Shown: piece after piece, positions 1 through 64,000 of the stretch
Layout: every line of letters begins with the position of its first letter
Position numbering within the stretch: the first letter of the stretch is position 1
Source of the DNA: Halanaerobium saccharolyticum
Lineage (GTDB): Bacteria > Bacillota > Halanaerobiia > Halanaerobiales > Halanaerobiaceae
Reading direction: 5' to 3'
Length of the DNA stretch: 64,000 bases
NCBI RefSeq assembly: GCF_003053565.1
Contig: NZ_QAXS01000004.1
Span: forward strand, 62,001 to 126,000
Translations under genes and position numbers: made by a program
Notes under the pieces: model-generated
Told to the model about the DNA's origin: nothing
Database searches by the model: none
The model's input: only the letters and a program-made list of their open reading frames with translations

Positions 1-24
1 ATGATTTAATAGGAGAGATTGAGG

Positions 25-555
25 ATGAATCTACCAAATAAACTTTCTGTTCTAAGAATTCTGCTGGTTCCAGTAATTATTTATCTGCTTTTAGTAAATA
101 CTTTAAGTACCAGTATTGCAGCTCTGGTTGTCTTTAGTCTGGCTGCTCTAACTGATAAGTTTGATGGTTATTATGCCCGCAAACATAATCTGATAACTAC
201 CCTTGGTAAAATTTTAGATCCACTGGCAGACAAACTATTAATTATTGGAGTTTTTACAGCTTTTGTGCAGACCGGAGTGCTTTCTACCTGGCCGTTAGTA
301 ATTATAGTGGCAAGGGAACTTGCAGTAACTGGCTTAAGAGTGGTTGCAGCAGATCAGGGCTCAGTAATTCCAGCAAATATTTGGGGTAAAACCAAAACTA
401 CAATCCAGATGATTACTGCTATTGTGCTTATCATTAATCCACAAATTATTAATTTTCCATTTCTTTTAACTGAGTTATTAATCTGGTTAACGGTAATAAT
501 TACAATTTATTCTGGCTATACTTATTTTGCTGCCGCAGAGGTTGATTATTCTTAA
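25..555 (+). CDS. pgsA: CDP-diacylglycerol--glycerol-3-phosphate 3-phosphatidyltransferase
   Basis: Integral membrane enzyme that makes phosphatidylglycerophosphate from CDP-diacylglycerol and glycerol-3-phosphate, the committed step to phosphatidylglycerol. The CDP-alcohol phosphotransferase signature D-x2-D-G-x2-A-R-x8-G-x3-D-x3-D is complete (D44, D47, G48, A51, R52, G61, D65, D69), with several hydrophobic segments around it. 176 residues is a normal length. An in-frame TTG lies at 19, but AGGAG at 11-15 is well spaced only for the ATG at 25. The next gene, 11 bp downstream, encodes the phosphatase acting on its product, so the two probably form an operon. Confidence 0.95.
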   Translation: MNLPNKLSVLRILLVPVIIYLLLVNTLSTSIAALVVFSLAALTDKFDGYYARKHNLITTLGKILDPLADKLLIIGVFTAFVQTGVLSTWPLVIIVARELAVTGLRVVAADQGSVIPANIWGKTKTTIQMITAIVLIINPQIINFPFLLTELLIWLTVIITIYSGYTYFAAAEVDYS

Positions 556-566
556 GGGAGGTAACT

Positions 567-1007
567 ATGCTTAAAAAAATAAATCATTTGCTGGCAAGTG
601 GTTTTTACAGTGGTCATCTTCCAGCTGCACCCGGGACCTGGGGATCATTATTAATGGTCCTGCTTCTATTTTTCTTTCCAATTTTAAATAATATTTATTT
701 GATATCAGCTCTTTCAATTGGGGGAATAGCAGTTGCAAATTTTGAAGAAAGACAGACAGGGATCAAAGATGACAGTAAAATTGTTATTGATGAGATGGCC
801 GGACAGTTATTAACTTTTTACACTTTAAAGACAAGTATTCCTGTATTAGTAGGCGGTTTTATCCTCTTTCGAGTTTTTGATATAACTAAACCCTGGCTGA
901 TCGATAAAGTTCAGGATTTACCTTCTGGCTGGGGAGTAATGCTCGATGATATTCTGGCTGGTTTGACTTCTCTTATTATTTTAAAAGTTATTATTACATT
1001 AATTTGA
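567..1007 (+). CDS. pgpA: phosphatidylglycerophosphatase A
   Basis: Membrane phosphatase that dephosphorylates phosphatidylglycerophosphate to phosphatidylglycerol, directly after PgsA in the pathway and on the chromosome. The N-terminal PGTWGS motif (about residues 22-27) and the IVIDE-MAGQ segment typical of the PgpA family are present, with hydrophobic helices between them. 146 residues is normal for the family. GGGAGG at 557-562 precedes the ATG. A rho-independent terminator follows at 1031-1063, which ends the pgsA-pgpA unit. Confidence 0.93.
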   Translation: MLKKINHLLASGFYSGHLPAAPGTWGSLLMVLLLFFFPILNNIYLISALSIGGIAVANFEERQTGIKDDSKIVIDEMAGQLLTFYTLKTSIPVLVGGFILFRVFDITKPWLIDKVQDLPSGWGVMLDDILAGLTSLIILKVIITLI

Positions 1008-1030
1008 TAAATTTAATCTGATTTTAATCC

Positions 1031-1063
1031 AATCGACCTTAAATGGGTCGATTTTCTTTTTTT
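1031..1063 (+). terminator. terminator after pgpA
   Basis: Perfect 8-bp stem AATCGACC/GGTCGATT with a 7-nt loop, followed by a T-rich tract. Confidence 0.8.
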
Positions 1064-1070
1064 AAAATGA

Positions 1071-1076
1071 TATAAT
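1071..1076 (+). promoter_or_regulatory. -10 element upstream of cinA
   Basis: TATAAT lies 19 bp before the cinA start, just after the pgpA terminator. No convincing -35 is visible because the terminator occupies that position. Confidence 0.45.
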
Positions 1077-1094
1077 TAGAATGAGGTGTTTATA

Positions 1095-2342
1095 TTGAAG
1101 ACTGCAATCGTAGCAACTGGCTCGGAATTAATAACCGGGCTTGTCCAGGACAGCAATTCAAGTTTTTTAGCAGAAAATTTAAGTGAATTTGGTTTTGAAC
1201 CAGAAAACATTTTGATCTGTGGAGATCAGAAAGAGAGCATAAAAAAAACAATTGACTATGCTGCCCAATCAGCAGATTTAATTTTTATAACAGGAGGCTT
1301 AGGACCTACAGAAGATGATCTGACTAAAGAAGCATTTGCAGAAGTGTTAAATTTAAATTTAATTTATTCAAAAGCAATCGAGGACAACTTAAAAGATATA
1401 TTCTGTAATCATGGTTCAGGTATGAGTTCTAATAATTTATCGCAGGCATATATCCCCGAAGGAGCAGAAATTATTACCAATGAAAAGGGGACTGCTCCTG
1501 CTTTAAAAATTGAAAAAGAAAATAAGATATTTTATCTGCTGCCTGGTGTTCCATCAGAATTAAAATATTTATTTAAAAATAAGATATTAGATGATTTAAA
1601 AAAGAAAGATAAAAATCGACCTTTAATTCGAGAATTTAACTTTATTGGCATTGGCGAATCGACTCTGGCTTCTGAACTCAGCAAATTGGATCTTAACTCT
1701 AATCTAAAGATTAGCTATCAGGCAGGAAAAGCTGAAGTTAAAATGCGGCTGAAGCTTGATCAGAACTGCAGCCTGAACCGAGAAGAAAAAAATAAAGTTT
1801 TAGATCAGTCCAGTGCGGTTATCAGATCAGAGTTTGTTGATTATTTATATGGTGAGGATCGGCAGAGCATAGTTGATAAAGTTCATGAGTTATTAATTGA
1901 AAAGAATATTAAAATTGCCACTGCGGAATCTTTTACCGGTGGTTTAATTGCAGAGATACTGACTGAAAAAGCAGGCAGTTCAAAATATTTTTTAGGTTCA
2001 GTAGTTGCTTATAATAAAAAGATAAAAAGTAAGCTGCTTGATATTGAAGCTGAGCTTTTAGATAGATATGGCACTGTCAGTAGAGAGTGTGTTCAGACGA
2101 TGGCCGAAAATGCAGCAGAAATTTTTGCTGCTGATCTTACAGCTGCCACAACTGGAGCTGCAGGGCCTGAAGCCCACGAGGGAAAAAAAGCTGGAACCAT
2201 GTTCTTAGCTCTTGCTTTTAGAGGAAAGCTTAAAATCATAGAACTTCAAAAAAATTACGGCAGAGAATTAAATCGTTATTATGCTTCACAGGTGGTACTT
2301 TTTGAGATTTATAAATTAATTAAAGGAAGTGAGGAAAATTAA
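1095..2342 (+). CDS. cinA: CinA family protein (nicotinamide-nucleotide amidase)
   Basis: Two-domain CinA. The N-terminal molybdopterin-binding-like domain (about residues 1-170) carries TGGLGPTEDD, and the C-terminal PncC/CinA domain (about 255-415) carries ATAESFTGG and TTGAAGPE. The C-terminal domain deamidates nicotinamide mononucleotide in NAD recycling; the N-terminal domain is an ADP-ribose pyrophosphatase in characterised homologues. A GTG at 1086 is possible, but GAGG at 1083-1086 is correctly spaced for the TTG at 1095, and the resulting MKTAIVATGSE start matches the family. cinA near recA is a common Gram-positive arrangement. Confidence 0.92.
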   Translation: MKTAIVATGSELITGLVQDSNSSFLAENLSEFGFEPENILICGDQKESIKKTIDYAAQSADLIFITGGLGPTEDDLTKEAFAEVLNLNLIYSKAIEDNLKDIFCNHGSGMSSNNLSQAYIPEGAEIITNEKGTAPALKIEKENKIFYLLPGVPSELKYLFKNKILDDLKKKDKNRPLIREFNFIGIGESTLASELSKLDLNSNLKISYQAGKAEVKMRLKLDQNCSLNREEKNKVLDQSSAVIRSEFVDYLYGEDRQSIVDKVHELLIEKNIKIATAESFTGGLIAEILTEKAGSSKYFLGSVVAYNKKIKSKLLDIEAELLDRYGTVSRECVQTMAENAAEIFAADLTAATTGAAGPEAHEGKKAGTMFLALAFRGKLKIIELQKNYGRELNRYYASQVVLFEIYKLIKGSEEN

Positions 2343-2343
2343 A

Positions 2344-3549
2344 ATGCTTAAAAAAACTTTTTATTTAACTATCATTATCTTTTTAATTTTTTCTTTCTCT
2401 AATTCTGTTCTGGCACAGGAGGCAGTCGAAACTGAACAGGAAAAGACAACAGCGGAAATATTTAATGAGGCCTTAGATAATTATAATTCTGGAAATTATG
2501 CTCTGGCAGAGGAAAAATTCACTAATCTTCTTAAAGGAGAAGATTTGGATGAAGGTCTAGAATTCAGTGTTCTTTATTATTCAACTATGACAGCTATCAA
2601 CCGCTACCAGACTTCTAAAGCTGTTGACTATCTGGAAGAGATGAATGAACTCGGTTTTCAGAGCGGCAATTTAAACTGGAGAATTGCAGAATTGTATTTA
2701 AATAAAAACAATCAATTTGACAGTGCTGATTTTGAGGAAGCTTTAAAATATCTAGAAAAAGCGGAAGAACTGGGGATTAAAAGTAATGATTTTAAAAGAG
2801 ATCTTGCTTATGCCTATTTAGAAACTCAAGAACTGGAGCAGGCCGAAAATATATATCTGGAAATAATTGATGCTGAACCAGCAGCTGCTGATTATTTAAA
2901 CCTTGCAAAAATCAAAGAAGAACAGGATGATTTAAATCAGGCTGTAGAATATTATGAATCAGCATTAGAGCTTAACGGTTCTCAATCTTCTCTATTTCTA
3001 AATTTGGGTAATTTATATCAGAAATTAGGTAATTATAATTCAGCTGTTTCAATATTTAATCAGGGAATAAAAAATCGAAAGGATTTTGCTCCTTATTATA
3101 TTGGACTGGGAGAGAGCTATCTTGAACTGGAAGATTATGCTCAGGCTGAATCGGCACTAAAAACTGCTGTAGAATTAAACGAAAATTCATATTACGGCTA
3201 TTATCTGCTGGCTGGTGTAGCTGAGGAAAACGGTGATTTAAATCAGGCCTTAAATTATTACAGCCAGGCTTTAAAGTACAATCCTAATTATGTCGAAGCC
3301 TTTCTTGGAGAAGGGAAAATACATCTAGAGCGTGAGGAATATTACAGAGCTATTTCAAGATTTTCTCTGGCAGTAGAAAATAATCCCGAATACGCAGAAA
3401 GTCGCTATTATCTGGGTAAAGCCTATTATGGAGCAGAAATGCTGGAAGCAGCAAGGGCTGAATTAAGAAGGGCTCTGCACATTAATGATAATTATCAGGA
3501 GGCCAGAGAGCTTCTGGACAGAATAGAAAGTGAACTTGATATAAACTAA
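2344..3549 (+). CDS. exported tetratricopeptide-repeat protein
   Basis: A 401-residue protein with an N-terminal signal peptide (hydrophobic core about 5-20, likely cleavage near VLAQ-EA), then about eight degenerate TPR units to the C-terminus, the clearest ending in repeated A-L-x-Y-N-P-x-Y blocks. It is probably an extracytoplasmic protein-protein scaffold; no catalytic motif is seen and the partner is unknown. The upstream GTG at 2329 overlaps cinA, but GAGG at 2331-2334 points to the ATG at 2344, only 1 bp after the cinA stop, so translation is likely coupled. Confidence 0.85.
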   Translation: MLKKTFYLTIIIFLIFSFSNSVLAQEAVETEQEKTTAEIFNEALDNYNSGNYALAEEKFTNLLKGEDLDEGLEFSVLYYSTMTAINRYQTSKAVDYLEEMNELGFQSGNLNWRIAELYLNKNNQFDSADFEEALKYLEKAEELGIKSNDFKRDLAYAYLETQELEQAENIYLEIIDAEPAAADYLNLAKIKEEQDDLNQAVEYYESALELNGSQSSLFLNLGNLYQKLGNYNSAVSIFNQGIKNRKDFAPYYIGLGESYLELEDYAQAESALKTAVELNENSYYGYYLLAGVAEENGDLNQALNYYSQALKYNPNYVEAFLGEGKIHLEREEYYRAISRFSLAVENNPEYAESRYYLGKAYYGAEMLEAARAELRRALHINDNYQEARELLDRIESELDIN

Positions 3550-3560
3550 AGGGTGTTAAT

Positions 3561-4106
3561 ATGAGATTATTTATAGCAGCAGACATTAATTCTCGCAGTA
3601 AAGATTTAATTGAGAATAAATTAAATTATATAAAAACTGAAATAAAAAATGATATCAAATGGACTGAAAAAGATAAATGGCATCTGACTCTTAAATTTAT
3701 TGGTGAAAGTTCAACTCAGGAAAAAGAAAATTTAATTAAGGTTTTAAAAAATATTGATTTTAAAGAAAAAAATGAATACATTCAATTTGCTAAGTTTGAT
3801 GCATTTCCAAGTCCTGATTCAGCCCGAGTGATTTATCTCGGTCTTGACAGAGGGGAAAAAGAACTAATTGAGCTGCAGCAGAGATTGGAAAATGAGCTTA
3901 TTAAATATGGCTTTGAAAAAGATGAGCGGGATTATATTCCTCATTTAACACTGGGGCGAAATAAAGGTGAAGCTTTTAAAATTAAAAAAGAACTACTTGC
4001 GCCCAATTTGTTTAATATTTATGCACGAATAGAAAGCATTACCCTTTATCAGAGTCAGTTGAAAAAATCAGGCCCAGAATATATTGAATTATTTTCCATT
4101 AAATAG
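3561..4106 (+). CDS. thpR: RNA 2',3'-cyclic phosphodiesterase (2'-5' RNA ligase family)
   Basis: 2H phosphoesterase of the LigT/ThpR family, which opens 2',3'-cyclic phosphates on RNA. The two catalytic histidine motifs are both HLTL (H41 and H128), spaced as in the family; 181 residues is the usual length. It lies 11 bp after the TPR gene with a GGGTG ribosome site. The physiological substrate is not known from the sequence. recA follows under its own promoter. Confidence 0.92.
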   Translation: MRLFIAADINSRSKDLIENKLNYIKTEIKNDIKWTEKDKWHLTLKFIGESSTQEKENLIKVLKNIDFKEKNEYIQFAKFDAFPSPDSARVIYLGLDRGEKELIELQQRLENELIKYGFEKDERDYIPHLTLGRNKGEAFKIKKELLAPNLFNIYARIESITLYQSQLKKSGPEYIELFSIK

Positions 4107-4116
4107 AAATTAGCCC

Positions 4117-4145
4117 TTGCAATCATTAAACATCTGTTCTATAAT
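4117..4145 (+). promoter_or_regulatory. recA promoter
   Basis: TTGCAA (4117-4122), 17-bp spacer, TATAAT (4140-4145). The spacer contains the LexA-like box, so repressor would exclude RNA polymerase. Confidence 0.75.
4128..4139 (+). promoter_or_regulatory. putative LexA (SOS) box in the recA promoter
   Basis: AAACATCTGTTC fits the Gram-positive LexA half-site pattern (RAAC-N4-GTTY) and sits between -35 and -10. The same core recurs inverted in the lexA/yneA intergenic region, which supports it. Confidence 0.7.
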
Positions 4146-4197
4146 ATAATTAAAGACAAAAATTGCAGTTAAAATAAATTTGGGGAGGAAGATAAAC

Positions 4198-5235
4198 TTG
4201 GCAACTAGTGATAAAGAAAAAGCACTTAATAAAGCAGTTAATAGGATTGAAAAACAGTTTGGTAAGGGTTCGATCATGAGATTAGGAGATTCTCAAAAGT
4301 TAAATGTAGAAGCTATTCCTACAGGAGCTCTACCTCTTGATTTAGCTTTAGGTATTGGAGGTATCCCAAAAGGGAGAATTATTGAGTTATATGGTAATGA
4401 ATCATCAGGTAAGACAACCCTGGCTCTGCATATAATTGCTGAAGCTCAAAAGTTGGATGGTATTGCAGCTTTTATTGATGCTGAACATGCTCTTGACCCT
4501 AAATACGCGAAAAACTTAGGGGTTAATATTGATAACCTTCTGATTTCGCAGCCAGATAGTGGAGAAGAAGCTCTAGAAATAGGTGAGGCACTTGTCCGCA
4601 GTAATGCTGTTGATTTAGTTGTAATTGACTCAGTAGCTGCTTTGGTACCAAAAGCAGAATTAGAGGGAGATATGGGAGATTCCCATATGGGTCTGCAGGC
4701 CAGACTGATGTCTCAGGCAATGCGCAAACTTTCAGGAGCAATCAGTAAATCTAAAGCTTCAGTTGTTTTTATAAATCAAATTAGAGAAAAAATTGGAGTT
4801 ATGTTTGGTAACCCGGAAACAACTCCCGGTGGACGTGCACTTAAGTTTTATTCTTCGGTCCGAATTGAAATGAGGAGATCTCAAACTATTAAAGATGGAG
4901 ATAAAATGATCGGAAGTACAGCTAAAGTAAAAATTGTGAAAAATAAGGTAGCTGCTCCGTTTAGAAATGCTCAGTTTGATATTATGTATGGTACTGGTAT
5001 TTCACAGTCGGGATGTATCCTTGATCTTGGTGAAGAAATTGGAATCATCGATAGAGCCGGTTCCTGGTACTCTTATGGAGATGTTCGTCTTGGTCAGGGT
5101 CGAGAAAATTCAAAAGAATTTTTAAGAGACAATCCAGAAATTATGGAAGAAATAGACAATAAAATTAGAGTTAAGGTGGGCCTGGAAGAAGGAGAAGTTG
5201 AAGCAGAAAGTGAAAAAGAAAAGGAAGAGGAATAG
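4198..5235 (+). CDS. recA: recombinase RecA
   Basis: DNA-dependent ATPase that forms filaments on single-stranded DNA, drives strand exchange and triggers LexA self-cleavage. The Walker A box GNESSGKT is at residues 66-73; the [10 protein letters not shown] and [10 protein letters not shown] segments of the L2/ATPase core are intact. The C-terminus is strongly acidic (E-rich last 15 residues), as is usual. An in-frame TTG at 4180 lies inside the ribosome site; GGGGAGG at 4182-4188 indicates the TTG at 4198. 345 residues. It is followed 6 bp later by recX and preceded by an SOS-type promoter. Confidence 0.98.
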
Positions 5236-5241
5236 TTTTCA

Positions 5242-5703
5242 ATGGCTCAAATAGATAAAAAAGAATTTTCTAAAGCTCGTAATAAAGCTTTTAAACTGCT
5301 TAGCTACCGAGAAAGGACAATCAAAGAAATTGAAGATCGTCTGCGAAAAAAAGATTTTAGTGAAGAGGTTATTAAAGAAGTAGTTGACTTTTTGCTGGAA
5401 AATGATTATTTAAATGAAGAACGTTTTGCAGAAATGTGGATCAGGTCAAGAAAGAAACATCATCCGAGAGGGAGAAAATTGATTTACAAAGAACTTAAGG
5501 ATAAGGGAGTTAATCAACGGATTATTAATTCCGCTTTAAACAATTATTTATCTGATCAAGATGAACGCGAAATGGCGAATCATTTAAAAGATAAATGGTT
5601 GCGCAGACGGACAGAAGAAGATAGCTCAAGTTATAAGTTGAAAAATTATCTGGCCAATAAAGGTTTTAGTTATGATTTAATATATAAGATTACAGATAAA
5701 TAG
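5242..5703 (+). CDS. recX: regulatory protein RecX
   Basis: Small helical protein that modulates RecA filaments by direct binding. The sequence has the RecX three-helix repeat layout: AFKLLSYRERTIKEI at the start, FLLENDYLNEERFAE in the middle, and RGRKLIYKELKDKGV before the last repeat. 153 residues is typical. The start ATG is 6 bp after the recA stop, so it belongs to the SOS-regulated recA transcript. A terminator follows. Confidence 0.93.
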   Translation: MAQIDKKEFSKARNKAFKLLSYRERTIKEIEDRLRKKDFSEEVIKEVVDFLLENDYLNEERFAEMWIRSRKKHHPRGRKLIYKELKDKGVNQRIINSALNNYLSDQDEREMANHLKDKWLRRRTEEDSSSYKLKNYLANKGFSYDLIYKITDK

Positions 5704-5722
5704 ATATAAATTGATGACTTAA

Positions 5723-5752
5723 AAGTCTGCCGGCGGCAGGCTTTTTCCTTTT
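5723..5752 (+). terminator. terminator after recA-recX
   Basis: Eight-base-pair stem AGTCTGCC/GGCAGGCT (one G-U pair) with a 3-nt loop, followed by CTTTTTCCTTTT. Confidence 0.8.
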
Positions 5753-5774
5753 AGTACCAGATTATCGTCTTTTC

Positions 5775-5803
5775 TTGACATAAGCTGCGAAAAAAGTTAA
5801 AAT
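5775..5803 (+). promoter_or_regulatory. rny promoter
   Basis: Perfect TTGACA (5775-5780), 17-bp spacer, TAAAAT (5798-5803). Confidence 0.7.
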
Positions 5804-5854
5804 ATTATTAGAAAATGTAAATATAAAATTAAAAAATTGAATATAGGACAGGGG

Positions 5855-7399
5855 GTGAATATTATTACTGGAGGTGTATTTTATTTTATAATAGCCCTAC
5901 CTCTCGGAATTGTAATTGGGTATTTAATTAGGAAATATATTGCGAAAGCACGTATGCAGTCTGCAGAAGAAGAAGCAGAGAAGATACTCCAAGATGCAGA
6001 AAGAGATGCCAAGGCAAAGAAAAAGGAAATCACTCTTGAAGCTAAGGAAGATGCTCATCAAATTCGTGAAGAAGCAAATAAAGAAAGTCAGAAAAGAAGA
6101 GATGAGCTGCAGAAGTTAGAGAATAGACTGATGCATAAAGAAGAAAATCTTGATCGAAAATCTGAGAACTTAGAACGTAAAGAGCAGAGCATTAAAGATC
6201 GAGATAAAAACTTAACAAAAGCTGAAGAGGAAATTGAAGAAATCAAAAAAGAACAGAAAGAAAAATTAGAAATGATCTCTAGTTTCTCAGAAAGTGAAGC
6301 CAAAGAGTACCTTTTAAATAAGGTTGAATCTGAATTAGATCATGAATACGCAAAGATGATTAAGGAAAAAGAAGCACGGGCTAAAGAAGAATCTGAGAAG
6401 AAAGCGCGAGAGATTATTTCACTTGCAATACAGAGATCTGCTGCGGATCATGTAACAGAATCAACTGTTTCTGTTGTTAATCTTCCAAATGATGATATGA
6501 AGGGTCGAATTATCGGACGTGAAGGAAGAAATATCAGAACTTTAGAGAGTCTCACCGGTATTGATTTAATTATTGATGATACTCCTGAAGCAGTTGTTAT
6601 ATCTGGTTTTGATCCAATCAGACGCGAAATTGCAAGAATTGCTTTAGAAAAATTAATTGTTGACGGTCGAATTCATCCAGCTAGAATTGAAGAAATGGTT
6701 GAAAAGGCTGAGAAGGAATTAGATCAGCACATTAAAGAAATTGGAGAACAGGCAACATTTGATACAGGAGTTCACGGCTTAAATCCTGAATTGGTCAAGC
6801 TTTTAGGTAGACTTAAATTCAGAACAAGTTATGGACAGAATGTATTACAGCACTCTATGGAAGTATCCTATTTAGCAAGTATTATGGCTGCTGAACTGGG
6901 TGCAGATGTAACTCTAGCAAGACGTGGAGGCCTGCTTCACGATATCGGTAAGGCAATTGACCACGATATGGAAGGAACTCATGTTAATATTGGTGTTGAT
7001 ACTGCAAGAAAATATGGTGAAAGCGAAAAGGTAATTCATACAATTGAAGCTCATCATAATGATGTTGAATTCAAATCAGTAGAGGCAGTATTAGTTGCAG
7101 CAGCTGATGCAATTTCAGCAGCAAGACCAGGAGCTAGAAAAGAAACATTAGAGTCTTATATCAAGAGACTTGAAGATTTAGAAGGAATTGGTGAGTCCTT
7201 TGACGGTGTAGAAAAAGCCTATGCCATTCAGGCAGGAAGAGAAATTAGAGTTATTGTTGAGCCTGATAAAATTAATGATGTTGAAAGTACTAAAATGGTT
7301 AGAGATATTACTAAGAAAATTGAAAAGAATCTCGACTACCCTGGTCAGATTAAAGTAGTTATTATTCGTGAAACCAGAGTAGTAGATTATGCTAAATAA
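5855..7399 (+). CDS. rny: ribonuclease Y
   Basis: Membrane-anchored endoribonuclease that starts mRNA decay. The order is an N-terminal transmembrane helix, a long charged coiled coil (about residues 30-185), a KH RNA-binding domain ([12 protein letters not shown]) and an HD phosphohydrolase domain with HSMEVS and [11 protein letters not shown] metal ligands. About 514 residues is normal. The start is not certain: the TTG at 5837 has no ribosome site, while AGGA at 5845-5848 suits the GTG at 5855; a GGGGGTG site could even serve a later ATT. ymdB follows, the usual Firmicute neighbour. Confidence 0.95.
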
Positions 7400-7423
7400 A
7401 AATAACTAATTCTGAAATTAATG

Positions 7424-7446
7424 GGCTCCTCTTTGAGGAGCCTTTA
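7424..7446 (+). terminator. terminator after rny
   Basis: Perfect 8-bp stem GGCTCCTC/GAGGAGCC with a 3-nt loop. The T tract is short (TTTAAT), so read-through into ymdB is plausible. Confidence 0.6.
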
Positions 7447-7478
7447 ATAAATTTACAATAAAAACTAGGAGAGCCTTT

Positions 7479-8255
7479 ATGAATATTTTATTTATTGGAG
7501 ATATTGTTGGTAGAGCCGGCAGACGTGCTGTCAGAACTTTTTTAAATGATCTGATTAAGGACTATAAGCTTGATTTTGTAATAGCTAATGGAGAAAATTC
7601 TGCTGGTGGTTTTGGTATAACTAAAAAAGTAGCAGAGGAATTGTACGGTTATGGGATAGATTTTTTTACTATGGGAAATCACACCTGGGATAATAAAGAT
7701 ATATTTAAATTTATTGATGAGGATCCAAAACTGATCCGACCATTAAATTTTCCTGACAATAATCCCGGTCGTGGCTGGCAGACTATTGAAATAAATTCTA
7801 CAAAGCTAACTGTGGTAAATTTAATTGGTCAGGTTTATATGCAGGGAGCTGATTCTCCTTATCATAAGTTTATGAAACTTTATCCAGAAATTGATGATTC
7901 GGATATTATTTTAGTTGATTTTCATGCAGAAGCTACGGGAGAAAAAATGGCCTTTGCCAGAGCTGTTGATGGACTGGTAACAGCTGTCATAGGAACTCAT
8001 ACTCATGTACAGACAAATGATGCACAGATTTTTCCTGAAGGAACAGCATATATTACTGATGTTGGTTTAACTGGTGCTGTTGATTCTATTTTGGGAATGA
8101 AACCGGATAAGATGATTGAAAAAATGAAAAATTCCTTACCCGTTAGATACGAAGTTGGTACTGGTAGGGTTAAAATTGAAGCCTGTTTGATCAAAACAGA
8201 TGATCAAAATAATTCTGTTAAACAAATCATGGAAATAAAGAAAAATAATTTATAA
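7479..8255 (+). CDS. ymdB: YmdB family metallophosphoesterase
   Basis: Calcineurin-like phosphodiesterase; the B. subtilis homologue hydrolyses 2',3'- and 3',5'-cyclic nucleotides and affects biofilm and sporulation decisions. Metal-binding motifs are all visible: GDIVGRAGR at the N-terminus, NGENSAGG, GNHTWDN, DFHAEATGEK and GTHTHVQT. 258 residues is the family length. ATG with AGGAGAG ribosome site. Its position between rny and spoVS is conserved in Firmicutes. Confidence 0.94.
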   Translation: MNILFIGDIVGRAGRRAVRTFLNDLIKDYKLDFVIANGENSAGGFGITKKVAEELYGYGIDFFTMGNHTWDNKDIFKFIDEDPKLIRPLNFPDNNPGRGWQTIEINSTKLTVVNLIGQVYMQGADSPYHKFMKLYPEIDDSDIILVDFHAEATGEKMAFARAVDGLVTAVIGTHTHVQTNDAQIFPEGTAYITDVGLTGAVDSILGMKPDKMIEKMKNSLPVRYEVGTGRVKIEACLIKTDDQNNSVKQIMEIKKNNL

Positions 8256-8269
8256 TTTTTTGAAAAAAA

Positions 8270-8299
8270 GCAGGAATTTATTTCATATATGGCTAATAT
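8270..8299 (+). promoter_or_regulatory. candidate sigma-H promoter of spoVS
   Basis: GCAGGAATT (8270-8278) matches the B. subtilis sigma-H -35 consensus RnAGGAwWW. After 12 bp, GGCTAATAT matches the -10 RnnGAATwW at all but one fixed position. A near-identical arrangement lies before hfq. No sigma-H gene is in the window. Confidence 0.45.
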
Positions 8300-8357
8300 A
8301 TTATATAGAGGTAATTAATATATTATTCAATCAAGATCAAGGAGGTAATAAATAAAG

Positions 8358-8618
8358 ATGGAAGTACTTAAAGTATCATCTAATTCTAGTCCTAACAAAG
8401 TTGCCGGAGCTCTGGCCGGTGTTCTCAGGGAAAATGGAAATGCAGAACTACAGGCTATTGGGGCAGGAGCTTTAAATCAGGGGGTAAAAGCAGTAGCAAT
8501 TGCAAGAGGATTTGTAGCTCCCAGCGGAATTGATTTGATTTGTATTCCTGCTTTCACTGATATTGAGATTGATGGAGAGGAAAGAACCGCAATTAAATTA
8601 ATTGTGGAACCCAGATAG
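8358..8618 (+). CDS. spoVS: stage V sporulation protein S
   Basis: Small Alba-like protein of 86 residues, nearly invariant across spore-forming Firmicutes, needed in B. subtilis for spore coat assembly; its biochemical role is unknown. The recognisable stretch is VLKVSSNSSPNKVAGALAG with the later GAGALNQGVKA and ARGFVAPSG. AAGGAGG precedes the ATG by about 12 nt. A strong terminator follows, and behind that a group II intron. Confidence 0.95.
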   Translation: MEVLKVSSNSSPNKVAGALAGVLRENGNAELQAIGAGALNQGVKAVAIARGFVAPSGIDLICIPAFTDIEIDGEERTAIKLIVEPR

Positions 8619-8625
8619 AAATTAT

Positions 8626-8659
8626 ATCTGTTTGCCATTCTGGCAGACAGATTTTTTTT
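8626..8659 (+). terminator. terminator after spoVS
   Basis: Twelve-base-pair stem (ATCTGTTTGCCA with TGGCAGACAGAT, one G-U pair), 3-nt loop, then eight Ts. The group II intron begins 2-4 bp after the T tract. Confidence 0.88.
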
Positions 8660-8660
8660 A

Positions 8661-10706
8661 GTGTGCTCCGTAAATTATTCTGATAATAGGTGAAAGTCCT
8701 ATCTATGTTGTGGCATGTATCATGTAGAAGTCAACAATGACAGGGTGTTCACCGTGAGGTGGAATCTGAAGAGTCTGAGACGTGCTGTTAGTCCAAAACA
8801 TTATGTGAACCAGAGGTGGCATCTGTAAATGGCGATTCGCCTAAGAAACGAAGAAGCTCAATGCCGGCATAACAACCATGCAATCTAGGCTGGATTTGCA
8901 GATGTGATTAGGGTTGGAATGACAGCAAGATGGAATAATTGACCGGAGGAGTTCTGTATTTGTCTAAAACTAAAACTAGTTTTAGTAAGTCGCGGTATAA
9001 CCTGAACGGGAAAACCAAGATAAAGTAGATACAGAGTTCAGATGGCGTCAATAGTAGCTATGATGACTGGTCCTTAGATAGCAGGGTGACCTGCAGGAGG
9101 ATAAAGCCAGTTTAGCAAAGGACAGCCAGCGCAGTCGAAGTTGAAGATAATACAGGAGTGGTAGACAGATTTTAATGGTTTAAACACTGCTTAAAGCAGT
9201 GGGTCAGGCTGGTAGCCGGAGGGAGAAATCTAATCTCAAAGGTGGTAGGTCAGAAACACCATAACCTCAGTAGTAAAATGTCAGAGGGGGCGATTGGTGA
9301 GAACCTAAAACGCGGCTGATAATATTATGAAAATAGGGTCTGTTTAACTGGACTGTAGAATTGGAGACTGGTAAGTCGTGAAGTAAGGACTGGTGAAAGA
9401 GATAACTGAGAAGACGTATTACACCCTTAAAGATAAAGTAACAAAGATTAGGAATATGAAAGCAGCCGCAAAACATGTCTTAGATAACAGTGGTAGTGCA
9501 GGTGTTGACAGAATAGATACAGTAGAATTCAAAGAAAACTATTCAGTCCACATGAGAGAACTATACAGAGAATTCTTAGAAGATAGATATCAACCCAAAC
9601 CAGCACTGAGAGTATTTATCCCGAAAAGTGATGGAAGACAGCGACCACTTGGAATACCCACAGTTAAAGACAGAATAGCTCAGGCGGCAGTGAGAGGAAT
9701 ACTGGAGCCAATATATGAGAAAGAATTCTGTGACTGTTCTTTTGGATTTAGAAAAGGTAAATCGCAGATGGACGCGATAAACCAAATTGAAGAATATAAA
9801 GAACAGGGATACAAATGGGTATTAGATGCAGATATCAAAGGGTTTTTCGATAATATAGACCATAAGCTTTTAATAGAATTCATAAAGCAAAAAGTAACAG
9901 ATGGTTGGGTAATTGAAATAATAAAATCGTGGCTGACCATGGGAGTCATGAAAGATGGAGAATATATACCCACAGAAAAAGGAACCCCTCAGGGTGGCGT
10001 AATATCGCCACTGCTGGCAAATATCTTTCTGCATGAGTTCGATAAAGTAATGACAGAAAGAGGGTATAAACTGGTGCGATTTGCTGATGATTTTGTGGTT
10101 ATGACGAAATCAAAAAGGAAAGCTAAAAGAGCTTATGAAGTAGTTAAAGAAATTATTACGGAAAAACTTAAATTAGAACTGCATCCAGAAAAGACAGTAA
10201 TAACTAACTTTGGTGAGGGTTTTGTATTTTTAGGATTTGAATTCATAGCCTGGAGGTACAAAAGACCTAGAAAGAAATCATTAGAAAAATTCAAAGACAA
10301 AGTTAGAAAAGTTACTAAGAGAAATCAGCCCTGGAAAGTGGACTCAATTATAAAAAGGCTAAACGCTAAAATATATGGCTGGGCTAATTATTTCGGTCAT
10401 GGAAATGTGAAGACACTTTTCAGGAGCTTGGATGAATGGATACGAATGCGGTTAAGGTCATATATAGAGAAAAAGAAAGCAGTTATGAATCAAAACAAAA
10501 GAATCCCCAATTCCTTTTTCAGGAAGAAGGGACTCGTTTCACTACTTACTAGATTGTCCTAGAGGATTAAAATATACAGCTGTGGTAACACAGCGACGAA
10601 GACTTATTCCTTGAGACGGGGCAACGACTGACGGAAAGCTGTATACGGGAGAACCGTACGTGCAGTTTGACGAGGGGTCCCAGCTGAAAGGCTGGTCCTA
10701 CTCTAT
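8661..10706 (+). mobile_element. group II intron with maturase gene
   Basis: Self-splicing retroelement of about 2.05 kb. The 5' end starts GTGTGCTCCG at 8661 (GTGCTCC at 8663 is the alternative); about 730 nt of structured RNA precede the maturase gene. The 3' end has a recognisable domain V, AAGCTGTAT(...)GTACGTGCAGTTT with an internal GGGAGAACC turn (about 10635-10670), then a domain VI hairpin CCAGCTGAAAGGCTGG with a bulged A near the end CTACTCTAT. It is inserted directly behind the spoVS terminator. The catalytic triad reads AGC rather than the CGC of class C. The exact ends are estimates. Confidence 0.88.
9393..10562 (+). CDS. ltrA: group II intron-encoded reverse transcriptase/maturase
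   Basis: A 389-residue intron-encoded protein that helps the intron RNA fold and splice, then reverse transcribes it at the target. The RT domain (about 30-290) has RVFIPKSDGRQRPLGIPT, DADIKGFFDNI (D147) and the active-site FADD at 230-233, with F in place of the usual Y. Domain X follows (LNAKIYGWANYF). It ends without an HNH endonuclease domain, so mobility would rely on nicked or single-stranded targets. GTG start with AGGA just upstream. The reading frame is intact. Confidence 0.93.
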   Translation: MKEITEKTYYTLKDKVTKIRNMKAAAKHVLDNSGSAGVDRIDTVEFKENYSVHMRELYREFLEDRYQPKPALRVFIPKSDGRQRPLGIPTVKDRIAQAAVRGILEPIYEKEFCDCSFGFRKGKSQMDAINQIEEYKEQGYKWVLDADIKGFFDNIDHKLLIEFIKQKVTDGWVIEIIKSWLTMGVMKDGEYIPTEKGTPQGGVISPLLANIFLHEFDKVMTERGYKLVRFADDFVVMTKSKRKAKRAYEVVKEIITEKLKLELHPEKTVITNFGEGFVFLGFEFIAWRYKRPRKKSLEKFKDKVRKVTKRNQPWKVDSIIKRLNAKIYGWANYFGHGNVKTLFRSLDEWIRMRLRSYIEKKKAVMNQNKRIPNSFFRKKGLVSLLTRLS

Positions 10707-10725
10707 TTTTTAATCTTATTTTAAC

Positions 10726-10755
10726 TTGTGTTATACAGGGGTTAAGTTATATAAT
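10726..10755 (+). promoter_or_regulatory. promoter of the two-component operon
   Basis: TTGTGT (10726-10731), 18-bp spacer, TATAAT (10750-10755). It lies 20 bp outside the intron's 3' end, so the insertion leaves it intact. Confidence 0.6.
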
Positions 10756-10822
10756 AGATAATAGTTAGGGATTATTTATTAATCTGGAATAAGAATATTT
10801 GATTATTTTTTGAGGTGGCAGT

Positions 10823-11500
10823 ATGAAAAAAATTTTGATAGTTGAAGATGAACAGAAGATAAGAAAAGTTATTAAAAGTTATCTTCAAGATGAATATAAT
10901 ATTTTTGAGGCTGTAAATGGAAAAGAAGCCCTATCTCTGTTTAAAACTAAAAACTTTGATTTAATTATTTTAGATTTAATGCTGCCCGAAATTAGTGGAG
11001 AAGAGGTCTGTCAAACAATAAGGCAGGTATCTGAGGTACCAATAATTATGCTAACGGCTAAAAGTAGTGAAGAAAATAAAATTGAAGGTTTTGATTATGG
11101 AGCGGATGATTATCTGACTAAACCATTTAGTCCTCGTGAGTTACTTGCAAGAACCAGAGCTATTTTAAGACGAAGCAGCAATCAAAATAGGGCGAGTATT
11201 ATTTCACTAAACAGGGGAGAATTTAAAATATATCCTGATGAAATGACTGTAAAAAAAGAGGGTCAGGAATGTGATTTAACGAGTACTGAATTTAAGATTT
11301 TGATGACTCTAATAAATAATGCAGGTCAGGTTTTAAGTAGAGAACAACTCGCTGATCAGGTTATGGGTTTAGAATTTAGTGGTTTTGACAGAACTATTGA
11401 TGCTCATATAAAAAATATTCGTAAAAAAATGAATCTGGATAAAGACCAGTATATTGTTACTGTTTATGGAGCAGGATATAAATTTACAGGTGATATTTGA
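10823..11500 (+). CDS. OmpR-family response regulator
   Basis: Cytoplasmic DNA-binding regulator of 225 residues. The receiver domain has the acidic pocket (VEDE), phospho-acceptor D51 in LIILDLMLP, T78 and K100 in YLTKPFS. The winged-helix effector domain (about 130-223) has TSTEFKILMTL, SREQLADQV and TVYGAGYKF. It works with the sensor kinase whose ATG overlaps its stop codon. Targets are unknown; the exbB-exbD-tonB cluster 90 bp beyond the kinase is an obvious candidate, but that is inference. Confidence 0.93.
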   Translation: MKKILIVEDEQKIRKVIKSYLQDEYNIFEAVNGKEALSLFKTKNFDLIILDLMLPEISGEEVCQTIRQVSEVPIIMLTAKSSEENKIEGFDYGADDYLTKPFSPRELLARTRAILRRSSNQNRASIISLNRGEFKIYPDEMTVKKEGQECDLTSTEFKILMTLINNAGQVLSREQLADQVMGLEFSGFDRTIDAHIKNIRKKMNLDKDQYIVTVYGAGYKFTGDI

Positions 11501-12918
11501 TGTCAAAACTTGGTCAAAAACTTTTTGTTGTATTTTTAGTACTGGTTATACTCTCATTATTACTGGTCGGAGTTTTTATAAACTTTTCTATTGGGGAAAG
11601 ATTTGATGATTTTATTAACTTACAGAGAGAAGAAAATGTCTCTGATCTTGCTTCAGTACTCAGTGATAATTTTAAAAATAATGATTTTGCAGCCGTCCAA
11701 AATTTAGTAAATAATTTCAGTAGAACTAATAGAATTCCACTCTGGGTTGAAAATAATCAGGGAGAATTTATTTATTTTCCATCCCAGAATAATCAGATGG
11801 CACAGATGATGAGGAGAATGGGGATGATGAGGAGAATGGGGATGATGAGTAATAATTCCCATTTCAATGGTGTTAGACAGTTACCGGATAATTACCCTGG
11901 CAGAACCAGGAGTCAGGAAGTTTATATTGGTTCTGAAAAAGTCTTAACATTATATTGGAAAGAAGTTAATGCAGAAAATCAGATTGATTCCGAGTTATAT
12001 GATTATTTTAAGAATAATATCTATCGAGCAATTGTTTTAAGTGCTCTAATTGTAATTTTAATTGTTATTATTTTTTCTTTTATTCTATCAAAGAAAATTA
12101 CTGAACCTTTAATTAAGCTAAAAAACGCAGCACTAGATGTAGCCAGAGGAAATTACCAGCAAAATATTAATAGCAAAGGAGATGACGAATTAACTGAGTT
12201 GATTAGGTCCTTTAATTTAATGAGTAAAAAACTTAATAAATTGGAAAAGATAAGAAAAGAATCAACTTCTGATTTAGCCCACGAATTAAGAACTCCTCTT
12301 ACGACTATTAAAGGTTATCTGGAAGCGATAGAGGATGGAAAAATAAAAGCTAATCAGGAGAATATCAGTGAAATGCAGGAAGAAACTGAAAGAATGACTA
12401 CTTTAATTGAAAAATTAAATGAATTCGCTGATGCTCAAAATAAAATATTTAATCTAAAAGAGGAAAAAATAAACTTAACTCCAATTATAAAAAAAATAAC
12501 TAATCAGCATCAGAAAGCCCTAAAAGAAAAAAACATTGAACTTAGTTTAACTTTAAATAATGAGCTTAATGTTAAAGGAGATCAGGATAGTATTTTTCAA
12601 ATTTTCAATAATATTATTGAAAATGCAATTAAATATAATGTTGAAAATGGAAAAATTAAAATTAATTCTCTGGTAACAAAAAATGAGATTGATGTTTTTA
12701 TTAAAGATAGTGGTATTGGAATCAGCAGTGAGGACCTACCATATATTTTTGAAAGATTTTACAGAGCTGATAAATCTAGAAATTCTACAAATCAGGGTAC
12801 AGGTATCGGCCTTGCTGTTGCTAAAGAATTAATGGAAGCTCATCAGGGTCAAATTAGCGTAGAAAGTAGTAATAATGGTACAGAATTTAAGTTGGTTTTT
12901 AAAAGGAGCAAGGATTAA
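11500..12918 (+). CDS. sensor histidine kinase with Met-rich sensor loop
   Basis: Membrane kinase of 472 residues: TM1 (about 9-29), an extracytoplasmic domain (30-175), TM2 (177-197), HAMP (198-250), HisKA with H261 in LAHELRTP, and an HATPase with NIIENAIKYN, DSGIGIS and GTGIGLAVAKE. Residues 100-116 contain nine methionines, produced by a tandem 18-bp duplication at 11805-11840; such Met clusters bind Cu(I) or Ag(I) in copper-handling proteins, so metal sensing is possible but unproven. It starts with an ATG at 11500 sharing one base with the regulator's TGA. Confidence 0.92.
   Translation: MSKLGQKLFVVFLVLVILSLLLVGVFINFSIGERFDDFINLQREENVSDLASVLSDNFKNNDFAAVQNLVNNFSRTNRIPLWVENNQGEFIYFPSQNNQMAQMMRRMGMMRRMGMMSNNSHFNGVRQLPDNYPGRTRSQEVYIGSEKVLTLYWKEVNAENQIDSELYDYFKNNIYRAIVLSALIVILIVIIFSFILSKKITEPLIKLKNAALDVARGNYQQNINSKGDDELTELIRSFNLMSKKLNKLEKIRKESTSDLAHELRTPLTTIKGYLEAIEDGKIKANQENISEMQEETERMTTLIEKLNEFADAQNKIFNLKEEKINLTPIIKKITNQHQKALKEKNIELSLTLNNELNVKGDQDSIFQIFNNIIENAIKYNVENGKIKINSLVTKNEIDVFIKDSGIGISSEDLPYIFERFYRADKSRNSTNQGTGIGLAVAKELMEAHQGQISVESSNNGTEFKLVFKRSKD
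11805..11849 (+). repeat. 18-bp tandem repeat in the kinase gene
   Basis: The unit GATGATGAGGAGAATGGG occurs at 11805-11822 and 11823-11840, followed by a half copy to 11849. It encodes MMRRMG repeats and keeps the frame. Confidence 0.9.
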
Positions 12919-13004
12919 TTTAAAGGAATATGATTTTTTATATTGAAATAAAAAATTAGTGCATATTAATTATTTAATTATTAGATTTAAGAGGAGTGAT
13001 TGGA

Positions 13005-13655
13005 TTGGATTTAAATCGTATCTGGAATTTGTTGACATTAGGTGGACCAATGACTATACCACTTTTGATAGCTTCAATTTTTAGTCTGGCTGTAATAATC
13101 GAAAAAGCTATATTCTTTTATAGAAATAATGACAATAATTTTCGTTTAATTAAAAGAATTGAAATTTTAGTTGAAGAGGGTGACATTTTAAGTGCACTAA
13201 ACGAATTAAAAGGAAAAAAGAGTACTAATGCCAAGCTTCTTTCAACAGCTTTAGCTCATAATAGTGAAGATCCTTCTCGATTAAGAGAGGTTTTGCAGGC
13301 TGTTGGAGAAGATGAAATTAAAAAAATGGAAAGACATTTGCCAATACTGGATGTTGTTGCTATGATTTCTCCTCTATTAGGTCTGTTGGGAACTGTTATG
13401 GGGATTATTAGCAGTTTTAATATTCTTGGAACAGCAGCAGGTGCTGCAAATCCAGCTCAGATTAGTTCTGGAATTGCTGCTGCACTGATCAGTACTGCTT
13501 TAGGATTAATTATTGCAATTCCAACAGCAATATTCTATTCCTATTTTGCTCATAAAGTAGAAAGAAGGGCTCATCAGATGAATTTAAGCATGGTGGAGAT
13601 TGTTGATGTTGTAAGTAATAATAGAGGTGACAGTGATGTTCAAAACTACTCTTAA
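13005..13655 (+). CDS. exbB: ExbB/TolQ/MotA family proton-channel protein
   Basis: Inner-membrane proton-channel subunit that, with ExbD, energises TonB. Three hydrophobic helices are visible (about 12-34, 115-140, 150-178); the third carries the family segments LLGLLGTVMGII and ALISTALGLIIAIP. 216 residues is typical. A GTG at 12996 overlaps the ribosome site, while GAGGAG at 12991-12996 favours the TTG at 13005. It overlaps exbD by 20 bp, which suggests translational coupling. Confidence 0.9.
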   Translation: MDLNRIWNLLTLGGPMTIPLLIASIFSLAVIIEKAIFFYRNNDNNFRLIKRIEILVEEGDILSALNELKGKKSTNAKLLSTALAHNSEDPSRLREVLQAVGEDEIKKMERHLPILDVVAMISPLLGLLGTVMGIISSFNILGTAAGAANPAQISSGIAAALISTALGLIIAIPTAIFYSYFAHKVERRAHQMNLSMVEIVDVVSNNRGDSDVQNYS

Positions 13656-14040
13656 GAAAAAAAGTTCAATCAACATAATACCCATGATTGATGTTATATT
13701 TTTTCTTTTAGTATTTTTTATGCTTTTTACTACTTTTAGAACTACTCCTGAGGGTATTGAAATGCAGCTTCCAAAGGCAGTTACTGCAACAGAACAGGAT
13801 ACAGAAAATTTTATTGTCCAGATTGATTCGGATGGAAATTATTATTATCAAGACCAATCTTTAGCTTTAAATCAAATTATTTCTGAAGCGGAAGTTGCAA
13901 ATAATGAAAATACTAATTTGACAATTGTAATTAGTGCTGATAAAAATACGCGGTATGAAAATGTTGTCTCTTTAATGGATGGAATGAGAAATGCAGGAAT
14001 TACACAGCTGGCACTAGCTGCAGATAAAGAAGGTAGTTAA
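13636..14040 (+). CDS. exbD: ExbD/TolR family biopolymer transport protein
   Basis: Partner of ExbB with a single transmembrane helix (about 10-35) and a periplasmic domain; 134 residues. The INIIPMIDVIFFLLVFFML segment carries the conserved helix aspartate (the D of MIDV) that takes part in proton flow. The start is taken as the ATG at 13636, correctly spaced from GAGGTG at 13624-13629; upstream GTGs at 13627 and 13633 are alternatives. It is the second gene of an exbB-exbD-tonB unit. Confidence 0.9.
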   Translation: MFKTTLKKKSSINIIPMIDVIFFLLVFFMLFTTFRTTPEGIEMQLPKAVTATEQDTENFIVQIDSDGNYYYQDQSLALNQIISEAEVANNENTNLTIVISADKNTRYENVVSLMDGMRNAGITQLALAADKEGS

Positions 14041-14055
14041 TGGGATGGTGAATTT

Positions 14056-15219
14056 ATGCCTAATAAAAATGACGATCGAAAATTACTGTTATATATAAGT
14101 GTATCAATTATACTACATTTAATAATTTTGTATTTTCTTCCAATTGGTTTTCTGCATGGGAGTGCTCAGAGTGAGAATGAATTAGATGATTATGGTTATG
14201 TACAAATGGTTGAATATCAACCTGCTCCTTTAGATGAAGAAAATGTTGACAAAAACGCTGAACTAACTGAAAAACCAGCAGAAAAAAGGCAGGAAAAAAC
14301 TAAAGAAGAAGTCTTAGAAGAGCCAAAGCCAGATGAGGAACAAAAAACTGAATCAGTAAAACCTGAACCAGTAGAACCCGAAAAAAAAGAAGCAACAAAA
14401 CCGGAGCCGGAACCTGTAGTTAAAGAACAGCAAAAAGCTCAGATTGAAGAAAAACCAGCTCCCAAGAAGGAGGTTAATAATTCTGAAGCGGTAGAAAAAC
14501 AGAAAACTGATTCTAAGCCGGAACCTGTAAAACAGGAAGTCAAATCAGAACCAGTAACTGAAGATGTTGAGCCTAAAACTGAGACTAAATCAAAACCGGA
14601 ACCGGAAGCAGAATCAAGTTCTGAAAAAACCGATATTATGGCCAGTAAAGATAGTGAAAGCGAGCTGGAAGTTGCTCAAAAAGAACCTGAAAAGAAAAAA
14701 GAAATAGAAAAAAACAAAACTGAGACAAAAGAAGAAAATATTGAAAAGCCAAAAGAAGAAAGCAGCCAGAGCTCTCAAACTAAACCAGAAGAAGTTACTC
14801 AGTCTGAACAGAAAACAGCTGAAACTAGTTCTGATGAAACCAGTACAGATAATAACACTACTCAGGAGAAGGAGGAAGTTAATCCACCACCTCCGCCTAC
14901 TGCAGGTGATTTGATTGGTTTGATTGAACCACCAACTTTTCCCAAAGATTTAGTTGGAAGTCGTTCTGAGGGTACAGTTAGACTAATGGTTGAACTTTCA
15001 CCAGGTGGAATTGTCAATAATATTGAGGTAGTTGAATCTTCTGGATATGATTCTATGGACAGAGTGGCTCAGCTTACTTTAGAACACGGCTGGGAATTTA
15101 AAGAGTATCAGCGTTCCTATAGAATTCCTGTCTCAGTAAGATATTATATTGATGAATCTGATAACAGTCAGGTGGAAGTAAATATTGGAGAAGTTGAATT
15201 TGTTGCTGGAGGTGAGTGA
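14056..15219 (+). CDS. tonB: TonB family energy-transducing protein
   Basis: A 387-residue TonB. An N-terminal signal anchor (about 9-33) contains S17 and H21 at the spacing of the E. coli TonB Ser/His pair that couples to ExbB/ExbD. A very long Pro/Glu/Lys-rich spacer (about 45-285) could reach across a periplasm. The C-terminal TonB fold (about 290-365) begins VGSRSEGTVRLMVELSPGG. A TonB implies an outer membrane with TonB-dependent receptors, none of which is in this window. The spacer is roughly double the usual length. Confidence 0.92.
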   Translation: MPNKNDDRKLLLYISVSIILHLIILYFLPIGFLHGSAQSENELDDYGYVQMVEYQPAPLDEENVDKNAELTEKPAEKRQEKTKEEVLEEPKPDEEQKTESVKPEPVEPEKKEATKPEPEPVVKEQQKAQIEEKPAPKKEVNNSEAVEKQKTDSKPEPVKQEVKSEPVTEDVEPKTETKSKPEPEAESSSEKTDIMASKDSESELEVAQKEPEKKKEIEKNKTETKEENIEKPKEESSQSSQTKPEEVTQSEQKTAETSSDETSTDNNTTQEKEEVNPPPPPTAGDLIGLIEPPTFPKDLVGSRSEGTVRLMVELSPGGIVNNIEVVESSGYDSMDRVAQLTLEHGWEFKEYQRSYRIPVSVRYYIDESDNSQVEVNIGEVEFVAGGE

Positions 15220-15225
15220 TAATTA

Positions 15226-17217
15226 ATGGAAAAATATAGAAATATAATTTTAGTGTCACTAATACTTTTATTAATCTTTTCAATTCAAACATCAGCTCAG
15301 GATAATTTTTTTCAGAATGTAGATGAAGATAATAATCTTCGATTTGGAAATGAATATATAGTAATTGTGGTTAATCAAAATCAAAACTCGCAGGGGAGGT
15401 TTGCTGTCGAAACAACTGGTGGTGCTCCAGCGCGAGAAAATGATGATAATAAACCGCTAATTTATGGCCGGCCTAATCCCTGGACATCCTATACTTCACT
15501 CTGGATTAATGATCAGAAATATGTTTTTGGTGGTTCAACAGAGAGAAGAGCTGGTGATGGGGCTAAATATGGTGAGGTTATCCAGGAACCAACAGTAGAG
15601 GATAACCAAATTGTTACCAGAACTCGTTTTGATAATATTGTAGTTGAACAGATTCTTTCAATTGTAAAAAGTTCAACAACTGGACTGGCAGATAGTGCAC
15701 AGATACAGTATAGAGTTACAAATGAAGGTCAGAAAGAAGAAAAAGTTGGGCTCAGAATAATGCTTGACACTATGCTGGGGGAAAATGATGGGGCTCCCTT
15801 TAGACTTGGTGAAGACACCATTTCAACTGATAAACTATATTATGATAAACAGCTTGATGATTTCTGGCAGGCTTTTGATAGTGTTTCTAACCCTCAGGTT
15901 ACTTCTCAGGGATCATTTATTGGTCCTGATGTAAGTACACCAGATAGAGTTTATTTTTCTGACTGGGGCAGTCTGGCAGATGGTGTCTGGGATTTTGATT
16001 TTAACCCGGGTCAGGATTTTATGCGTAAGGGCGAATATGAGATAGACAGTGCTATAGCAATGTACTGGGTACCTGAAATAATTGAGCCTGGAGAAACTAA
16101 AACCTATATTACAAAGTATGGACTTGGAGGTATAACAATAGTTCCTGGTATTTTGTCACTGGGAGTAACATCACCGGCAGAAGTAACATTGGATGATAAT
16201 AATCAGACTTTCCCTGTGGTAGCATATTTAGAAAACACTTCCGAAATTAATGCCCGGAATGTATCAATTAAAATTGAACTTCCCGATGGTTTTAGTGCAG
16301 ATCAGTTAAGCAGAAATCTTGGTGATATGGAGCCGGGAGGTATTTCTCAAATAACCTGGAATGTTAGTGCTAGTAATAGAGATAATCTTCCTGAAAATAT
16401 GACCTACAGAGTTATAGTGGATGCTGACAATACAGATTCCAATGAAGTTGAAAGACGAGTCGAATTTCTTGGTCCACCTGAGCTAAATGCTGATATTACA
16501 TTAATGGAGGATGTGCAATCTGTTGATGGTAGATTAGAACCCAATCCATTTAGAATTCAGGCTGAGATTAATAATTCTGGAGAAACTTCACTTTATGGAG
16601 TTGAAGCAGAATTAATACTGCCACCCGGTTTAGTTACAGCCAGCAGAGAAATTAGTAAAAAGAATATTGGAATTCTGAGAACTAATGAAAAGATTAATAT
16701 AAACTGGGCAATCGAAGCCTTAAGAGTTGATGGTACTCTACCTTTTGCTTTAAAGGTTAGTGGTTTAAATAATTACCAAAAAACGATTGTTGAAGAGATT
16801 AGTTTACCAGAATTAAAACCACTTATTTTGCTCAGGGAAACCAGGGGACAGAAAGATGAGGATTATTTTGCTGTTGACATTGTTGCTGCAAATATTGCAG
16901 AAGCTGAAAATATATCCTTTACCCTCAATTATGATAGCGAAAAATTACTGTTAACTCATATCTCGCGTGGAGATTTCTTTGTTGGTGAAAATAACAATCT
17001 GCTGCCATTTAATAGGCCGGATAGATCTGAAAGAGGAAAAATTTTATTTAATCAAGAATTTCCATTTAATAAGTCAAATGGGATTATTGCAACAGTTCAT
17101 TTTAAATTAAAGGAAGAGGATCCGGGGAATATAAATATTAGTAATCTAAAAGCAGTAAATGGACCTGGTAATCCTTTTAAAATTGAAATCAGAAATATTT
17201 TAGAGGAGGAAAATTAA
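15226..17217 (+). CDS. secreted multidomain protein with cohesin-like C-terminus
   Basis: A 663-residue exported protein I cannot assign to a named family. It has a signal peptide (about 1-24, ending TSAQ), an N-terminal region rich in W/Y/G (about 30-310), two CARDB/Ig-like beta-sandwich repeats (about 315-415 and 425-525, with ELPDGF and LILPPGL strands), and a C-terminal domain (about 535-660) that reads like a cohesin fold (YFAVDIVAANI, FTLNYDSEKLL). It follows tonB by 6 bp and runs into the SLH gene, so it is probably part of the TonB-linked envelope machinery. Ligand and function are unknown. Confidence 0.75.
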   Translation: MEKYRNIILVSLILLLIFSIQTSAQDNFFQNVDEDNNLRFGNEYIVIVVNQNQNSQGRFAVETTGGAPARENDDNKPLIYGRPNPWTSYTSLWINDQKYVFGGSTERRAGDGAKYGEVIQEPTVEDNQIVTRTRFDNIVVEQILSIVKSSTTGLADSAQIQYRVTNEGQKEEKVGLRIMLDTMLGENDGAPFRLGEDTISTDKLYYDKQLDDFWQAFDSVSNPQVTSQGSFIGPDVSTPDRVYFSDWGSLADGVWDFDFNPGQDFMRKGEYEIDSAIAMYWVPEIIEPGETKTYITKYGLGGITIVPGILSLGVTSPAEVTLDDNNQTFPVVAYLENTSEINARNVSIKIELPDGFSADQLSRNLGDMEPGGISQITWNVSASNRDNLPENMTYRVIVDADNTDSNEVERRVEFLGPPELNADITLMEDVQSVDGRLEPNPFRIQAEINNSGETSLYGVEAELILPPGLVTASREISKKNIGILRTNEKININWAIEALRVDGTLPFALKVSGLNNYQKTIVEEISLPELKPLILLRETRGQKDEDYFAVDIVAANIAEAENISFTLNYDSEKLLLTHISRGDFFVGENNNLLPFNRPDRSERGKILFNQEFPFNKSNGIIATVHFKLKEEDPGNINISNLKAVNGPGNPFKIEIRNILEEEN

Positions 17218-17973
17218 ATGTTAAAATATAAAAACATATTTTCGATAGCTTTATTATTTGTCTTAATCTTTACTTCAGGTGTTTTTGCTCAGCAGTTTGA
17301 TGATGTTCCTCGTGATCACTGGGCTTATGATAGTGTTCAGTATCTGGCTGATAAAGGTTATTTAAGTCTTTATTCGGGAGAGGATTTTAATGGAGATCAA
17401 CCTTTAACAAGATATGAAATGGCAGAAATTATTACTAATGTACTGCAAAATACCACCAGTGGAGCTGCTTCTCAGAATCTTTCGGAAGAAGATGTTGATG
17501 TAATTCGCGAACTTTCTCTGGAATTTAGAGATGAACTGGTTACGGTTGCTCAAAAGCAAAAGGAGTTTGAAGAAAGATTACAGAATACAGAAGATAAGAA
17601 CCAGATTCAGGATGAAGATATATCTAACATTAATGTTCGGGTATCTGAACTTCAGGAAGAGGTTCAGGATATTGCTGATCATATATCCAGAATGGCAGAA
17701 TTAGAAGAAAATGTTAACGGTCTGGACAACCAGATTAATAGTTTAGAAAAGGAATTAAATGCTATTAAAGAAGAAGGAGTTTCCGGACAAAAGCTGCAGG
17801 AACTGGAAGATAATCAGAGTATTAATATGACAAGAATTGAAGAATTGGAAAATAGAATTTCAGAACTTGAAGCTGAAAAGAAAGCGGCTAATAAAGAGCT
17901 GAAAGAAGAAAAGGGTTCTTTAAATACTGGTTATATACTTGGAGCACTGGCATTACTTGCTTTAATTCTTTAA
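17218..17973 (+). CDS. SLH-domain coiled-coil envelope protein
   Basis: A 251-residue exported protein: signal peptide (about 1-25), one S-layer-homology domain (about 27-78; FDDVPRDHWAYDSVQYLADKGY then LTRYEMAEII in part), a long coiled coil (about 95-230) and a short hydrophobic C-terminus (GALALLALIL). SLH domains bind pyruvylated wall polysaccharide, and in diderm Firmicutes SLH/coiled-coil proteins tether the outer membrane. Here no beta-barrel follows, so the hydrophobic tail would be the second anchor. The ATG directly abuts the previous TAA. Confidence 0.85.
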   Translation: MLKYKNIFSIALLFVLIFTSGVFAQQFDDVPRDHWAYDSVQYLADKGYLSLYSGEDFNGDQPLTRYEMAEIITNVLQNTTSGAASQNLSEEDVDVIRELSLEFRDELVTVAQKQKEFEERLQNTEDKNQIQDEDISNINVRVSELQEEVQDIADHISRMAELEENVNGLDNQINSLEKELNAIKEEGVSGQKLQELEDNQSINMTRIEELENRISELEAEKKAANKELKEEKGSLNTGYILGALALLALIL

Positions 17974-18046
17974 TTTAAAATAAGGGATTATGGTAGATTG
18001 ATTATATTTTAATATCATTAAGTATCTTATATAAGGAGAATAGTCT

Positions 18047-18637
18047 ATGCAGAAGATTCATTTTAAACAAATAATAATTACACTTGCTTTGATTTTACTG
18101 TTTAATTCAGTATTTCTACCTTATTTAATGCCTGTTTCAGAACTTAAAGCAGCATCTATAGAAAAAGAAGATATTTACACAGGTCTGGGACTTATGTTTT
18201 TGCTTGTTGTTCTTTCCGGTGGTAAAAGCAGTAATAAAGAAGTTGCAGTAAGGGATGATTTTTATAGTTACAAAAATTTTAGTGCAGATGAAATTGAAAT
18301 ACTGGCAAGTATAATTAATGCGGAGGCGCGTGGTGAAAGCTACCAGGGCAAAGTGGCAGTAGGAGCGGTTATAATTAATAGGGTTTATCATCCTTCATTT
18401 CCAAATTCAATTAGAGAGGTTGTTTATCAAACTGGGCAATTTACTCCAGTTGAAAATGGGATGATTGATTTATCACCAGATAATGATTCTTTTAAGGCTG
18501 CCTATGATGCTGTAAGCGGTCTGGATCCAAGTCAGGGAAGCCTTTATTTTTATAATCCTGCTAAATCAAGAAACCCTGAGTTTTTTGCTAAAAGAGATAA
18601 GGTAGTAACTATTGGCAACCATGTGTTTTTAAAATAA
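18047..18637 (+). CDS. SleB/CwlJ-like cell wall hydrolase
   Basis: A 196-residue exported protein with an N-terminal signal/anchor (about 8-35) and a Hydrolase_2 domain (about 85-196) of the spore-cortex-lytic family. Conserved blocks are ASIINAEARGESYQGKVAV, with the putative catalytic Glu, GAVIINRV and GSLYFYNPAKS. It lacks the N-terminal peptidoglycan-binding repeat of classical SleB, so it may remodel vegetative wall instead of cortex. It has its own AAGGAGA ribosome site and stands 73 bp after the SLH gene. Confidence 0.87.
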   Translation: MQKIHFKQIIITLALILLFNSVFLPYLMPVSELKAASIEKEDIYTGLGLMFLLVVLSGGKSSNKEVAVRDDFYSYKNFSADEIEILASIINAEARGESYQGKVAVGAVIINRVYHPSFPNSIREVVYQTGQFTPVENGMIDLSPDNDSFKAAYDAVSGLDPSQGSLYFYNPAKSRNPEFFAKRDKVVTIGNHVFLK

Positions 18638-18656
18638 AAACTTATTTAGCTTAAAT

Positions 18657-18687
18657 AAAAACCTCAGTCATATGACTGAGGTTTTTT
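18657..18687. terminator. bidirectional terminator
   Basis: Palindrome with stem AAAACCTCAGTCAT and its complement, T-rich on both strands. It serves the convergent hydrolase (+) and topoisomerase (-) genes. Confidence 0.88.
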
Positions 18688-18705
18688 ATCTTTGATTATT
18701 AAGTT

Positions 18706-21090
18706 TTATTCCACTTCAATAATTTTTTTGACAGCCACTATTTTTTCAAAATCAAGTTCTTTTGTAACCTGATACATATTACCTCCCGGTGAGGTTTCTG
18801 GTATATCAGCGACAACTATTTCATTTATTTCTCCATTTTTAGCAGCAATTAATATTTTATCATCTCTGGCTGCTGTGACCGCTCCTGCAAGTTTGTATTT
18901 GCTATTAGAAAAGATTCTAATTCCTTTACCATTTCTTTTTTGAGATCTAAAATTGTTTAATTTAATTTTATTAGCTCTACCATCCTCACTAATTGAGATT
19001 AAGAAATCATTTTTATCAAAAATGTTAAAGTATATTACATGATCATTCTTGCTTAAATTGATTGCTCTACTGCCAAGAGTATTCCGACCGGTAGTCGAGA
19101 AGGTATCCCCGCTAAATCTAATTAAATAACCATTTTTGCTAACAACAATTATATCTTCTATCGCATTTGTTTTTTCAACATTGACTAAGCTATCATTGTC
19201 CAGTTTGATTGCTCTAATATGGCTATAATTGGTCCTATATTCATCGACATTACTCCTTTTGACCAAACCAGAACGAGTAACAAAGGTATAATATTGATTC
19301 TGATTCTTATTCTGTTCCTTATCTAAAATATTTAATGAAATAATATTTTCCTTGATTGGAATCTGAAGATATTTACTTAAATTATCTCCGGTAGCAAGTC
19401 CGTGATGTTCTTCAATATCATGGACCTGTAAATTATATACTTCTCCCTGATCACTAAAAAAGAGAAGTTGATCTAACGAAGAACCTTCAACTGCTGCAAC
19501 GAGATAGTCGTTTTTAGCCGCTCTTAGATTCTTGAATTCTTCATTTCGTTTAATAATTCCCCGGTAGGATAGTGATAAAACAGCATTTTTCTCTTTGATC
19601 AGATCATCTTTAGTTATTTCAGCTTTACTGTCATCAGCAATTATTTCGGTTCGCCGCTGATCATCAAAGCTTTTTTTGATTTCTTTAAGTTCATCACGGA
19701 GTACATTATTCAATTCATCCTCGTTATTTAAAATGTTTTTATAATACTTAATTTTCTCAGCTAGATCCTCTCTTTCAGCTTCCAGCTTTTCAAATTCCAT
19801 TCCTACCAGACGCTGCAGCTGCATCTCCAGAATTGACTGGGCCTGTTGTTTTGATATATCAAGTTCCTGCATTAATTTTTCCCTGGCTTCTTTTTTTGAT
19901 TGAGAGTTTCTAATTACCTTAATTACTATATCAAGCTCATCGATTGCTCTTTTTAGACCTGCTAAAATATGATAACGATTTTCGGATTTATTTAAGTTAT
20001 ATTGAGTATGATTTTTAATAACCTGTTTGCGGAAATCTAAAAAGTGATTCAAAATCTCGAGCAGCCCCATCACAACTGGCTTTTTATCATTGAGGGCCAA
20101 AAGATTAATCCGAAAATTAGTCTGCAGATTTGTGTATTTATAAAGTCTATTTAATGTTAATTGTGGATCTGCCTTACTTTTTAATTCAATCACAATTCTA
20201 ATTCCCTTTTTATCTGATTCATCTCTTAAATCAGAAACTGCTGATATTTTTCCTTTGTTAACCAGATCAGCAATTTCTTCAATTAATTTTGCTTTATTAA
20301 CCTGATATGGGATTTCGGTAATAATTAGATTTTGATGTCTTCCTTCTTTTTCAACTTTACTTTTAGCTCTTAAAGTTATTTTCCCTTTACCATTTTGATA
20401 GGCTGATTTTATACCGTCATTGCCAACTATAGCTGCACCGGTTGGAAAATCAGGACCGGGTAGATGATTTTTAATAATTGTCTCCAGTCTGGCGTTAGGA
20501 TAGTCGAGAAGGTGAATTAAAGCATCTATTACCTCTCCTAAATTATGAGGTGGTATAGAAGTACTCATTCCAACAGCAATACCACTGGAGCCGTTAACTA
20601 ACAGATTTGGTATTTTTGAGGGCAGCACTTCAGGTTCCTGCAGACTGCCGTCAAAATTATCAATAAAATTAACAGTTTCTTCATCTATATTGTCTAAAAG
20701 TGCTTCAGCAATTTCAGTTAATTTTGTTTCAGTATATCGCATGGCAGCAGCACTATCACCATCAATTGAGCCAAAATTACCGTGGCCGTCGATCAGCTGA
20801 TAACGCTGATTAAAGTCCTGTGCCATCCTGACCATAGCATCATAAACTGCACTGTCACCATGAGGATGGAATTTACCTAATACTTCACCAACTAGGCGGG
20901 CTGATTTTTTATGGGGACGATTGTGCAGCAGCCCCAGTTCGCGGGCAGCAAAAAGTATTCTTCTATGTACAGGTTTTAAACCATCTCTAACATCAGGCAA
21001 AGCTCTACCGATGATTACACTTAAGGAATAATTCAGGTAAGCATCTTTCATTTTATCTTCAATTGCAATTGGATAAATTTCTTCTTTCAT
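18706..21090 (-). CDS. parC: type IIA topoisomerase subunit A, probably topoisomerase IV ParC
   Basis: DNA breakage-reunion subunit of 794 residues. Catalytic Tyr119 (AAMRYTE), the quinolone-determining region around S80 ([10 protein letters not shown]), the coiled-coil gate and a C-terminal beta-pinwheel are present. The N-terminal half resembles GyrA, but the first pinwheel blade (after SYRGIIKR) has no QRRGGKG GyrA box; only a degenerate QKRNGKG occurs late, at 717-723. Since the box in blade 1 is needed for supercoiling, topoisomerase IV is the better guess. The gene is divergent from its partner subunit. Confidence 0.85.
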
Positions 21091-21130
21091 TATCTATCTC
21101 CTCTCAAATTTAATCGTTTTCTGCTAATTT

Positions 21131-21160
21131 ATAATATCATTCTTATCATAGAATTTGCAA
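21131..21160 (-). promoter_or_regulatory. promoter of the subunit A gene
   Basis: On the minus strand TTGCAA (21160-21155), 18-bp spacer, TATTAT (21136-21131). Confidence 0.5.
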
Positions 21161-21177
21161 ATTTAAAGCTTAAACGA

Positions 21178-21207
21178 CTGGCATTCTCTAAATCTCTTTG
21201 TTATAAT
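21178..21207 (+). promoter_or_regulatory. promoter of the subunit B gene
   Basis: CTGGCA (21178-21183), 18-bp spacer, TATAAT (21202-21207). The -35 is weak. It is divergent from the subunit A promoter, only about 20 bp away. Confidence 0.5.
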
Positions 21208-21233
21208 AATGAAATGGAGGATGGTGAAGACTT

Positions 21234-23150
21234 ATGGATACACTTTTTGATAATGTAGATTATAATGCTGATCAGATACAGGTGCTTAAAGGTCTGGAAG
21301 CAGTTCGTAAAAGACCGGGAATGTATATTGGAAGTACAGGGATAAAAGGTTTACATCACCTTGTCTGGGAGGTAGTAGATAACAGTATAGATGAATTTTT
21401 AGCTGGAAATGGTGATCAAATTAAGGTTACTATTCACGAAGGGGAAGAAGTTACGGTCGAAGATTTTGGTCGTGGTATCCCGGCGGATATTCATCAGGAT
21501 ACTGGCCTGCCTGCTGTAGAAGTAGTTCTGACAACTCTGCATGCGGGAGGAAAATTTAATAATAATAGTTATAAGGTTTCTGGAGGACTGCACGGAGTTG
21601 GTGTTTCAGTAGTTAATGCTCTTTCAGAGGAATTGACGATCACAACCCACTGGAAGGGAAATAAATATCAGCAGCACTATAAAAAAGGAATTCCTGTTGA
21701 TAAACTAAAAAAACTGGGCAGTACTGACCGCAGTGGAACAGTAATTCGCTTCAAACCGGATTCTGAAATTTTTACAGCTACAGAGTTTAAATATGAAAAT
21801 TTAGCCCACCGCCTGCAGGAATCAGCTTATTTAAACAAGGAATTAACCCTTGTTTTAAGAGATGAGCGCGGAGAAGAAATAGAAGAAGAGGAATTCCAGT
21901 ATGATGGTGGTATTAAAGCTTTTGTTGAATTTTTAAATAAAGACCGTAATATACTCAATGAAGACATTATATATTTTGAATCAAAACCTGATGATTATGA
22001 GGTGGAGATAGCTGTTCAGTATAATGACGGCTACAATGAGCGGATTTTTTCTTATGCTAATAACATTAATACTATTGATGGAGGTTACCACCTGACAGGT
22101 TTTAAAACTGCTCTTACCAGAGCAATTAATAACTTTGCTAAGAATAATAACCAGCTGCCGGCGAAGATCTCTTCACTTAATGGTAAAGATGTGAGAGAAG
22201 GAATTACTGCAGTAATTAATGTTAAACTGCCTGAGCCTCAGTTTGAGGGCCAGACCAAGACTAAGCTCGGCAACAGTGAGATCAGAAGTATTGTTGAAAG
22301 TGAGGTTTACGAATATTTAAGTTTATATTTTGATACCAATCCTGAACTTGCCAAAAAAGTTATTGATAAGGCAGTCCAGGCAGTTAGAGCGCGTAAGGCT
22401 TCCAAAAAAGCAAGAGAGCTGACTAAAAGGAAAACTGCGCTTTCTTCTAACTCCCTGCCCGGTAAACTTGCCGACTGCAGCAGCAAAAAGGCCGAAAAAA
22501 GTGAGCTTTTTATTGTTGAGGGTGATTCAGCCGGTGGTTCTGCAAAACAGGGTAGAGAGCGTAAATTTCAGGCTATCTTACCGCTGAAGGGAAAGATTTT
22601 AAATGTAGAGCGGGCCAGACTTGATAAGATTTTGAATAATAAAGAGGTTGCTTCAATTATTACTGCTTTAGGGGCAGGAATTGGAGAGGATTTTGACTTA
22701 AAGAGGCTTCGCTATCACAAAATAATTATCATGACTGATGCTGATGTAGATGGTGCTCACATTGCAACTTTAATTTTAACCCTCTTTTACCGTTATATGC
22801 CTGAGTTGATTGATAACGGCCATATTTATCTGGCCAAACCACCTTTATATAAGGTGACAAAGAGAGGAAAGAGTCATTATTTATACAGTGATCAGGAATT
22901 AGCAGAATTTAGAGCCGAAAATGAAGGCAGTAGTTTTTCCCTGCAGAGATATAAGGGACTTGGAGAAATGAATCCGGAACAGCTCTGGGATACAACTATG
23001 GACCCAGAAAACAGAGTTCTGCAGAAGGTAGAAATTGACGATGATATCGAAGCAGATGATATTTTTACCCGTTTAATGGGCTCAAATGCTTCTTTAAGAA
23101 AAGAATTTATTTTTAATAATGCAGAACTGGCTCAAACTATTGATGTTTAA
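21234..23150 (+). CDS. parE: type IIA topoisomerase subunit B (GyrB/ParE family)
   Basis: ATPase subunit of 638 residues. GHKL domain: EVVDNSIDE, DFGRGIP and GGLHGVGVSVVNALS. Transducer: QTKTKLGNSE. Toprim: EGDSAGGSAKQGR and DADVDGAHI, which supply the metal ligands, then the RYKGLGEMNPEQLW tail. Sequence alone hardly separates GyrB from ParE; the call follows the divergent partner lacking a proper GyrA box. ATG with GGAGG at 21216-21220. If the true gyrase genes lie elsewhere beside dnaA, this is ParE. Confidence 0.85.
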   Translation: MDTLFDNVDYNADQIQVLKGLEAVRKRPGMYIGSTGIKGLHHLVWEVVDNSIDEFLAGNGDQIKVTIHEGEEVTVEDFGRGIPADIHQDTGLPAVEVVLTTLHAGGKFNNNSYKVSGGLHGVGVSVVNALSEELTITTHWKGNKYQQHYKKGIPVDKLKKLGSTDRSGTVIRFKPDSEIFTATEFKYENLAHRLQESAYLNKELTLVLRDERGEEIEEEEFQYDGGIKAFVEFLNKDRNILNEDIIYFESKPDDYEVEIAVQYNDGYNERIFSYANNINTIDGGYHLTGFKTALTRAINNFAKNNNQLPAKISSLNGKDVREGITAVINVKLPEPQFEGQTKTKLGNSEIRSIVESEVYEYLSLYFDTNPELAKKVIDKAVQAVRARKASKKARELTKRKTALSSNSLPGKLADCSSKKAEKSELFIVEGDSAGGSAKQGRERKFQAILPLKGKILNVERARLDKILNNKEVASIITALGAGIGEDFDLKRLRYHKIIIMTDADVDGAHIATLILTLFYRYMPELIDNGHIYLAKPPLYKVTKRGKSHYLYSDQELAEFRAENEGSSFSLQRYKGLGEMNPEQLWDTTMDPENRVLQKVEIDDDIEADDIFTRLMGSNASLRKEFIFNNAELAQTIDV

Positions 23151-23178
23151 AATCTAACTGCAGTTAGGTGGTGATTAT

Positions 23179-24447
23179 TTGTCAGCTGATAGTAAATTTA
23201 ATAACAGATATCTAAAATTGTTTTTAGCATTTTTAATTGGCCTAATAGTAGGGCTAATAGCTTTGTTATATAATAATGTTTTAGACTTTTTTACTTTTTC
23301 GCTGCTTGATATTGGAATGGAGCTGACTATTTTAAACCGCCTAAGCTTTTTGTTTCTACCAGCTCTGGGTGGGCTGCTTGTTGGTTTTATAATTAAATAT
23401 GGTAGTATGACTGCAAAAGGTCATGGTATTCCAGCCATTTTGTCCTCGATTGAAAGCAAGGAGCGCCATTTAACCTATCGCGACCTTTTAACTGAGGGTT
23501 TTGCTTCGGCCATTACTATTTCAACTGGTGGTTCAGGTGGGCGAATCGGTCCAATAGTCGAAATTGGAGCCGGGATGGGTGATTTAATTGCTTATAAGCT
23601 TGACCTTGATCTTGATGATTATCAAAGCTTTTTAGGCTGTGGGGCTGCAGCTGGAATAGCTGGTTTATTCCATGCTCCACTGGGTGGAATTATGTTTGTA
23701 ACTGAAATTTTATTTAATAAAGTTGAAAAAAGTCGTTTAATTCTGGTTGCTTTGAGTGCTATTACTGCTGATATGGTTATCCGCTGGAGTGGAAAAGATC
23801 TATTTCTGGCAGATTTAAATTTAGGTCAGGTTGGTAGTGCCTATAATTTTTTAACAGCAGCGGTTATTGGAGTTTTTGCAGCATTTTTTGCAGTTGCTTT
23901 TATTTATACCCTGCATAAACTGTCCGATATATTCGACAACTTAAAAATTAATATTGTTCTAAAACCAGCGCTGGGAGGTCTGCTGTTAGGAGTTATCGCT
24001 TTTGGCCTGCCTGAGATAATGGGCTCTGGTAACCGGGTTATAATTTCTTTATTTGAGCAGAACGAATTTAATCTGGGATTTTTACTTTTAATATTGATCT
24101 TTAAGATTATTGGAACTGCCCTAACACTGGGCTCAGGGGGTTCGGGCGGGATTTTTTCTCCGTCGCTGTTAATTGGCAGTTTAACTGGAATAATTATTGG
24201 TATTTCTTTTCATCAAATTTTTCCTTTTTTAAGCGGTTCTCCAGTTTTATATGCCCTGATTGGTATGGCTGCTGTGATTAGTGGAGTTATTAGAGCTCCC
24301 CTGACGGCTACCTTTATTATTCTGGAATTTACTCATAATTACAGTTTGACAATTCCGCTTTTAATTGCCTCCTTGATTGCTGAGAGAATAGCAAGTATGA
24401 GCGGTATAAAATCAGCCTATTCCCCTGAATATTTTGAACGCCTCTAG
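23179..24447 (+). CDS. ClC family chloride channel/transporter
   Basis: A 422-residue ClC membrane protein without CBS domains. Pore segments are AKGHGIPAIL (83-90 region), the selectivity-filter stretch GSGGRIGPIVEIG (118-130), HAPLGGIMFVTEI (165-177) and GSGGSGGIFSPSLL. The external gating glutamate (E148 in E. coli ClC-ec1) is I123, and the internal proton glutamate (E203) aligns with I177. Exchangers need both, so this is likely a passive chloride channel or uncoupled. TTG start 28 bp after parE. A salt-related role fits a halophile. Confidence 0.9.
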   Translation: MSADSKFNNRYLKLFLAFLIGLIVGLIALLYNNVLDFFTFSLLDIGMELTILNRLSFLFLPALGGLLVGFIIKYGSMTAKGHGIPAILSSIESKERHLTYRDLLTEGFASAITISTGGSGGRIGPIVEIGAGMGDLIAYKLDLDLDDYQSFLGCGAAAGIAGLFHAPLGGIMFVTEILFNKVEKSRLILVALSAITADMVIRWSGKDLFLADLNLGQVGSAYNFLTAAVIGVFAAFFAVAFIYTLHKLSDIFDNLKINIVLKPALGGLLLGVIAFGLPEIMGSGNRVIISLFEQNEFNLGFLLLILIFKIIGTALTLGSGGSGGIFSPSLLIGSLTGIIIGISFHQIFPFLSGSPVLYALIGMAAVISGVIRAPLTATFIILEFTHNYSLTIPLLIASLIAERIASMSGIKSAYSPEYFERL

Positions 24448-24458
24448 GCAGTAAAAAC

Positions 24459-24488
24459 TTGACATTTTAGTTATTTCTGTTTTATAAT
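24459..24488 (+). promoter_or_regulatory. rubredoxin promoter
   Basis: Perfect TTGACA (24459-24464), 18-bp spacer, TATAAT (24483-24488). Confidence 0.7.
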
Positions 24489-24532
24489 TAGTTAAGTAAA
24501 TAAATATTAAAATGAGGAAGGAGAGACTTAAT

Positions 24533-24697
24533 ATGCAGAAGTATCAGTGCACAGTTTGTATGTACATTTATGATCCAGAAGAAGGAGATCCTGTAGGTGG
24601 AATCGAGCCAGGTACATCTTTTGAAGATCTTCCAGATGACTGGACATGTCCTGAATGTGGTGTTGGTAAAGATATGTTCGAACCATATGATGGCTAA
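24533..24697 (+). CDS. rubredoxin
   Basis: Small Fe(Cys)4 electron carrier of 54 residues, used in anaerobes for oxygen and peroxide reduction. The two cysteine pairs CTVC and CPEC bind iron, and the aromatic core (YIYDP, W in DDWTCP) is intact. An upstream in-frame ATG at 24512 overlaps the AGGAAGGAG site at 24514-24522, which clearly serves the ATG at 24533. It is monocistronic, with its own promoter and terminator. No redox partner is adjacent. Confidence 0.96.
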
Positions 24698-24727
24698 TAG
24701 TACTTATATTTAAATATTTTTTAAAAG

Positions 24728-24753
24728 CTGGGGCTTTAACCCCAGTTTTTATT
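24728..24753 (+). terminator. terminator after rubredoxin
   Basis: Perfect 6-bp stem CTGGGG/CCCCAG, 6-nt loop, then TTTTTATTTT. Confidence 0.8.
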
Positions 24754-24813
24754 TTACTTTCAAAATTAATTATAGTATAATAACTTCGAATAAGATGTAA
24801 GGGCGGGGTACAA

Positions 24814-26136
24814 ATGAATTTAAAGAAAAAGAATTTAACACCAGCTCAATATTTGGTGAGCGGCTATTTTGTAATTATTATGCTCGGATCACTGCTTTTG
24901 ATGCTGCCAGTTGCAACAACTGACGGACAGGGTCTGGGAGCAGTAGATGCAGTTTTTACAGCTACCTCAGCTACCTGTGTTACCGGTCTGATTGTAGTAA
25001 ATACAAAAGAGGCTTTCACAATTTTTGGTTCAACTGTAATCATGCTTTTAATCCAGATTGGTGGACTCGGAATTATGTCGATGTCTACTCTATTCGCCTT
25101 TATAGTCGGAAAAAAAATTAGTTTAAAAGAAAGGTTAATTATCCAGGAAGATCTCAATCAGTATCAAATTTCTGGTATGGTGAGACTGGTGCAGTATCTT
25201 TTAGGTTTTACTTTCGCAATTGAAGGAACAGCTGCCGCAATTTTATTTCTGCGCTTCAGTCAGGACTATCCTTTCTGGAGATCTGTTTATTTATCTATTT
25301 TTCACGCGGTTTCAGCTTTTAACAATGCTGGTTTTGATCTTTTCGGCAACAGTCTGGAAGGATTTACCGGTGATATAACAGTTAATATAGTAATTATGGC
25401 TTTAATTATACTCGGTGGAATCGGTTTTGGAGTTATGATGGAGGCCTATAATCGAGTTAAATTCAAAAAGACAACTCTGCAAACTAAAATTGTAATCGTA
25501 ATGACTCTGGCCTTACTGGTTTTTGGATTTATTACTTTCTTTATTTTAGAATATAATAACACACTTCAGGGTCTGCCTTTACTGGATAAAACTCTGGGGG
25601 CAATGTTTCTTTCAGTTACCCCGCGTACTGCAGGTTTTAATACAGTTCCCACCGGGGCCTTAAAACAGTCTTCATTATTTTTAATTATAGTTTTAATGTT
25701 TATTGGTGCTTCTCCGGGTTCAACCGGTGGTGGAATTAAAACTACAACCTTTGGTGTGATTCTGGTAACCATGAAAAATATGATTACTGGAAAAGAAGAT
25801 ATGGAAATATATAACCGGCGATTTGAAAAACAGATAGTTTATAAGGCTTTTACGATCACCATGCTTGCTGCCGGGCTTGTTATTCTGGTTACAACATTAT
25901 TATTAGTTATTGAAGATTTTCAATTTATAGATGCTTTATTCGAGACAGTATCTGCTTTTGGTACAGTTGGTTTATCTACTGGAATTACCGGACAGCTTTC
26001 AGATATAAGTAGAGTGCTGATTACAATTACTATGTTTGCCGGCCGGGTAGGACCGCTGACCCTGGCAGTAGCAATCGGGGAAAAACAGCGTAAAGGCATA
26101 TATCACTACCCAACTGAAAAAGTTATGGTAGGTTAA
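24814..26136 (+). CDS. trkH: TrkH/KtrB family potassium uptake protein
   Basis: Potassium-translocating membrane subunit of 440 residues. The four pore repeats with filter glycines are visible: SATCVTGLI, SAFNNAGFDL, TPRTAGFNT and SAFGTVGLST. The short length and the lack of extra N-terminal helices favour the KtrB type, which often depends on sodium. GGCGGGG precedes the ATG. The gating subunit follows 35 bp later. Potassium uptake is central to osmoadaptation in halophiles. Confidence 0.93.
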   Translation: MNLKKKNLTPAQYLVSGYFVIIMLGSLLLMLPVATTDGQGLGAVDAVFTATSATCVTGLIVVNTKEAFTIFGSTVIMLLIQIGGLGIMSMSTLFAFIVGKKISLKERLIIQEDLNQYQISGMVRLVQYLLGFTFAIEGTAAAILFLRFSQDYPFWRSVYLSIFHAVSAFNNAGFDLFGNSLEGFTGDITVNIVIMALIILGGIGFGVMMEAYNRVKFKKTTLQTKIVIVMTLALLVFGFITFFILEYNNTLQGLPLLDKTLGAMFLSVTPRTAGFNTVPTGALKQSSLFLIIVLMFIGASPGSTGGGIKTTTFGVILVTMKNMITGKEDMEIYNRRFEKQIVYKAFTITMLAAGLVILVTTLLLVIEDFQFIDALFETVSAFGTVGLSTGITGQLSDISRVLITITMFAGRVGPLTLAVAIGEKQRKGIYHYPTEKVMVG

Positions 26137-26171
26137 TTAATTAGAAGTTTATTTGACAGGAGGAAATACAG

Positions 26172-26831
26172 ATGAAACAGTTTGTTGTGATTGGTTTAGG
26201 CCGTTTTGGCTCCAGTGTTGCTACAACTCTGGCTGATAATGGTTATGATGTTCTAGCAATAGACCAGGATGAGGAAAGGGTACAGTCGATTTCTGCTGAG
26301 GTTACTCATGCTGTAGAGGCTGATGCCACAGATGAGGAAGCACTCAAGACTTTAGGTGTCAGAAATTTTGATGTGGCAGTTGTCAGTATTGGAGATAATG
26401 TTTCTGCCAATATTCTCTGCACACTGATTTTAAAGGAGCTCGGTGTTCCCTATGTAATAGTAAAGGCACCAGATTCTCTACACGGTAAAGTATTAACCAA
26501 AGTTGGAGCAGATCGAGTTGTTTACCCCGAAAGAGATATGGGAGCCAGAATAGCTCATAATTTGATTTCTTCCAATGTCCTTGATTATATAGAATTTGCA
26601 CCAGAATATGGGGTAATAGAAATAATTGCTACAGATAAAATGATCGGTAAAACTTTAAAAGAATTAGAATTTAGATCTAAGTTTAATGTTAACGTAATGG
26701 CAATCAAGCGGGGAGAAAATCTTAATGTTTCTCCTGGAGCCGGCGATAAAATTCTGGAAGGTGACCGCCTGGTTGTGATGGGTAAAAACGAAAGTTTAGA
26801 ACAGTTAAAGAATTTTGATGATCATCAATAG
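26172..26831 (+). CDS. trkA: TrkA/KtrA family potassium uptake regulator
   Basis: Cytosolic gating ring subunit of 219 residues. RCK_N Rossmann domain with GLGRFGSSVATTL and the acidic end of strand 2 (AIDQD), followed by an RCK_C domain (about 135-215) ending GDRLVVMGK. It binds nucleotides and controls the adjacent TrkH/KtrB channel. The single RCK pair is the KtrA architecture (E. coli TrkA has two). AGGAGG at 26158-26163. Confidence 0.93.
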   Translation: MKQFVVIGLGRFGSSVATTLADNGYDVLAIDQDEERVQSISAEVTHAVEADATDEEALKTLGVRNFDVAVVSIGDNVSANILCTLILKELGVPYVIVKAPDSLHGKVLTKVGADRVVYPERDMGARIAHNLISSNVLDYIEFAPEYGVIEIIATDKMIGKTLKELEFRSKFNVNVMAIKRGENLNVSPGAGDKILEGDRLVVMGKNESLEQLKNFDDHQ

Positions 26832-26859
26832 ATTTTAAGTTAATTACAGGAGTGAAATA

Positions 26860-28185
26860 ATGAGTGAAAATAAATATTACAATATAATAACTTACGGCTG
26901 TCAGATGAATGAACATGATTCAGAAAGACTCGCCGGGATGCTGGAAGAAATGGGTTATCAGCATACAGATGAACTGGCTGATGCAGATATAATTTTATTA
27001 AATACCTGTATTATCCGAGAAAACGCTGAATTAAAGGTTTTTGGTAAACTTGGTGAGCTCAAGCAGTATAAAAGAGAGAATCCAGACCTGATAATTGGTA
27101 TTGGCGGCTGTATGATGCAGCAGGATGAACCTGTTGATGAAGTTTACAAGAAATACCGCCATGTTGATTTGATTTTTGGGACTCATAATATTCATCATTT
27201 ACCAAATCTGATTAAAAAAATTGAAGAAACAAGAGATAGAGTCGTTGAAGTCTGGGATGAAGAAGAGGGTTTAATTCCTGACCTGCCTTCTCAGCGCGAG
27301 TCTGAGCATTCAGCCTGGATTTCAATTATTCAGGGCTGTGATAATTTCTGCACCTACTGTATCGTTCCTTATGTTAGAGGTAGAGAGCGCAGCCGACCGG
27401 TAGAATCAATTGTAGATGAAGCTAAAAGGCTGGCTGAAGATGGTGTTAAAGAAATTACTCTTCTCGGTCAGAATGTTAATTCATATGGAAATGATCTTGA
27501 TAAGGAGATTACTTTTCCAAAATTACTGGAAGAATTAAATAAAGTTGAAAAATTAAAAAGAATCCGCTTTATGACCTCTCATCCAAGAGATTTTTCTGAT
27601 GCATTATTAGAAAATATTAAAAATCTGGATAAGGTGGCTAATCACATTCATCTTCCGGTACAGTCAGGAAGCAACAAAGTTCTTAAAGAAATGAATCGCG
27701 GTTATACTCGTGAATATTATATAGAGCGAGTTAAGAAAATTCAGGAGGAAATTCCTGGAGCTGCTGTTTCTACAGACTTTATAGTTGGTTTTCCAGGAGA
27801 AAGCGAGGAAGATTTTGAAAAAACAATTGAGCTGGTCAAAGAATTAAATTTTGATATGGCTTATACCTTTATTTATTCTCAGCGCAGTGGTACTCCTGCA
27901 GCCCGGAGAGACGATCAGGTTGAGGAAGAAGTGAAAAAAGAGCGCTTAAAGCGCTTAATGGATTTGCAGAATAAAATTAGTTATGATAAAAATCAGAAGT
28001 TAATTGGAACAACTCAGGAAATACTGGTGACAGGGCCCAGCAGTAATGATCCAGAAGTTTATGAAGGCCGCACTTCCACCAATAAAATTTGTTTTATTGA
28101 AAAAAATGAAGAATTGATTGGAGAAATTGTTGAAGTAAAAATTGAAGCTGCAAAAAGCTGGACCTTAGAAGGAACAGTAATTTAA
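26860..28185 (+). CDS. miaB: tRNA-2-methylthio-N6-dimethylallyladenosine synthase
   Basis: Radical-SAM methylthiotransferase acting on i6A37 of tRNA, the step after MiaA. The UPF0004 domain has three cluster cysteines (TYGCQMNEHDSERL, NTCIIRE, GIGGCM); the radical-SAM motif CDNFCTYC follows in GCDNFCTYCIVPYVRGRE; a TRAM domain closes the 441 residues. CAGGAG ribosome site. It sits directly upstream of mutS-mutL-miaA, the usual Firmicute order. Confidence 0.95.
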   Translation: MSENKYYNIITYGCQMNEHDSERLAGMLEEMGYQHTDELADADIILLNTCIIRENAELKVFGKLGELKQYKRENPDLIIGIGGCMMQQDEPVDEVYKKYRHVDLIFGTHNIHHLPNLIKKIEETRDRVVEVWDEEEGLIPDLPSQRESEHSAWISIIQGCDNFCTYCIVPYVRGRERSRPVESIVDEAKRLAEDGVKEITLLGQNVNSYGNDLDKEITFPKLLEELNKVEKLKRIRFMTSHPRDFSDALLENIKNLDKVANHIHLPVQSGSNKVLKEMNRGYTREYYIERVKKIQEEIPGAAVSTDFIVGFPGESEEDFEKTIELVKELNFDMAYTFIYSQRSGTPAARRDDQVEEEVKKERLKRLMDLQNKISYDKNQKLIGTTQEILVTGPSSNDPEVYEGRTSTNKICFIEKNEELIGEIVEVKIEAAKSWTLEGTVI

Positions 28186-28195
28186 TATATTATGG

Positions 28196-28229
28196 AACCA
28201 GGTCCAAAACCACCGTTTTGAACCTGGTT
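28196..28229. repeat. 34-bp inverted repeat between miaB and mutS
   Basis: Arms AACCAGGT-C-CAAAAC and GTTTTG-A-ACCTGGTT pair over 14 bp with one mismatch around CACC. No T tract follows. The centre reads AAAC-CACC-GTTT. The role is unknown. Confidence 0.7.
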
Positions 28230-28253
28230 AAGATGAAACAATTCACAAAGTCG

Positions 28254-28291
28254 ACCTGAAGGATAATTAAATAGATCTTTCAGGTTTTATT
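28254..28291 (+). terminator. terminator after miaB
   Basis: Eleven-base-pair stem ACCTGAAGGAT/ATCTTTCAGGT (one G-U), 10-nt loop, then TTTTATTTTATTT. Confidence 0.7.
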
Positions 28292-28323
28292 TTATTTATT
28301 TTATAAATTTTGGAGGGATTAAT

Positions 28324-30930
28324 TTGGCAGAGCTAACACCAATGATGAAGCAGTATCATGATTTAAAAAATAAATATCGGGATTCAATCCTCTTTTTCCG
28401 ACTGGGAGATTTTTATGAAATGTTTGGTGATGATGCTAAAAGAGCGGCTAAAATACTTGATATTGCTCTAACTTCCCGCAACAAGGGTGGAGGAGAAAAG
28501 ATACCGATGGCAGGTGTTCCCTATCATTCAGCTGCCTCATATATTGAAAAATTAATTAAAAGTGGAATCAAGGTGGCAATTTGTGAACAGCTCGAAGACC
28601 CATCAGAAAGCAGTGGTATTGTAGAGCGGGATGTGATCCGGGTTGTAACTCCTGGGACAGTGATCGAAAATGAAATTTTAGCGGAAAATGAAAATAATTA
28701 TCTTGCGGCTGCCTTTAAATTCGGGGATTACTACGGCTTTTCTTATACTGATATCTCAACAGGAGAATTTTATCTGACAGAGTTTCCAGCAGCTGATCAG
28801 GATAAATTAAAAGATGAAATTAACCGCATTTCGCCTCAGGAGCTGCTTCTAGATCAAAAAACAGCCCAAACTAAGTTGATAGAGGAGCTGCAGCAGACTT
28901 ATAATTTCACTTTAAATATCTTAGCTGATAAAAAATATGAGCGTCTATATCAGGGTTTACTTGATCATTTTCAACTAAAATCTCTGGAAGGTTTTGGCTG
29001 TGAAGAGATGAAGGCTGCTGTTTATGCAGCCGGTCAGGTACTTTCCTATTTAGGTGAAACTCAAAAGAGAACAGTTAATCAGATAACAGCCCTAAAATCA
29101 TACCACCTGGAAGATTATATGGTTTTAGATTCGGCCAGCCGGCGCAATCTGGAACTGACTTCGACTATTAGAGATAATCAGCGCTCAGGTTCTTTACTCT
29201 CTATAGTTGACCAGACAGTTACTTCTATGGGCGGCAGAGAAATTAAAAAATGGATCAATCAGCCTTTAATTCAAAAAGCAGAAATTAACAAAAGACATGA
29301 TGCACTGGCAGAGATTATAGATAACTTTATGCTTCTGGAAAAATTAAGAGCTGAGCTATCAGAAATCTATGATTTAGAAAGAATTATGAGTAAAATTACC
29401 TATCAATCAGCAAACGCGAGGGATTTGATAGCTTTAAGAAATTCACTTGCCAAATTACCAGCTGTTAAAGAACTGCTGACTGAATTAGAAAGTGATTTAC
29501 TGCTTGAAATGCAGCAGGACTTTGATCTTTTAGATGATATTTACACTTTGATTGATCAGTCAATTAAAGAAGAGCCGCCAACTACAATAACTGAAGGTGG
29601 AATAATCAAGGATGGCCATGATGCCAAACTAGATGAACTTAGAGATCTGGTTAGTAATGGTAAAGACTGGATTACTTCTCTCCAGAAAGAGGAGAGAGAA
29701 AAAACAGGAATTAGCACCTTAAAAGTTGGTTTCAATAAAGTTTTTGGTTATTATCTGGAGGTAACAAATTCTCATACTGATAAAGTACCGGAGCGTTATG
29801 AAAGAAAACAGACTTTAAGCAACAGTGAGCGGTATATTATACCGGAGTTAAAGGAAAAAGAGTCGGAAGTACTGGGAGCAGAAGAAAAAATCAATGATCT
29901 AGAATATAAATTATTTGTTAAAATTAGAGATAAGATAGCGGAAGAAGTTGAGCGGATCAATCAGACTGCCGCTATTATAGCTCAGCTTGATGTTCTACTT
30001 TCCTTCTCTTTTCTGGCAATCGAAAATAATTACAGTCGGCCAGAAGTTAATAATGATGACGAAATTATAATTAAAAATGGACGCCATCCGGTAGTTGAAA
30101 AAATGTTTGCCGAGCAGTTTGTACCCAACGACTGCTATTTAAACCAGAGTGATCAGCGATTTATTATTATTACCGGTCCCAATATGTCCGGTAAATCGAC
30201 ATATATGCGCCAAGTTGCCCTGATAGTCTTAATGGCACAGGTGGGGTCATATGTGCCGGCAGATGAGGCTCAGATCGGACTAACTGACAGAATCTTTACC
30301 AGAGTTGGAGCCAGTGATGACCTAACAACAGGTCAGAGTACTTTTATGGTAGAAATGAATGAAGTAGCTAATATAGTCAACAACAGTACTGAAAAAAGCT
30401 TAATAATTTTAGACGAGGTTGGCAGAGGTACCAGCACCTATGACGGAGTCTCTATCGCCTGGTCTGTCAGTGAGTATCTCAACAATCCAGAGCGTATTGG
30501 TGCTCGAACATTATTTGCAACACACTATCATGAACTCACCAGACTGGAAGATGAGTACAGCGGAATCAAAAACTATAATGTACTGGTTAAAGAAGATAAT
30601 GATGGGGTACACTTTTTACACCGTATTGTTGAAGGCAGAGCCAGTGATAGTTACGGTATAGAGGTTGCCCGTCTGGCAGGGCTGCCGGAAGAAATAATTA
30701 TCAGTGCTCAGAAAATATTAAATAGACTGGAAGAAAATAATAAGATGCCGGTGCGTAAACTGGAAAAAAGAGTTGCCGATGATAAACACCAGCAGCTGCC
30801 TCTATTCAACACAGAAAAAAGCCCTGTTTTAAAGAAACTTGATGAACAGGATATTTTAGAAATGACTCCAATGGATGCCATGAACTTTTTATATAAATTG
30901 AAAAAGGATTTAAAAGAAGAGGAGAATTAA
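28324..30930 (+). CDS. mutS: DNA mismatch repair protein MutS
   Basis: Mismatch-recognition ATPase of 868 residues. The mismatch-reading Phe-x-Glu motif is in RLGDFYEMF near the N-terminus. The ATPase has GPNMSGKST (Walker A), STFMVEMNE, DEVGRGTSTYDG (Walker B/signature) and FATHYHELT. The C-terminal part after about 800 is a short dimerisation tail. TTG start with GGAGG at 28311-28315. The mutL ATG begins 1 bp after the stop. Confidence 0.97.
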   Translation: MAELTPMMKQYHDLKNKYRDSILFFRLGDFYEMFGDDAKRAAKILDIALTSRNKGGGEKIPMAGVPYHSAASYIEKLIKSGIKVAICEQLEDPSESSGIVERDVIRVVTPGTVIENEILAENENNYLAAAFKFGDYYGFSYTDISTGEFYLTEFPAADQDKLKDEINRISPQELLLDQKTAQTKLIEELQQTYNFTLNILADKKYERLYQGLLDHFQLKSLEGFGCEEMKAAVYAAGQVLSYLGETQKRTVNQITALKSYHLEDYMVLDSASRRNLELTSTIRDNQRSGSLLSIVDQTVTSMGGREIKKWINQPLIQKAEINKRHDALAEIIDNFMLLEKLRAELSEIYDLERIMSKITYQSANARDLIALRNSLAKLPAVKELLTELESDLLLEMQQDFDLLDDIYTLIDQSIKEEPPTTITEGGIIKDGHDAKLDELRDLVSNGKDWITSLQKEEREKTGISTLKVGFNKVFGYYLEVTNSHTDKVPERYERKQTLSNSERYIIPELKEKESEVLGAEEKINDLEYKLFVKIRDKIAEEVERINQTAAIIAQLDVLLSFSFLAIENNYSRPEVNNDDEIIIKNGRHPVVEKMFAEQFVPNDCYLNQSDQRFIIITGPNMSGKSTYMRQVALIVLMAQVGSYVPADEAQIGLTDRIFTRVGASDDLTTGQSTFMVEMNEVANIVNNSTEKSLIILDEVGRGTSTYDGVSIAWSVSEYLNNPERIGARTLFATHYHELTRLEDEYSGIKNYNVLVKEDNDGVHFLHRIVEGRASDSYGIEVARLAGLPEEIIISAQKILNRLEENNKMPVRKLEKRVADDKHQQLPLFNTEKSPVLKKLDEQDILEMTPMDAMNFLYKLKKDLKEEEN

Positions 30931-30931
30931 G

Positions 30932-32911
30932 ATGGGTATTATAAAGCAGCTCCCTCAAAATGTAGCAAATCAGATATCAGCAGGTGAGGTTATAGAAAGA
31001 CCGGCCTCTATTGTTAAAGAATTGATTGAAAACTCAATTGATGCTGGGGCTGAGAATATAGAAATTAAAATTGAAGATGGTGGTCGTGAGCTGATCAAGG
31101 TTAAAGATGACGGGCATGGGATTCAGACTGATGATATAGAATCAGCTTTTAACCGCTATGCGACCAGTAAAATAGAAGATATAGATGACCTTTATTCACT
31201 CTACAGTCTGGGCTTTAGAGGTGAAGCCTTAGCCAGTATTGCTTCAGTTGCTGAGGTTGAAATGATCAGCAGGCATCAGGATAGTGACCAGGCCGAAAAA
31301 ATCACACTAAAGGGTGGAGAAATACTAAGTAAAAAGCCGGTAGGCTCAACAGTAGGAACAGAAATTACTGTTAGAGATTTGTTTTACAATACTCCAGCCC
31401 GCTATAAATATTTAAAAACTACAACAACTGAGTTTTCTCATATCAGTAAAATTGTCAGTGCAGAAGCTACTGCCAACAGTGATTTGAGCTTTAAACTCTA
31501 TCATGATGGCAGACAGATTTTGTCCACTCCTGGGAATGGCAAGCTAAAGGATACTATTTATGCAGTTTACGGCAGTGAAATCGCTGATAATTTAATTCCA
31601 ATTGATGTTGAAGACCGCTATATCAAACTCAGCGGCTATCTCTGTCGACCAGAATTAACCAGATCCAGCAGAAGTCATGAACTCTTTTTTGTCAACGGCA
31701 GACCTATCTATAACAATCTTACTGCAAAAGCAGTAGAGACAGCTTATAATAAGTTAACTGATCCAGGCAGAAAGCCGATTGTTTTTCTCTTTATTAAGGT
31801 TAACCCTATTTTAGTTGATGTTAATGTTCATCCGGCAAAAAGAGAGGTTAAATTCAGCCGCAGTCAGATTATTTTTGATGTAATCAAAAAGGCGGTGCGC
31901 AGAACGCTTAAAGAAAATGATCCGACTACCAGAATCAAATTAAAGCAGTCTGCTGAATTTAAAGACCAAAAGAATGAGGAAGAAGGAGTAGAGCGAGAGA
32001 AAATATTTGGCGAAAAAGAGGATCAAAAGAGAGAAAAATCTGAAGCTAATTATTCTAATTCTGACGAGCAGAATGATAGTGATTCTGATTTTAAGAGAAA
32101 ATCTTCAGCAAATAATTATAATCCCCAAAAGCAAAATAAAAGTGGTAATTATTCTTCAAGCAATAAATACAGAGGGGAAAAGAATAACTACAGCAAAAAA
32201 GATCTACAAAAAAATATAAACTACAGCCGTGACAGCAGGCAGGCAGAGACTTTCTCGGAAGATAAAGAAGACTTTAGTCAGCTTATTGAAAAAAATGAAA
32301 ACCAGGAATACTCGCTGGCTAAGGTAGAAGCTGAAGAAAGTTACTTTAAATATTTAGGACAGATATTTAACAGTTATCTTTTGATTGAAACTGATCAGGG
32401 TTTAAAAATTGTAGATCAGCATAATGCTCAGGAAAGAATTTTATACGAAAGATTCTACGCAGAGTTCAATCAGAAAGATAAAGCGTCGCAGTCACTACTG
32501 CTGCCGGTAAAAATAGAACTTTCAGCAGAAGAAAGAGAAATTGTGCGCCAGTATGAAGATCAAATCAGAGAAATTGGGATAGACTTTAGTGATTTTGGCA
32601 GTAATACAATTTTAATTCAGGAAGTTCCTGTTTTACTGAAAAATAAACCCACAAGAAATATTATAGAAGAGCTGATAGCAGAACTTGCAGAAGCAGGGAA
32701 AGCAAAATCTGCAGCTGAAATACAAAAGACAATGCTTAAATACTTAGCCTGCCGCTCTTCAATTAAGGCCGGTCAGCCGCTGACAAAAAAGGAAAGTGTT
32801 CAGCTGATCAAAGACTTATATAAAACAGAAAATCCTTACCGCTGTCCCCACAGCCGCCCTATAATGATCAATATCAGCCGGGAAGAAATAGAAAAAGGAC
32901 TTGGTAGATAA
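30932..32911 (+). CDS. mutL: DNA mismatch repair protein MutL
   Basis: GHKL ATPase that links MutS to strand incision; 659 residues. N-terminal motifs: ELIENSIDAGA, DDGHGI and GFRGEALASI. C-terminal endonuclease: DQHNAQERILYE, which departs from DQHAx2Ex4E only at the fourth position (N for A), plus ACRSSIKAGQ and CPHSRP. The linker (about 330-465) is unusually long and consists of charged/Asn/Ser residues. Having the endonuclease motif, it should nick DNA itself, as expected without MutH. Confidence 0.96.
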   Translation: MGIIKQLPQNVANQISAGEVIERPASIVKELIENSIDAGAENIEIKIEDGGRELIKVKDDGHGIQTDDIESAFNRYATSKIEDIDDLYSLYSLGFRGEALASIASVAEVEMISRHQDSDQAEKITLKGGEILSKKPVGSTVGTEITVRDLFYNTPARYKYLKTTTTEFSHISKIVSAEATANSDLSFKLYHDGRQILSTPGNGKLKDTIYAVYGSEIADNLIPIDVEDRYIKLSGYLCRPELTRSSRSHELFFVNGRPIYNNLTAKAVETAYNKLTDPGRKPIVFLFIKVNPILVDVNVHPAKREVKFSRSQIIFDVIKKAVRRTLKENDPTTRIKLKQSAEFKDQKNEEEGVEREKIFGEKEDQKREKSEANYSNSDEQNDSDSDFKRKSSANNYNPQKQNKSGNYSSSNKYRGEKNNYSKKDLQKNINYSRDSRQAETFSEDKEDFSQLIEKNENQEYSLAKVEAEESYFKYLGQIFNSYLLIETDQGLKIVDQHNAQERILYERFYAEFNQKDKASQSLLLPVKIELSAEEREIVRQYEDQIREIGIDFSDFGSNTILIQEVPVLLKNKPTRNIIEELIAELAEAGKAKSAAEIQKTMLKYLACRSSIKAGQPLTKKESVQLIKDLYKTENPYRCPHSRPIMINISREEIEKGLGR

Positions 32912-33882
32912 TGAGAGATTTAATAGTTTTAACAGGACCAACGGCAGTTGGCAAAACAGAATTATCACTTAGACTTGCTCAGAAAATTGAGGCAGAAATA
33001 ATTTCAGCTGATTCAATGCAGATTTATCAGGAGATGGATATTGGTACGGCCAAAGCTTCTAAGGCTGAAAGAAAGCAAGTAAAACATCACCTGATTGACT
33101 TTTTAAGCCCTGAAGCTGATTATTCAGTCTCTCAGTTTCAGAATGACTGTGACCGGGTAATTAAAGAAATAAAAGCCGAAGGTAAAATTCCAATGCTGGT
33201 TGGAGGGACTCACCTTTATTTAAGAGCAGTGCTGGAGGGTTTTATGCTGCCGGAGATTGAACCTGATTATCAGCTGAGAGACAGCTTAGAAAAAATGGCT
33301 GCAGCAGAGGGTACAGAAAAAGTTCATCAAATTCTGGCTGAAAAAGATCCTAAAACAGCCGAAAAACTGCATCCTAATGATCTGCGTCGGGTTATCAGAG
33401 CCGTAGAAATTTATGAGCAGACAGGTAAAACAAAAAGTTTTTATAAAAAGAAGCAGCAGGAGCGTCCACCCCGCTACAGTGCCTATAAATTTGCCCTGAT
33501 CAGAAGTCGTGAAAATCTCTACCAGAGAATCAATCAGCGGGTTGATTTAATGATTAAAGCGGGTCTTTTAGAAGAGGTTAAAGCACTTACAGAAGGCCAT
33601 CATAATTTAAGTGATACTGCCCAACAGGCTTTAGGTTATAAAGAATTGATTTCTCATTTAAATGGAGAAATTAGCCTGGAAGAAGCTGTATATGAGATTA
33701 AAAAAAGAAGCAGACATTTTGCCAAAAGGCAGCTTACCTGGCTGCGTAAAGAAGAAAATTTAATAGTTTTTAATATCGAAGAGGAAACTAAAGATAATAT
33801 TTTAGAGACAATGCTAAAATTAATAAAAGGAGAAAAAGATTATGAGCAAGAATACAAAAAACGAAAAGAAATTGATTTCTAA
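32911..33882 (+). CDS. miaA: tRNA dimethylallyltransferase
   Basis: Transfers dimethylallyl from DMAPP to A37 of tRNAs reading UNN codons, making the MiaB substrate. P-loop GPTAVGKTELS at the N-terminus, then SADSMQIYQEMDIGTAK, the VGGTHLYLRA segment and the C-terminal KRRSRHFAKRQLTW-like block. 323 residues. The ATG shares the last base of the mutL stop (TAATG), so translation is coupled. The final 41 bp overlap the thioredoxin-like gene. Confidence 0.96.
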   Translation: MRDLIVLTGPTAVGKTELSLRLAQKIEAEIISADSMQIYQEMDIGTAKASKAERKQVKHHLIDFLSPEADYSVSQFQNDCDRVIKEIKAEGKIPMLVGGTHLYLRAVLEGFMLPEIEPDYQLRDSLEKMAAAEGTEKVHQILAEKDPKTAEKLHPNDLRRVIRAVEIYEQTGKTKSFYKKKQQERPPRYSAYKFALIRSRENLYQRINQRVDLMIKAGLLEEVKALTEGHHNLSDTAQQALGYKELISHLNGEISLEEAVYEIKKRSRHFAKRQLTWLRKEENLIVFNIEEETKDNILETMLKLIKGEKDYEQEYKKRKEIDF

Positions 33883-34237
33883 TGGAGAAGAATTTGACCG
33901 CCTAATCAAAGAAAAGGATGCAATTTTTGTTCTTTTCTCAAATGACAGCTGTGGTTACTGTCAGATTGCAGAAAAAAATATTAATCAGGTTATTGATTCT
34001 TTCCCCCAGCTGGATCTATATCAGCTGAAATTAACTGATGCTCCAGAGATCTTCGAACGTTATGGAATCAATTCGGTTCCTGTTTCTAAAGTTTTTAAGG
34101 ATGGAGAGGCAGTTTATACAGGCTTTGGAGTTCGTTCTCCTAATGATATATATTATCAGTTAAAATCATACTTTGGCAGTGGTAATTCATATTTTCAGGA
34201 ATTAGCCGCTCAGGAATCAGCTGATAATGAAGAATAA
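33842..34237 (+). CDS. thioredoxin-fold protein
   Basis: A 131-residue cytoplasmic thioredoxin-like protein with the active-site CGYC at 37-40 inside FSNDSCGYCQIAEK and the cis-proline in INSVPVSKVF. The CGYC centre differs from the CGPC of housekeeping thioredoxin and resembles glutaredoxin-like or disulfide-sensing paralogues. It overlaps the 3' end of miaA by 41 bp, so it belongs to the mutSL-miaA unit; the ribosome site AAAGGAG lies inside miaA. The target is unknown. Confidence 0.85.
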   Translation: MSKNTKNEKKLISNGEEFDRLIKEKDAIFVLFSNDSCGYCQIAEKNINQVIDSFPQLDLYQLKLTDAPEIFERYGINSVPVSKVFKDGEAVYTGFGVRSPNDIYYQLKSYFGSGNSYFQELAAQESADNEE

Positions 34238-34260
34238 TTAGACAATATTTATTTATCTTT

Positions 34261-34289
34261 GCAGGAATTTTCAAAATAATATTGAATTT
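34261..34289 (+). promoter_or_regulatory. candidate sigma-H promoter of hfq
   Basis: GCAGGAATT (34261-34269), 11-bp spacer, ATTGAATTT (34281-34289) matches the B. subtilis sigma-H consensus RnAGGAwWW-N11/12-RnnGAATwW at every fixed position. A TATAAT overlaps the end (34289-34294), so sigma-A use cannot be excluded. Confidence 0.5.
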
Positions 34290-34331
34290 ATAATATAAGA
34301 AGCTTTAAAAATATAAAAGGGGGCTGCAGAG

Positions 34332-34571
34332 ATGAGTAATAACAATATTAATTATCAGGATCACATTTTAAAACATGTTCACGAAAAGAACATTGAGGTT
34401 ATTGTTTACTTTGTCAATGGTTATCAATTAAAGGGAAGAATTACAGCCTATGATAACTTTACAGTTATTCTGAGAAGTGATGAGCGAGACCAGATGATCT
34501 ATAAACATGCAATATCCACTATTGCTCCAGTTGAGAAAATAAGCGGTCTTCTTGACTTAGAGGAAGAATAG
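34332..34571 (+). CDS. hfq: RNA chaperone Hfq
   Basis: Sm-like hexameric RNA chaperone of 79 residues. The Sm1 part is NIEVIVYFVNGYQLKGRI with AYDNFTVIL, and the Sm2 part has QMIYKHAISTIAP, the near-universal YKHA block. The miaA-hfq proximity is classical. GGGGGC ribosome site. The short acidic tail (DLEEE) ends the protein. Confidence 0.96.
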   Translation: MSNNNINYQDHILKHVHEKNIEVIVYFVNGYQLKGRITAYDNFTVILRSDERDQMIYKHAISTIAPVEKISGLLDLEEE

Positions 34572-34653
34572 ATCTGATAAGATTTATTCTATTATTAGCT
34601 GTTTAAATTATGAATTTAGTAATAAATTTGAAATAAAGGAAGCTGATTTATAC

Positions 34654-35295
34654 TTGAAGAAAAAGTTATTGATTTTAATAATAATTTCATTATTAACAAT
34701 ACTATTTAACTCTACTACAGCTGCTGAGTCTAAATATAACTGGGAGCAGTTGATTAATACTACCCAAAAACAGCTGGCAGAGAATGAGAGCGATATTGTC
34801 TTAAATTACACCCTGGCAGTAGCCTATGCTAATACTGGAGAAATAAAAAATGCATATGATATTATAGATGTTTTTGGCAGCAGTGTTAGCCGGGAAGACT
34901 TTAACACTGCTGTTTCTCCGTATTTAGCTGACTGGGAGAATTATCAGAACTCAGATAACCTGCTGCTTTTAAATTATGCTGCTTTTAGAGAGGTAATAAA
35001 CAAGGATTATCGGGAAGCGGTTTCACTTTTTGAATATATTTTTAAAATTGATCCAGAAAATTTATGGGCTTTAAATCATGCCGCCGCGGCCCTAATTGAA
35101 ATTAAAAAATATGATCAGGCCTTAAATTATGCAGATCAGGCTCTTTCAATGCAGGAAAATGAGTATTCTCATTTAATTAAAGGTTATGCTTACTATGAAA
35201 ATGGTAATTATTTTAGAGCGGTTATGGAAGCAGCCAGCGCTAGAAATTTATTTAAAGCTCTGGCCAGTGAAGAATATCAGGACTTTGCAGAATAA
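34654..35295 (+). CDS. exported tetratricopeptide-repeat protein
   Basis: A 213-residue protein with a signal peptide (hydrophobic about 4-18, cleavage near TTAAES) and TPR-like helices: NYTLAVAYANTGEI in the first half, and two better repeats near ALNHAAAALIEIKKYDQAL and IKGYAYYENGNYFRA. It is probably an extracytoplasmic scaffold. TTG start with AAGGAAG upstream. No specific function can be given. Confidence 0.8.
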   Translation: MKKKLLILIIISLLTILFNSTTAAESKYNWEQLINTTQKQLAENESDIVLNYTLAVAYANTGEIKNAYDIIDVFGSSVSREDFNTAVSPYLADWENYQNSDNLLLLNYAAFREVINKDYREAVSLFEYIFKIDPENLWALNHAAAALIEIKKYDQALNYADQALSMQENEYSHLIKGYAYYENGNYFRAVMEAASARNLFKALASEEYQDFAE

Positions 35296-35321
35296 CTCAA
35301 TTTAATTGCAGGGGGAATTTG

Positions 35322-35954
35322 ATGTTATTTGATCAGCAGGGAAATTTTAAAATTCAGCAATTATTTACTTATCCCAGTGACAATTATCAAAATTTAAAGC
35401 AGGAAGCTCTAAAATGCCACCGCTGTCAGCTGCGTAAAGGTGCTAATGGAGTTGTGATGGGAGAAGGTAGTACTGATAGTAAAATTATGCTGATTGGTGA
35501 GGGTCCGGGAGCAAATGAAGATCGTTTAGGAAGGCCATTTGTGGGGCGAGCAGGAAAATTAATGGATAAAATATTTGAAGCTGTTAATTTAAAAAGAGAA
35601 GATCTTTATATCACCAATGTAATCAAATGTCGTCCCCCGGGGAACAGAGTTCCCCATCAAAATGAATTTAAAGCCTGTGTTTCAATTCTTAGAGCTGAAA
35701 TTGAGCTTATCCAGCCCAAAGTTATTGTAACTTTGGGATCTACAGCAACAAAATACTTACTTGATCCAGAAGAATCAATTACTAAGGTAAGGGGAAAGTG
35801 GTTTCAAAGAGGAGATATTTATTTTTTGCCGACCTTTCATCCTGCCTATTTGCTCAGAAATGAAAAGAAAAAAAAATACAGCTGGTATGATTTTAAATTA
35901 ATAAAAAAAGCCGCTGATAGGATAAAAGAATTATCCAGCAGCGGAAAAATTTAA
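35322..35954 (+). CDS. type-4 uracil-DNA glycosylase
   Basis: Removes uracil from DNA; family 4 enzymes carry a 4Fe-4S cluster. Motif A is GEGPGANED, motif B is HPAYLLR, and cluster cysteines lie in CHRCQLRKG, IKCRPPGNR and FKACVSIL. About 210 residues is typical. A TTG at 35319 directly precedes the ATG at 35322; AGGGGGA upstream fits either. It lies end to end with lexA, sharing a short region with a terminator. Confidence 0.92.
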   Translation: MLFDQQGNFKIQQLFTYPSDNYQNLKQEALKCHRCQLRKGANGVVMGEGSTDSKIMLIGEGPGANEDRLGRPFVGRAGKLMDKIFEAVNLKREDLYITNVIKCRPPGNRVPHQNEFKACVSILRAEIELIQPKVIVTLGSTATKYLLDPEESITKVRGKWFQRGDIYFLPTFHPAYLLRNEKKKKYSWYDFKLIKKAADRIKELSSSGKI

Positions 35955-35994
35955 GTTATTTAGGTTAATTAAAATTTTATAAAGAACTTTTTAT

Positions 35995-36024
35995 AAACTA
36001 AGCATTAATTTGCTTAGTTTTTTT
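35995..36024 (+). terminator. terminator after the uracil-DNA glycosylase gene
   Basis: Perfect 9-bp stem AAACTAAGC/GCTTAGTTT, 8-nt loop, T7 tract. It may also serve lexA from the other side. Confidence 0.82.
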
Positions 36025-36040
36025 GTATTAATTTAAAAAA

Positions 36041-36664
36041 TTAGTCAAACTTTCTAAATAAACCTGTGACTTTCCCTAAAATCTTGACATCTTTAGATAT
36101 AATTGGTTCATAGGCAGGGTTTTCAGGCTGTAATCTGACATGATCTTCTTCTTTGAAAAAGCGCTTTACTGTTGCTTCATCATCAAGTAAGGCAATTACA
36201 ATTTCATTATTTTCAGCATAGCTCTGTTTTTCAGCTATAACATAATCACCATCATGTATTCCCGCCTCAATCATACTATCTCCACTAACTTTAAGCATAA
36301 ATAAATCATTATTTCCTACTTTTAAATAGCTTAAGGGGAGAGGGAAATAATCTTCAACATTTTCTTCTGCCAGAATAGGTGCTCCTGCAGTAACCTTACC
36401 AACTACCGGTATGTTAATCATTTCTTTATCATTTTTAGCTTCCTGATCATTATTATAAATTACCTCAATTGCTCTCGGTTTGGAGGGATCTCTGCGGAGG
36501 TAATTCAATTTTTCTAAAGTTTTTAAATGACTGTGAACAGAAGCAGGAGATTTTAGGCCAACAGCCTTCCCAATTTCCCTAACAGAAGGGGGATATCCTT
36601 TGGTTTTGATTTCATCTATAATAAATTGTAAAATACTTTGTTGTCTTTTAGATAGCTCTTCCAT
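36041..36664 (-). CDS. lexA: SOS repressor LexA
   Basis: Transcriptional repressor of the SOS regulon; 207 residues. N-terminal winged helix (about 1-65; [23 protein letters not shown] region). Self-cleavage site Ala93-Gly94 (VTAGAP), catalytic Ser130 (SGDSM) and Lys167 (TVKRF) are all present. The open frame extends 30 codons upstream, but GGAGGAATAATT directly precedes the ATG at 36664, and the longer version would cover its own promoter. Multiple LexA boxes in the divergent intergenic region indicate autoregulation. Confidence 0.97.
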
Positions 36665-36692
36665 AATTATTCCTCCATTCTTATTTTCTTCT

Positions 36693-36721
36693 ATTATAAC
36701 ATAAAAATAATAAATAGACAA
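36693..36721 (-). promoter_or_regulatory. lexA promoter
   Basis: Minus strand TTGTCT (36721-36716), 17-bp spacer, TATAAT (36698-36693). The -35 overlaps LexA box 1. Confidence 0.65.
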
Positions 36722-36731
36722 ACAATCGTTC
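36720..36731. promoter_or_regulatory. LexA box 1
   Basis: AAACAATCGTTC, a match to RAAC-N4-GTTY overlapping the lexA -35. Confidence 0.7.
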
Positions 36732-36740
36732 AAATAGCTC

Positions 36741-36769
36741 TTGACAATGAACATGTGTACTGCTATAAT
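36741..36769 (+). promoter_or_regulatory. promoter of the yneA-like gene
   Basis: Perfect TTGACA (36741-36746), 17-bp spacer, perfect TATAAT (36764-36769). LexA box 2 fills the spacer, so it should be strong but tightly repressed. Confidence 0.8.
36749..36760. promoter_or_regulatory. LexA box 2
   Basis: GAACATGTGTAC between the -35 and -10 of the yneA-like gene, in the same position as the box in the recA promoter. Confidence 0.7.
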
Positions 36770-36777
36770 ATAAATAC

Positions 36778-36802
36778 AAACAGTTGTTTAGTACAGATGT
36801 TT
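36778..36802. promoter_or_regulatory. LexA boxes 3 and 4
   Basis: AAACAGTTGTTT (36778-36789) and GTACAGATGTTT (36791-36802), just downstream of the yneA-like promoter. Box 4 is the reverse complement of the recA box with one change. Confidence 0.5.
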
Positions 36803-36827
36803 ATATATTAAATAGGAGGGGTTAGTT

Positions 36828-37169
36828 ATGAATGGTATAAATACTTATTCATTAAATTATCAGGGAGCTAAAACAGCAAAGAAAAAGAGAAAATCAATTT
36901 TAAAGAAGATTTTGACTGCTGCAGCAGCCGTGTTATTATTTAGTGTTTTGTTTATTTCAATTTTTTCACTAATTGGTTCTGGAGAAAACAGCAGCAATTT
37001 TATCAGACATGAAATTGAAACTGGAGAATCTCTCTGGTCAATAGCCGCTCATTACTATGAATCCAGTAATGTTGACTTGAGAAAGATGGTTTATAAAATC
37101 AAAAAGATTAATGATATCGATTCTGCTGTAATTAATCCGGGGCGAGAATTGATAATTCCAATAAATTAA
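36828..37169 (+). CDS. yneA: LysM-domain SOS cell-division inhibitor, YneA-like
   Basis: A 113-residue membrane protein: basic N-terminus, one transmembrane helix (about 26-50) and an extracytoplasmic LysM domain (about 64-112; GESLWSIAAHYY ... INPGRELIIP). In B. subtilis the lexA-divergent yneA has exactly this layout and blocks septation during SOS. Sequence similarity is general, so the assignment rests on architecture, position and the LexA-box promoter. AGGAGGGG precedes the ATG. Confidence 0.85.
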   Translation: MNGINTYSLNYQGAKTAKKKRKSILKKILTAAAAVLLFSVLFISIFSLIGSGENSSNFIRHEIETGESLWSIAAHYYESSNVDLRKMVYKIKKINDIDSAVINPGRELIIPIN

Positions 37170-37201
37170 TTTATATAAATAAGATATATAGTCTGGATCG
37201 A

Positions 37202-37249
37202 AAATGATTGTAATTCAGGGGAAATCGCTGTTTTGCAGTCATTTTTTTG
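37202..37249 (+). terminator. possible terminator/attenuator after the yneA-like gene
   Basis: Nine-base-pair stem AAATGATTG/CAGTCATTT (one G-U), a long loop of about 23 nt, then seven Ts. It would limit expression of the downstream recombinase. Confidence 0.45.
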
Positions 37250-37295
37250 TTATAATTATTTTCATATAATATACTATTTAATACAGAAAGGCTGA

Positions 37296-37958
<663 letters not shown>

Positions 37959-38076
37959 AATATTTTACCTTTTATTGTTGAGTAAAATGCTATACTTAAT
38001 AAAGAGAAAGAATATCAAATGAATTTCAAGTAATTATTATAAATAATAACAAAATATTTCACTGAGGTGATATAAG

Positions 38077-39036
38077 ATGAATAAGAATTTAAACCCTAAT
38101 AAGATCGCCGTCATTGGAGCTGGTGGAGTTGGAGCAACAACAGCTTACGCTCTGATGGTTCAGGGAGTAGGTTCAGAAATTGTTTTAATCGATGTAAATA
38201 AGGATAAGGCTGAAGGAGAAGCTATGGATTTAAGACATGGAGCTTCTTTTGTCAATCCGGTTGATATTTATGCCGGTGATTATGAGGACCTGGCAGATGC
38301 AAAGTTAATTATTATCACTGCTGGAGCTGCCCAGAAGCCCGGGGAAACAAGGCTTGATCTAATAAAAAAGAATACAGGAATATTTAAAAATATAGTTTCT
38401 TCAATCACTGAATACAATCAGGATGGTATACTCTTAGTTGTGACTAACCCGGTAGATATACTGACTCATTTAACCTATAAACTTTCTGGTTTTCCGGCAA
38501 ATAGAGTTATCGGCTCTGGAACAGTACTGGACAGTTCCCGCTTCAGATCCTTATTAAGTAAAAACTGTGGAGTTGCAGCCAGTAATGTTCACGGTTATAT
38601 TATTGGAGAACACGGTGATAGTGAGGTTCCGGTCTGGAGTCTAACCAATATTGCGGGAACAAAGATAGAAAACTACTGTCCAATTTGTAATAAAGACTGT
38701 ACAGATAGAGACCACAGTCTTGAAGAAATAAGCTCTCAGGTTAAAAATGCTGCTTATGAGATAATTGAGAAAAAAGGCGCTACATTTTATGCAGTAGCTT
38801 TAGCAGTTTCAAGAATCGCAAGAGCTATCTTGAGAGATGAAAATGCAGTTTTAACAGTTTCATCATTGATGGAAGGATATTATGGAGTTGAAGACATAAG
38901 TTTAAGTCTGCCAACTTTAATTAATTCTAATGGAATTGAAAGAGTTTTAGAACTACCGCTGGCTGAAAAAGAGGAAAAAGCATTTAAAGAATCTGCTAAG
39001 CATTTAAAAGAGAACTTTGAAAAATTAGAAGTTTAA
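38077..39036 (+). CDS. ldh: L-lactate dehydrogenase
   Basis: NAD-dependent reduction of pyruvate to L-lactate, regenerating NAD during fermentation. Rossmann motif [11 protein letters not shown]; substrate loop AAQKPGETR, where Q (not R) favours lactate over malate; catalytic His in GEHGD; Asp/Arg pair in VLDSSRFR. A Cys-rich stretch CPICNKDC (about 208-215) is an extra feature of some clostridial LDHs. 319 residues is normal. GAGGTGA ribosome site; the 5' untranslated region is rather long. Confidence 0.94.
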
Positions 39037-39041
39037 TGTCG

Positions 39042-39090
39042 GTACCGGGTACCTGGAAAAATTTCTCAAGTACCCGGTACTTTTAATTTT
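39042..39090 (+). terminator. terminator after ldh
   Basis: Perfect 11-bp stem GTACCGGGTAC/GTACCCGGTAC extended by imperfect pairs, then TTTTAATTTTTT. Confidence 0.85.
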
Positions 39091-39198
39091 TTGATATCCC
39101 AAAATATTAAGTAAACTTAAGATATGAGATACAAAAGAAAGAATTTATGATAATTTATTTCAGGCAATATTTAATAGAAAAATTTACACTCATAATAA

Positions 39199-39232
39199 AA
39201 CTTCGTAAAATAATAATTTTACGAAGTTTTTA
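39199..39232. terminator. bidirectional terminator hairpin
   Basis: Perfect 12-bp stem AACTTCGTAAAA with its complement, 6-nt loop, T-rich on both sides. On the minus strand it directly follows the gene fragment at 39269-39409. Confidence 0.75.
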
Positions 39233-39268
39233 CTTAAAAAAAGAGATTTCCGCTAAAATGAGCTAAAA

Positions 39269-39409
39269 TCAGCAATTTTGATCTATGATGGCCACTTTTC
39301 TTAAAGCCTCATAAATTAAAAAGCTGATCAAATCCCCATCCCAGCGAAAACTTTTTGCTTCTAGAGCCTCTGCTTTTTTGAAGACTCTGCTTAGTTTTAA
39401 AAATATGTT
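39269..39409 (-). pseudogene. possible 3' fragment of a lost gene
   Basis: A minus-strand frame of 46 codons has no usable start but reads like protein (RVFKKAEALEAKSFRW ... FLIYEALRKVAIID) and ends at a TGA 37 bp before a terminator hairpin. This looks like the tail of a deleted gene. The family is not recognised. The rest of 39090-39420 holds nothing else I can identify. Confidence 0.3.
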
Positions 39410-39421
39410 TTATCTATTCTA

Positions 39422-39925
39422 TTATTCTTCTTTATAAACAGCAACAACTTCTCCATAATAAAATGTGTGCATATCTTTATCTGGATAATTCTTTTCCAAA
39501 ATATCCTGATCTAAATTTTCTTTCAGCATATCCTGCTGATATTTAATCTTACAGATAAAATGCAAATCATTTCCTTTGATAATTGGAACTTCAGATTCTT
39601 CGACTTCCCCCAGCTCTAAATCTAATTTTTCAATTTTATTATAATCTCGTCCGGATTTAGTTCCGCAAAACTGCAGCTCTTTTTTTAACTGGCCGTTTAA
39701 TGGTACACTGACTGTAAAATAATTGCTGCCTTCTATAAGCTGATGAGTGTGGCGTGATTTTCTGACTGGAGCCATTAAAATATTTTGATTCCAGATAAAT
39801 CCTGCAGTTCCCCAGCCCATTGTCATTGTATTTACTTCGCCGTCACTTTTTGTTGTTAAAAATACTCCTTTGGGCAGAATCTCATTATATTCATTTAATA
39901 CCTGATTAAAATCTACTTTCTTCAT
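39422..39925 (-). CDS. flavin reductase family protein (flavoredoxin-like)
   Basis: A 167-residue FMN-binding split-barrel protein. It has the family pattern LPKGVFLTTKS at the start, NTMTMGWG (cofactor-binding turn), APVRKSRHT and YFTVSVP. Related proteins transfer electrons from NAD(P)H or ferredoxin to FMN or act as flavoredoxins. AGAGGTG ribosome site. It is downstream of trpB on the same strand, but a terminator separates them. Confidence 0.85.
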   Translation of the reverse strand: MKKVDFNQVLNEYNEILPKGVFLTTKSDGEVNTMTMGWGTAGFIWNQNILMAPVRKSRHTHQLIEGSNYFTVSVPLNGQLKKELQFCGTKSGRDYNKIEKLDLELGEVEESEVPIIKGNDLHFICKIKYQQDMLKENLDQDILEKNYPDKDMHTFYYGEVVAVYKEE

Positions 39926-39953
39926 TTTTATTCACCTCTGCTTAAATATTATA

Positions 39954-39991
39954 GAAAAAAAGCTGAATATAACTTTGCAGAAATATTCAGC
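39954..39991 (-). terminator. terminator after trpB
   Basis: Minus strand stem GCTGAATAT/ATATTCAGC with about 12-nt loop, followed by seven Ts. Confidence 0.75.
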
Positions 39992-40009
39992 CTCAATTTA
40001 TAAATTTAA

Positions 40010-41239
40010 TTATTTATCCGATAAATAGTTTAATTTTCCATTTTCATGTAATTCTTTGATTTGAGCTACATCTTTATCTCCACGTCCAGAAAGGTTAACA
40101 ATTACAATTTGATCTTTATCCAGCTCCGCAGCTACCTTCATTCCACCAGCTACAGCATGAGCACTTTCAAGAGCGGGAATAATTCCTTCTTTTTCAGATA
40201 ATAAATGGAAGGCATCTAAAGCTTCCTGGTCAGAAGCAGTTGTATATTTAGCTCGACCGGAGTCCTTGAGGAAACTGTGTTCAGGACCAACTCCCGGATA
40301 ATCTAAGCCGGCTGCAATTGAATGAGTATGTGAGATAACTTTTTCATCCTGATCATCATAAAGTACATAACTTTTGAAACCATGCAGCTCACCAGGTTTA
40401 CCATAAGTTAAAGGAGCAGCGTTTTCTCCCGGTTTATCTCCCTTACCACCAGGTTCAATCCCCAGGATATTTACATCTTCATCATCTACAAAAGGAGCAA
40501 ATAAACCAATAGCATTACTGCCACCACCAACACAGGCTACCAGATAATCAGGAAGTTTACCTTCTTTTTCTAGAATCTGCTCTCTGGCTTCCTGACCAAT
40601 AATCGACTGAAATTCTTTAACCATTGTCGGATAAGGATTAGGACCTACTGCAGAACCAAGCATATAGAAGGTATTATCTGCATGCTGAACAAAGTCTTTT
40701 AAAGCTTCATCAACAGCGTCTTTTAGGGTTCCATCACCAGCAGTAACTGGTTTTACTTCGGCACCTAAAAGTTCCATTCTAAAAACATTTAGAGCCTGAC
40801 GTTTGGTATCAACTTCACCCATATAAATGATGCAGTCCATATCAAATAAGGCACAGGCAGTTGCTGTTGCTACACCGTGCTGTCCGGCTCCAGTTTCTGC
40901 AATAATTCTTTTCTTACCCATTTTGCGGGCAAGTAGAGCCTGACCAATACAGTTATTAATCTTATGAGCACCAGTGTGATTTAAATCTTCTCTTTTTAAA
41001 TAAATTTTCGCTCCTCCAACCTCTTCAGTCAGAGATTTAGCAAGATATAAAGGGCTTGGCTTGCCCACATAATCTTTAAATAAATAAGCCAGTTCTTCTC
41101 TAAATTCGGGATCATCTTTTATTTCATAAAAAGCTTCTTTTAAATCCTCTAAGACATCTGCTAATTCTGGGGGAACGATACTGCCACCAAAATCACCAAA
41201 AAACCCGTCTCTATTCTCTTCTCTACTCTTCTTTTTCAT
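40010..41239 (-). CDS. trpB: tryptophan synthase beta chain
   Basis: PLP enzyme joining indole and serine to tryptophan; 409 residues. The PLP lysine is in [15 protein letters not shown], the catalytic Glu in ETGAGQHG, the phosphate loop is GGGSNAIG, and SGRGDKD ends the active site. It is the TrpB1 type. No trpA or other trp gene is near, so it may salvage indole or work with a distant trpA. The ATG at 41254 lies inside the ribosome site; GGAGG favours the ATG at 41239. Confidence 0.95.
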
Positions 41240-41328
41240 TCTCTCATCCTCCATCTCAAATTTTTTGAATTTAATAAAAGTTTAGCAGAAATATTGACTT
41301 CTGTCAACTTAGACTGAGCTGTTTCGGG

Positions 41329-42183
41329 TTAATTTGACTTATCCACTTTTAGCAGCCATTCTTTAACTTCTTTATTTCCTGGCTCATTTTTAAAAAATAA
41401 TCCAGTTAAATCAGAATGATGTTTATTCTCGAAAATTTTCAACTTAGTTTCTGCCTGAGTTTTTGCATTGATTTCTTTTAAAAATACAATAGAATGAGCT
41501 TTAGGAACCAGGGGATCTTTTGCCCCGTGCAGGCAGAAAATAGGGATCTTAAAATCTGAATGCAGATAATTAATGGGATTTGCTTTTTGTCTTTTTTTAG
41601 GTGTGGGTACAAATCCGTATAAATACTTTTCAGCTCTTTTAGTTCGGCAGGGTCGGGATAGATCAAGTGGTCCACTGATAGACAAAAAAGCTGTAAAAAG
41701 ATCCTTATTTAGTTTATATTTCTGCTGCAGATCTTGATTTAAAAGCAGCAGCCCTCCCAGATGGGCACCTGCAGACTGTCCAGCAATAATAATATTTTTC
41801 TCAACTGCTGAACCTCTTAAAATGGATGAGGTCTTTTTTAGAGCTTCAAAGACATCAATCTCCTGATCAGGGAATTGAAAATCAGGTGCCAGCCTATAAG
41901 TTGGCATAACTGTTGTAAAACCAAGTTTAGTAAAATAATCTGCCATAAACTTAAAAAATTCAGGATTCCCTTTATTCCAGCCACCGCCATGAATAAAAAA
42001 GATAATATTATTTCGTTCAGCTTTAGATTGAGGGTTATACCACAATAGGTATTGATGTTTATTATTTCCATACTTTATTTTTTCCGCCTGCAGACTGTCT
42101 GCAATTTTCCAGTTTTTAATTTTGGCTCGTATAATTATTAATAAAAATGTTGTTAAATAGTCTCCCAGCTGCCATTTAAGCAT
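41329..42183 (-). CDS. alpha/beta hydrolase, HSL-like esterase
   Basis: Serine esterase of about 284 residues in the hormone-sensitive-lipase-like group. Oxyanion motif HGGGW, nucleophile elbow GQSAGA, acidic residue in HGAKDPLVP and catalytic His in NKHHSDLTG. The N-terminus is hydrophobic (LGDYLTTFLLIII), so it may be membrane-associated. The frame opens with a TTG at 42198; the ATG at 42183 has a weak GGATG site and seems better. The substrate is unknown. Confidence 0.85.
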   Translation of the reverse strand: MLKWQLGDYLTTFLLIIIRAKIKNWKIADSLQAEKIKYGNNKHQYLLWYNPQSKAERNNIIFFIHGGGWNKGNPEFFKFMADYFTKLGFTTVMPTYRLAPDFQFPDQEIDVFEALKKTSSILRGSAVEKNIIIAGQSAGAHLGGLLLLNQDLQQKYKLNKDLFTAFLSISGPLDLSRPCRTKRAEKYLYGFVPTPKKRQKANPINYLHSDFKIPIFCLHGAKDPLVPKAHSIVFLKEINAKTQAETKLKIFENKHHSDLTGLFFKNEPGNKEVKEWLLKVDKSN

Positions 42184-42212
42184 GGAAATCACATCCAAGT
42201 ATTATTTATTTT

Positions 42213-42860
42213 TTATTTTATCACATTATACCACTCATTAAAATCATTATTATTGAATTTCATTTTCTTGATTATCATTAATTTTTTTTCAATTAGAGGT
42301 TCAAAACTTTTTATAAATCTTTTGGTTAAATATAGATGTTGTAAGTCTTCATATTTGAAATTTATATTTGGAACATCAGCTAAAATAAGAATAAAATTAC
42401 CATTTTTTCTATTACTTTTATTGTAAAGGTGAAATCGAGCTAATTTCTTGTAGTATGCTTTATCATAACTTGGATGAATTCTATTATGAAAAAGTACACC
42501 AAAAAATATTTTCTGTCTATTATGACATAGGTAACCATCAAAAATTGCGCCCCTTAACAAAGCAGGAGCAAAAAGTTCTTTATTATCTTTGAAACTAAAA
42601 TCAATAATTAATTTTTTGGTGGGGATATTATTTTCTTTTAAGTATCGTTTAATAATTATTTCTTTTACTTCAGTGAAATTTTCCCTTAGAAATTAAAATC
42701 TTTCCATTGAATCTCCAGCAAAAGGGGCGGTGATTTTTTCTTCGTTTTCTAAAGAATCATCATTTTTTTGGAAATTACTTAATTCATCATCTAGATAATC
42801 GTCATTTCTTTGGAAATCACTTAACATAATAACATTGTCTTTCTTTTCGTTTTTGTTCAT
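42213..42860 (-). pseudogene. gene split by an in-frame TAA (unknown family)
   Basis: A start ATG at 42860 with AAGGAG upstream opens a 55-codon frame (repeat SDFQRNDDYLDDE/SNFQKNDDSLENE) ending in TAA at 42693-42695. The same frame then continues for 159 codons to 42213 with no good start of its own (only a TTG at 42560). Together they give 216 codons, a multiple of three. The C-terminal half has GYLCHNRQKIFFGVLF and a basic tail. Either a nonsense-inactivated gene or stop-codon read-through. Family not recognised. Confidence 0.65.
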
Positions 42861-43031
42861 TAAATAAACAGCTCCTTTTTATGTATTGTGAAATTTTTAA
42901 TTTGGTAAGATAAAAAAATTACTATAATATATATTTAAATAAAAATTTTAATTATCCTGCTTTAAATTCTTTTTTTTTAGCTGTATAATATTATATCTTT
43001 CATTCATAAAATAAGCTGCTGCAGAAAAGAT

Positions 43032-43361
43032 TTAACCCAGACGGGAGCCCAGTTTTACTTCTTGCTCTGGCTCAATTAAAACTACTCCCTGGTCTCCATA
43101 AACACCTAGAACCAGAACTTCAGACATGAAATCTGCAATCTGTTTTGGTGGGAAATTAATAACTGCCAGCACCTGTTTTTCAATTAAATCCTCTGGTTGG
43201 TATAAATCAGTAATTTGAGCACTGGATTTCTTTTCTCCAATTTCTTCTCCAAAATCAAGCCAGAGCTTATAAGCCGGGTCATTTGCCTCTTCAAAATTTT
43301 CAGCTTTAATAATTTTTCCTACTCTAATATCCAACTTTAAAAAATCTTTAAAATCTGCCAT
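43032..43361 (-). CDS. csaA: tRNA-binding domain protein CsaA
   Basis: A 109-residue homodimeric OB-fold protein of the EMAP/tRNA-binding family, described as a secretion-related chaperone in B. subtilis. Family blocks: [32 protein letters not shown] and [21 protein letters not shown] ribosome site. No partner gene is nearby. Confidence 0.92.
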
Positions 43362-43381
43362 TTTTATAGTTCCTCCATTTT

Positions 43382-43404
43382 AAAAGGGCTGTTTAAGACA
43401 GCCC
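43382..43404 (-). terminator. terminator after the 43.4-43.9 kb gene
   Basis: Minus strand perfect 7-bp stem GGGCTGT/ACAGCCC, 5-nt loop, then TTTTAAAA. Confidence 0.7.
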
Positions 43405-43431
43405 CGAATTTATATTCTGCTATTTTATTAA

Positions 43432-43947
43432 TTAAATTGTATGTTTTCCTCTATCCCAGTCAACATTGGTCTTAACAACTTTAAATTCTTCATTATCCTT
43501 TTTATAAGTTAAAAAATACTTATCATTGAGTGTTATTCCTAGTTCACCTTTATATCTGTGGCCATCCAAATTATTATCTACTTTGGCCTGCTGAATCGAA
43601 TCACAGCCTTTGATAACTCCAATTGGATAACCATCTTCCTTAATTAGAACATCAATGCCCAGGGGGCACTTGTCCTCCGCCTGATAATCCACCATATAAT
43701 CTTCTTCAACATAATTAGCCGGTAGTTTGATCCAGGTGTTTTCTTTTTCTTCATCGTGGAGATATACGACATATTTATTATCAATCTCCAGCAGTTCATC
43801 TAAAACAAGCCACTGTCCTGCACTACTAAATTTTTCCTTCTGCTTTTGAGAAATAATAAAAGCGGGAAGTTCTTTAATTTCTTTGAGGTCCTTTTTATTT
43901 AAGACTTCGGCATTTTCATCAAGCTCCAGCAGATCAATTATTTTCAT
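43432..43947 (-). CDS. hypothetical protein
   Basis: A 171-residue acidic soluble protein without signal peptide or membrane segment; I do not recognise a family. Visible features are an LDELLEIDNKYVVYLHDE strand-like segment (in part), two cysteines (KCPLGID, KGCDSI) and a Tyr/Lys-rich end. It has its own AAGGGG ribosome site and a terminator, so it is a real monocistronic gene. The frame starts with a TTG at 43956; the ATG at 43947 is better spaced. Confidence 0.7.
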   Translation of the reverse strand: MKIIDLLELDENAEVLNKKDLKEIKELPAFIISQKQKEKFSSAGQWLVLDELLEIDNKYVVYLHDEEKENTWIKLPANYVEEDYMVDYQAEDKCPLGIDVLIKEDGYPIGVIKGCDSIQQAKVDNNLDGHRYKGELGITLNDKYFLTYKKDNEEFKVVKTNVDWDRGKHTI

Positions 43948-44103
43948 TAAAACCAACCCCTTTCAAAGTGATTAATCATAACTTTAAAACTAAAAAAATT
44001 TCTAATTTGAAAACTACATCTCAAAATTTTTAGGGCCTATTACAAAGATTAGACAAAAAGTTAAATTATCCTGCAGAAATATGTGAAAATAATAATCAGC
44101 TTA

Positions 44104-44694
44104 TTATTTTGAAACATATTTATTATTTTTGATTAAAAATCGCCACTTTTTATCCTTATATTCTTCAGCATAATCAATATTTACTCGGGGAGAGCTTTCA
44201 ATTTCAAAGTCTTCAGTTCCACCATCTGTGAGATAAAGGGAATTATTTTCGACTAAATTACAGCCATCAAAACTCTTGTCAATTTTTAAGGCCTGAGATA
44301 ATTTTCCCGGTCCATTTGTTAAATCTTTGCTTCTACTGCTTTTAATCTGACGGTTTTCTTTGATGTATTTAAGTCCTTTAAGCGGCTCAACTCCTCTAAT
44401 TAAAACAGCATGTGGGTTATTTTCTGCTGCTGTTACTACATTTAAACAGTAATACATGCCGTAGATTAAATAAATATAGGCATGACCACCTTCTTTAAAC
44501 ATTGGTGCTGTACGTTTAGTCTTTTTGTTATTGTGAGCATGGGAGGCCTTATCTTCTGCTCCACAATAGGCTTCAGTCTCCACAATTTTAACTTTAATTA
44601 TTTTCCCATCATATTTTCTAACTATAATTTTCCCTAAGAGATCTCTTGCAGCCTGAACTGCATCTTTTTGATAAAATTCCTGTTTTAAGCGCAA
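44104..44694 (-). CDS. 3-methyladenine DNA glycosylase (AAG/MPG family)
   Basis: Base-excision enzyme removing alkylated purines; about 196 residues. Family blocks: AARDLLGKIIVRK, VETEAYCGAEDKASHA (catalytic Glu), YIYLIYGMYYCLNVV and AVLIRGVEP. An ATG at 44709 is possible, but GAGGTG at 44707-44702 is spaced for the TTG at 44694, which gives the usual MRLKQEFY start. It is followed upstream on the strand by an AAC(3)-like gene 33 bp away. Confidence 0.92.
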   Translation of the reverse strand: MRLKQEFYQKDAVQAARDLLGKIIVRKYDGKIIKVKIVETEAYCGAEDKASHAHNNKKTKRTAPMFKEGGHAYIYLIYGMYYCLNVVTAAENNPHAVLIRGVEPLKGLKYIKENRQIKSSRSKDLTNGPGKLSQALKIDKSFDGCNLVENNSLYLTDGGTEDFEIESSPRVNIDYAEEYKDKKWRFLIKNNKYVSK

Positions 44695-44742
44695 ATTACC
44701 ACACCTCATAGTTATAATTAATTGATGATAACTTTTATTTCT

Positions 44743-45522
44743 TTAGTCTTTATACCACTGTTCAGGAACCGGCTGATCGTCAAGAAAAAGGTCCTGATTT
44801 TTTTGAAGAAATGTGGAAGTTAAATCTGCCATTTCTTTAGCCTGACAGAGATAAGAAACTGCATCTCCAATTTTTGCGCTGCGGCAGATATTTTTTTCAA
44901 GTAATGGTTCTCTCAGCTTATCATAATTTTTAGAGACATCTTCTACTGGTGCCTGATGTGGATGAACCGGAGCTTCAATTGTTTGATTATCTAAAACTAT
45001 TTTATATTCAACAGGTTTTTCTCCAAGCCGATTGGGAATCTGATTCCATTCCTCAACTCCGTGAATAAAAGTATTACTTTTTAAAGTACAGCCTAAGAAT
45101 AAGATCTGAGCATTTCTGTCAAAGAGCTTACCATAGGCGCCTTCTCTGGGACAGGGAGTATTTCTTTTTTCTTCCCCTTTAATAAAATCTTTAGCATCCT
45201 TACCATAAGCTGCTAGAGAATGAGTTGGATGTAGAGATCTTAAAACCCCTTCTCTTTTTCTAAAGATGTTTGTTAAAATCCCCACACAGGATTTTTCAGT
45301 TTTGGGATTAAAAAGATTATCCTTATTATTTTCTTTACTCCAGCTGTGAGTTGGAAAAACTAGTAAACCATCTTTCATATACTCCATAAAGGCATCAATT
45401 ACTGTATCTGCTCTTCCTTCAACTTCCCCAACGGCCTTCATTGAAGAATGAACCAGCAGAGTTCCTTCTGGATCTATGCCAATTTCTTTAAAGTCCTTAA
45501 TTAAATCTTTTTTAGTATACAT
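44743..45522 (-). CDS. aminoglycoside N(3)-acetyltransferase family protein
   Basis: Antibiotic_NAT family enzyme of 259 residues using acetyl-CoA. Typical blocks are LLVHSSMKAVG near the N-terminus, HPTHSLAAYGKDA and GVEEWNQIPNR. Many environmental members act on other amines, so resistance should not be assumed. GGGGGATA ribosome site. It is probably co-transcribed with the downstream glycosylase. Confidence 0.88.
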   Translation of the reverse strand: MYTKKDLIKDFKEIGIDPEGTLLVHSSMKAVGEVEGRADTVIDAFMEYMKDGLLVFPTHSWSKENNKDNLFNPKTEKSCVGILTNIFRKREGVLRSLHPTHSLAAYGKDAKDFIKGEEKRNTPCPREGAYGKLFDRNAQILFLGCTLKSNTFIHGVEEWNQIPNRLGEKPVEYKIVLDNQTIEAPVHPHQAPVEDVSKNYDKLREPLLEKNICRSAKIGDAVSYLCQAKEMADLTSTFLQKNQDLFLDDQPVPEQWYKD

Positions 45523-45575
45523 AAATATCCCCCATCTATAAAATTTAATAGTAATTCAAAACAAATAATCCAGTT

Positions 45576-45944
45576 TTAATTATTGTTATTAAAAGCTGTA
45601 ATCAAATATAAAATACCGATAAAAAGTGGAATCATCATTTCAAATATAAATTCATTTTCAATTATTAATGTAGCCAGAAGACCAGTGGATATTGACATTA
45701 TAAGAAGAATGCCGGCAAGTTTTTCATATTTCCAGCCCAGAGCAAGACTAATAAAAACTAAAGGGAAAATAAGCAGCCAGAGATTATCTAAAAACGAGTA
45801 ATCAGGATTTAAAAAAGGAACAGGATTACCGTAACCAAAATAAAAGGGAAGAGAAAATAACAATAAACCCAGAGCAAGTAATCTAGCCGTCCACTTTATA
45901 ATTTTCTTTTTTAATAAATCTTGTTTTAATATTTTAAGGATCAT
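45576..45944 (-). CDS. small membrane protein, hypothetical
   Basis: A 122-residue protein with a basic N-terminus and four predicted transmembrane helices (about 18-37, 52-70, 75-90, 96-116). It ends in four asparagines. No motif indicates a function. AAAGG lies ahead of the ATG; the gene sits between an AAC(3)-like gene and an M28 peptidase on the same strand. Confidence 0.65.
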   Translation of the reverse strand: MILKILKQDLLKKKIIKWTARLLALGLLLFSLPFYFGYGNPVPFLNPDYSFLDNLWLLIFPLVFISLALGWKYEKLAGILLIMSISTGLLATLIIENEFIFEMMIPLFIGILYLITAFNNNN

Positions 45945-45968
45945 TGAGCCTCGACCTTTCGTCTTTAA

Positions 45969-47180
45969 CTAAATTTTTCTAACAAATTGATTTAGAGCTT
46001 GAGCTATCTCTATTATTTTAGCTGGATCAACTATTTCTAAATTATCTTTTTCGGTGTGGGTTATCTGCTGAGTCTCAATATTGTCAATAAACCATTTGGA
46101 AGAAATAGCTACTGCCGGCACACCATACTGCAGAAAGATACTGTGATCACCCTGGGCCCATTTGCTGCCTCTAACAATACCGGGATAGCTCGTTATTATC
46201 TCCTCAATTTTCTTTTCCAGTGAAGCTTCTAGATCAAAGCTCGAAAAAGAGGTGTTTCCTATCTTATAAGCTGCCCCATCTATGTTGATATTTAATATAA
46301 TATTATCAAAATTATTCTGATTGGCTCTGATATATGCCATCTGGCCGGGTACTGAATAATAGTCCTCACCATTAAAAGCAGCCAGTTCAATCAGTTTATT
46401 GCTATCATAATCCTGCAGAAGTTCAGCCAGGATTAATAGTATAGTAACACCTGTAGCGTTATCAATGGCCCCGGGGCTCCCTTTTTTAGCATCTATATGG
46501 GCTGTGATAACTATTCGCTGAGATTTATTTTTCCCTTTGATTCCGATCACATTATAGCCCGGGCCAGCAATTCTTTTCGAATTAGATTTAAGTGAGACTT
46601 CTCTTCCTTTCTGCTTAAGCAGTCTGCTGCCATTTTCAGCTGTCATATAAACTGAGGGAATATCAAAATCTCCATCTTCAATTAAAGGAAAGGGATAAAC
46701 TCCTCCAGCAAGAGCTGCATTCCTGTCAGTGGCTGTAATTATTGCTTTTACTCCGCTCTTTTCTAATAAGGAAATAATTTGCTGATGCTCTTCTGGATTG
46801 TAAAAAACAAAATTTTTGGGCATCAGCTGTTCTTTAGCAATATCACCGTACAAGAGCAGTATTTTATTATTAAAATTACCATTTGCAAGCACTTCTATGT
46901 TTGAAACAGCCGCCAGTTTAGCTTTTACATTACAGCCTAAGGAATAAGGGCTGACAAAAACTTCATATTTTTCAGAAGCGCTTTTTAAAACAGCACCTTC
47001 ATTTTCCCAGTCAAAGGCATCAAACTTTTGTAAATCTGTCTGCCAGTTCAGGTCCCTAAGTGTATTATCAAAGAATTTTGTTGCCCTGCGGTTGCCGGGA
47101 CTGCCGACAGAGCGGTCTTTAACTTCCTTACAAAAATAATTAAGATAGTTTTTTGTTTTTTGATATAATAGCTTATCCAT
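45969..47180 (-). CDS. M28 family metallopeptidase
   Basis: Zinc aminopeptidase-like protein of about 403 residues without a signal peptide. Metal and catalytic residues are readable: H and D in ITAHIDAKKGSPGAIDNATG, the general-base/metal Glu in FNGED, D in NINIDGAAY and the last His in QITHTEKD. A PA-like insert (about 95-190) precedes the catalytic domain. TTG/GTG starts upstream are possible, but the ATG at 47180 follows a GAGAGTGAG stretch. The substrate is unknown. Confidence 0.88.
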   Translation of the reverse strand: MDKLLYQKTKNYLNYFCKEVKDRSVGSPGNRRATKFFDNTLRDLNWQTDLQKFDAFDWENEGAVLKSASEKYEVFVSPYSLGCNVKAKLAAVSNIEVLANGNFNNKILLLYGDIAKEQLMPKNFVFYNPEEHQQIISLLEKSGVKAIITATDRNAALAGGVYPFPLIEDGDFDIPSVYMTAENGSRLLKQKGREVSLKSNSKRIAGPGYNVIGIKGKNKSQRIVITAHIDAKKGSPGAIDNATGVTILLILAELLQDYDSNKLIELAAFNGEDYYSVPGQMAYIRANQNNFDNIILNINIDGAAYKIGNTSFSSFDLEASLEKKIEEIITSYPGIVRGSKWAQGDHSIFLQYGVPAVAISSKWFIDNIETQQITHTEKDNLEIVDPAKIIEIAQALNQFVRKI

Positions 47181-47256
47181 TATTCTCACTCTCTTTACTA
47201 TCTTTTTCTTTAATAGATATTAACCACTCACATCTATCATCACCAGCATAAAATGA

Positions 47257-48186
47257 TTATTTTTCTATTCTGCCGTAATTATCCAGGGTAATTAATATTT
47301 TCAGGGTCCAGTTACCCTGCCATTCCTGATAGGCTTTACTAAGATCTGTTTGATAAAAACTTTTTCCCCAGGGTGGTTTTACGAGTGTATCCTTACTTTT
47401 TTCGATCAATTCAACATAAAAGTCAAGGTTCGCTTCTATTTTAGCTTCACTAACTCCAAATCGCTCACTTTCTGGAGCTGGAACAAAATCAAGAGGAAGT
47501 GGTACGTACTCCTGCCATTTTTTTTGATCATATACAATAAGCTGTTTGATCCCTTCTGCAATACTTCCCTTTAAGAGAGCTTTTGTTTTAGAATCCACTG
47601 CTTTATATAATTCAAGATAACAGTAGATTTCGTTTTCAGATTCATATTCTTTTTTATGCTGAATATTTTTTAATGCTTTTTCAATTAAAGCATCTAAATT
47701 AATTTGATTAGTGTAATTACTGTATCTTAATAGATAGGCAAGCAGTTCTGCTGAAGGATTACCCCAGTGTTTATCGATAACTGTCATCCTCTCGTCTTCA
47801 TCATAATGCCACCAGGGAGTGTGGGGATAATCATTGACTTCTCTGCTGACTGCATACCAGCCATTTCTATTTTGATTGAAGCTATTCTCAAGGTAAGAAA
47901 TAGCCTTTTTGATCAGTTCCCGGGCAGAACTATGATTATCGAGGTTTTGTAAATAGCTTAAAGCAATTGAAGTCGCCATTGGGTTTGATAAGGGGAGCCT
48001 AAAATCTGGCTCCAGGGCCTGCCCAAAGCCTCCATCTTCATTTTGATACTTTTTTATTTCCTTTATCAGTTTTTCTGGCCCTGCATTGTTAAAATGATAG
48101 TTAAAACGTTCTCTATCTATTGGTCTTGCTTTTTCTTTTAGATTCTCAGTAATAATTTTAAAGCTTTTATTTCTTAGTTTTAGCAT
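47257..48186 (-). CDS. terpenoid-cyclase-like alpha/alpha toroid protein, unknown function
   Basis: A 309-residue soluble protein. The block KYQNEDGGFGQALEPDFR followed by ATSIALSYLQNL resembles the QW/prenyltransferase repeats of the alpha-toroid fold. Conserved aromatic patches are TPWWHYDEDE and WQEYVPLPLDFVP. The DxDD motif of cyclases is not seen, so it is more likely a structural relative than a squalene cyclase. ATG with GGAGTGG. It is separated from the next minus-strand gene by the 48.3-48.8 kb element. Confidence 0.7.
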   Translation of the reverse strand: MLKLRNKSFKIITENLKEKARPIDRERFNYHFNNAGPEKLIKEIKKYQNEDGGFGQALEPDFRLPLSNPMATSIALSYLQNLDNHSSARELIKKAISYLENSFNQNRNGWYAVSREVNDYPHTPWWHYDEDERMTVIDKHWGNPSAELLAYLLRYSNYTNQINLDALIEKALKNIQHKKEYESENEIYCYLELYKAVDSKTKALLKGSIAEGIKQLIVYDQKKWQEYVPLPLDFVPAPESERFGVSEAKIEANLDFYVELIEKSKDTLVKPPWGKSFYQTDLSKAYQEWQGNWTLKILITLDNYGRIEK

Positions 48187-48211
48187 CTAACCACTCCATT
48201 TGTTTTGCTTA

Positions 48212-48243
48212 AATAAAAGCCTCATATGACTGAGGCTTTTATT
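48212..48243. terminator. bidirectional terminator
   Basis: Perfect 13-bp stem AATAAAAGCCTCA with its complement, 6-nt loop. It lies upstream of the 47.3-48.2 kb gene and would stop minus-strand transcripts leaving the 48.8-49.3 kb gene. Confidence 0.8.
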
Positions 48244-48385
48244 CCGTTTTAAGCTATTTTTATTGAGAATAAAATATTAATTTCAGTTTCTTTACACAAT
48301 TACCGAATTTAGCCGAGAAAGCATCGCTCATGTTAATGGGCGGGAATGAATCGGCTGGTTTATAGTTAAAAAATCTTTATATTTG

Positions 48386-48414
48386 TTGAACGTTTGTTTC
48401 CTTAGTGATATAAT
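48386..48414 (+). promoter_or_regulatory. promoter within the 48.3-48.8 kb element
   Basis: TTGAAC (48386-48391), 17-bp spacer, TATAAT (48409-48414). The spacer start reads GAACGTTTGTTT (48388-48399), which fits the LexA-box pattern, but such a short pattern can arise by chance. Confidence 0.55.
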
Positions 48415-48420
48415 ATAGTT

Positions 48421-48786
48421 AGTAATACAAGTGAATATAAGGAGTTGTACTAACTAACCCTTTAGTGCGTAAAATGTTCAAGGTACTCACTAAAAACTGT
48501 AACTGGATTATAGTCTAACTTGCCGTGCAAGTATCTAATCTGTGATTAGAATAGAATATAATCTGTATTGCAGGGAGTATGCAGCAAACTATCTGCTTGT
48601 ATGATTAAAGTACAGGTGCCTGAGTTGGTATATCCATATCTCAGGAGGGTTGATGGCACAGCCTGAAGTCTGCGTTATACTTGCCTACCAGAAATGGACT
48701 GGCATTTAATCAGCAGACAACCTCGCAAGTTTCTTTAAGGAATCCTCGTTGGTGAATTTTAACGAACGAGCGGGGAGGATGTCAAT
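48421..48786 (+). ncRNA. putative structured RNA, possibly omega-RNA-like
   Basis: Downstream of the promoter there is no coding frame but a series of good hairpins: CTTGC/GCAAG, TCTAATC/GATTAGA, GCAG/CTGC, CCTGAG/CTCAGG nested in GTGCC/GGCAC, and the terminal CTCGTT/AACGAG. The density of helices suggests a functional RNA of about 360 nt. If omega-RNA-like, bases after about 48786 would be the guide. There is no database support here. Confidence 0.4.
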
Positions 48787-49270
48787 AAACTACTCTGGCA
48801 ATAATGGCCACATAATTTTCTCCATATTTTTCTGCACATTTAGGACAGGTTGTATACCACATATACCAGTCTTCTATAGAGTAGCCCTTATTAACTGCAT
48901 ATTTTTCGAAATCATTACACCATTTTTCAGTTTCCTTATAATCTCCTTCATAAACCCTGCAGAGAAACTTTCCGGAGAGAGAAACATTTTTCATGCCCGG
49001 TATTTTTCTATCAACTGCCAGATAGACGTCCATATTCCATCTGGAAGTATGATTAGAAAGACACAGATTATCTTCAATTTCTGCTCCAGCTTCAGTAATT
49101 TTTTGATCCAGTTTTTTCATCACCGCTCCAAAGCGGATTGGCATATGGAATGCGGTATGAACTCTATCTTTAACAAAATTCTTATCGTTCCATTCGAATA
49201 GTTTTCCATCCCATTTTTCATGATCAAAGCGCGGACAGCAAACTTCTTCTTCAACAGCATTTTTCTTCAT
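48782..49270 (-). CDS. conserved hypothetical protein (hydrolase-annotated family)
   Basis: A 162-residue soluble protein of a widespread but uncharacterised family. Distinct blocks: CCPRFDHEKWDGK, FHMPIRFGAVMKKLD, NHTSRWNMDVYLAVDR and the CxxC in WYTTCPKCAEKYG. Cysteine pairs at both ends suggest metal binding. The frame begins with a TTG at 49300; AAGGAG is best spaced to the ATG at 49270. Its TGA stop lies inside the right end of the 48.3-48.8 kb element. Confidence 0.75.
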   Translation of the reverse strand: MKKNAVEEEVCCPRFDHEKWDGKLFEWNDKNFVKDRVHTAFHMPIRFGAVMKKLDQKITEAGAEIEDNLCLSNHTSRWNMDVYLAVDRKIPGMKNVSLSGKFLCRVYEGDYKETEKWCNDFEKYAVNKGYSIEDWYMWYTTCPKCAEKYGENYVAIIARVVY

Positions 49271-49459
49271 TGTCATCCTCTCCTTATTGACCTCTAACAA
49301 TATAAATTAAATTTCTTCTTAAATACAATCCCTGATCAACTAAAGAAAAGGCTTAAGCTACCTAATTTCTTTCTCTAAATAAATTATATCTCAAATTTCA
49401 GAAAAATGCATAATTATTTTTCCCGATTTTAAAACCCAGCTCTCTCAATCTTTTTCTTT

Positions 49460-50314
49460 TCATTTATTGACCTTCGCAGCTTTTTTTAGAAAAGAATTTA
49501 TTTTTTGATAATTCTGCTCCCAGTTAGAATGGGGGTCTTTAATTAAAATCTTCCTCATTTTTAATTTTGAAAATATGTTGAGTTCAAGTTCTGCTAAGTT
49601 TTGATAAAATTCTATTAACCCCGAATAGCCATCTAAATTATTTTCCTGACCATAACTTTGATTTGTTACATAGTCAATAACAAAATTTAACCACTCTTCT
49701 GAGCGCTCTTTTTTTACTCGGTCAAACTGCTCTTCAATATTTTTAGCTTCAAGTAAGATTAATAGCGGATTAAGCTCTGATATTATTTGTTCTAGATCTT
49801 TAACATGCTTAATTATATAATCTTTTGAAGTATTATGGTAGGCCATCATAGTTGTTAGCGGGTTCTGGAGAAAACAGCATTCAAAAATATTGACCTGTTC
49901 TTGAGTCGCTGCTGCTTTAGCAAAACTGCTCCACTTATCTTTAACTAAGCGGCTGTGTTCTGCAGGAGGCAGATTATATACATCAGATTCAGCAAGCTGA
50001 TTTAGTATTTGATCACTGATATTAATTTTATTATCATGATAAAGCTTCCCATATTCAATTAGATAATAATCTTCTTTATTAGTTGTGTAATTAGAAAATA
50101 GTCTTTTATCAATCCTTAATTGAGATTGAATTTCTCTAAACTCATCTTTGCTCAGACAGGCAGTGCTTTCATAATCAGCAGGGTGATCTAAATTACCTTC
50201 TTTGAAAAGTTCATTAGCAATATTCTTTCGATTAAGGTAACTGCTGATATATTCTGCTGTACTTGTCTTGCCTGATCCCGGAATACCCTCTACTAAAATA
50301 AGTTTTGTATTCAA
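49460..50314 (-). CDS. P-loop NTPase / kinase-like protein
   Basis: A 284-residue soluble protein with an N-terminal Walker A (VEGIPGSGKTSTAEY) like that of small-molecule and nucleoside kinases. The segment NIFECCFLQNPLTTMMAYH is a likely Walker-B/lid region. The substrate cannot be named. TTG start with AAAGGAG. It lies 24 bp from the DUF2785 gene upstream on the strand, so co-transcription is likely. Confidence 0.8.
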   Translation of the reverse strand: MNTKLILVEGIPGSGKTSTAEYISSYLNRKNIANELFKEGNLDHPADYESTACLSKDEFREIQSQLRIDKRLFSNYTTNKEDYYLIEYGKLYHDNKINISDQILNQLAESDVYNLPPAEHSRLVKDKWSSFAKAAATQEQVNIFECCFLQNPLTTMMAYHNTSKDYIIKHVKDLEQIISELNPLLILLEAKNIEEQFDRVKKERSEEWLNFVIDYVTNQSYGQENNLDGYSGLIEFYQNLAELELNIFSKLKMRKILIKDPHSNWEQNYQKINSFLKKAAKVNK

Positions 50315-50338
50315 TTTTACTCCTTTCCCCTGCAGGTC

Positions 50339-51187
50339 TTAATTTCTAATAAATGAGTTTAACTTTTTTTCACTTCTGATTAAGGTCTCCTTTAGCCTGG
50401 GTTTTGATTTTACTTCAGAATGAAGCAGTCTGAAATATAAGCTGCGGCTTAAGTTTTTTAAATTGATTCTGGCAGTTCTTTTTTCTCTGTTAGTGTCTGG
50501 TTTTTGAAATTCAGCAAAGCTTTCAAGCCAATTAATCAGCTCTGTTTCTGCCAGTAAATTATCCTTAATCATCCGGAAAACAATATTGGTAATTCTTTCA
50601 TCCTCTTCTTCTTTGAAGATATGCTTTTCATTACCCAGCATTTTTTTGATTACCTCTAATACTTCTAAATAAATTTCTCTGCTGCCTTCTTCACAGGCAA
50701 TAAGCTCGTCAAAGGCATCTGCTGCATGAGAAATTCCATCGGCCCAGCCATTTTTTTCGGTATATCCCCTTAAGTCCTTTTCATTTTTATAATATTTAAG
50801 CAGATTATCTTTAACCTCTAAAAATAAGTTCTGATTGATGAAAGTATTTTCTCTATGATAGGCTAATATTAGAGCAATTAAAAGCACAGAAAAAGCTCTG
50901 GTGAAGATTGTGTCATCATTTTTATTTCCTATTTTATAAAATAAATGGTTTTTATCCTGGGCTATTTTTAAAATTTCTAAAAGCTGATTTTCATTAAAAT
51001 ACTCTTTTTCTAATATCCAGTGATAAAAAGTTCGATAGATAAGAATATCTCTTAATTCCGGGTCAGGATCTCCTATGTATTCAAGCATTAAATTTCCATA
51101 TTCCATTAACTTTTCTTGGTTTTCTAATCTATATTCGTTCTGCTGGATTTCTCTTAAATCACTCAATAAATTCTCTCTTTTAGTCAA
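50339..51187 (-). CDS. DUF2785 family protein
   Basis: A 282-residue all-helical protein of the DUF2785 family, recognised by the DLRGYTEKNGWADGISHAAD block (in part) followed by AFDELI. The function is unknown; members often occur near acetyltransferases and resistance-type genes, as here. A TTG at 51193 is too close to AAGGGG; the TTG at 51187 is better spaced. 20 bp separate it from the RimL-type acetyltransferase gene. Confidence 0.8.
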   Translation of the reverse strand: MTKRENLLSDLREIQQNEYRLENQEKLMEYGNLMLEYIGDPDPELRDILIYRTFYHWILEKEYFNENQLLEILKIAQDKNHLFYKIGNKNDDTIFTRAFSVLLIALILAYHRENTFINQNLFLEVKDNLLKYYKNEKDLRGYTEKNGWADGISHAADAFDELIACEEGSREIYLEVLEVIKKMLGNEKHIFKEEEDERITNIVFRMIKDNLLAETELINWLESFAEFQKPDTNREKRTARINLKNLSRSLYFRLLHSEVKSKPRLKETLIRSEKKLNSFIRN

Positions 51188-51207
51188 TTTCAAAACCCCT
51201 TTATTAT

Positions 51208-51762
51208 TTATTCCAGCTCTTCAATTAACAATACCATGTGAATATGATCTTCCCAGGAACCATTTATTTTTAAATATTTTTTTGATATCCCCTCATTAAT
51301 AAAACCCAGTTTTTCTACCACCTTAAGTGAAGCTTTATTTTTGGGCATAATATTGGCTTCAATCCTGTGTAATTTAAGTTCTTTAAAGGCATAATCAACA
51401 GCGGTTTTTATAGCTTCTGTCATATATCCCTGGTTAATTTCATCTTTATCTAATTTATATCCCAGATGACAGGATTGAAAAGAGCCTCTGATAATATTAT
51501 TGAATGCTATTGAGCCAATTAACTGATTATTACTTTTTTTATAAATCCATAATCTAAATAAAGTACCATTTTTCATTTTTTTCTGCTGATCTTTTAATAA
51601 TTTTATCTGATAATCTAATGTATAATATTCTTTCTTTTTATTGGGCTCCCACTGACTGAGAAACTCTTTATTTCTTTGATAATAAGCTAGAACTTCGGCT
51701 GCATCTTTTTCATCCAAAGTTTTTAAAATTAATCTTTTGCTTTTTAGAATAGTTTTTTTCAT
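51208..51762 (-). CDS. GNAT acetyltransferase, RimJ/RimL type
   Basis: A 184-residue acetyl-CoA-dependent N-acetyltransferase. The RLILKTLDEKDA start and the core strands LIGSIAFNN and CHLGYKLDKDEINQGYMTEA, plus NKASLKVVEKLGF, are typical of enzymes acting on ribosomal-protein or other N-termini. ATG with GAAGG upstream. One of five GNAT genes within 10 kb. Confidence 0.88.
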   Translation of the reverse strand: MKKTILKSKRLILKTLDEKDAAEVLAYYQRNKEFLSQWEPNKKKEYYTLDYQIKLLKDQQKKMKNGTLFRLWIYKKSNNQLIGSIAFNNIIRGSFQSCHLGYKLDKDEINQGYMTEAIKTAVDYAFKELKLHRIEANIMPKNKASLKVVEKLGFINEGISKKYLKINGSWEDHIHMVLLIEELE

Positions 51763-51825
51763 CTTAAATACCTTCTTTTAATTAAAATATTTAATCCAGC
51801 TGTATTTTCTGGCAATAAGAAATAA

Positions 51826-52939
51826 TTATAATAAACCTTCTGAAACAGGTCTTAAGCCTGCTTTTTTAATTGGAAATCCGACTCCAATAGCTGTGCCAAA
51901 ACTTAAGAGTACAGAATTATCTGTTTCAGCATAGGCATCTGCGGCTGCAGTACCATCATGGATAAATGTTACTTCTATATTGCTGTCAATCAAACGATTT
52001 ACTTCAGTTTCGATTTCTTTTTGCAAATCATCTGATAATAACCCTAATTTGCCATAGCCGCCGCCAAAAAACTTACCATCGATCAGGTCATTAGCTATGC
52101 TGACAGAAATAGTAGAGCAGGGTTTACTGTAATTGGTCACCACTTCTTTCCAGGTCTCACTTATAGTCTTAATAATATATTTTTTTTAATTTTTCTGCTT
52201 CCTTTTTTTCCTCATTTTCATTTCTAAATTCAATTTCCTCTACATGTTTTGATTCTAAACTGGACAATTGATTAATATTATTTAATTTATCATTTTCAAA
52301 ATTTGCTAAGCCGCGCTTAATTAAGGTCTGACCAAAATCAAAAACAAGCAATTTGCTGCATTCTTTGGGTGCATGTCTGGCAGCACCGATCATGGGAATT
52401 AAAGAAGGATTTTTAGCAAATTTTATCCTATATTGAGGAGTTTCTGTTTCCTGAAAGAGTTTATCAATATAATATTTTAACCTCTGACCTAAACTACCGC
52501 TGCAGAGCCCGCCGACAAAAACTATATTTTCAACCTGCCTCCAGTAATCCCAGTGCTCATCTTCCCAGTCTGGTCTGGCCTCCCTATTAACTCTATCACC
52601 TTTTTTTAAAGTGAGTAAGATAAAGGCTAAATTTCTTCCCAGCCGCCTTGCTATATTTTCTGCTGTCAGTCTGACTTTTAAATTTTCTGATTCCAGAGCT
52701 TTATTTAGATAAATCGGCAATTTAACATCTGGAATATTTTCTAAATCCAAATCAAGGTAACGGCTTTCTTTTTTGATAGTTTCAATTAAGTTATCAGCTG
52801 ACATAAGCCTTAAACCTCTTTTGCCTTTAACTTCAGGATCAACTGGAATATCTGGTATATCAATAATCCGTAATCTGTTTAAGGATGTATTATCTGTTGG
52901 TCTGTTATTTTCTAAAAATGGATTATTTAACTGCTGCAT
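51826..52939 (-). pseudogene. frameshifted hexokinase/ROK-like (ASKHA) ATPase gene
   Basis: Two overlapping halves of one gene. The first (52939 to the TAA at 52169) ends soon after the phosphate-1 motif LVFDFGQTLI; the second (to 51826) continues with YSKPCSTISVSIAND, HDGTAAADAYA and SFGTAIGVGFP. They join in frame if one A is dropped from the A8 run (T8 at 52180-52187), giving KLKKYIIKTISETWKEV and about 370 residues. It may be a true frameshift, a sequencing indel, or programmed slippage. The substrate is unknown; the fold is sugar-kinase-like. Confidence 0.75.
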
Positions 52940-52964
52940 TAAAAAACTCCTTTAAATTATTTTT

Positions 52965-53411
52965 TTAGTCAACTATTCTACTCATAAAAACACTTTTTTC
53001 TTCAAGCTGAAAGTCATTTTTTTGATAAAAATGAAAAGCTGGAGTATCTTTATCAGTATTTAATATGATATATTTAAATCCAATTTCTTTCAAATAATCA
53101 TTTAGTTTCTCAATAAATTTACTTCCCAGGCCTTCATTCTGCCTGTTTCTTTTTATAAAAAATTCTTTTATATAATATTCATCTCCCTGCCACCAGCTAA
53201 AAGTATAACCCAGAGAAACACCAAGAATCTCATCCCGTTCATTTGTCAAAACAAGGGATAAAGAGTTCTTATTATCTGTAAGTTGATGCAGATATTTTTC
53301 CAGCTGCTTGTCATCTTCCCATTTATCAAACCATGGTTCATAAGAAAAGACATCTAAAAAAATTATCTTCATTGCCGAATAATCTTTTTTCTCTAACTTT
53401 TTAAGCTTCAT
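52965..53411 (-). CDS. GNAT acetyltransferase
   Basis: A 148-residue acetyltransferase. The acetyl-CoA site reads IKEFFIKRNRQNEGLGSKFIE (in part RQNEGLGSKF), followed by NTDKDTPAFHFYQKNDF, the usual C-terminal strand-helix. The N-terminus KLKKLEKKDYSAM is standard. ATG with GGAGAAT. The substrate is unknown. It lies 10 bp from the next GNAT gene on the same strand, so the two are co-transcribed. Confidence 0.87.
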   Translation of the reverse strand: MKLKKLEKKDYSAMKIIFLDVFSYEPWFDKWEDDKQLEKYLHQLTDNKNSLSLVLTNERDEILGVSLGYTFSWWQGDEYYIKEFFIKRNRQNEGLGSKFIEKLNDYLKEIGFKYIILNTDKDTPAFHFYQKNDFQLEEKSVFMSRIVD

Positions 53412-53421
53412 TTAAATTCTC

Positions 53422-53892
53422 CTATTCTAATTCAAGTCTCATCTGATAAAATTCATATTCTCCGCCATTTGTCTTCTGTAAATATTCATCTATGATTTTA
53501 AAGCCTAATTTCTGATAGACTTTAACCGCCCGCTGATTGAACTTTGCCACAGCAAGCATCAAATAATCCCTGTCATAATTATAGTTTTTTATTCCGAATT
53601 GAATACCGGCTTCAACAAAATTTGCTCCATATCCTTTTCCAGTTAGTTCTGGTTTTAAGCCAAAGCCAATCCACATTATTTTTTCTTTAAAATTATATGA
53701 ATAAAAACCAACTAATTGATCAGATTGATTTAAAACCACAAAACTATTATCCCATTCATCTGGATCTAAAAATTCTTCTAAATCATCTTCATCTGCTGTT
53801 ATATCATAGAAGGAATAAATGCCGCTGTATTTCCACTGGTAGGCTATTTCTTCTGCATAATTTTTGTTCATCTTTTTAAAATTGTATTTCAT
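53422..53892 (-). CDS. GNAT acetyltransferase
   Basis: A 156-residue acetyltransferase with WIGFGLKPELTGKGYGANFV (Q/GxxGxG loop) and FNQRAVKVYQKLGFK. The N-terminal YNFKKMNKNYAEEIAYQW is typical of a common Firmicute GNAT subgroup. Its ATG overlaps the ancestral stop of the broken LD-carboxypeptidase gene (ATGA), which shows former coupling. The substrate is unknown. Confidence 0.87.
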   Translation of the reverse strand: MKYNFKKMNKNYAEEIAYQWKYSGIYSFYDITADEDDLEEFLDPDEWDNSFVVLNQSDQLVGFYSYNFKEKIMWIGFGLKPELTGKGYGANFVEAGIQFGIKNYNYDRDYLMLAVAKFNQRAVKVYQKLGFKIIDEYLQKTNGGEYEFYQMRLELE

Positions 53893-54727
53893 ATCTTTTT
53901 TACTCCCGCTCCATTAATTTTAAATGTTTTATTATCACAGTCTATTTCAGCCTCAACTCCCTGATATAGTCTGGAGAAGGTTGATCTTCACTTGTTTCCA
54001 GGAATAATATTTTGTCTTCCCAATCATTTATCTCTGGCCATAAAATTGTTCCCCTTAACCAGTCTAAAACTTCAATACAGCCACCAATTAACTTACCTTT
54101 TACTTTACCTTTCCCCTGAAGAATTTCATAGCCTCTTTTTTCTTTATTTAGTTTGCGTTTGATTTTGCTATTTTCTTTCTTTTCCCAGGGCAGCCACTCA
54201 GAAGTCCAGTGTTTACTGGCTTTAATCTCTCCAACTGGCTTAGAACTGAATAAAGTTTTTTTAATTGTATTTATTGTGTAATCATGCATTTCAACATTTT
54301 CTGCAAATTCTGCCAGGATACTTGGCCCATAGAAACTTGTCAGACCAGCTTTGTAACACATAAAATGATTTACTGTTGTATCTGAATAACCCATAAAAAT
54401 TTTAGGATTGTTTTTTATAACATCAAAATCGATATAAGGTAATAACCGGAGTGTATCATCACCGCCAATATTTGAAAAGATAGCTTTGATTTCTTTATTT
54501 TTAAAGGCATTCATCATATCTTCAGCTCTTGCTTCAGGATGTTTATCCAGATATTCACTACCCTTTAAACTATTTGGCATTTCTATGACATTTAAGCCGA
54601 ACAATTCTTCAACTCTTTTTTTACCTATCTCATACCTATGTCTAAATTTTTCATCTCCTGCTCCACCCCAGGATAAACTCACTACTGCAACTTTATCGCC
54701 TCTATCTAATTTTTCTGCTTTTATCAA
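53889..54727 (-). pseudogene. LD-carboxypeptidase (S66, MccF-like) with internal deletion
   Basis: The S66 fold starts normally (GDKVAVVSLSWGG; nucleophile Ser in FMGYSDTTV; Glu region GGCIEVLDWLRG; TSEDQPSPDYIR) but stops at 53942 after 261 residues. In another frame, directly behind the break, the family's last 20 or so residues are readable (EAEIDCDNKTFKI, GAGVKKI) to a TGA at 53889. The missing piece of roughly 65-80 codons would include the catalytic His. So a deletion with frame change has inactivated it. TTG start with AAGGAG. Confidence 0.8.
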
Positions 54728-55248
54728 CTATAAACACTCCTTTTTTAAATCATCAGGCCTTTTTAAGACTTAAGAAAACACTTCAAAGTAATTGCTTTCA
54801 GAATCCAAAAATTAAAATGAAATGGTATTAAAATATGTTAAGAGTCAACTATTTCAAGTATTTTTCAAAGATGATATTAATAGATTTTTCATGTTTTATT
54901 TTAATTTCTTCCGGCAATTCTCTTTCTAATATATTTAATAGTTCTTCTGCTGCTTTAGGAATTGGTTTAAGTAGGAGATTATTTATTTCTGCTCCTAATT
55001 CCGGATAGACGAATTCGAATCTCCTTAATGGATCAAGATTGTCCAGGATTATATTTTTATCTAAATCATTATTTTTCTCGATTAATAGTAATAACTTCTT
55101 TAGAGCAGAAGTCTTTACAAATTGATGAGCACTAATAATTTCACCACGATTGTATCTTCCAATACCAACAACAAGATTAGTAATAAACTGTTCTATTAAA
55201 AGCTCATTATCACTATATGAACTAGTTTGAATATTTGTTTTATCTTTG

Positions 55249-55262
55249 ATTTTTTCTATATT
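55249..55262. repeat. left target-site duplicate of the IS30 element
   Basis: ATTTTTTCTATATT, identical to 56510-56523. Confidence 0.88.
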
Positions 55263-55306
55263 GATAAATTGTATAATTAAATGCACGCGGTGATTTGATA
55301 AAAAAA

Positions 55307-55335
55307 TAGACACATACCTGTACCTTTTGTATAAT
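55307..55335 (+). promoter_or_regulatory. transposase promoter
   Basis: TAGACA (55307-55312), 17-bp spacer, TATAAT (55330-55335). Confidence 0.6.
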
Positions 55336-55371
55336 GTTAATAACCACAAAAACATTAGGAGGGTACAGAAT

Positions 55372-56442
55372 ATGTGTCAAAACAATTGTAACACAAAAAG
55401 AAGCAAAGGTGAACACCTAAGTTATGAAGATCGCGTAAAAATTGAACATCTATACAATCAACAGGATAAAAATTATACTGAAATAGGTAAAGAACTAAAC
55501 TGTCATAGAACTACAGTAAGTCGTGAAATTACAAAGGGTGAAATAGAGCAAAAAAATAGTGATTGGACTTATAGAAAAGAGTATAGTGCCAAAAGAGGAC
55601 AGGAAGTTTATGAGCAAAATAATACTGCAAAAGGACGAGATTTAAAAATAGGCAAAAACAAAGATTTAGCTAAATTTATAAAAAAACAGATACTTAAATT
55701 ACGATCACCTGCAGCAGTTGCAAAAGACATTAAAGAATCAGATGATTATGACCTACAATTACACTGGAAAACAATCTATAATTATATAGATAAAGGTGTT
55801 TTAGATATAGATCGAGATGATCTCATACATGGCAATTATAAACCTGAGAAAGATAGGCCTAAAGAAAGTGCAAGTACTACGAGACGCAAGGAAGGTCGGA
55901 CAATTAGAGATAGACCTGAAGAAGCTGATAACAGGGAAGAATTTGGACACTGGGAGATGGATTTAGTAGAGGGGTTAAAAGAAAAAGGAGAGCCTTTCTT
56001 ACTGGTTCTAACAGAAAGACAGACCAGACAGGAAATTATAGAAAAAATACCAAACAAAAAAGCAGAATCAGTGGTAAAAGGACTGGATCGAATAGAAAGA
56101 AGATTTGGGGTAGTTAATTTCAGGGAGACCTTCAAAACAATAACCACAGACAATGGACCAGAATTTGCAGATTATGAGGGGATTGAAGAATCTTTTACAG
56201 GCAGTAGCATCCCCAGAACCAGCCAGTATTATTGTGATGCATATTGCAGCTGGCAGAGAGGCTCAAATGAGGTAGCTAACAGGTTTATCCGAAGATTCTT
56301 ACCTAAAGGCACAAGTTTCAAAGGGATCAAAAGAACCCTGGTAAAAAAGATTCAAGAATTCATAAATACTTATCCCAGAAAAATGTTTGATTATGGAAAT
56401 TCAGACGAATTATTCAGAGAAAAATTAACTTTTAGCATCTAA
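55372..56442 (+). CDS. IS30 family transposase
   Basis: DDE transposase of 356 residues. N-terminal helix-turn-helix for terminal repeats (LSYEDRVKIEHLY, YTEIGKELNCHRTTVSREI), then the catalytic core with D in GHWEMDLVEG, D in TTDNGPEF and E in WQRGSNEVANRFIRRF. Full length for the family. A TTG at 55327 overlaps the -10; AGGAGGG at 55357-55363 selects the ATG at 55372. No frameshift. Confidence 0.94.
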   Translation: MCQNNCNTKRSKGEHLSYEDRVKIEHLYNQQDKNYTEIGKELNCHRTTVSREITKGEIEQKNSDWTYRKEYSAKRGQEVYEQNNTAKGRDLKIGKNKDLAKFIKKQILKLRSPAAVAKDIKESDDYDLQLHWKTIYNYIDKGVLDIDRDDLIHGNYKPEKDRPKESASTTRRKEGRTIRDRPEEADNREEFGHWEMDLVEGLKEKGEPFLLVLTERQTRQEIIEKIPNKKAESVVKGLDRIERRFGVVNFRETFKTITTDNGPEFADYEGIEESFTGSSIPRTSQYYCDAYCSWQRGSNEVANRFIRRFLPKGTSFKGIKRTLVKKIQEFINTYPRKMFDYGNSDELFREKLTFSI

Positions 56443-56509
56443 AAATATTGAAGGTACAGGTTATTTTAAAAAAATCAAAAAAACCGTGCATTGCAACTTG
56501 CAATTCACC

Positions 56510-56523
56510 ATTTTTTCTATATT
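56510..56523. repeat. right target-site duplicate of the IS30 element
   Basis: ATTTTTTCTATATT, identical to 55249-55262. Removing one copy restores the interrupted reading frame. Confidence 0.88.
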
Positions 56524-57024
56524 CTTTTTGATATTTGCTTTATCAATTAAAATACGATAAGAATTAATTTTTGCCAGGAACAATTCTTCTTGATCAAATA
56601 TTGCAAATTCAATTAAATGGCCATTGTTATAGAAAACCTTTAAGCCGTGTTCAGTTTCCTGAAAAGATAACAAGATATTTTCAAAGTCAGGCAGCCAGGA
56701 TAAGTTTTCGCGAAAATATTTTTGATAACCACTTTTTACAATTACAAAAAAATCATGATCAGACCATTCATCTGGCAGATGATCCTTTTTAGACATTGAA
56801 CCTACTGCAACTAAACCAGTAACTTGATTATAATTTAATAGCTTTTCCTTTAAATCATCAGTAAATTTTTCATATTTATTAAGTTTCAAAATAATTCTCC
56901 TCACAATTTCAGATTTATTTCATCATAATAATATAATAACTCTGCCAGAAATTTTTTCTTTATTAGCTGTATAATCAAAGCAGCTGCTTTTTATAACAAC
57001 TGGTAATTAAGCAATCCATAATCC

Positions 57025-57054
57025 ATAAAAATATCCGAGCTTGAAGCCCGGATA
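57025..57054 (-). terminator. terminator after the Hsp20 gene
   Basis: Minus strand stem ATCCGGGCTT/AAGCTCGGAT (one mismatch) with a very small loop, then ATTTTTATGG. Confidence 0.65.
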
Positions 57055-57065
57055 ATTAGAAATAA

Positions 57066-57503
57066 TTATTTAATTTCTATTTTCTTAGCCTCAGCTTTTT
57101 TCTTCTGCTCAGCTTTATAAACTTTAATGGATAAAATTCCATTATCTAATTTAGCCGTAACTTTATCCTCATTTATACTCTCAAATCTAAAGCTGCGTTT
57201 ATATTCTCCCAGCTTTCTTTCCTGACAGAGAACATCATTTTCTCCATTACATAATTTTTTTCTGACCGCTTTAATTGTTATCTTAGATTTTTTAACTGTA
57301 ATTTCTATATCTTCCTTTTTTACTCCTGGCAGTTCAGCTTCAATAAGATAATAATCATCCATTTCATAAACATTTGCTATAAATGCTTTAAATTCTGTAT
57401 TCTGATAAGGAAACATGCCCTGATTACCGTACTCATATCGCGGTCTTAAGTTTTCTCTTTCTTTCTGATTATCAAATTTATCACCATAAAAATTGTTGAA
57501 CAT
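57066..57503 (-). CDS. Hsp20 family small heat-shock protein
   Basis: ATP-independent holdase chaperone of 145 residues. The alpha-crystallin domain spans about 42-132: YYLIEAELPGVKKEDIEI in strand 2-3, then LGEYKRSFRFE and the conserved A-x-L-x-N-G-I-L (AKLDNGILSIKV). The C-terminal IEI tail probably packs neighbouring dimers. AGAGGTG ribosome site. No CIRCE element was seen upstream. Confidence 0.92.
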   Translation of the reverse strand: MFNNFYGDKFDNQKERENLRPRYEYGNQGMFPYQNTEFKAFIANVYEMDDYYLIEAELPGVKKEDIEITVKKSKITIKAVRKKLCNGENDVLCQERKLGEYKRSFRFESINEDKVTAKLDNGILSIKVYKAEQKKKAEAKKIEIK

Positions 57504-57740
57504 GTTCTCACCTCTCTCAAATTATATTAATTAATTCCAAGTGAACTCATTATATTAATTCAATGTAGGGCCAAAAAATCCTGCAATTTAATCAGTTAAT
57601 TCATATTTATATTTTAAATTAAAAAATTATTCTGAAAATTTAGGAGGAGAACACTTATTTCTCTTGAATAAGGTTAATAGAGTTAAATATTATTAATTTT
57701 TATTAAATTAAATTTAATTATACAGGAGGTTAAAATAATA
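57504..57740. other. AT-rich intergenic region between Hsp20 and permease genes
   Basis: It contains a duplicated ATTATATTAATT motif (about 57520 and 57550) and a stray AGGAGGAG near 57643 that is not followed by a convincing ORF. Promoters for the two divergent genes must lie here but are not clear. Confidence 0.4.
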
Positions 57741-59075
57741 ATGGCAGATAATACGGTTAAGGTTACTAAAGAAATTGAAACTACAAAAAGTTCTCATTAT
57801 GCCCTAAATGATCAGCCACCAATGGGGAGAAGATTTTTACTGGGCCTGCAGCATATGCTGGCTATGTTTGTAGGAGTTATCACTCCACCTATTTTAATTG
57901 CAAACGCAGCCGGCTTAGGAGCGGCTGGCACCAGTTTTATGGTCAGTATGACGCTTATTATGTCAGGAATAGTTACTTTTGTGCAGTGTAAAAGGTTTGG
58001 ACCGATTGGAGCTGGACTGCTGGGGGTAACCGGTACCAGTTTTACCTTTGTTCCGATGGCAATGGCTGCAGCCAATGCAGGTGGAATTCCACTGGTTTTA
58101 GGTATGGCAATGGTTACAGCACCTGTTGAAATTCTGTTAAGCCGTTTTTTAAAGCAGATTAGAAGTCTTTTTCCTCCGCTTGTCACTGGTACAGTTGTAA
58201 CTTTGATTGGACTAACTCTAATTAAAACCGGGATGCAGGATTTTGCCGGAGGAGCTGGAGCTGAAAATTTTGGTTCCTTAAGTAATCTTTTATTAGGTTC
58301 GTTTGTACTGGTTATCATTATTATTGCCAGCCGTTTTGGCAGTGGTTTAATTAAACTGGGAGCAATTGCAATTGGTTTAATTTCAGGGTACATAATTTCA
58401 ATTCCACTGGGGTTAATAGATTTTGCTCCTGTATTTAATGAAGGCTGGTTGACTATACCGCGCCCGCTTTATTTCGGACTGGATTTTGATTTCGCTCATC
58501 TGCTTCCCTGGATGATTGCTTATGTAGTAACTTCGATTGAATCAATTGGAGATCTGACAGCAATTGCTGAAACTTCTGGAGAACCTGTAAATGGTCAGCT
58601 GCATCAGGATAGATTGAGCCGCGGTCTTTTGGCTGAAGGATTAGGCAGTATGATTTCTTCTCTCTTTAATGTAATGCCCAATACAACTTTCAGTCAGAAT
58701 ATCGGAGTTATCCAGATAACAAAGGTCGGCAGCAGAGTTGTTGGCTATGTTGTTGCAGTTTTACTGCTTTTATTAGGCCTATTTCCTAAATTTGGAGCAG
58801 TAATTAGTGTAATGCCTGCACCTGTTTTAGGTGGTGCAACCCTGGCCTTATTCGGGATGATTGCCTCTGCTGGTGTAAATATTGTGACTAAAAATGGATT
58901 TTCAGATAGAACTGCCTTTATCTTTTCCATAAGTTTAAGTATCGGTCTTGGAGTTACTTACTTTCCGGAAATTGCTCAGAGCTTACCTGCTTTTTTAGAA
59001 GTTCTTTTCTCATCTGGAGTTGCGGTTGGTGCAGTTTTAGCAGTCTTCTTAAATTTAATAGTTCCAGAAGAATAA
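57741..59075 (+). CDS. NCS2 family nucleobase:cation symporter (uracil/xanthine permease)
   Basis: A 444-residue transporter of 12-14 helices. Family marks are QHMLAMFVGVITPPIL in TM1, GVTGTSFTFVP, the substrate-site segment SIESIGDLTAIAE and NVMPNTTFSQNIGVIQITK, which resembles the xanthine/urate branch. Probably imports a purine with protons or sodium. AGGAGG at 57724-57729. The only plus-strand metabolic gene in this accessory stretch. Confidence 0.92.
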   Translation: MADNTVKVTKEIETTKSSHYALNDQPPMGRRFLLGLQHMLAMFVGVITPPILIANAAGLGAAGTSFMVSMTLIMSGIVTFVQCKRFGPIGAGLLGVTGTSFTFVPMAMAAANAGGIPLVLGMAMVTAPVEILLSRFLKQIRSLFPPLVTGTVVTLIGLTLIKTGMQDFAGGAGAENFGSLSNLLLGSFVLVIIIIASRFGSGLIKLGAIAIGLISGYIISIPLGLIDFAPVFNEGWLTIPRPLYFGLDFDFAHLLPWMIAYVVTSIESIGDLTAIAETSGEPVNGQLHQDRLSRGLLAEGLGSMISSLFNVMPNTTFSQNIGVIQITKVGSRVVGYVVAVLLLLLGLFPKFGAVISVMPAPVLGGATLALFGMIASAGVNIVTKNGFSDRTAFIFSISLSIGLGVTYFPEIAQSLPAFLEVLFSSGVAVGAVLAVFLNLIVPEE

Positions 59076-59078
59076 GAA

Positions 59079-59119
59079 AAAAAGAGATGGGCTAAAACTA
59101 ATTTAGCTCATCTCTTTTT
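59079..59119. terminator. bidirectional terminator after the permease gene
   Basis: Long stem AAAAAGAGATG-G-GCTAAA pairing with TTTAGC-T-CATCTCTTTTT, loop about 5 nt. Confidence 0.85.
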
Positions 59120-59155
59120 AAATACAAAATAATAAAGCGACACAAAATTATTTAA

Positions 59156-59827
59156 TTAAATTGTCCACTGATTATGAATAATTCCAGTTAATTTCCAATC
59201 ACCCTGATATTTTTCAAAGACCAGGCGCAAACTCTGCCAGTCCATTCCTTCAAATTTAGGTTTAAATCCTGAAAAATAGTATTCAACTATAATAGGGTTG
59301 TCATAAACTTCAAATTGATTTTCCAGCATATTTCCACTACTTAAAACTTCATTATAGCCTATTTCTTCTGCCTTAATAAAATTCGCAGTGTAAATAAATT
59401 CGTGATAGTATTCTGCTGGAGTTAATCTTATCTCTTTTCCACTGCCATCATAGCTGCCCCAGAGATATTTTTTATCATCTTCAAAAAAATCACTTACCTC
59501 TTCTTTTGTCATAACTACATCTTTTTCTTCCCTAACATAAGTATAAGGAGTGAATCTAAGTCCCTTTTTAGGATGCACATACTCAGCAACTTCAGCAAAG
59601 TCTTTTGCAGCAATTGCCTGAATAACATTTTCTGCTCTATAATTAATTATTATTTCAGCAATTCTGGGTTTAATTATTCCCTGTTCATTCAAATAATATT
59701 TGCTTAAAAAATCTTCTTTGCCTGAATTTATATCTTGCTGATCAGAAGCTGCAGCAATCGGGAATAACAGTGTGGAAATCAAAAACAAAGCAGCTGTAAT
59801 TACACCTATAAGAAGCTGTTTTTTCAT
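59156..59827 (-). CDS. secreted hypothetical protein
   Basis: A 223-residue exported protein: signal peptide (about 1-27, cleavage near AAASD), then an alpha/beta domain with YVHPKKGLRFTPYTYV and a C-terminal LVFEKYQGDWKLTGIIHNQW that resembles the end of NTF2-like or DUF4440-type domains. No lipobox cysteine. Its ATG overlaps the stop of the upstream GNAT gene (ATGA), so translation is coupled. Function unknown. Confidence 0.7.
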   Translation of the reverse strand: MKKQLLIGVITAALFLISTLLFPIAAASDQQDINSGKEDFLSKYYLNEQGIIKPRIAEIIINYRAENVIQAIAAKDFAEVAEYVHPKKGLRFTPYTYVREEKDVVMTKEEVSDFFEDDKKYLWGSYDGSGKEIRLTPAEYYHEFIYTANFIKAEEIGYNEVLSSGNMLENQFEVYDNPIIVEYYFSGFKPKFEGMDWQSLRLVFEKYQGDWKLTGIIHNQWTI

Positions 59828-60354
59828 AATCTAACACCTCTTTTAGTTGTTTTTTCAATTTTATACCAAAAAGTTTTTTCTTCTTCCTTATATTTTTTCA
59901 TTCCAACTTTTTCTAGTACTCTTTGTGAAGCTTTATTATCTTTATTGGTCTCAGCAGTAACAATTTTTACTTTATTTTGAGAAAAAGACCACTTAATAAT
60001 GGTACTTAATGTCTCTGTCATATATCCCTTGTTTTGATAATCTTGATCAATACCATATCCTACTTCAACTTCTCCTTTTCGATTTACCGGACCTTTAAAA
60101 GTAATTCCACCGATTATTTTATTCTCATCTTTTAATATTATCTGCCAGTTTGTGTACCATAGGTAATTTTCTTTATCGTTTAAAGCTTTATGATAGGGTT
60201 TAGTAAAAATTTCTTTAATTTCTGAACTTAACTCTCTGCCAGTAACTTTAACTCCTAAATTTTTTTCTAATTTCGCTGTATCTTCAATATATAACTTGAA
60301 ATTTTCTAGATCAAGAGCAGCTATTAACAGTCTATCCGTTACTAATTTTAACAA
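59824..60354 (-). CDS. GNAT acetyltransferase
   Basis: A 176-residue acetyltransferase. LVTDRLLIAALDLEN at the N-terminus, VGYGIDQDYQNKGYMTETL for acetyl-CoA binding, and NKASQRVLEKVGMKK. The order is typical of RimL-like enzymes that act on many amines. The frame opens with GTG at 60363, which is part of the AGGTG site; the TTG at 60354 is better placed. Confidence 0.87.
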   Translation of the reverse strand: MLKLVTDRLLIAALDLENFKLYIEDTAKLEKNLGVKVTGRELSSEIKEIFTKPYHKALNDKENYLWYTNWQIILKDENKIIGGITFKGPVNRKGEVEVGYGIDQDYQNKGYMTETLSTIIKWSFSQNKVKIVTAETNKDNKASQRVLEKVGMKKYKEEEKTFWYKIEKTTKRGVRL

Positions 60355-60397
60355 TTTTTTCACCTGCCGTTAATTAAGTATTTAATTCTTAAATGAA

Positions 60398-60667
60398 TTA
60401 TAAACCAAGTAATTCTGCAAGATCTCCAACCGCTAAAGTTCCCCATAGAATTATTAAAGCGATAATTACTTTTATCCTAAAGGAAATTGATATCTTAAAC
60501 TTTTCCCTAAAAAAAGAATTGCCTGGAGGAAAATAAATCAAAGATAGAATTAAATAAAAAATCCCAGGAACAGGATGGATCAAAAATAGATTCAATATAC
60601 CGATTACAAAAAATAAAACAGCAAATATCCAGATAATTATATTTTTAAAAGATAAATTTTTATTCAA
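60398..60667 (-). CDS. small membrane protein, hypothetical
   Basis: An 89-residue protein with three transmembrane helices (about 9-27, 29-45, 64-84). The middle has YFPPGNSFFREKF, a loop seen in some short Firmicute membrane proteins. TTG start with GGAGG 8 bp upstream, so it is expressed. No function can be given. Confidence 0.65.
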   Translation of the reverse strand: MNKNLSFKNIIIWIFAVLFFVIGILNLFLIHPVPGIFYLILSLIYFPPGNSFFREKFKISISFRIKVIIALIILWGTLAVGDLAELLGL

Positions 60668-60788
60668 ATTTTAAACCTCCAGTAAATTTCTATTCATTTT
60701 GATGTGTTGGTTTAGAGAAATCATCTATCTGATTTCCTACAGGGGGCGGAAACTTAAAAATAAAGTATACAAATTTTTTGAAGATATA

Positions 60789-61340
60789 CTATCTTAAGTC
60801 CCAATCTTTTCTTAATAAATCCATATATAAGACATCAGAATAAGTACCCTCTCGACTATCAAAACTAGCTTCTCTCATAATTCCTATTTTTTTGAAACCT
60901 AATTTTTTATATAGATTTTGAGATTTATGGTTATCTGCTAATGTTGTTAATTCTATTCTATTTAAGTTAAGAAAATTAAACATAAATTCAATAAAATTGT
61001 TTAACGCATCAAACCCATAGCCTTTACCCCGATCTTTAATCTCACCATTTTCTATACCAAATTCTGCACTTCTATTTCTTTTATCCCAGTTTCGATAGGA
61101 TAGCTCACCTATAGGAGTTAAATCTTCTTTTTTACAGAAAATAAACATTTTTTTGGGCGGGAAAACATCTTCATTTTTTATTTCAGTTTCTACCTGCAGT
61201 CTAAATGATTCTTTACTCATTAAAAATCCATACTTAAATCCACAATAAAGGTTTCCCTGAGAATTATTTCTCCATCTATGAAGTAATTCCTCATCTCCAA
61301 GTTCAAGCTGTCTGATAAATACTTTGTCACCTTCAATCAA
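60789..61340 (-). CDS. GNAT acetyltransferase, RimJ/RimL type
   Basis: A 183-residue acetyltransferase: VFIRQLELGDEELLHRW, LTPIGELSYRNWD, GIENGEIKDRGKGYGFDAL and HKSQNLYKKLGFKK. The fold resembles spermidine or ribosomal-protein acetyltransferases. TTG start with GGAGG. Fifth GNAT gene of the block. The substrate is unknown. Confidence 0.88.
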   Translation of the reverse strand: MIEGDKVFIRQLELGDEELLHRWRNNSQGNLYCGFKYGFLMSKESFRLQVETEIKNEDVFPPKKMFIFCKKEDLTPIGELSYRNWDKRNRSAEFGIENGEIKDRGKGYGFDALNNFIEFMFNFLNLNRIELTTLADNHKSQNLYKKLGFKKIGIMREASFDSREGTYSDVLYMDLLRKDWDLR

Positions 61341-61405
61341 TTAAACTCCTCCCTCTTTCTTTTTATACTTTGCTTAAAAATTATATTTCATATTTCAAAT
61401 CTCGT

Positions 61406-62383
61406 TTACCTTATTTTTAAAATAACATTTCCTGTTTTCTGACCGCCTGCAGTATAGGTGAAGGCTTCACTAATTTTATCTAAAGGATATTCTCTATCTA
61501 TCACAGCCACAAATTTATCCTCTTCTATCAGTTTTTTGATGAAATCTATACTGGCTTTAATATCTGTGGGAGTAGGGAAAATGACTTTTTTACCAGAACT
61601 TATCTTTGTAATTAATGCTAAGAAAAGATTCTCTCCCAGTCTGCCTAATTCTGATGAAATATATACTCCATCTGCTTCTAATAGATTCCTGCATTTAGAA
61701 AAAGAGCTTTTACCGACAGCATCAAAGATACATTTGTATTTTTGATTATCCTCTGTAAAATCTTCTGTCTGATAATCAATTACTTTGTCAGCACCTAAAG
61801 ATTTCATTAATTCTATATTTTTGCTGTTGCCTACTGCTGTAACATAAGCGCCGTGATATTTTGAAAACTGGAGCAAGGCAGAACCAATTGCTCCTGTTGC
61901 CCCATTAATCAGAATTTTTTCTCCCTCTTTTACTTGAACTTTCTTAATAAAATTATAGGCATAATGGGCACCTTCAAGACTGGCTGCAGCTTCTTCGTAT
62001 GATAATTTTTCCGGGATTAAACTTAAAGCTTTATCTGCTGATATTGTCATGTACTGGGCATGAGAAGCTGAGCCGTTATCATTAAAACCGAAAACTCTGT
62101 TACCTACTTTAAAAGAGTTTACCTTATTACCAACTGCTTCAACTTCACCTGCAAAATCTGTACCGGTAATCGGCAGTTTAGGCTTTAATAAACCGGTAAA
62201 TAACCTCATTATATAAGGTCTGCCGCTAAGAACTGCACAATCTGTTCTATTGACAGTTGCTGCATGTACTTTTATTAAAATCTCATTTTCCTTTGGTTTT
62301 GGAATCTCTATTTCTTTGATTTTTAAGCTTTCAGGCGGTCCATATTCTTTTCTATAAGCTGCTTTCATTTTATTTGATTTCAT
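61406..62383 (-). CDS. MDR family NAD(P)-dependent oxidoreductase (quinone reductase-like)
   Basis: Medium-chain dehydrogenase of 325 residues. GroES-like part: HAATVNRTDCAVLSG and TDFAGEVEAVG. Rossmann motif INGATGAIGSALLQ. The zinc-binding cysteines of alcohol dehydrogenases are lacking, so it is likely a zinc-independent quinone/enone reductase. GGGGGAG ribosome site. The flavodoxin gene lies 15 bp upstream on the strand, suggesting a small redox operon. Confidence 0.9.
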   Translation of the reverse strand: MKSNKMKAAYRKEYGPPESLKIKEIEIPKPKENEILIKVHAATVNRTDCAVLSGRPYIMRLFTGLLKPKLPITGTDFAGEVEAVGNKVNSFKVGNRVFGFNDNGSASHAQYMTISADKALSLIPEKLSYEEAAASLEGAHYAYNFIKKVQVKEGEKILINGATGAIGSALLQFSKYHGAYVTAVGNSKNIELMKSLGADKVIDYQTEDFTEDNQKYKCIFDAVGKSSFSKCRNLLEADGVYISSELGRLGENLFLALITKISSGKKVIFPTPTDIKASIDFIKKLIEEDKFVAVIDREYPLDKISEAFTYTAGGQKTGNVILKIR

Positions 62384-62397
62384 TAATTTTCTCCCCC

Positions 62398-62898
62398 TTA
62401 AATAGAAAGTTTATCTTTAATATCAGCTGCAAATTCTTCAGCCCTTAACAAATCCTTTTTATTCGGCCTATTTTTATTTATTCCACCAAAAAAATATTTT
62501 ATAAAACTGTAATTCATAAAGCCCCTGCACATAAATTCATCAATAACATCAAAGCCTTTAGCAGTTAATTCTTTTTTTAAAGCAGTATGCATTTTTATAT
62601 ATTTAACAGAAGCTGTAGAAAAGATAAATGCTTTTTTATTTTTCTGCATTTCAAATTCCTTAATTAGTTTAAATAAATCTGCATGATGTTTTCCATTATA
62701 AATACCTGAAGCAAAGCCGATTAAATCATAGTCATTAAGATCATCGTTTTTTACTTCAGAAGGTTTTTTAAGATTAGCATTTAATTTTTTTGAAATTACT
62801 CTAGCGATTTTCATTGTATTGCCGTGATGAATTGAGAGACAGATTATAAGCACATTGTGTTTTGAAATATTATTTTTAAAATTATAACCTTCATTCAT
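62398..62898 (-). CDS. flavodoxin family protein
   Basis: A 166-residue FMN-binding protein. The phosphate loop SIHHGNTMKIA replaces the usual T/S-x-TGNT, and YDLIGFASGIYNGKHHADL forms the second flavin loop. This matches the flavodoxin_5/menaquinone-dependent protoporphyrinogen oxidase-like group. A short N-terminal extension (about 13 residues) precedes it. AGGTG site. It pairs with the MDR oxidoreductase. Confidence 0.85.
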   Translation of the reverse strand: MNEGYNFKNNISKHNVLIICLSIHHGNTMKIARVISKKLNANLKKPSEVKNDDLNDYDLIGFASGIYNGKHHADLFKLIKEFEMQKNKKAFIFSTASVKYIKMHTALKKELTAKGFDVIDEFMCRGFMNYSFIKYFFGGINKNRPNKKDLLRAEEFAADIKDKLSI

Positions 62899-62954
62899 CT
62901 TTTTTCACCTCAGATATCAAGTTCTACTCTCTTGTTTGCAGAAAGATTTGATTA

Positions 62955-63350
62955 TTAATTTATCCATTCATTCTCTTCATATAGCTTATATCCCTTCTGC
63001 AGAGCATCAAATATTTCATTTTCAAGCTCTTTATCTATGCTTTTTATGTGAAAACATGATTTTCCTTTTAATAATTTTAATAATTTTGGCTCGAGTTTTT
63101 CTTTAAGCTCTGGTTCAACATAAATGGGCATAAAATAAAAGCTTATATAGTTTTTCTGGAGAGTGACACCTGCAAAAAAGAGCTCTTTTTTAGTTTTTCC
63201 AGCAATATTTACTTCTTTATCGGTCCATAATTCATATTTTTCTTTGAGGTCAAATTTTAGCTTTAATGGACCTTCATACTGCTCTAATATTTTCTTTAGC
63301 ATTTTAAATGTTCTCATTAATTCAGCTGCTTTTTTATTTTCATCTTTCAT
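62955..63350 (-). CDS. DUF1801-like protein
   Basis: A 131-residue soluble protein. The segment LFFAGVTLQKNYISFYFMPIY followed by LKGKSCFHIKSID (in parts) matches the pattern of the YdhG/DUF1801 iron-chaperone-like family, whose function is poorly known. GGAGGAAT ribosome site. It is monocistronic between the flavodoxin and rsgA genes. Confidence 0.7.
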   Translation of the reverse strand: MKDENKKAAELMRTFKMLKKILEQYEGPLKLKFDLKEKYELWTDKEVNIAGKTKKELFFAGVTLQKNYISFYFMPIYVEPELKEKLEPKLLKLLKGKSCFHIKSIDKELENEIFDALQKGYKLYEENEWIN

Positions 63351-63405
63351 TTTTATTCCTCCTTTATTTTTTATTTTTAATATAACTTATATTTCCCTTA
63401 TAAAG

Positions 63406-63444
63406 CAAAAAACCCTCCAAAAATACTTAATATAATTTTGAAGG
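63406..63444 (-). terminator. terminator after rsgA
   Basis: Minus strand stem CCTTCAAAA/TTTTGGAGG (one G-U), loop about 13 nt, then TTTTTTGC. Confidence 0.65.
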
Positions 63445-63456
63445 ATTTTTATTTTT

Positions 63457-64000
63457 CTAAAATCCAAATATGTCTTTATTCATTAATTTGGCGGCACGGA
63501 CTGTACCATATTTCTTTTTGCGTTCAATAAACAATAATTCTCTTTCTAATTTTCTGTAGCTTTCCAATCTTTTCTCCGGCAGTTCTCCCTGTTCTATTGC
63601 TTTTTTAACAGCACAGCCGGGTTCAGAATCATGCTGGCAGTCATTAAATTTGCAGTTTTGGGCAAGAGCTTCTATATCTTCAAAGCTCTCTTTGATGCCT
63701 TCATTACCATCCCAGAGCTGGATTTCTCTCATTCCAGGAGTATCTATCACTATTCCTCCATCTTCCAAAACTATTAATTCGCGGTGGGTAGTTGTGTGTT
63801 TCCCTCTGCCGTCATTAATTCTAATTTCATTGACTTCCATTTTTTCTTGACCCAGCAGCTGATTAATAATTGTTGATTTTCCAACTCCAGAAGAGCCTAA
63901 TAAAGCGGCTGTATAACCTGTTTTTAAGTATTCTTCTAGCTCATTTAGTCCTTTTCCGGTTAGAGAACTAACTATATGAATGGGAACTCCAAAGGCAATA
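63457..64000 (-). CDS. rsgA: ribosome small-subunit-dependent GTPase A, 5' end outside window
   Basis: Circularly permuted GTPase that checks 30S maturation. The frame stays open to the window edge, so the N-terminal OB-fold and G4 motif are missing here. Visible parts are P-loop GSSGVGKST, GRGKHTTTHREL (switch I), DTPGMRE (G3), and the zinc knuckle with C in CKFNDCQHDSEPGC. An internal Met at 63840 is not the start, as the P-loop lies upstream of it. The C-terminus KLMNKDIFGF is complete. Confidence 0.93.
   Translation of the reverse strand, partial: IAFGVPIHIVSSLTGKGLNELEEYLKTGYTAALLGSSGVGKSTIINQLLGQEKMEVNEIRINDGRGKHTTTHRELIVLEDGGIVIDTPGMREIQLWDGNEGIKESFEDIEALAQNCKFNDCQHDSEPGCAVKKAIEQGELPEKRLESYRKLERELLFIERKKKYGTVRAAKLMNKDIFGF

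Follow-up and report, generated by a model that had tools for sequence, protein, structure and literature searches.

A gene-less IS608-like element in Halanaerobium saccharolyticum with a predicted omega RNA headed by a recurrent pseudoknotted module

Transposons of the IS200/IS605 family are moved as a single strand by TnpA, and TnpB with its omega RNA cuts the vacated site, which favours restoration of the element. Guide RNA loci that stand apart from the nuclease gene are known from the standalone IscB omega RNAs (HEARO), which are like the locus described here in that separation and unlike it in the nuclease family and in the RNA, for which there was no Rfam match here. The locus lies in a stretch of 64,000 nucleotides, hereafter the window. 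With IS608 and other IS200/IS605 elements that encode a Y1 TnpA, the window element shares the tetranucleotides TTAC, TCAA, AAAG and GAAT and the lack of a target duplication; in contrast to them, it has neither tnpA nor tnpB and carries a structured RNA gene instead. The PATEs and MITEs of this family (PMC7290912) are likewise non-autonomous and have the ends of an autonomous relative, but those known consist of ends only or of ends with gene fragments, whereas the window element adds a conserved RNA domain and its own promoter. The omega RNA of TnpB, or reRNA (PMC8612924), is homologous to the 3′ half of the window element, which also ends at the right end beside host DNA, yet the window element lacks tnpB and its RNA is headed by a 62-nt module. 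IStrons (PMC4227781) combine structured RNA with IS605-type ends and have ORF-less forms, whereas in the window element no group I intron was found and the promoter is internal. We found no description of such elements in the literature, where subscription journals were poorly covered, so that this is weak evidence of novelty.

The original prediction, made from the sequence alone, offered two alternatives: a tnpB-less transposon that still makes an omega-RNA-like RNA, or an undescribed structured RNA. Our results support both at once. An empty site, ends held in common with tnpA and tnpB copies and a covarying omega-RNA fold bear out the first, as a tnpB-less transposon that still carries such an RNA, and a 62-nt module that recurs in many unrelated ORF-less IS605-type elements bears out the second.

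Borders, ends and relatives of the element

The borders are fixed by an empty site in a genome of the same genus (G005), which reads ATTATTAC joined directly to TAAATTACTC where the window has AATTAC, the 482-bp element and then TAAACTACTC. Because the joined flanks are continuous in G005 (86% identity) across the uninterrupted site TTAC/TAAA, the element spans exactly 48304-48785 on the plus strand, with no target duplication. The predicted element at 48301-48786 is real, but with slightly different borders. Its end features are as follows.

48300-48303 (+): TTAC, the target and left cleavage tetranucleotide, outside the element (G005 empty site; sister copies)
48304-48785 (+): complete non-autonomous IS608-like element, 482 bp (empty-site borders; lengths of relatives)
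48311-48356 (+): left-end two-level hairpin with internal guide AAAG at 48318-48321 (ssDNA fold; homology)
48740-48785 (+): right end, with guide GAAT (48740-48743), hairpin and cleavage site TCAA (48782-48785) (empty-site border)

The first base of the element lies directly 3′ of TTAC, which also stands 5′ of the left end in nearly all sister copies listed, and the final four bases are TCAA. TTAC and TCAA correspond to the cleavage tetranucleotides of IS608, and AAAG and GAAT to its guides. The two-level left hairpin is as first described and is the left end of an IS608-like element, homologous to the left ends of copies with tnpB or with tnpA and tnpB; in the window its inner hairpin is short of two foot pairs relative to the copies on contigs 39 and 17 of the host genome (C39 and C17; the genome is G000). 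The right end, recognized at the outset as similar to those of IS200/IS605 elements, consists of GAAT, a hairpin and TCAA, an IS608-like end. Its DNA fold is weak in single-stranded folding, and guide tetranucleotides are present 5′ of both subterminal hairpins. No ORF of at least 40 aa lies wholly inside 48304-48785, in agreement with the predicted absence of a reading frame. As the element itself encodes no Y1 TnpA, while relatives with the same ends do, it counts as a non-autonomous derivative. Its position directly behind a fixed tetranucleotide, the lack of a target duplication, the subterminal hairpins with their guides and the ends common to its relatives identify the locus as a non-autonomous IS608-like element of the IS200/IS605 family that transposed exactly. 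Reading the junction showed that the insertion point is the 3′ end of a neighbouring minus-strand gene, whose native stop codon is split. The new stop of this gene (window 48782-49300, minus strand) comes from the last bases of the element, and its protein gains one residue.

The host genome holds 12 partial or full DNA matches to the element, and relatives measure 53, 482-539, 1478-1560 or 1803-2059 bp. Sister elements with the same ends, the support named with the original prediction, carry tnpA and tnpB, tnpB alone or just 53 bp. The copy on C17 (1478 bp) has the ends and the promoter of the window element and encodes a 365-aa TnpB that matches Cas12f1-like_TNB, OrfB_IS605 and solved TnpB/Cas12f structures. 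An autonomous copy with the same ends in G008 (2059 bp) encodes a 129-aa Y1 TnpA together with a 365-aa TnpB. In the ends-only copies of about 53 bp, on contigs 24, 45 and 55 of G000, the left hairpin runs straight into the right border. Copies of the window type without Tnp genes occur on contig 39 of G000 (539 bp), in G003 at apparently the same site as C39, and in G046 (484 bp). A search of G000 for an IS608-type TnpA found only two Y1 proteins, which are longer and RAYT-like in look; a TnpA would therefore have to come from elsewhere, and the window copy may now be stuck in place. Ends-only elements of about 53 bp, with the right border TGTCAA, are seen at L014 1061-1113, L015 ~1388-1441 and L016 ~1756-1809; they are among the smallest possible mobile IS605 derivatives.

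The promoter and the omega-RNA-like 3′ half

Inside the element, the plus strand carries a promoter and, downstream of the 62-nt module treated below, two further structured domains, with flanking DNA next to them outside the element:

48386-48414 (+): promoter TTGAAC-17-TATAAT, predicted start near 48421 (same promoter in the C17 tnpB copy)
48489-48585 (+): multi-branched linker domain, specific to the end type of the window (RNAalifold, four copies)
48586-48785 (+): omega-RNA-like 3′ half, starting within what is left of the 3′ end of tnpB (alignment with tnpB-borne copies)
48786-48805 (+): flank that would serve as the omega-RNA guide, directly 3′ of the right end (from known TnpB omega-RNA biology)

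The promoter is where it was predicted. Sites of this grade number 3 against 2.5 expected by shuffling, so that a single match is not unusual alone; among 46 distinct homologous modules, 13 have an exact TATAAT at most 30 nt upstream, against 1.4 expected. The RNA predicted to follow (48424-48785) folds with an MFE of -104 kcal/mol (z -3.5), a stability that none of 100 shuffled sequences equalled, and contains well over the five good hairpins first counted. One structured RNA is encoded behind a promoter common to tnpB copies, and would be transcribed from it. We propose that this RNA is a chimera in three parts, opening with the 62-nt pseudoknotted module, continuing through a structured linker and closing with an omega RNA that belongs to the matching TnpB. 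We hold this explanation as a whole to be fairly probable. A promoter-like site (11/12) on the minus strand at window 48785-48756 points antisense from the right end inward and is not kept in the C39 copy.

The original statement that no tnpA or tnpB remains holds for reading frames, but about 15-20 nt near 48586-48600 resemble the end of tnpB. We aligned the region from this point to the right border in eight sequences, two tnpB-less and six from tnpB copies or remnants. In a structure of 40 pairs, 98.1% of the cells are paired, against 35-45% in slid controls, and two-sided changes occur in 20 of the 40 pairs, a count reached by none of 500 shuffles. The 3′ half is therefore, by homology, an omega (guide) RNA of the tnpB-linked kind, a structured RNA that ends at the right end. 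Stems of the linker also show two-sided changes among the four copies folded with RNAalifold.

These pairs bear on whether the element is simply a deletion derivative once moved by TnpA, with its internal RNA structure a functionless leftover. From the 53-bp copies in G000 it is clear that an element can move with nothing but its hairpin ends, and a PATE-like ends-only element has been described in Halanaerobium hydrogeniformans (PMC7290912). On the other hand, two-sided changes preserve the pairing in the additional bases, roughly 430 in number, both among tnpB-less copies and against tnpB copies, and the pairs of the module are likewise kept across very distant hosts. Since the 53-bp copies also show that TnpA needs none of the helices of the 3′ half, their upkeep favours a function as RNA, and we regard an inert remnant as improbable. 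We think it more doubtful still that the RNA antagonizes autonomous elements as a decoy that occupies or regulates TnpB: having the omega-RNA scaffold in common, it would compete for TnpB, but the right end, TCAA and the adjacent guide are all kept, as in a working guide RNA.

Structure of the 5′ module

The 5′ part of the predicted RNA forms a compact module with two stems and a pseudoknot.

48427-48488 (+): 62-nt pseudoknotted 5′ module (covariance model; pair counts)
48432-48438/48474-48480 (+): P1, the outer stem
48447-48453/48462-48468 (+): P2, the inner stem
48459-48461/48481-48483 (+): pseudoknot that joins the P2 loop to the three bases directly following P1

In a plain MAFFT alignment of 13 sequences, 99.5% of cells pair. 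Fitting 38 distinct sequences to the structure of the model gave 97.9% of cells paired, against 31-46% in slid controls, with two-sided changes in 11 of 14 pairs (0/500 shuffles); P2 has such changes at all seven of its pairs. The pseudoknot is paired in 107 of 114 cells and shows two-sided changes at each of its three pairs (0/2000 shuffles), with alternatives that include GCT/AGC, CAT/ATG and CCC/GGG. Paired cells of the module include 29 G-T and 9 A-C combinations, the bias to be expected of a plus-strand RNA. Covarying stems, the support that the idea of a structured RNA called for, were thus found in the 3′ half, the linker and the module.

Rfam 15 gave no match in the element or the module at curated or loose thresholds, in keeping with an undescribed RNA, and in 27 related loci it returned only unrelated riboswitches, tRNAs and weak noise. 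These searches also speak against an ORF-less IStron, in which a group I intron with IS605 ends would be spliced from transcripts. Such ORF-less forms are known (PMC4227781), and the window element likewise has structured RNA within an element of IS605 type; but no group I intron was matched at E<=10 in the window or at E<=1 in the 27 related loci, the RNA begins inside the element behind its promoter rather than at the border, and the linker varies between end types. We consider this reading very unlikely. A group II intron start, suggested by GTGCG at the junction of P2 and GTAAA, was dropped because these bases form one arm of the covarying P2 stem. Elsewhere in the window, 10634-10706 (+) matches a group II intron domain (Rfam RF00029, 44.6 bits, above threshold).

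Several positions outside the stems are nearly invariant, namely A3-A4, T6, GTT, one loop A and GTAAAA. The compactness of the pseudoknot, the almost unchanging unpaired residues (AA, GTT, A, GTAAAA) and the place at or near the 5′ end of mobile-element RNAs would suit a catalytic RNA, such as a ribozyme that cleaves itself and so trims a solo omega RNA at its 5′ end. No Rfam ribozyme family was matched, and a protein site would explain the conserved bases just as well; we treat a ribozyme as possible, with a low probability. The favoured reading is that the module, as a 5′ domain, serves to stabilize or process the RNA or to recruit a factor where there is no tnpB message.

The module varies in detail. 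At L115, L107 and L117, an ACCTTG just upstream of the module offers a second partner for the AGGT that follows P1; this pairing would replace the pseudoknot and resemble a switch. Larger P2 loops with a recurring insert, a GCGATAACCAAGC-like hairpin, occur at L048, L078, L079, L086, L092 and L118. In some end types (L051, L053, L065, L068) an extra 5′ hairpin, such as ACAAGG...CCTTGT, stands between promoter and module.

Distribution of the module and a proposed role

The covariance model found the module in 14 of 59 Halanaerobiia genomes and, in a sample of 398 genomes from across Bacillota, in 13, of which eight lie outside Halanaerobiia; a scan of genome contigs with a degenerate pattern added one Clostridiales and one Synergistaceae MAG. 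A pattern match in Lachnospiraceae (L109), with sequence unlike the module, appears to be due to chance. The same pattern was not found in viral contigs. The module recurs at the head of ORF-less IS605-type elements of about nine end types, in Halanaerobiia, other Bacillota and the Synergistaceae MAG. When flanks were inspected by eye, most copies had an IS605-type right end within a few hundred bases, with a foot of the GAAT or GAAG type, a hairpin and then TCAA, TTCA or TTCAC. None of 57 module loci has TnpB within the element, the sole TnpB found lying 3.6 kb off in another element, and none of 30 loci with tnpB-bearing or ends-only elements has the module, even at E<=1.

Several end types have a TnpB-bearing partner. 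An element in G048 is present in about ten copies with common borders at different sites, and was not found in plasmids. Its 3′ 100 nt are ~95% identical to a right end in the same genome that lies directly behind a TnpB gene in both fetched copies (L141 and L142), and these TnpBs are only ~28-29% identical to the window-type TnpB. The 3′ part of a third end type (L068) is common to TnpB-bearing elements in G050, G046, G007 and contig 61 of G000. A search for a TnpB-bearing partner of the fourth end type tested (L079) found none. In three end types, then, the 3′ half is the omega RNA of distinct TnpBs, which are ~28-35% identical between types. One and the same module is joined to omega RNAs that belong to three or more distinct TnpBs, which argues that it may answer a requirement of solo omega RNAs in general and not of a single TnpB.

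TnpB and its omega RNA belong to systems that are ancestors of Cas12. From the known biology of TnpA and TnpB, the simplest account is that the element borrows both proteins in trans and supplies its own guide. We therefore think it rather likely that the element is a parasite of autonomous IS605 elements, relying on TnpA in trans, providing its own omega RNA to TnpB in trans and carrying the module as a dedicated 5′ domain. TnpA of an autonomous relative would move the element as single strands to sites after TTAC. The omega RNA would run into host DNA as its guide, and TnpB made elsewhere in the cell would bind it and cut the vacated site of TTAC and guide, so that repair could restore the excised copy. 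We hypothesize that the module stands in for the tnpB message that was lost and, as a 5′ domain, renders the solo omega RNA stable and defined or keeps it so; candidate roles are protection of the 5′ end, processing or recruitment of a shared factor. A more speculative suggestion, which we advance tentatively, is that the 62-nt pseudoknot is a new and portable class of RNA, either a ribozyme or a binding site for a host factor of wide conservation, and that it frees the omega RNAs of unrelated TnpBs and has let gene-less, RNA-only transposons arise many times. That gene-less elements whose TnpB partners are unrelated have a conserved 5′ RNA domain in common suggests a shared requirement in the making of a working solo guide RNA, one that could also matter for the design of stable TnpB guide RNAs.

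Some copies of the module are truncated or have no clear right end, among them L116, L119, L120 and L080. At L119, from ~1650, a truncated module element lies directly upstream of an Hsp20-like gene, for which it might act as a leader.
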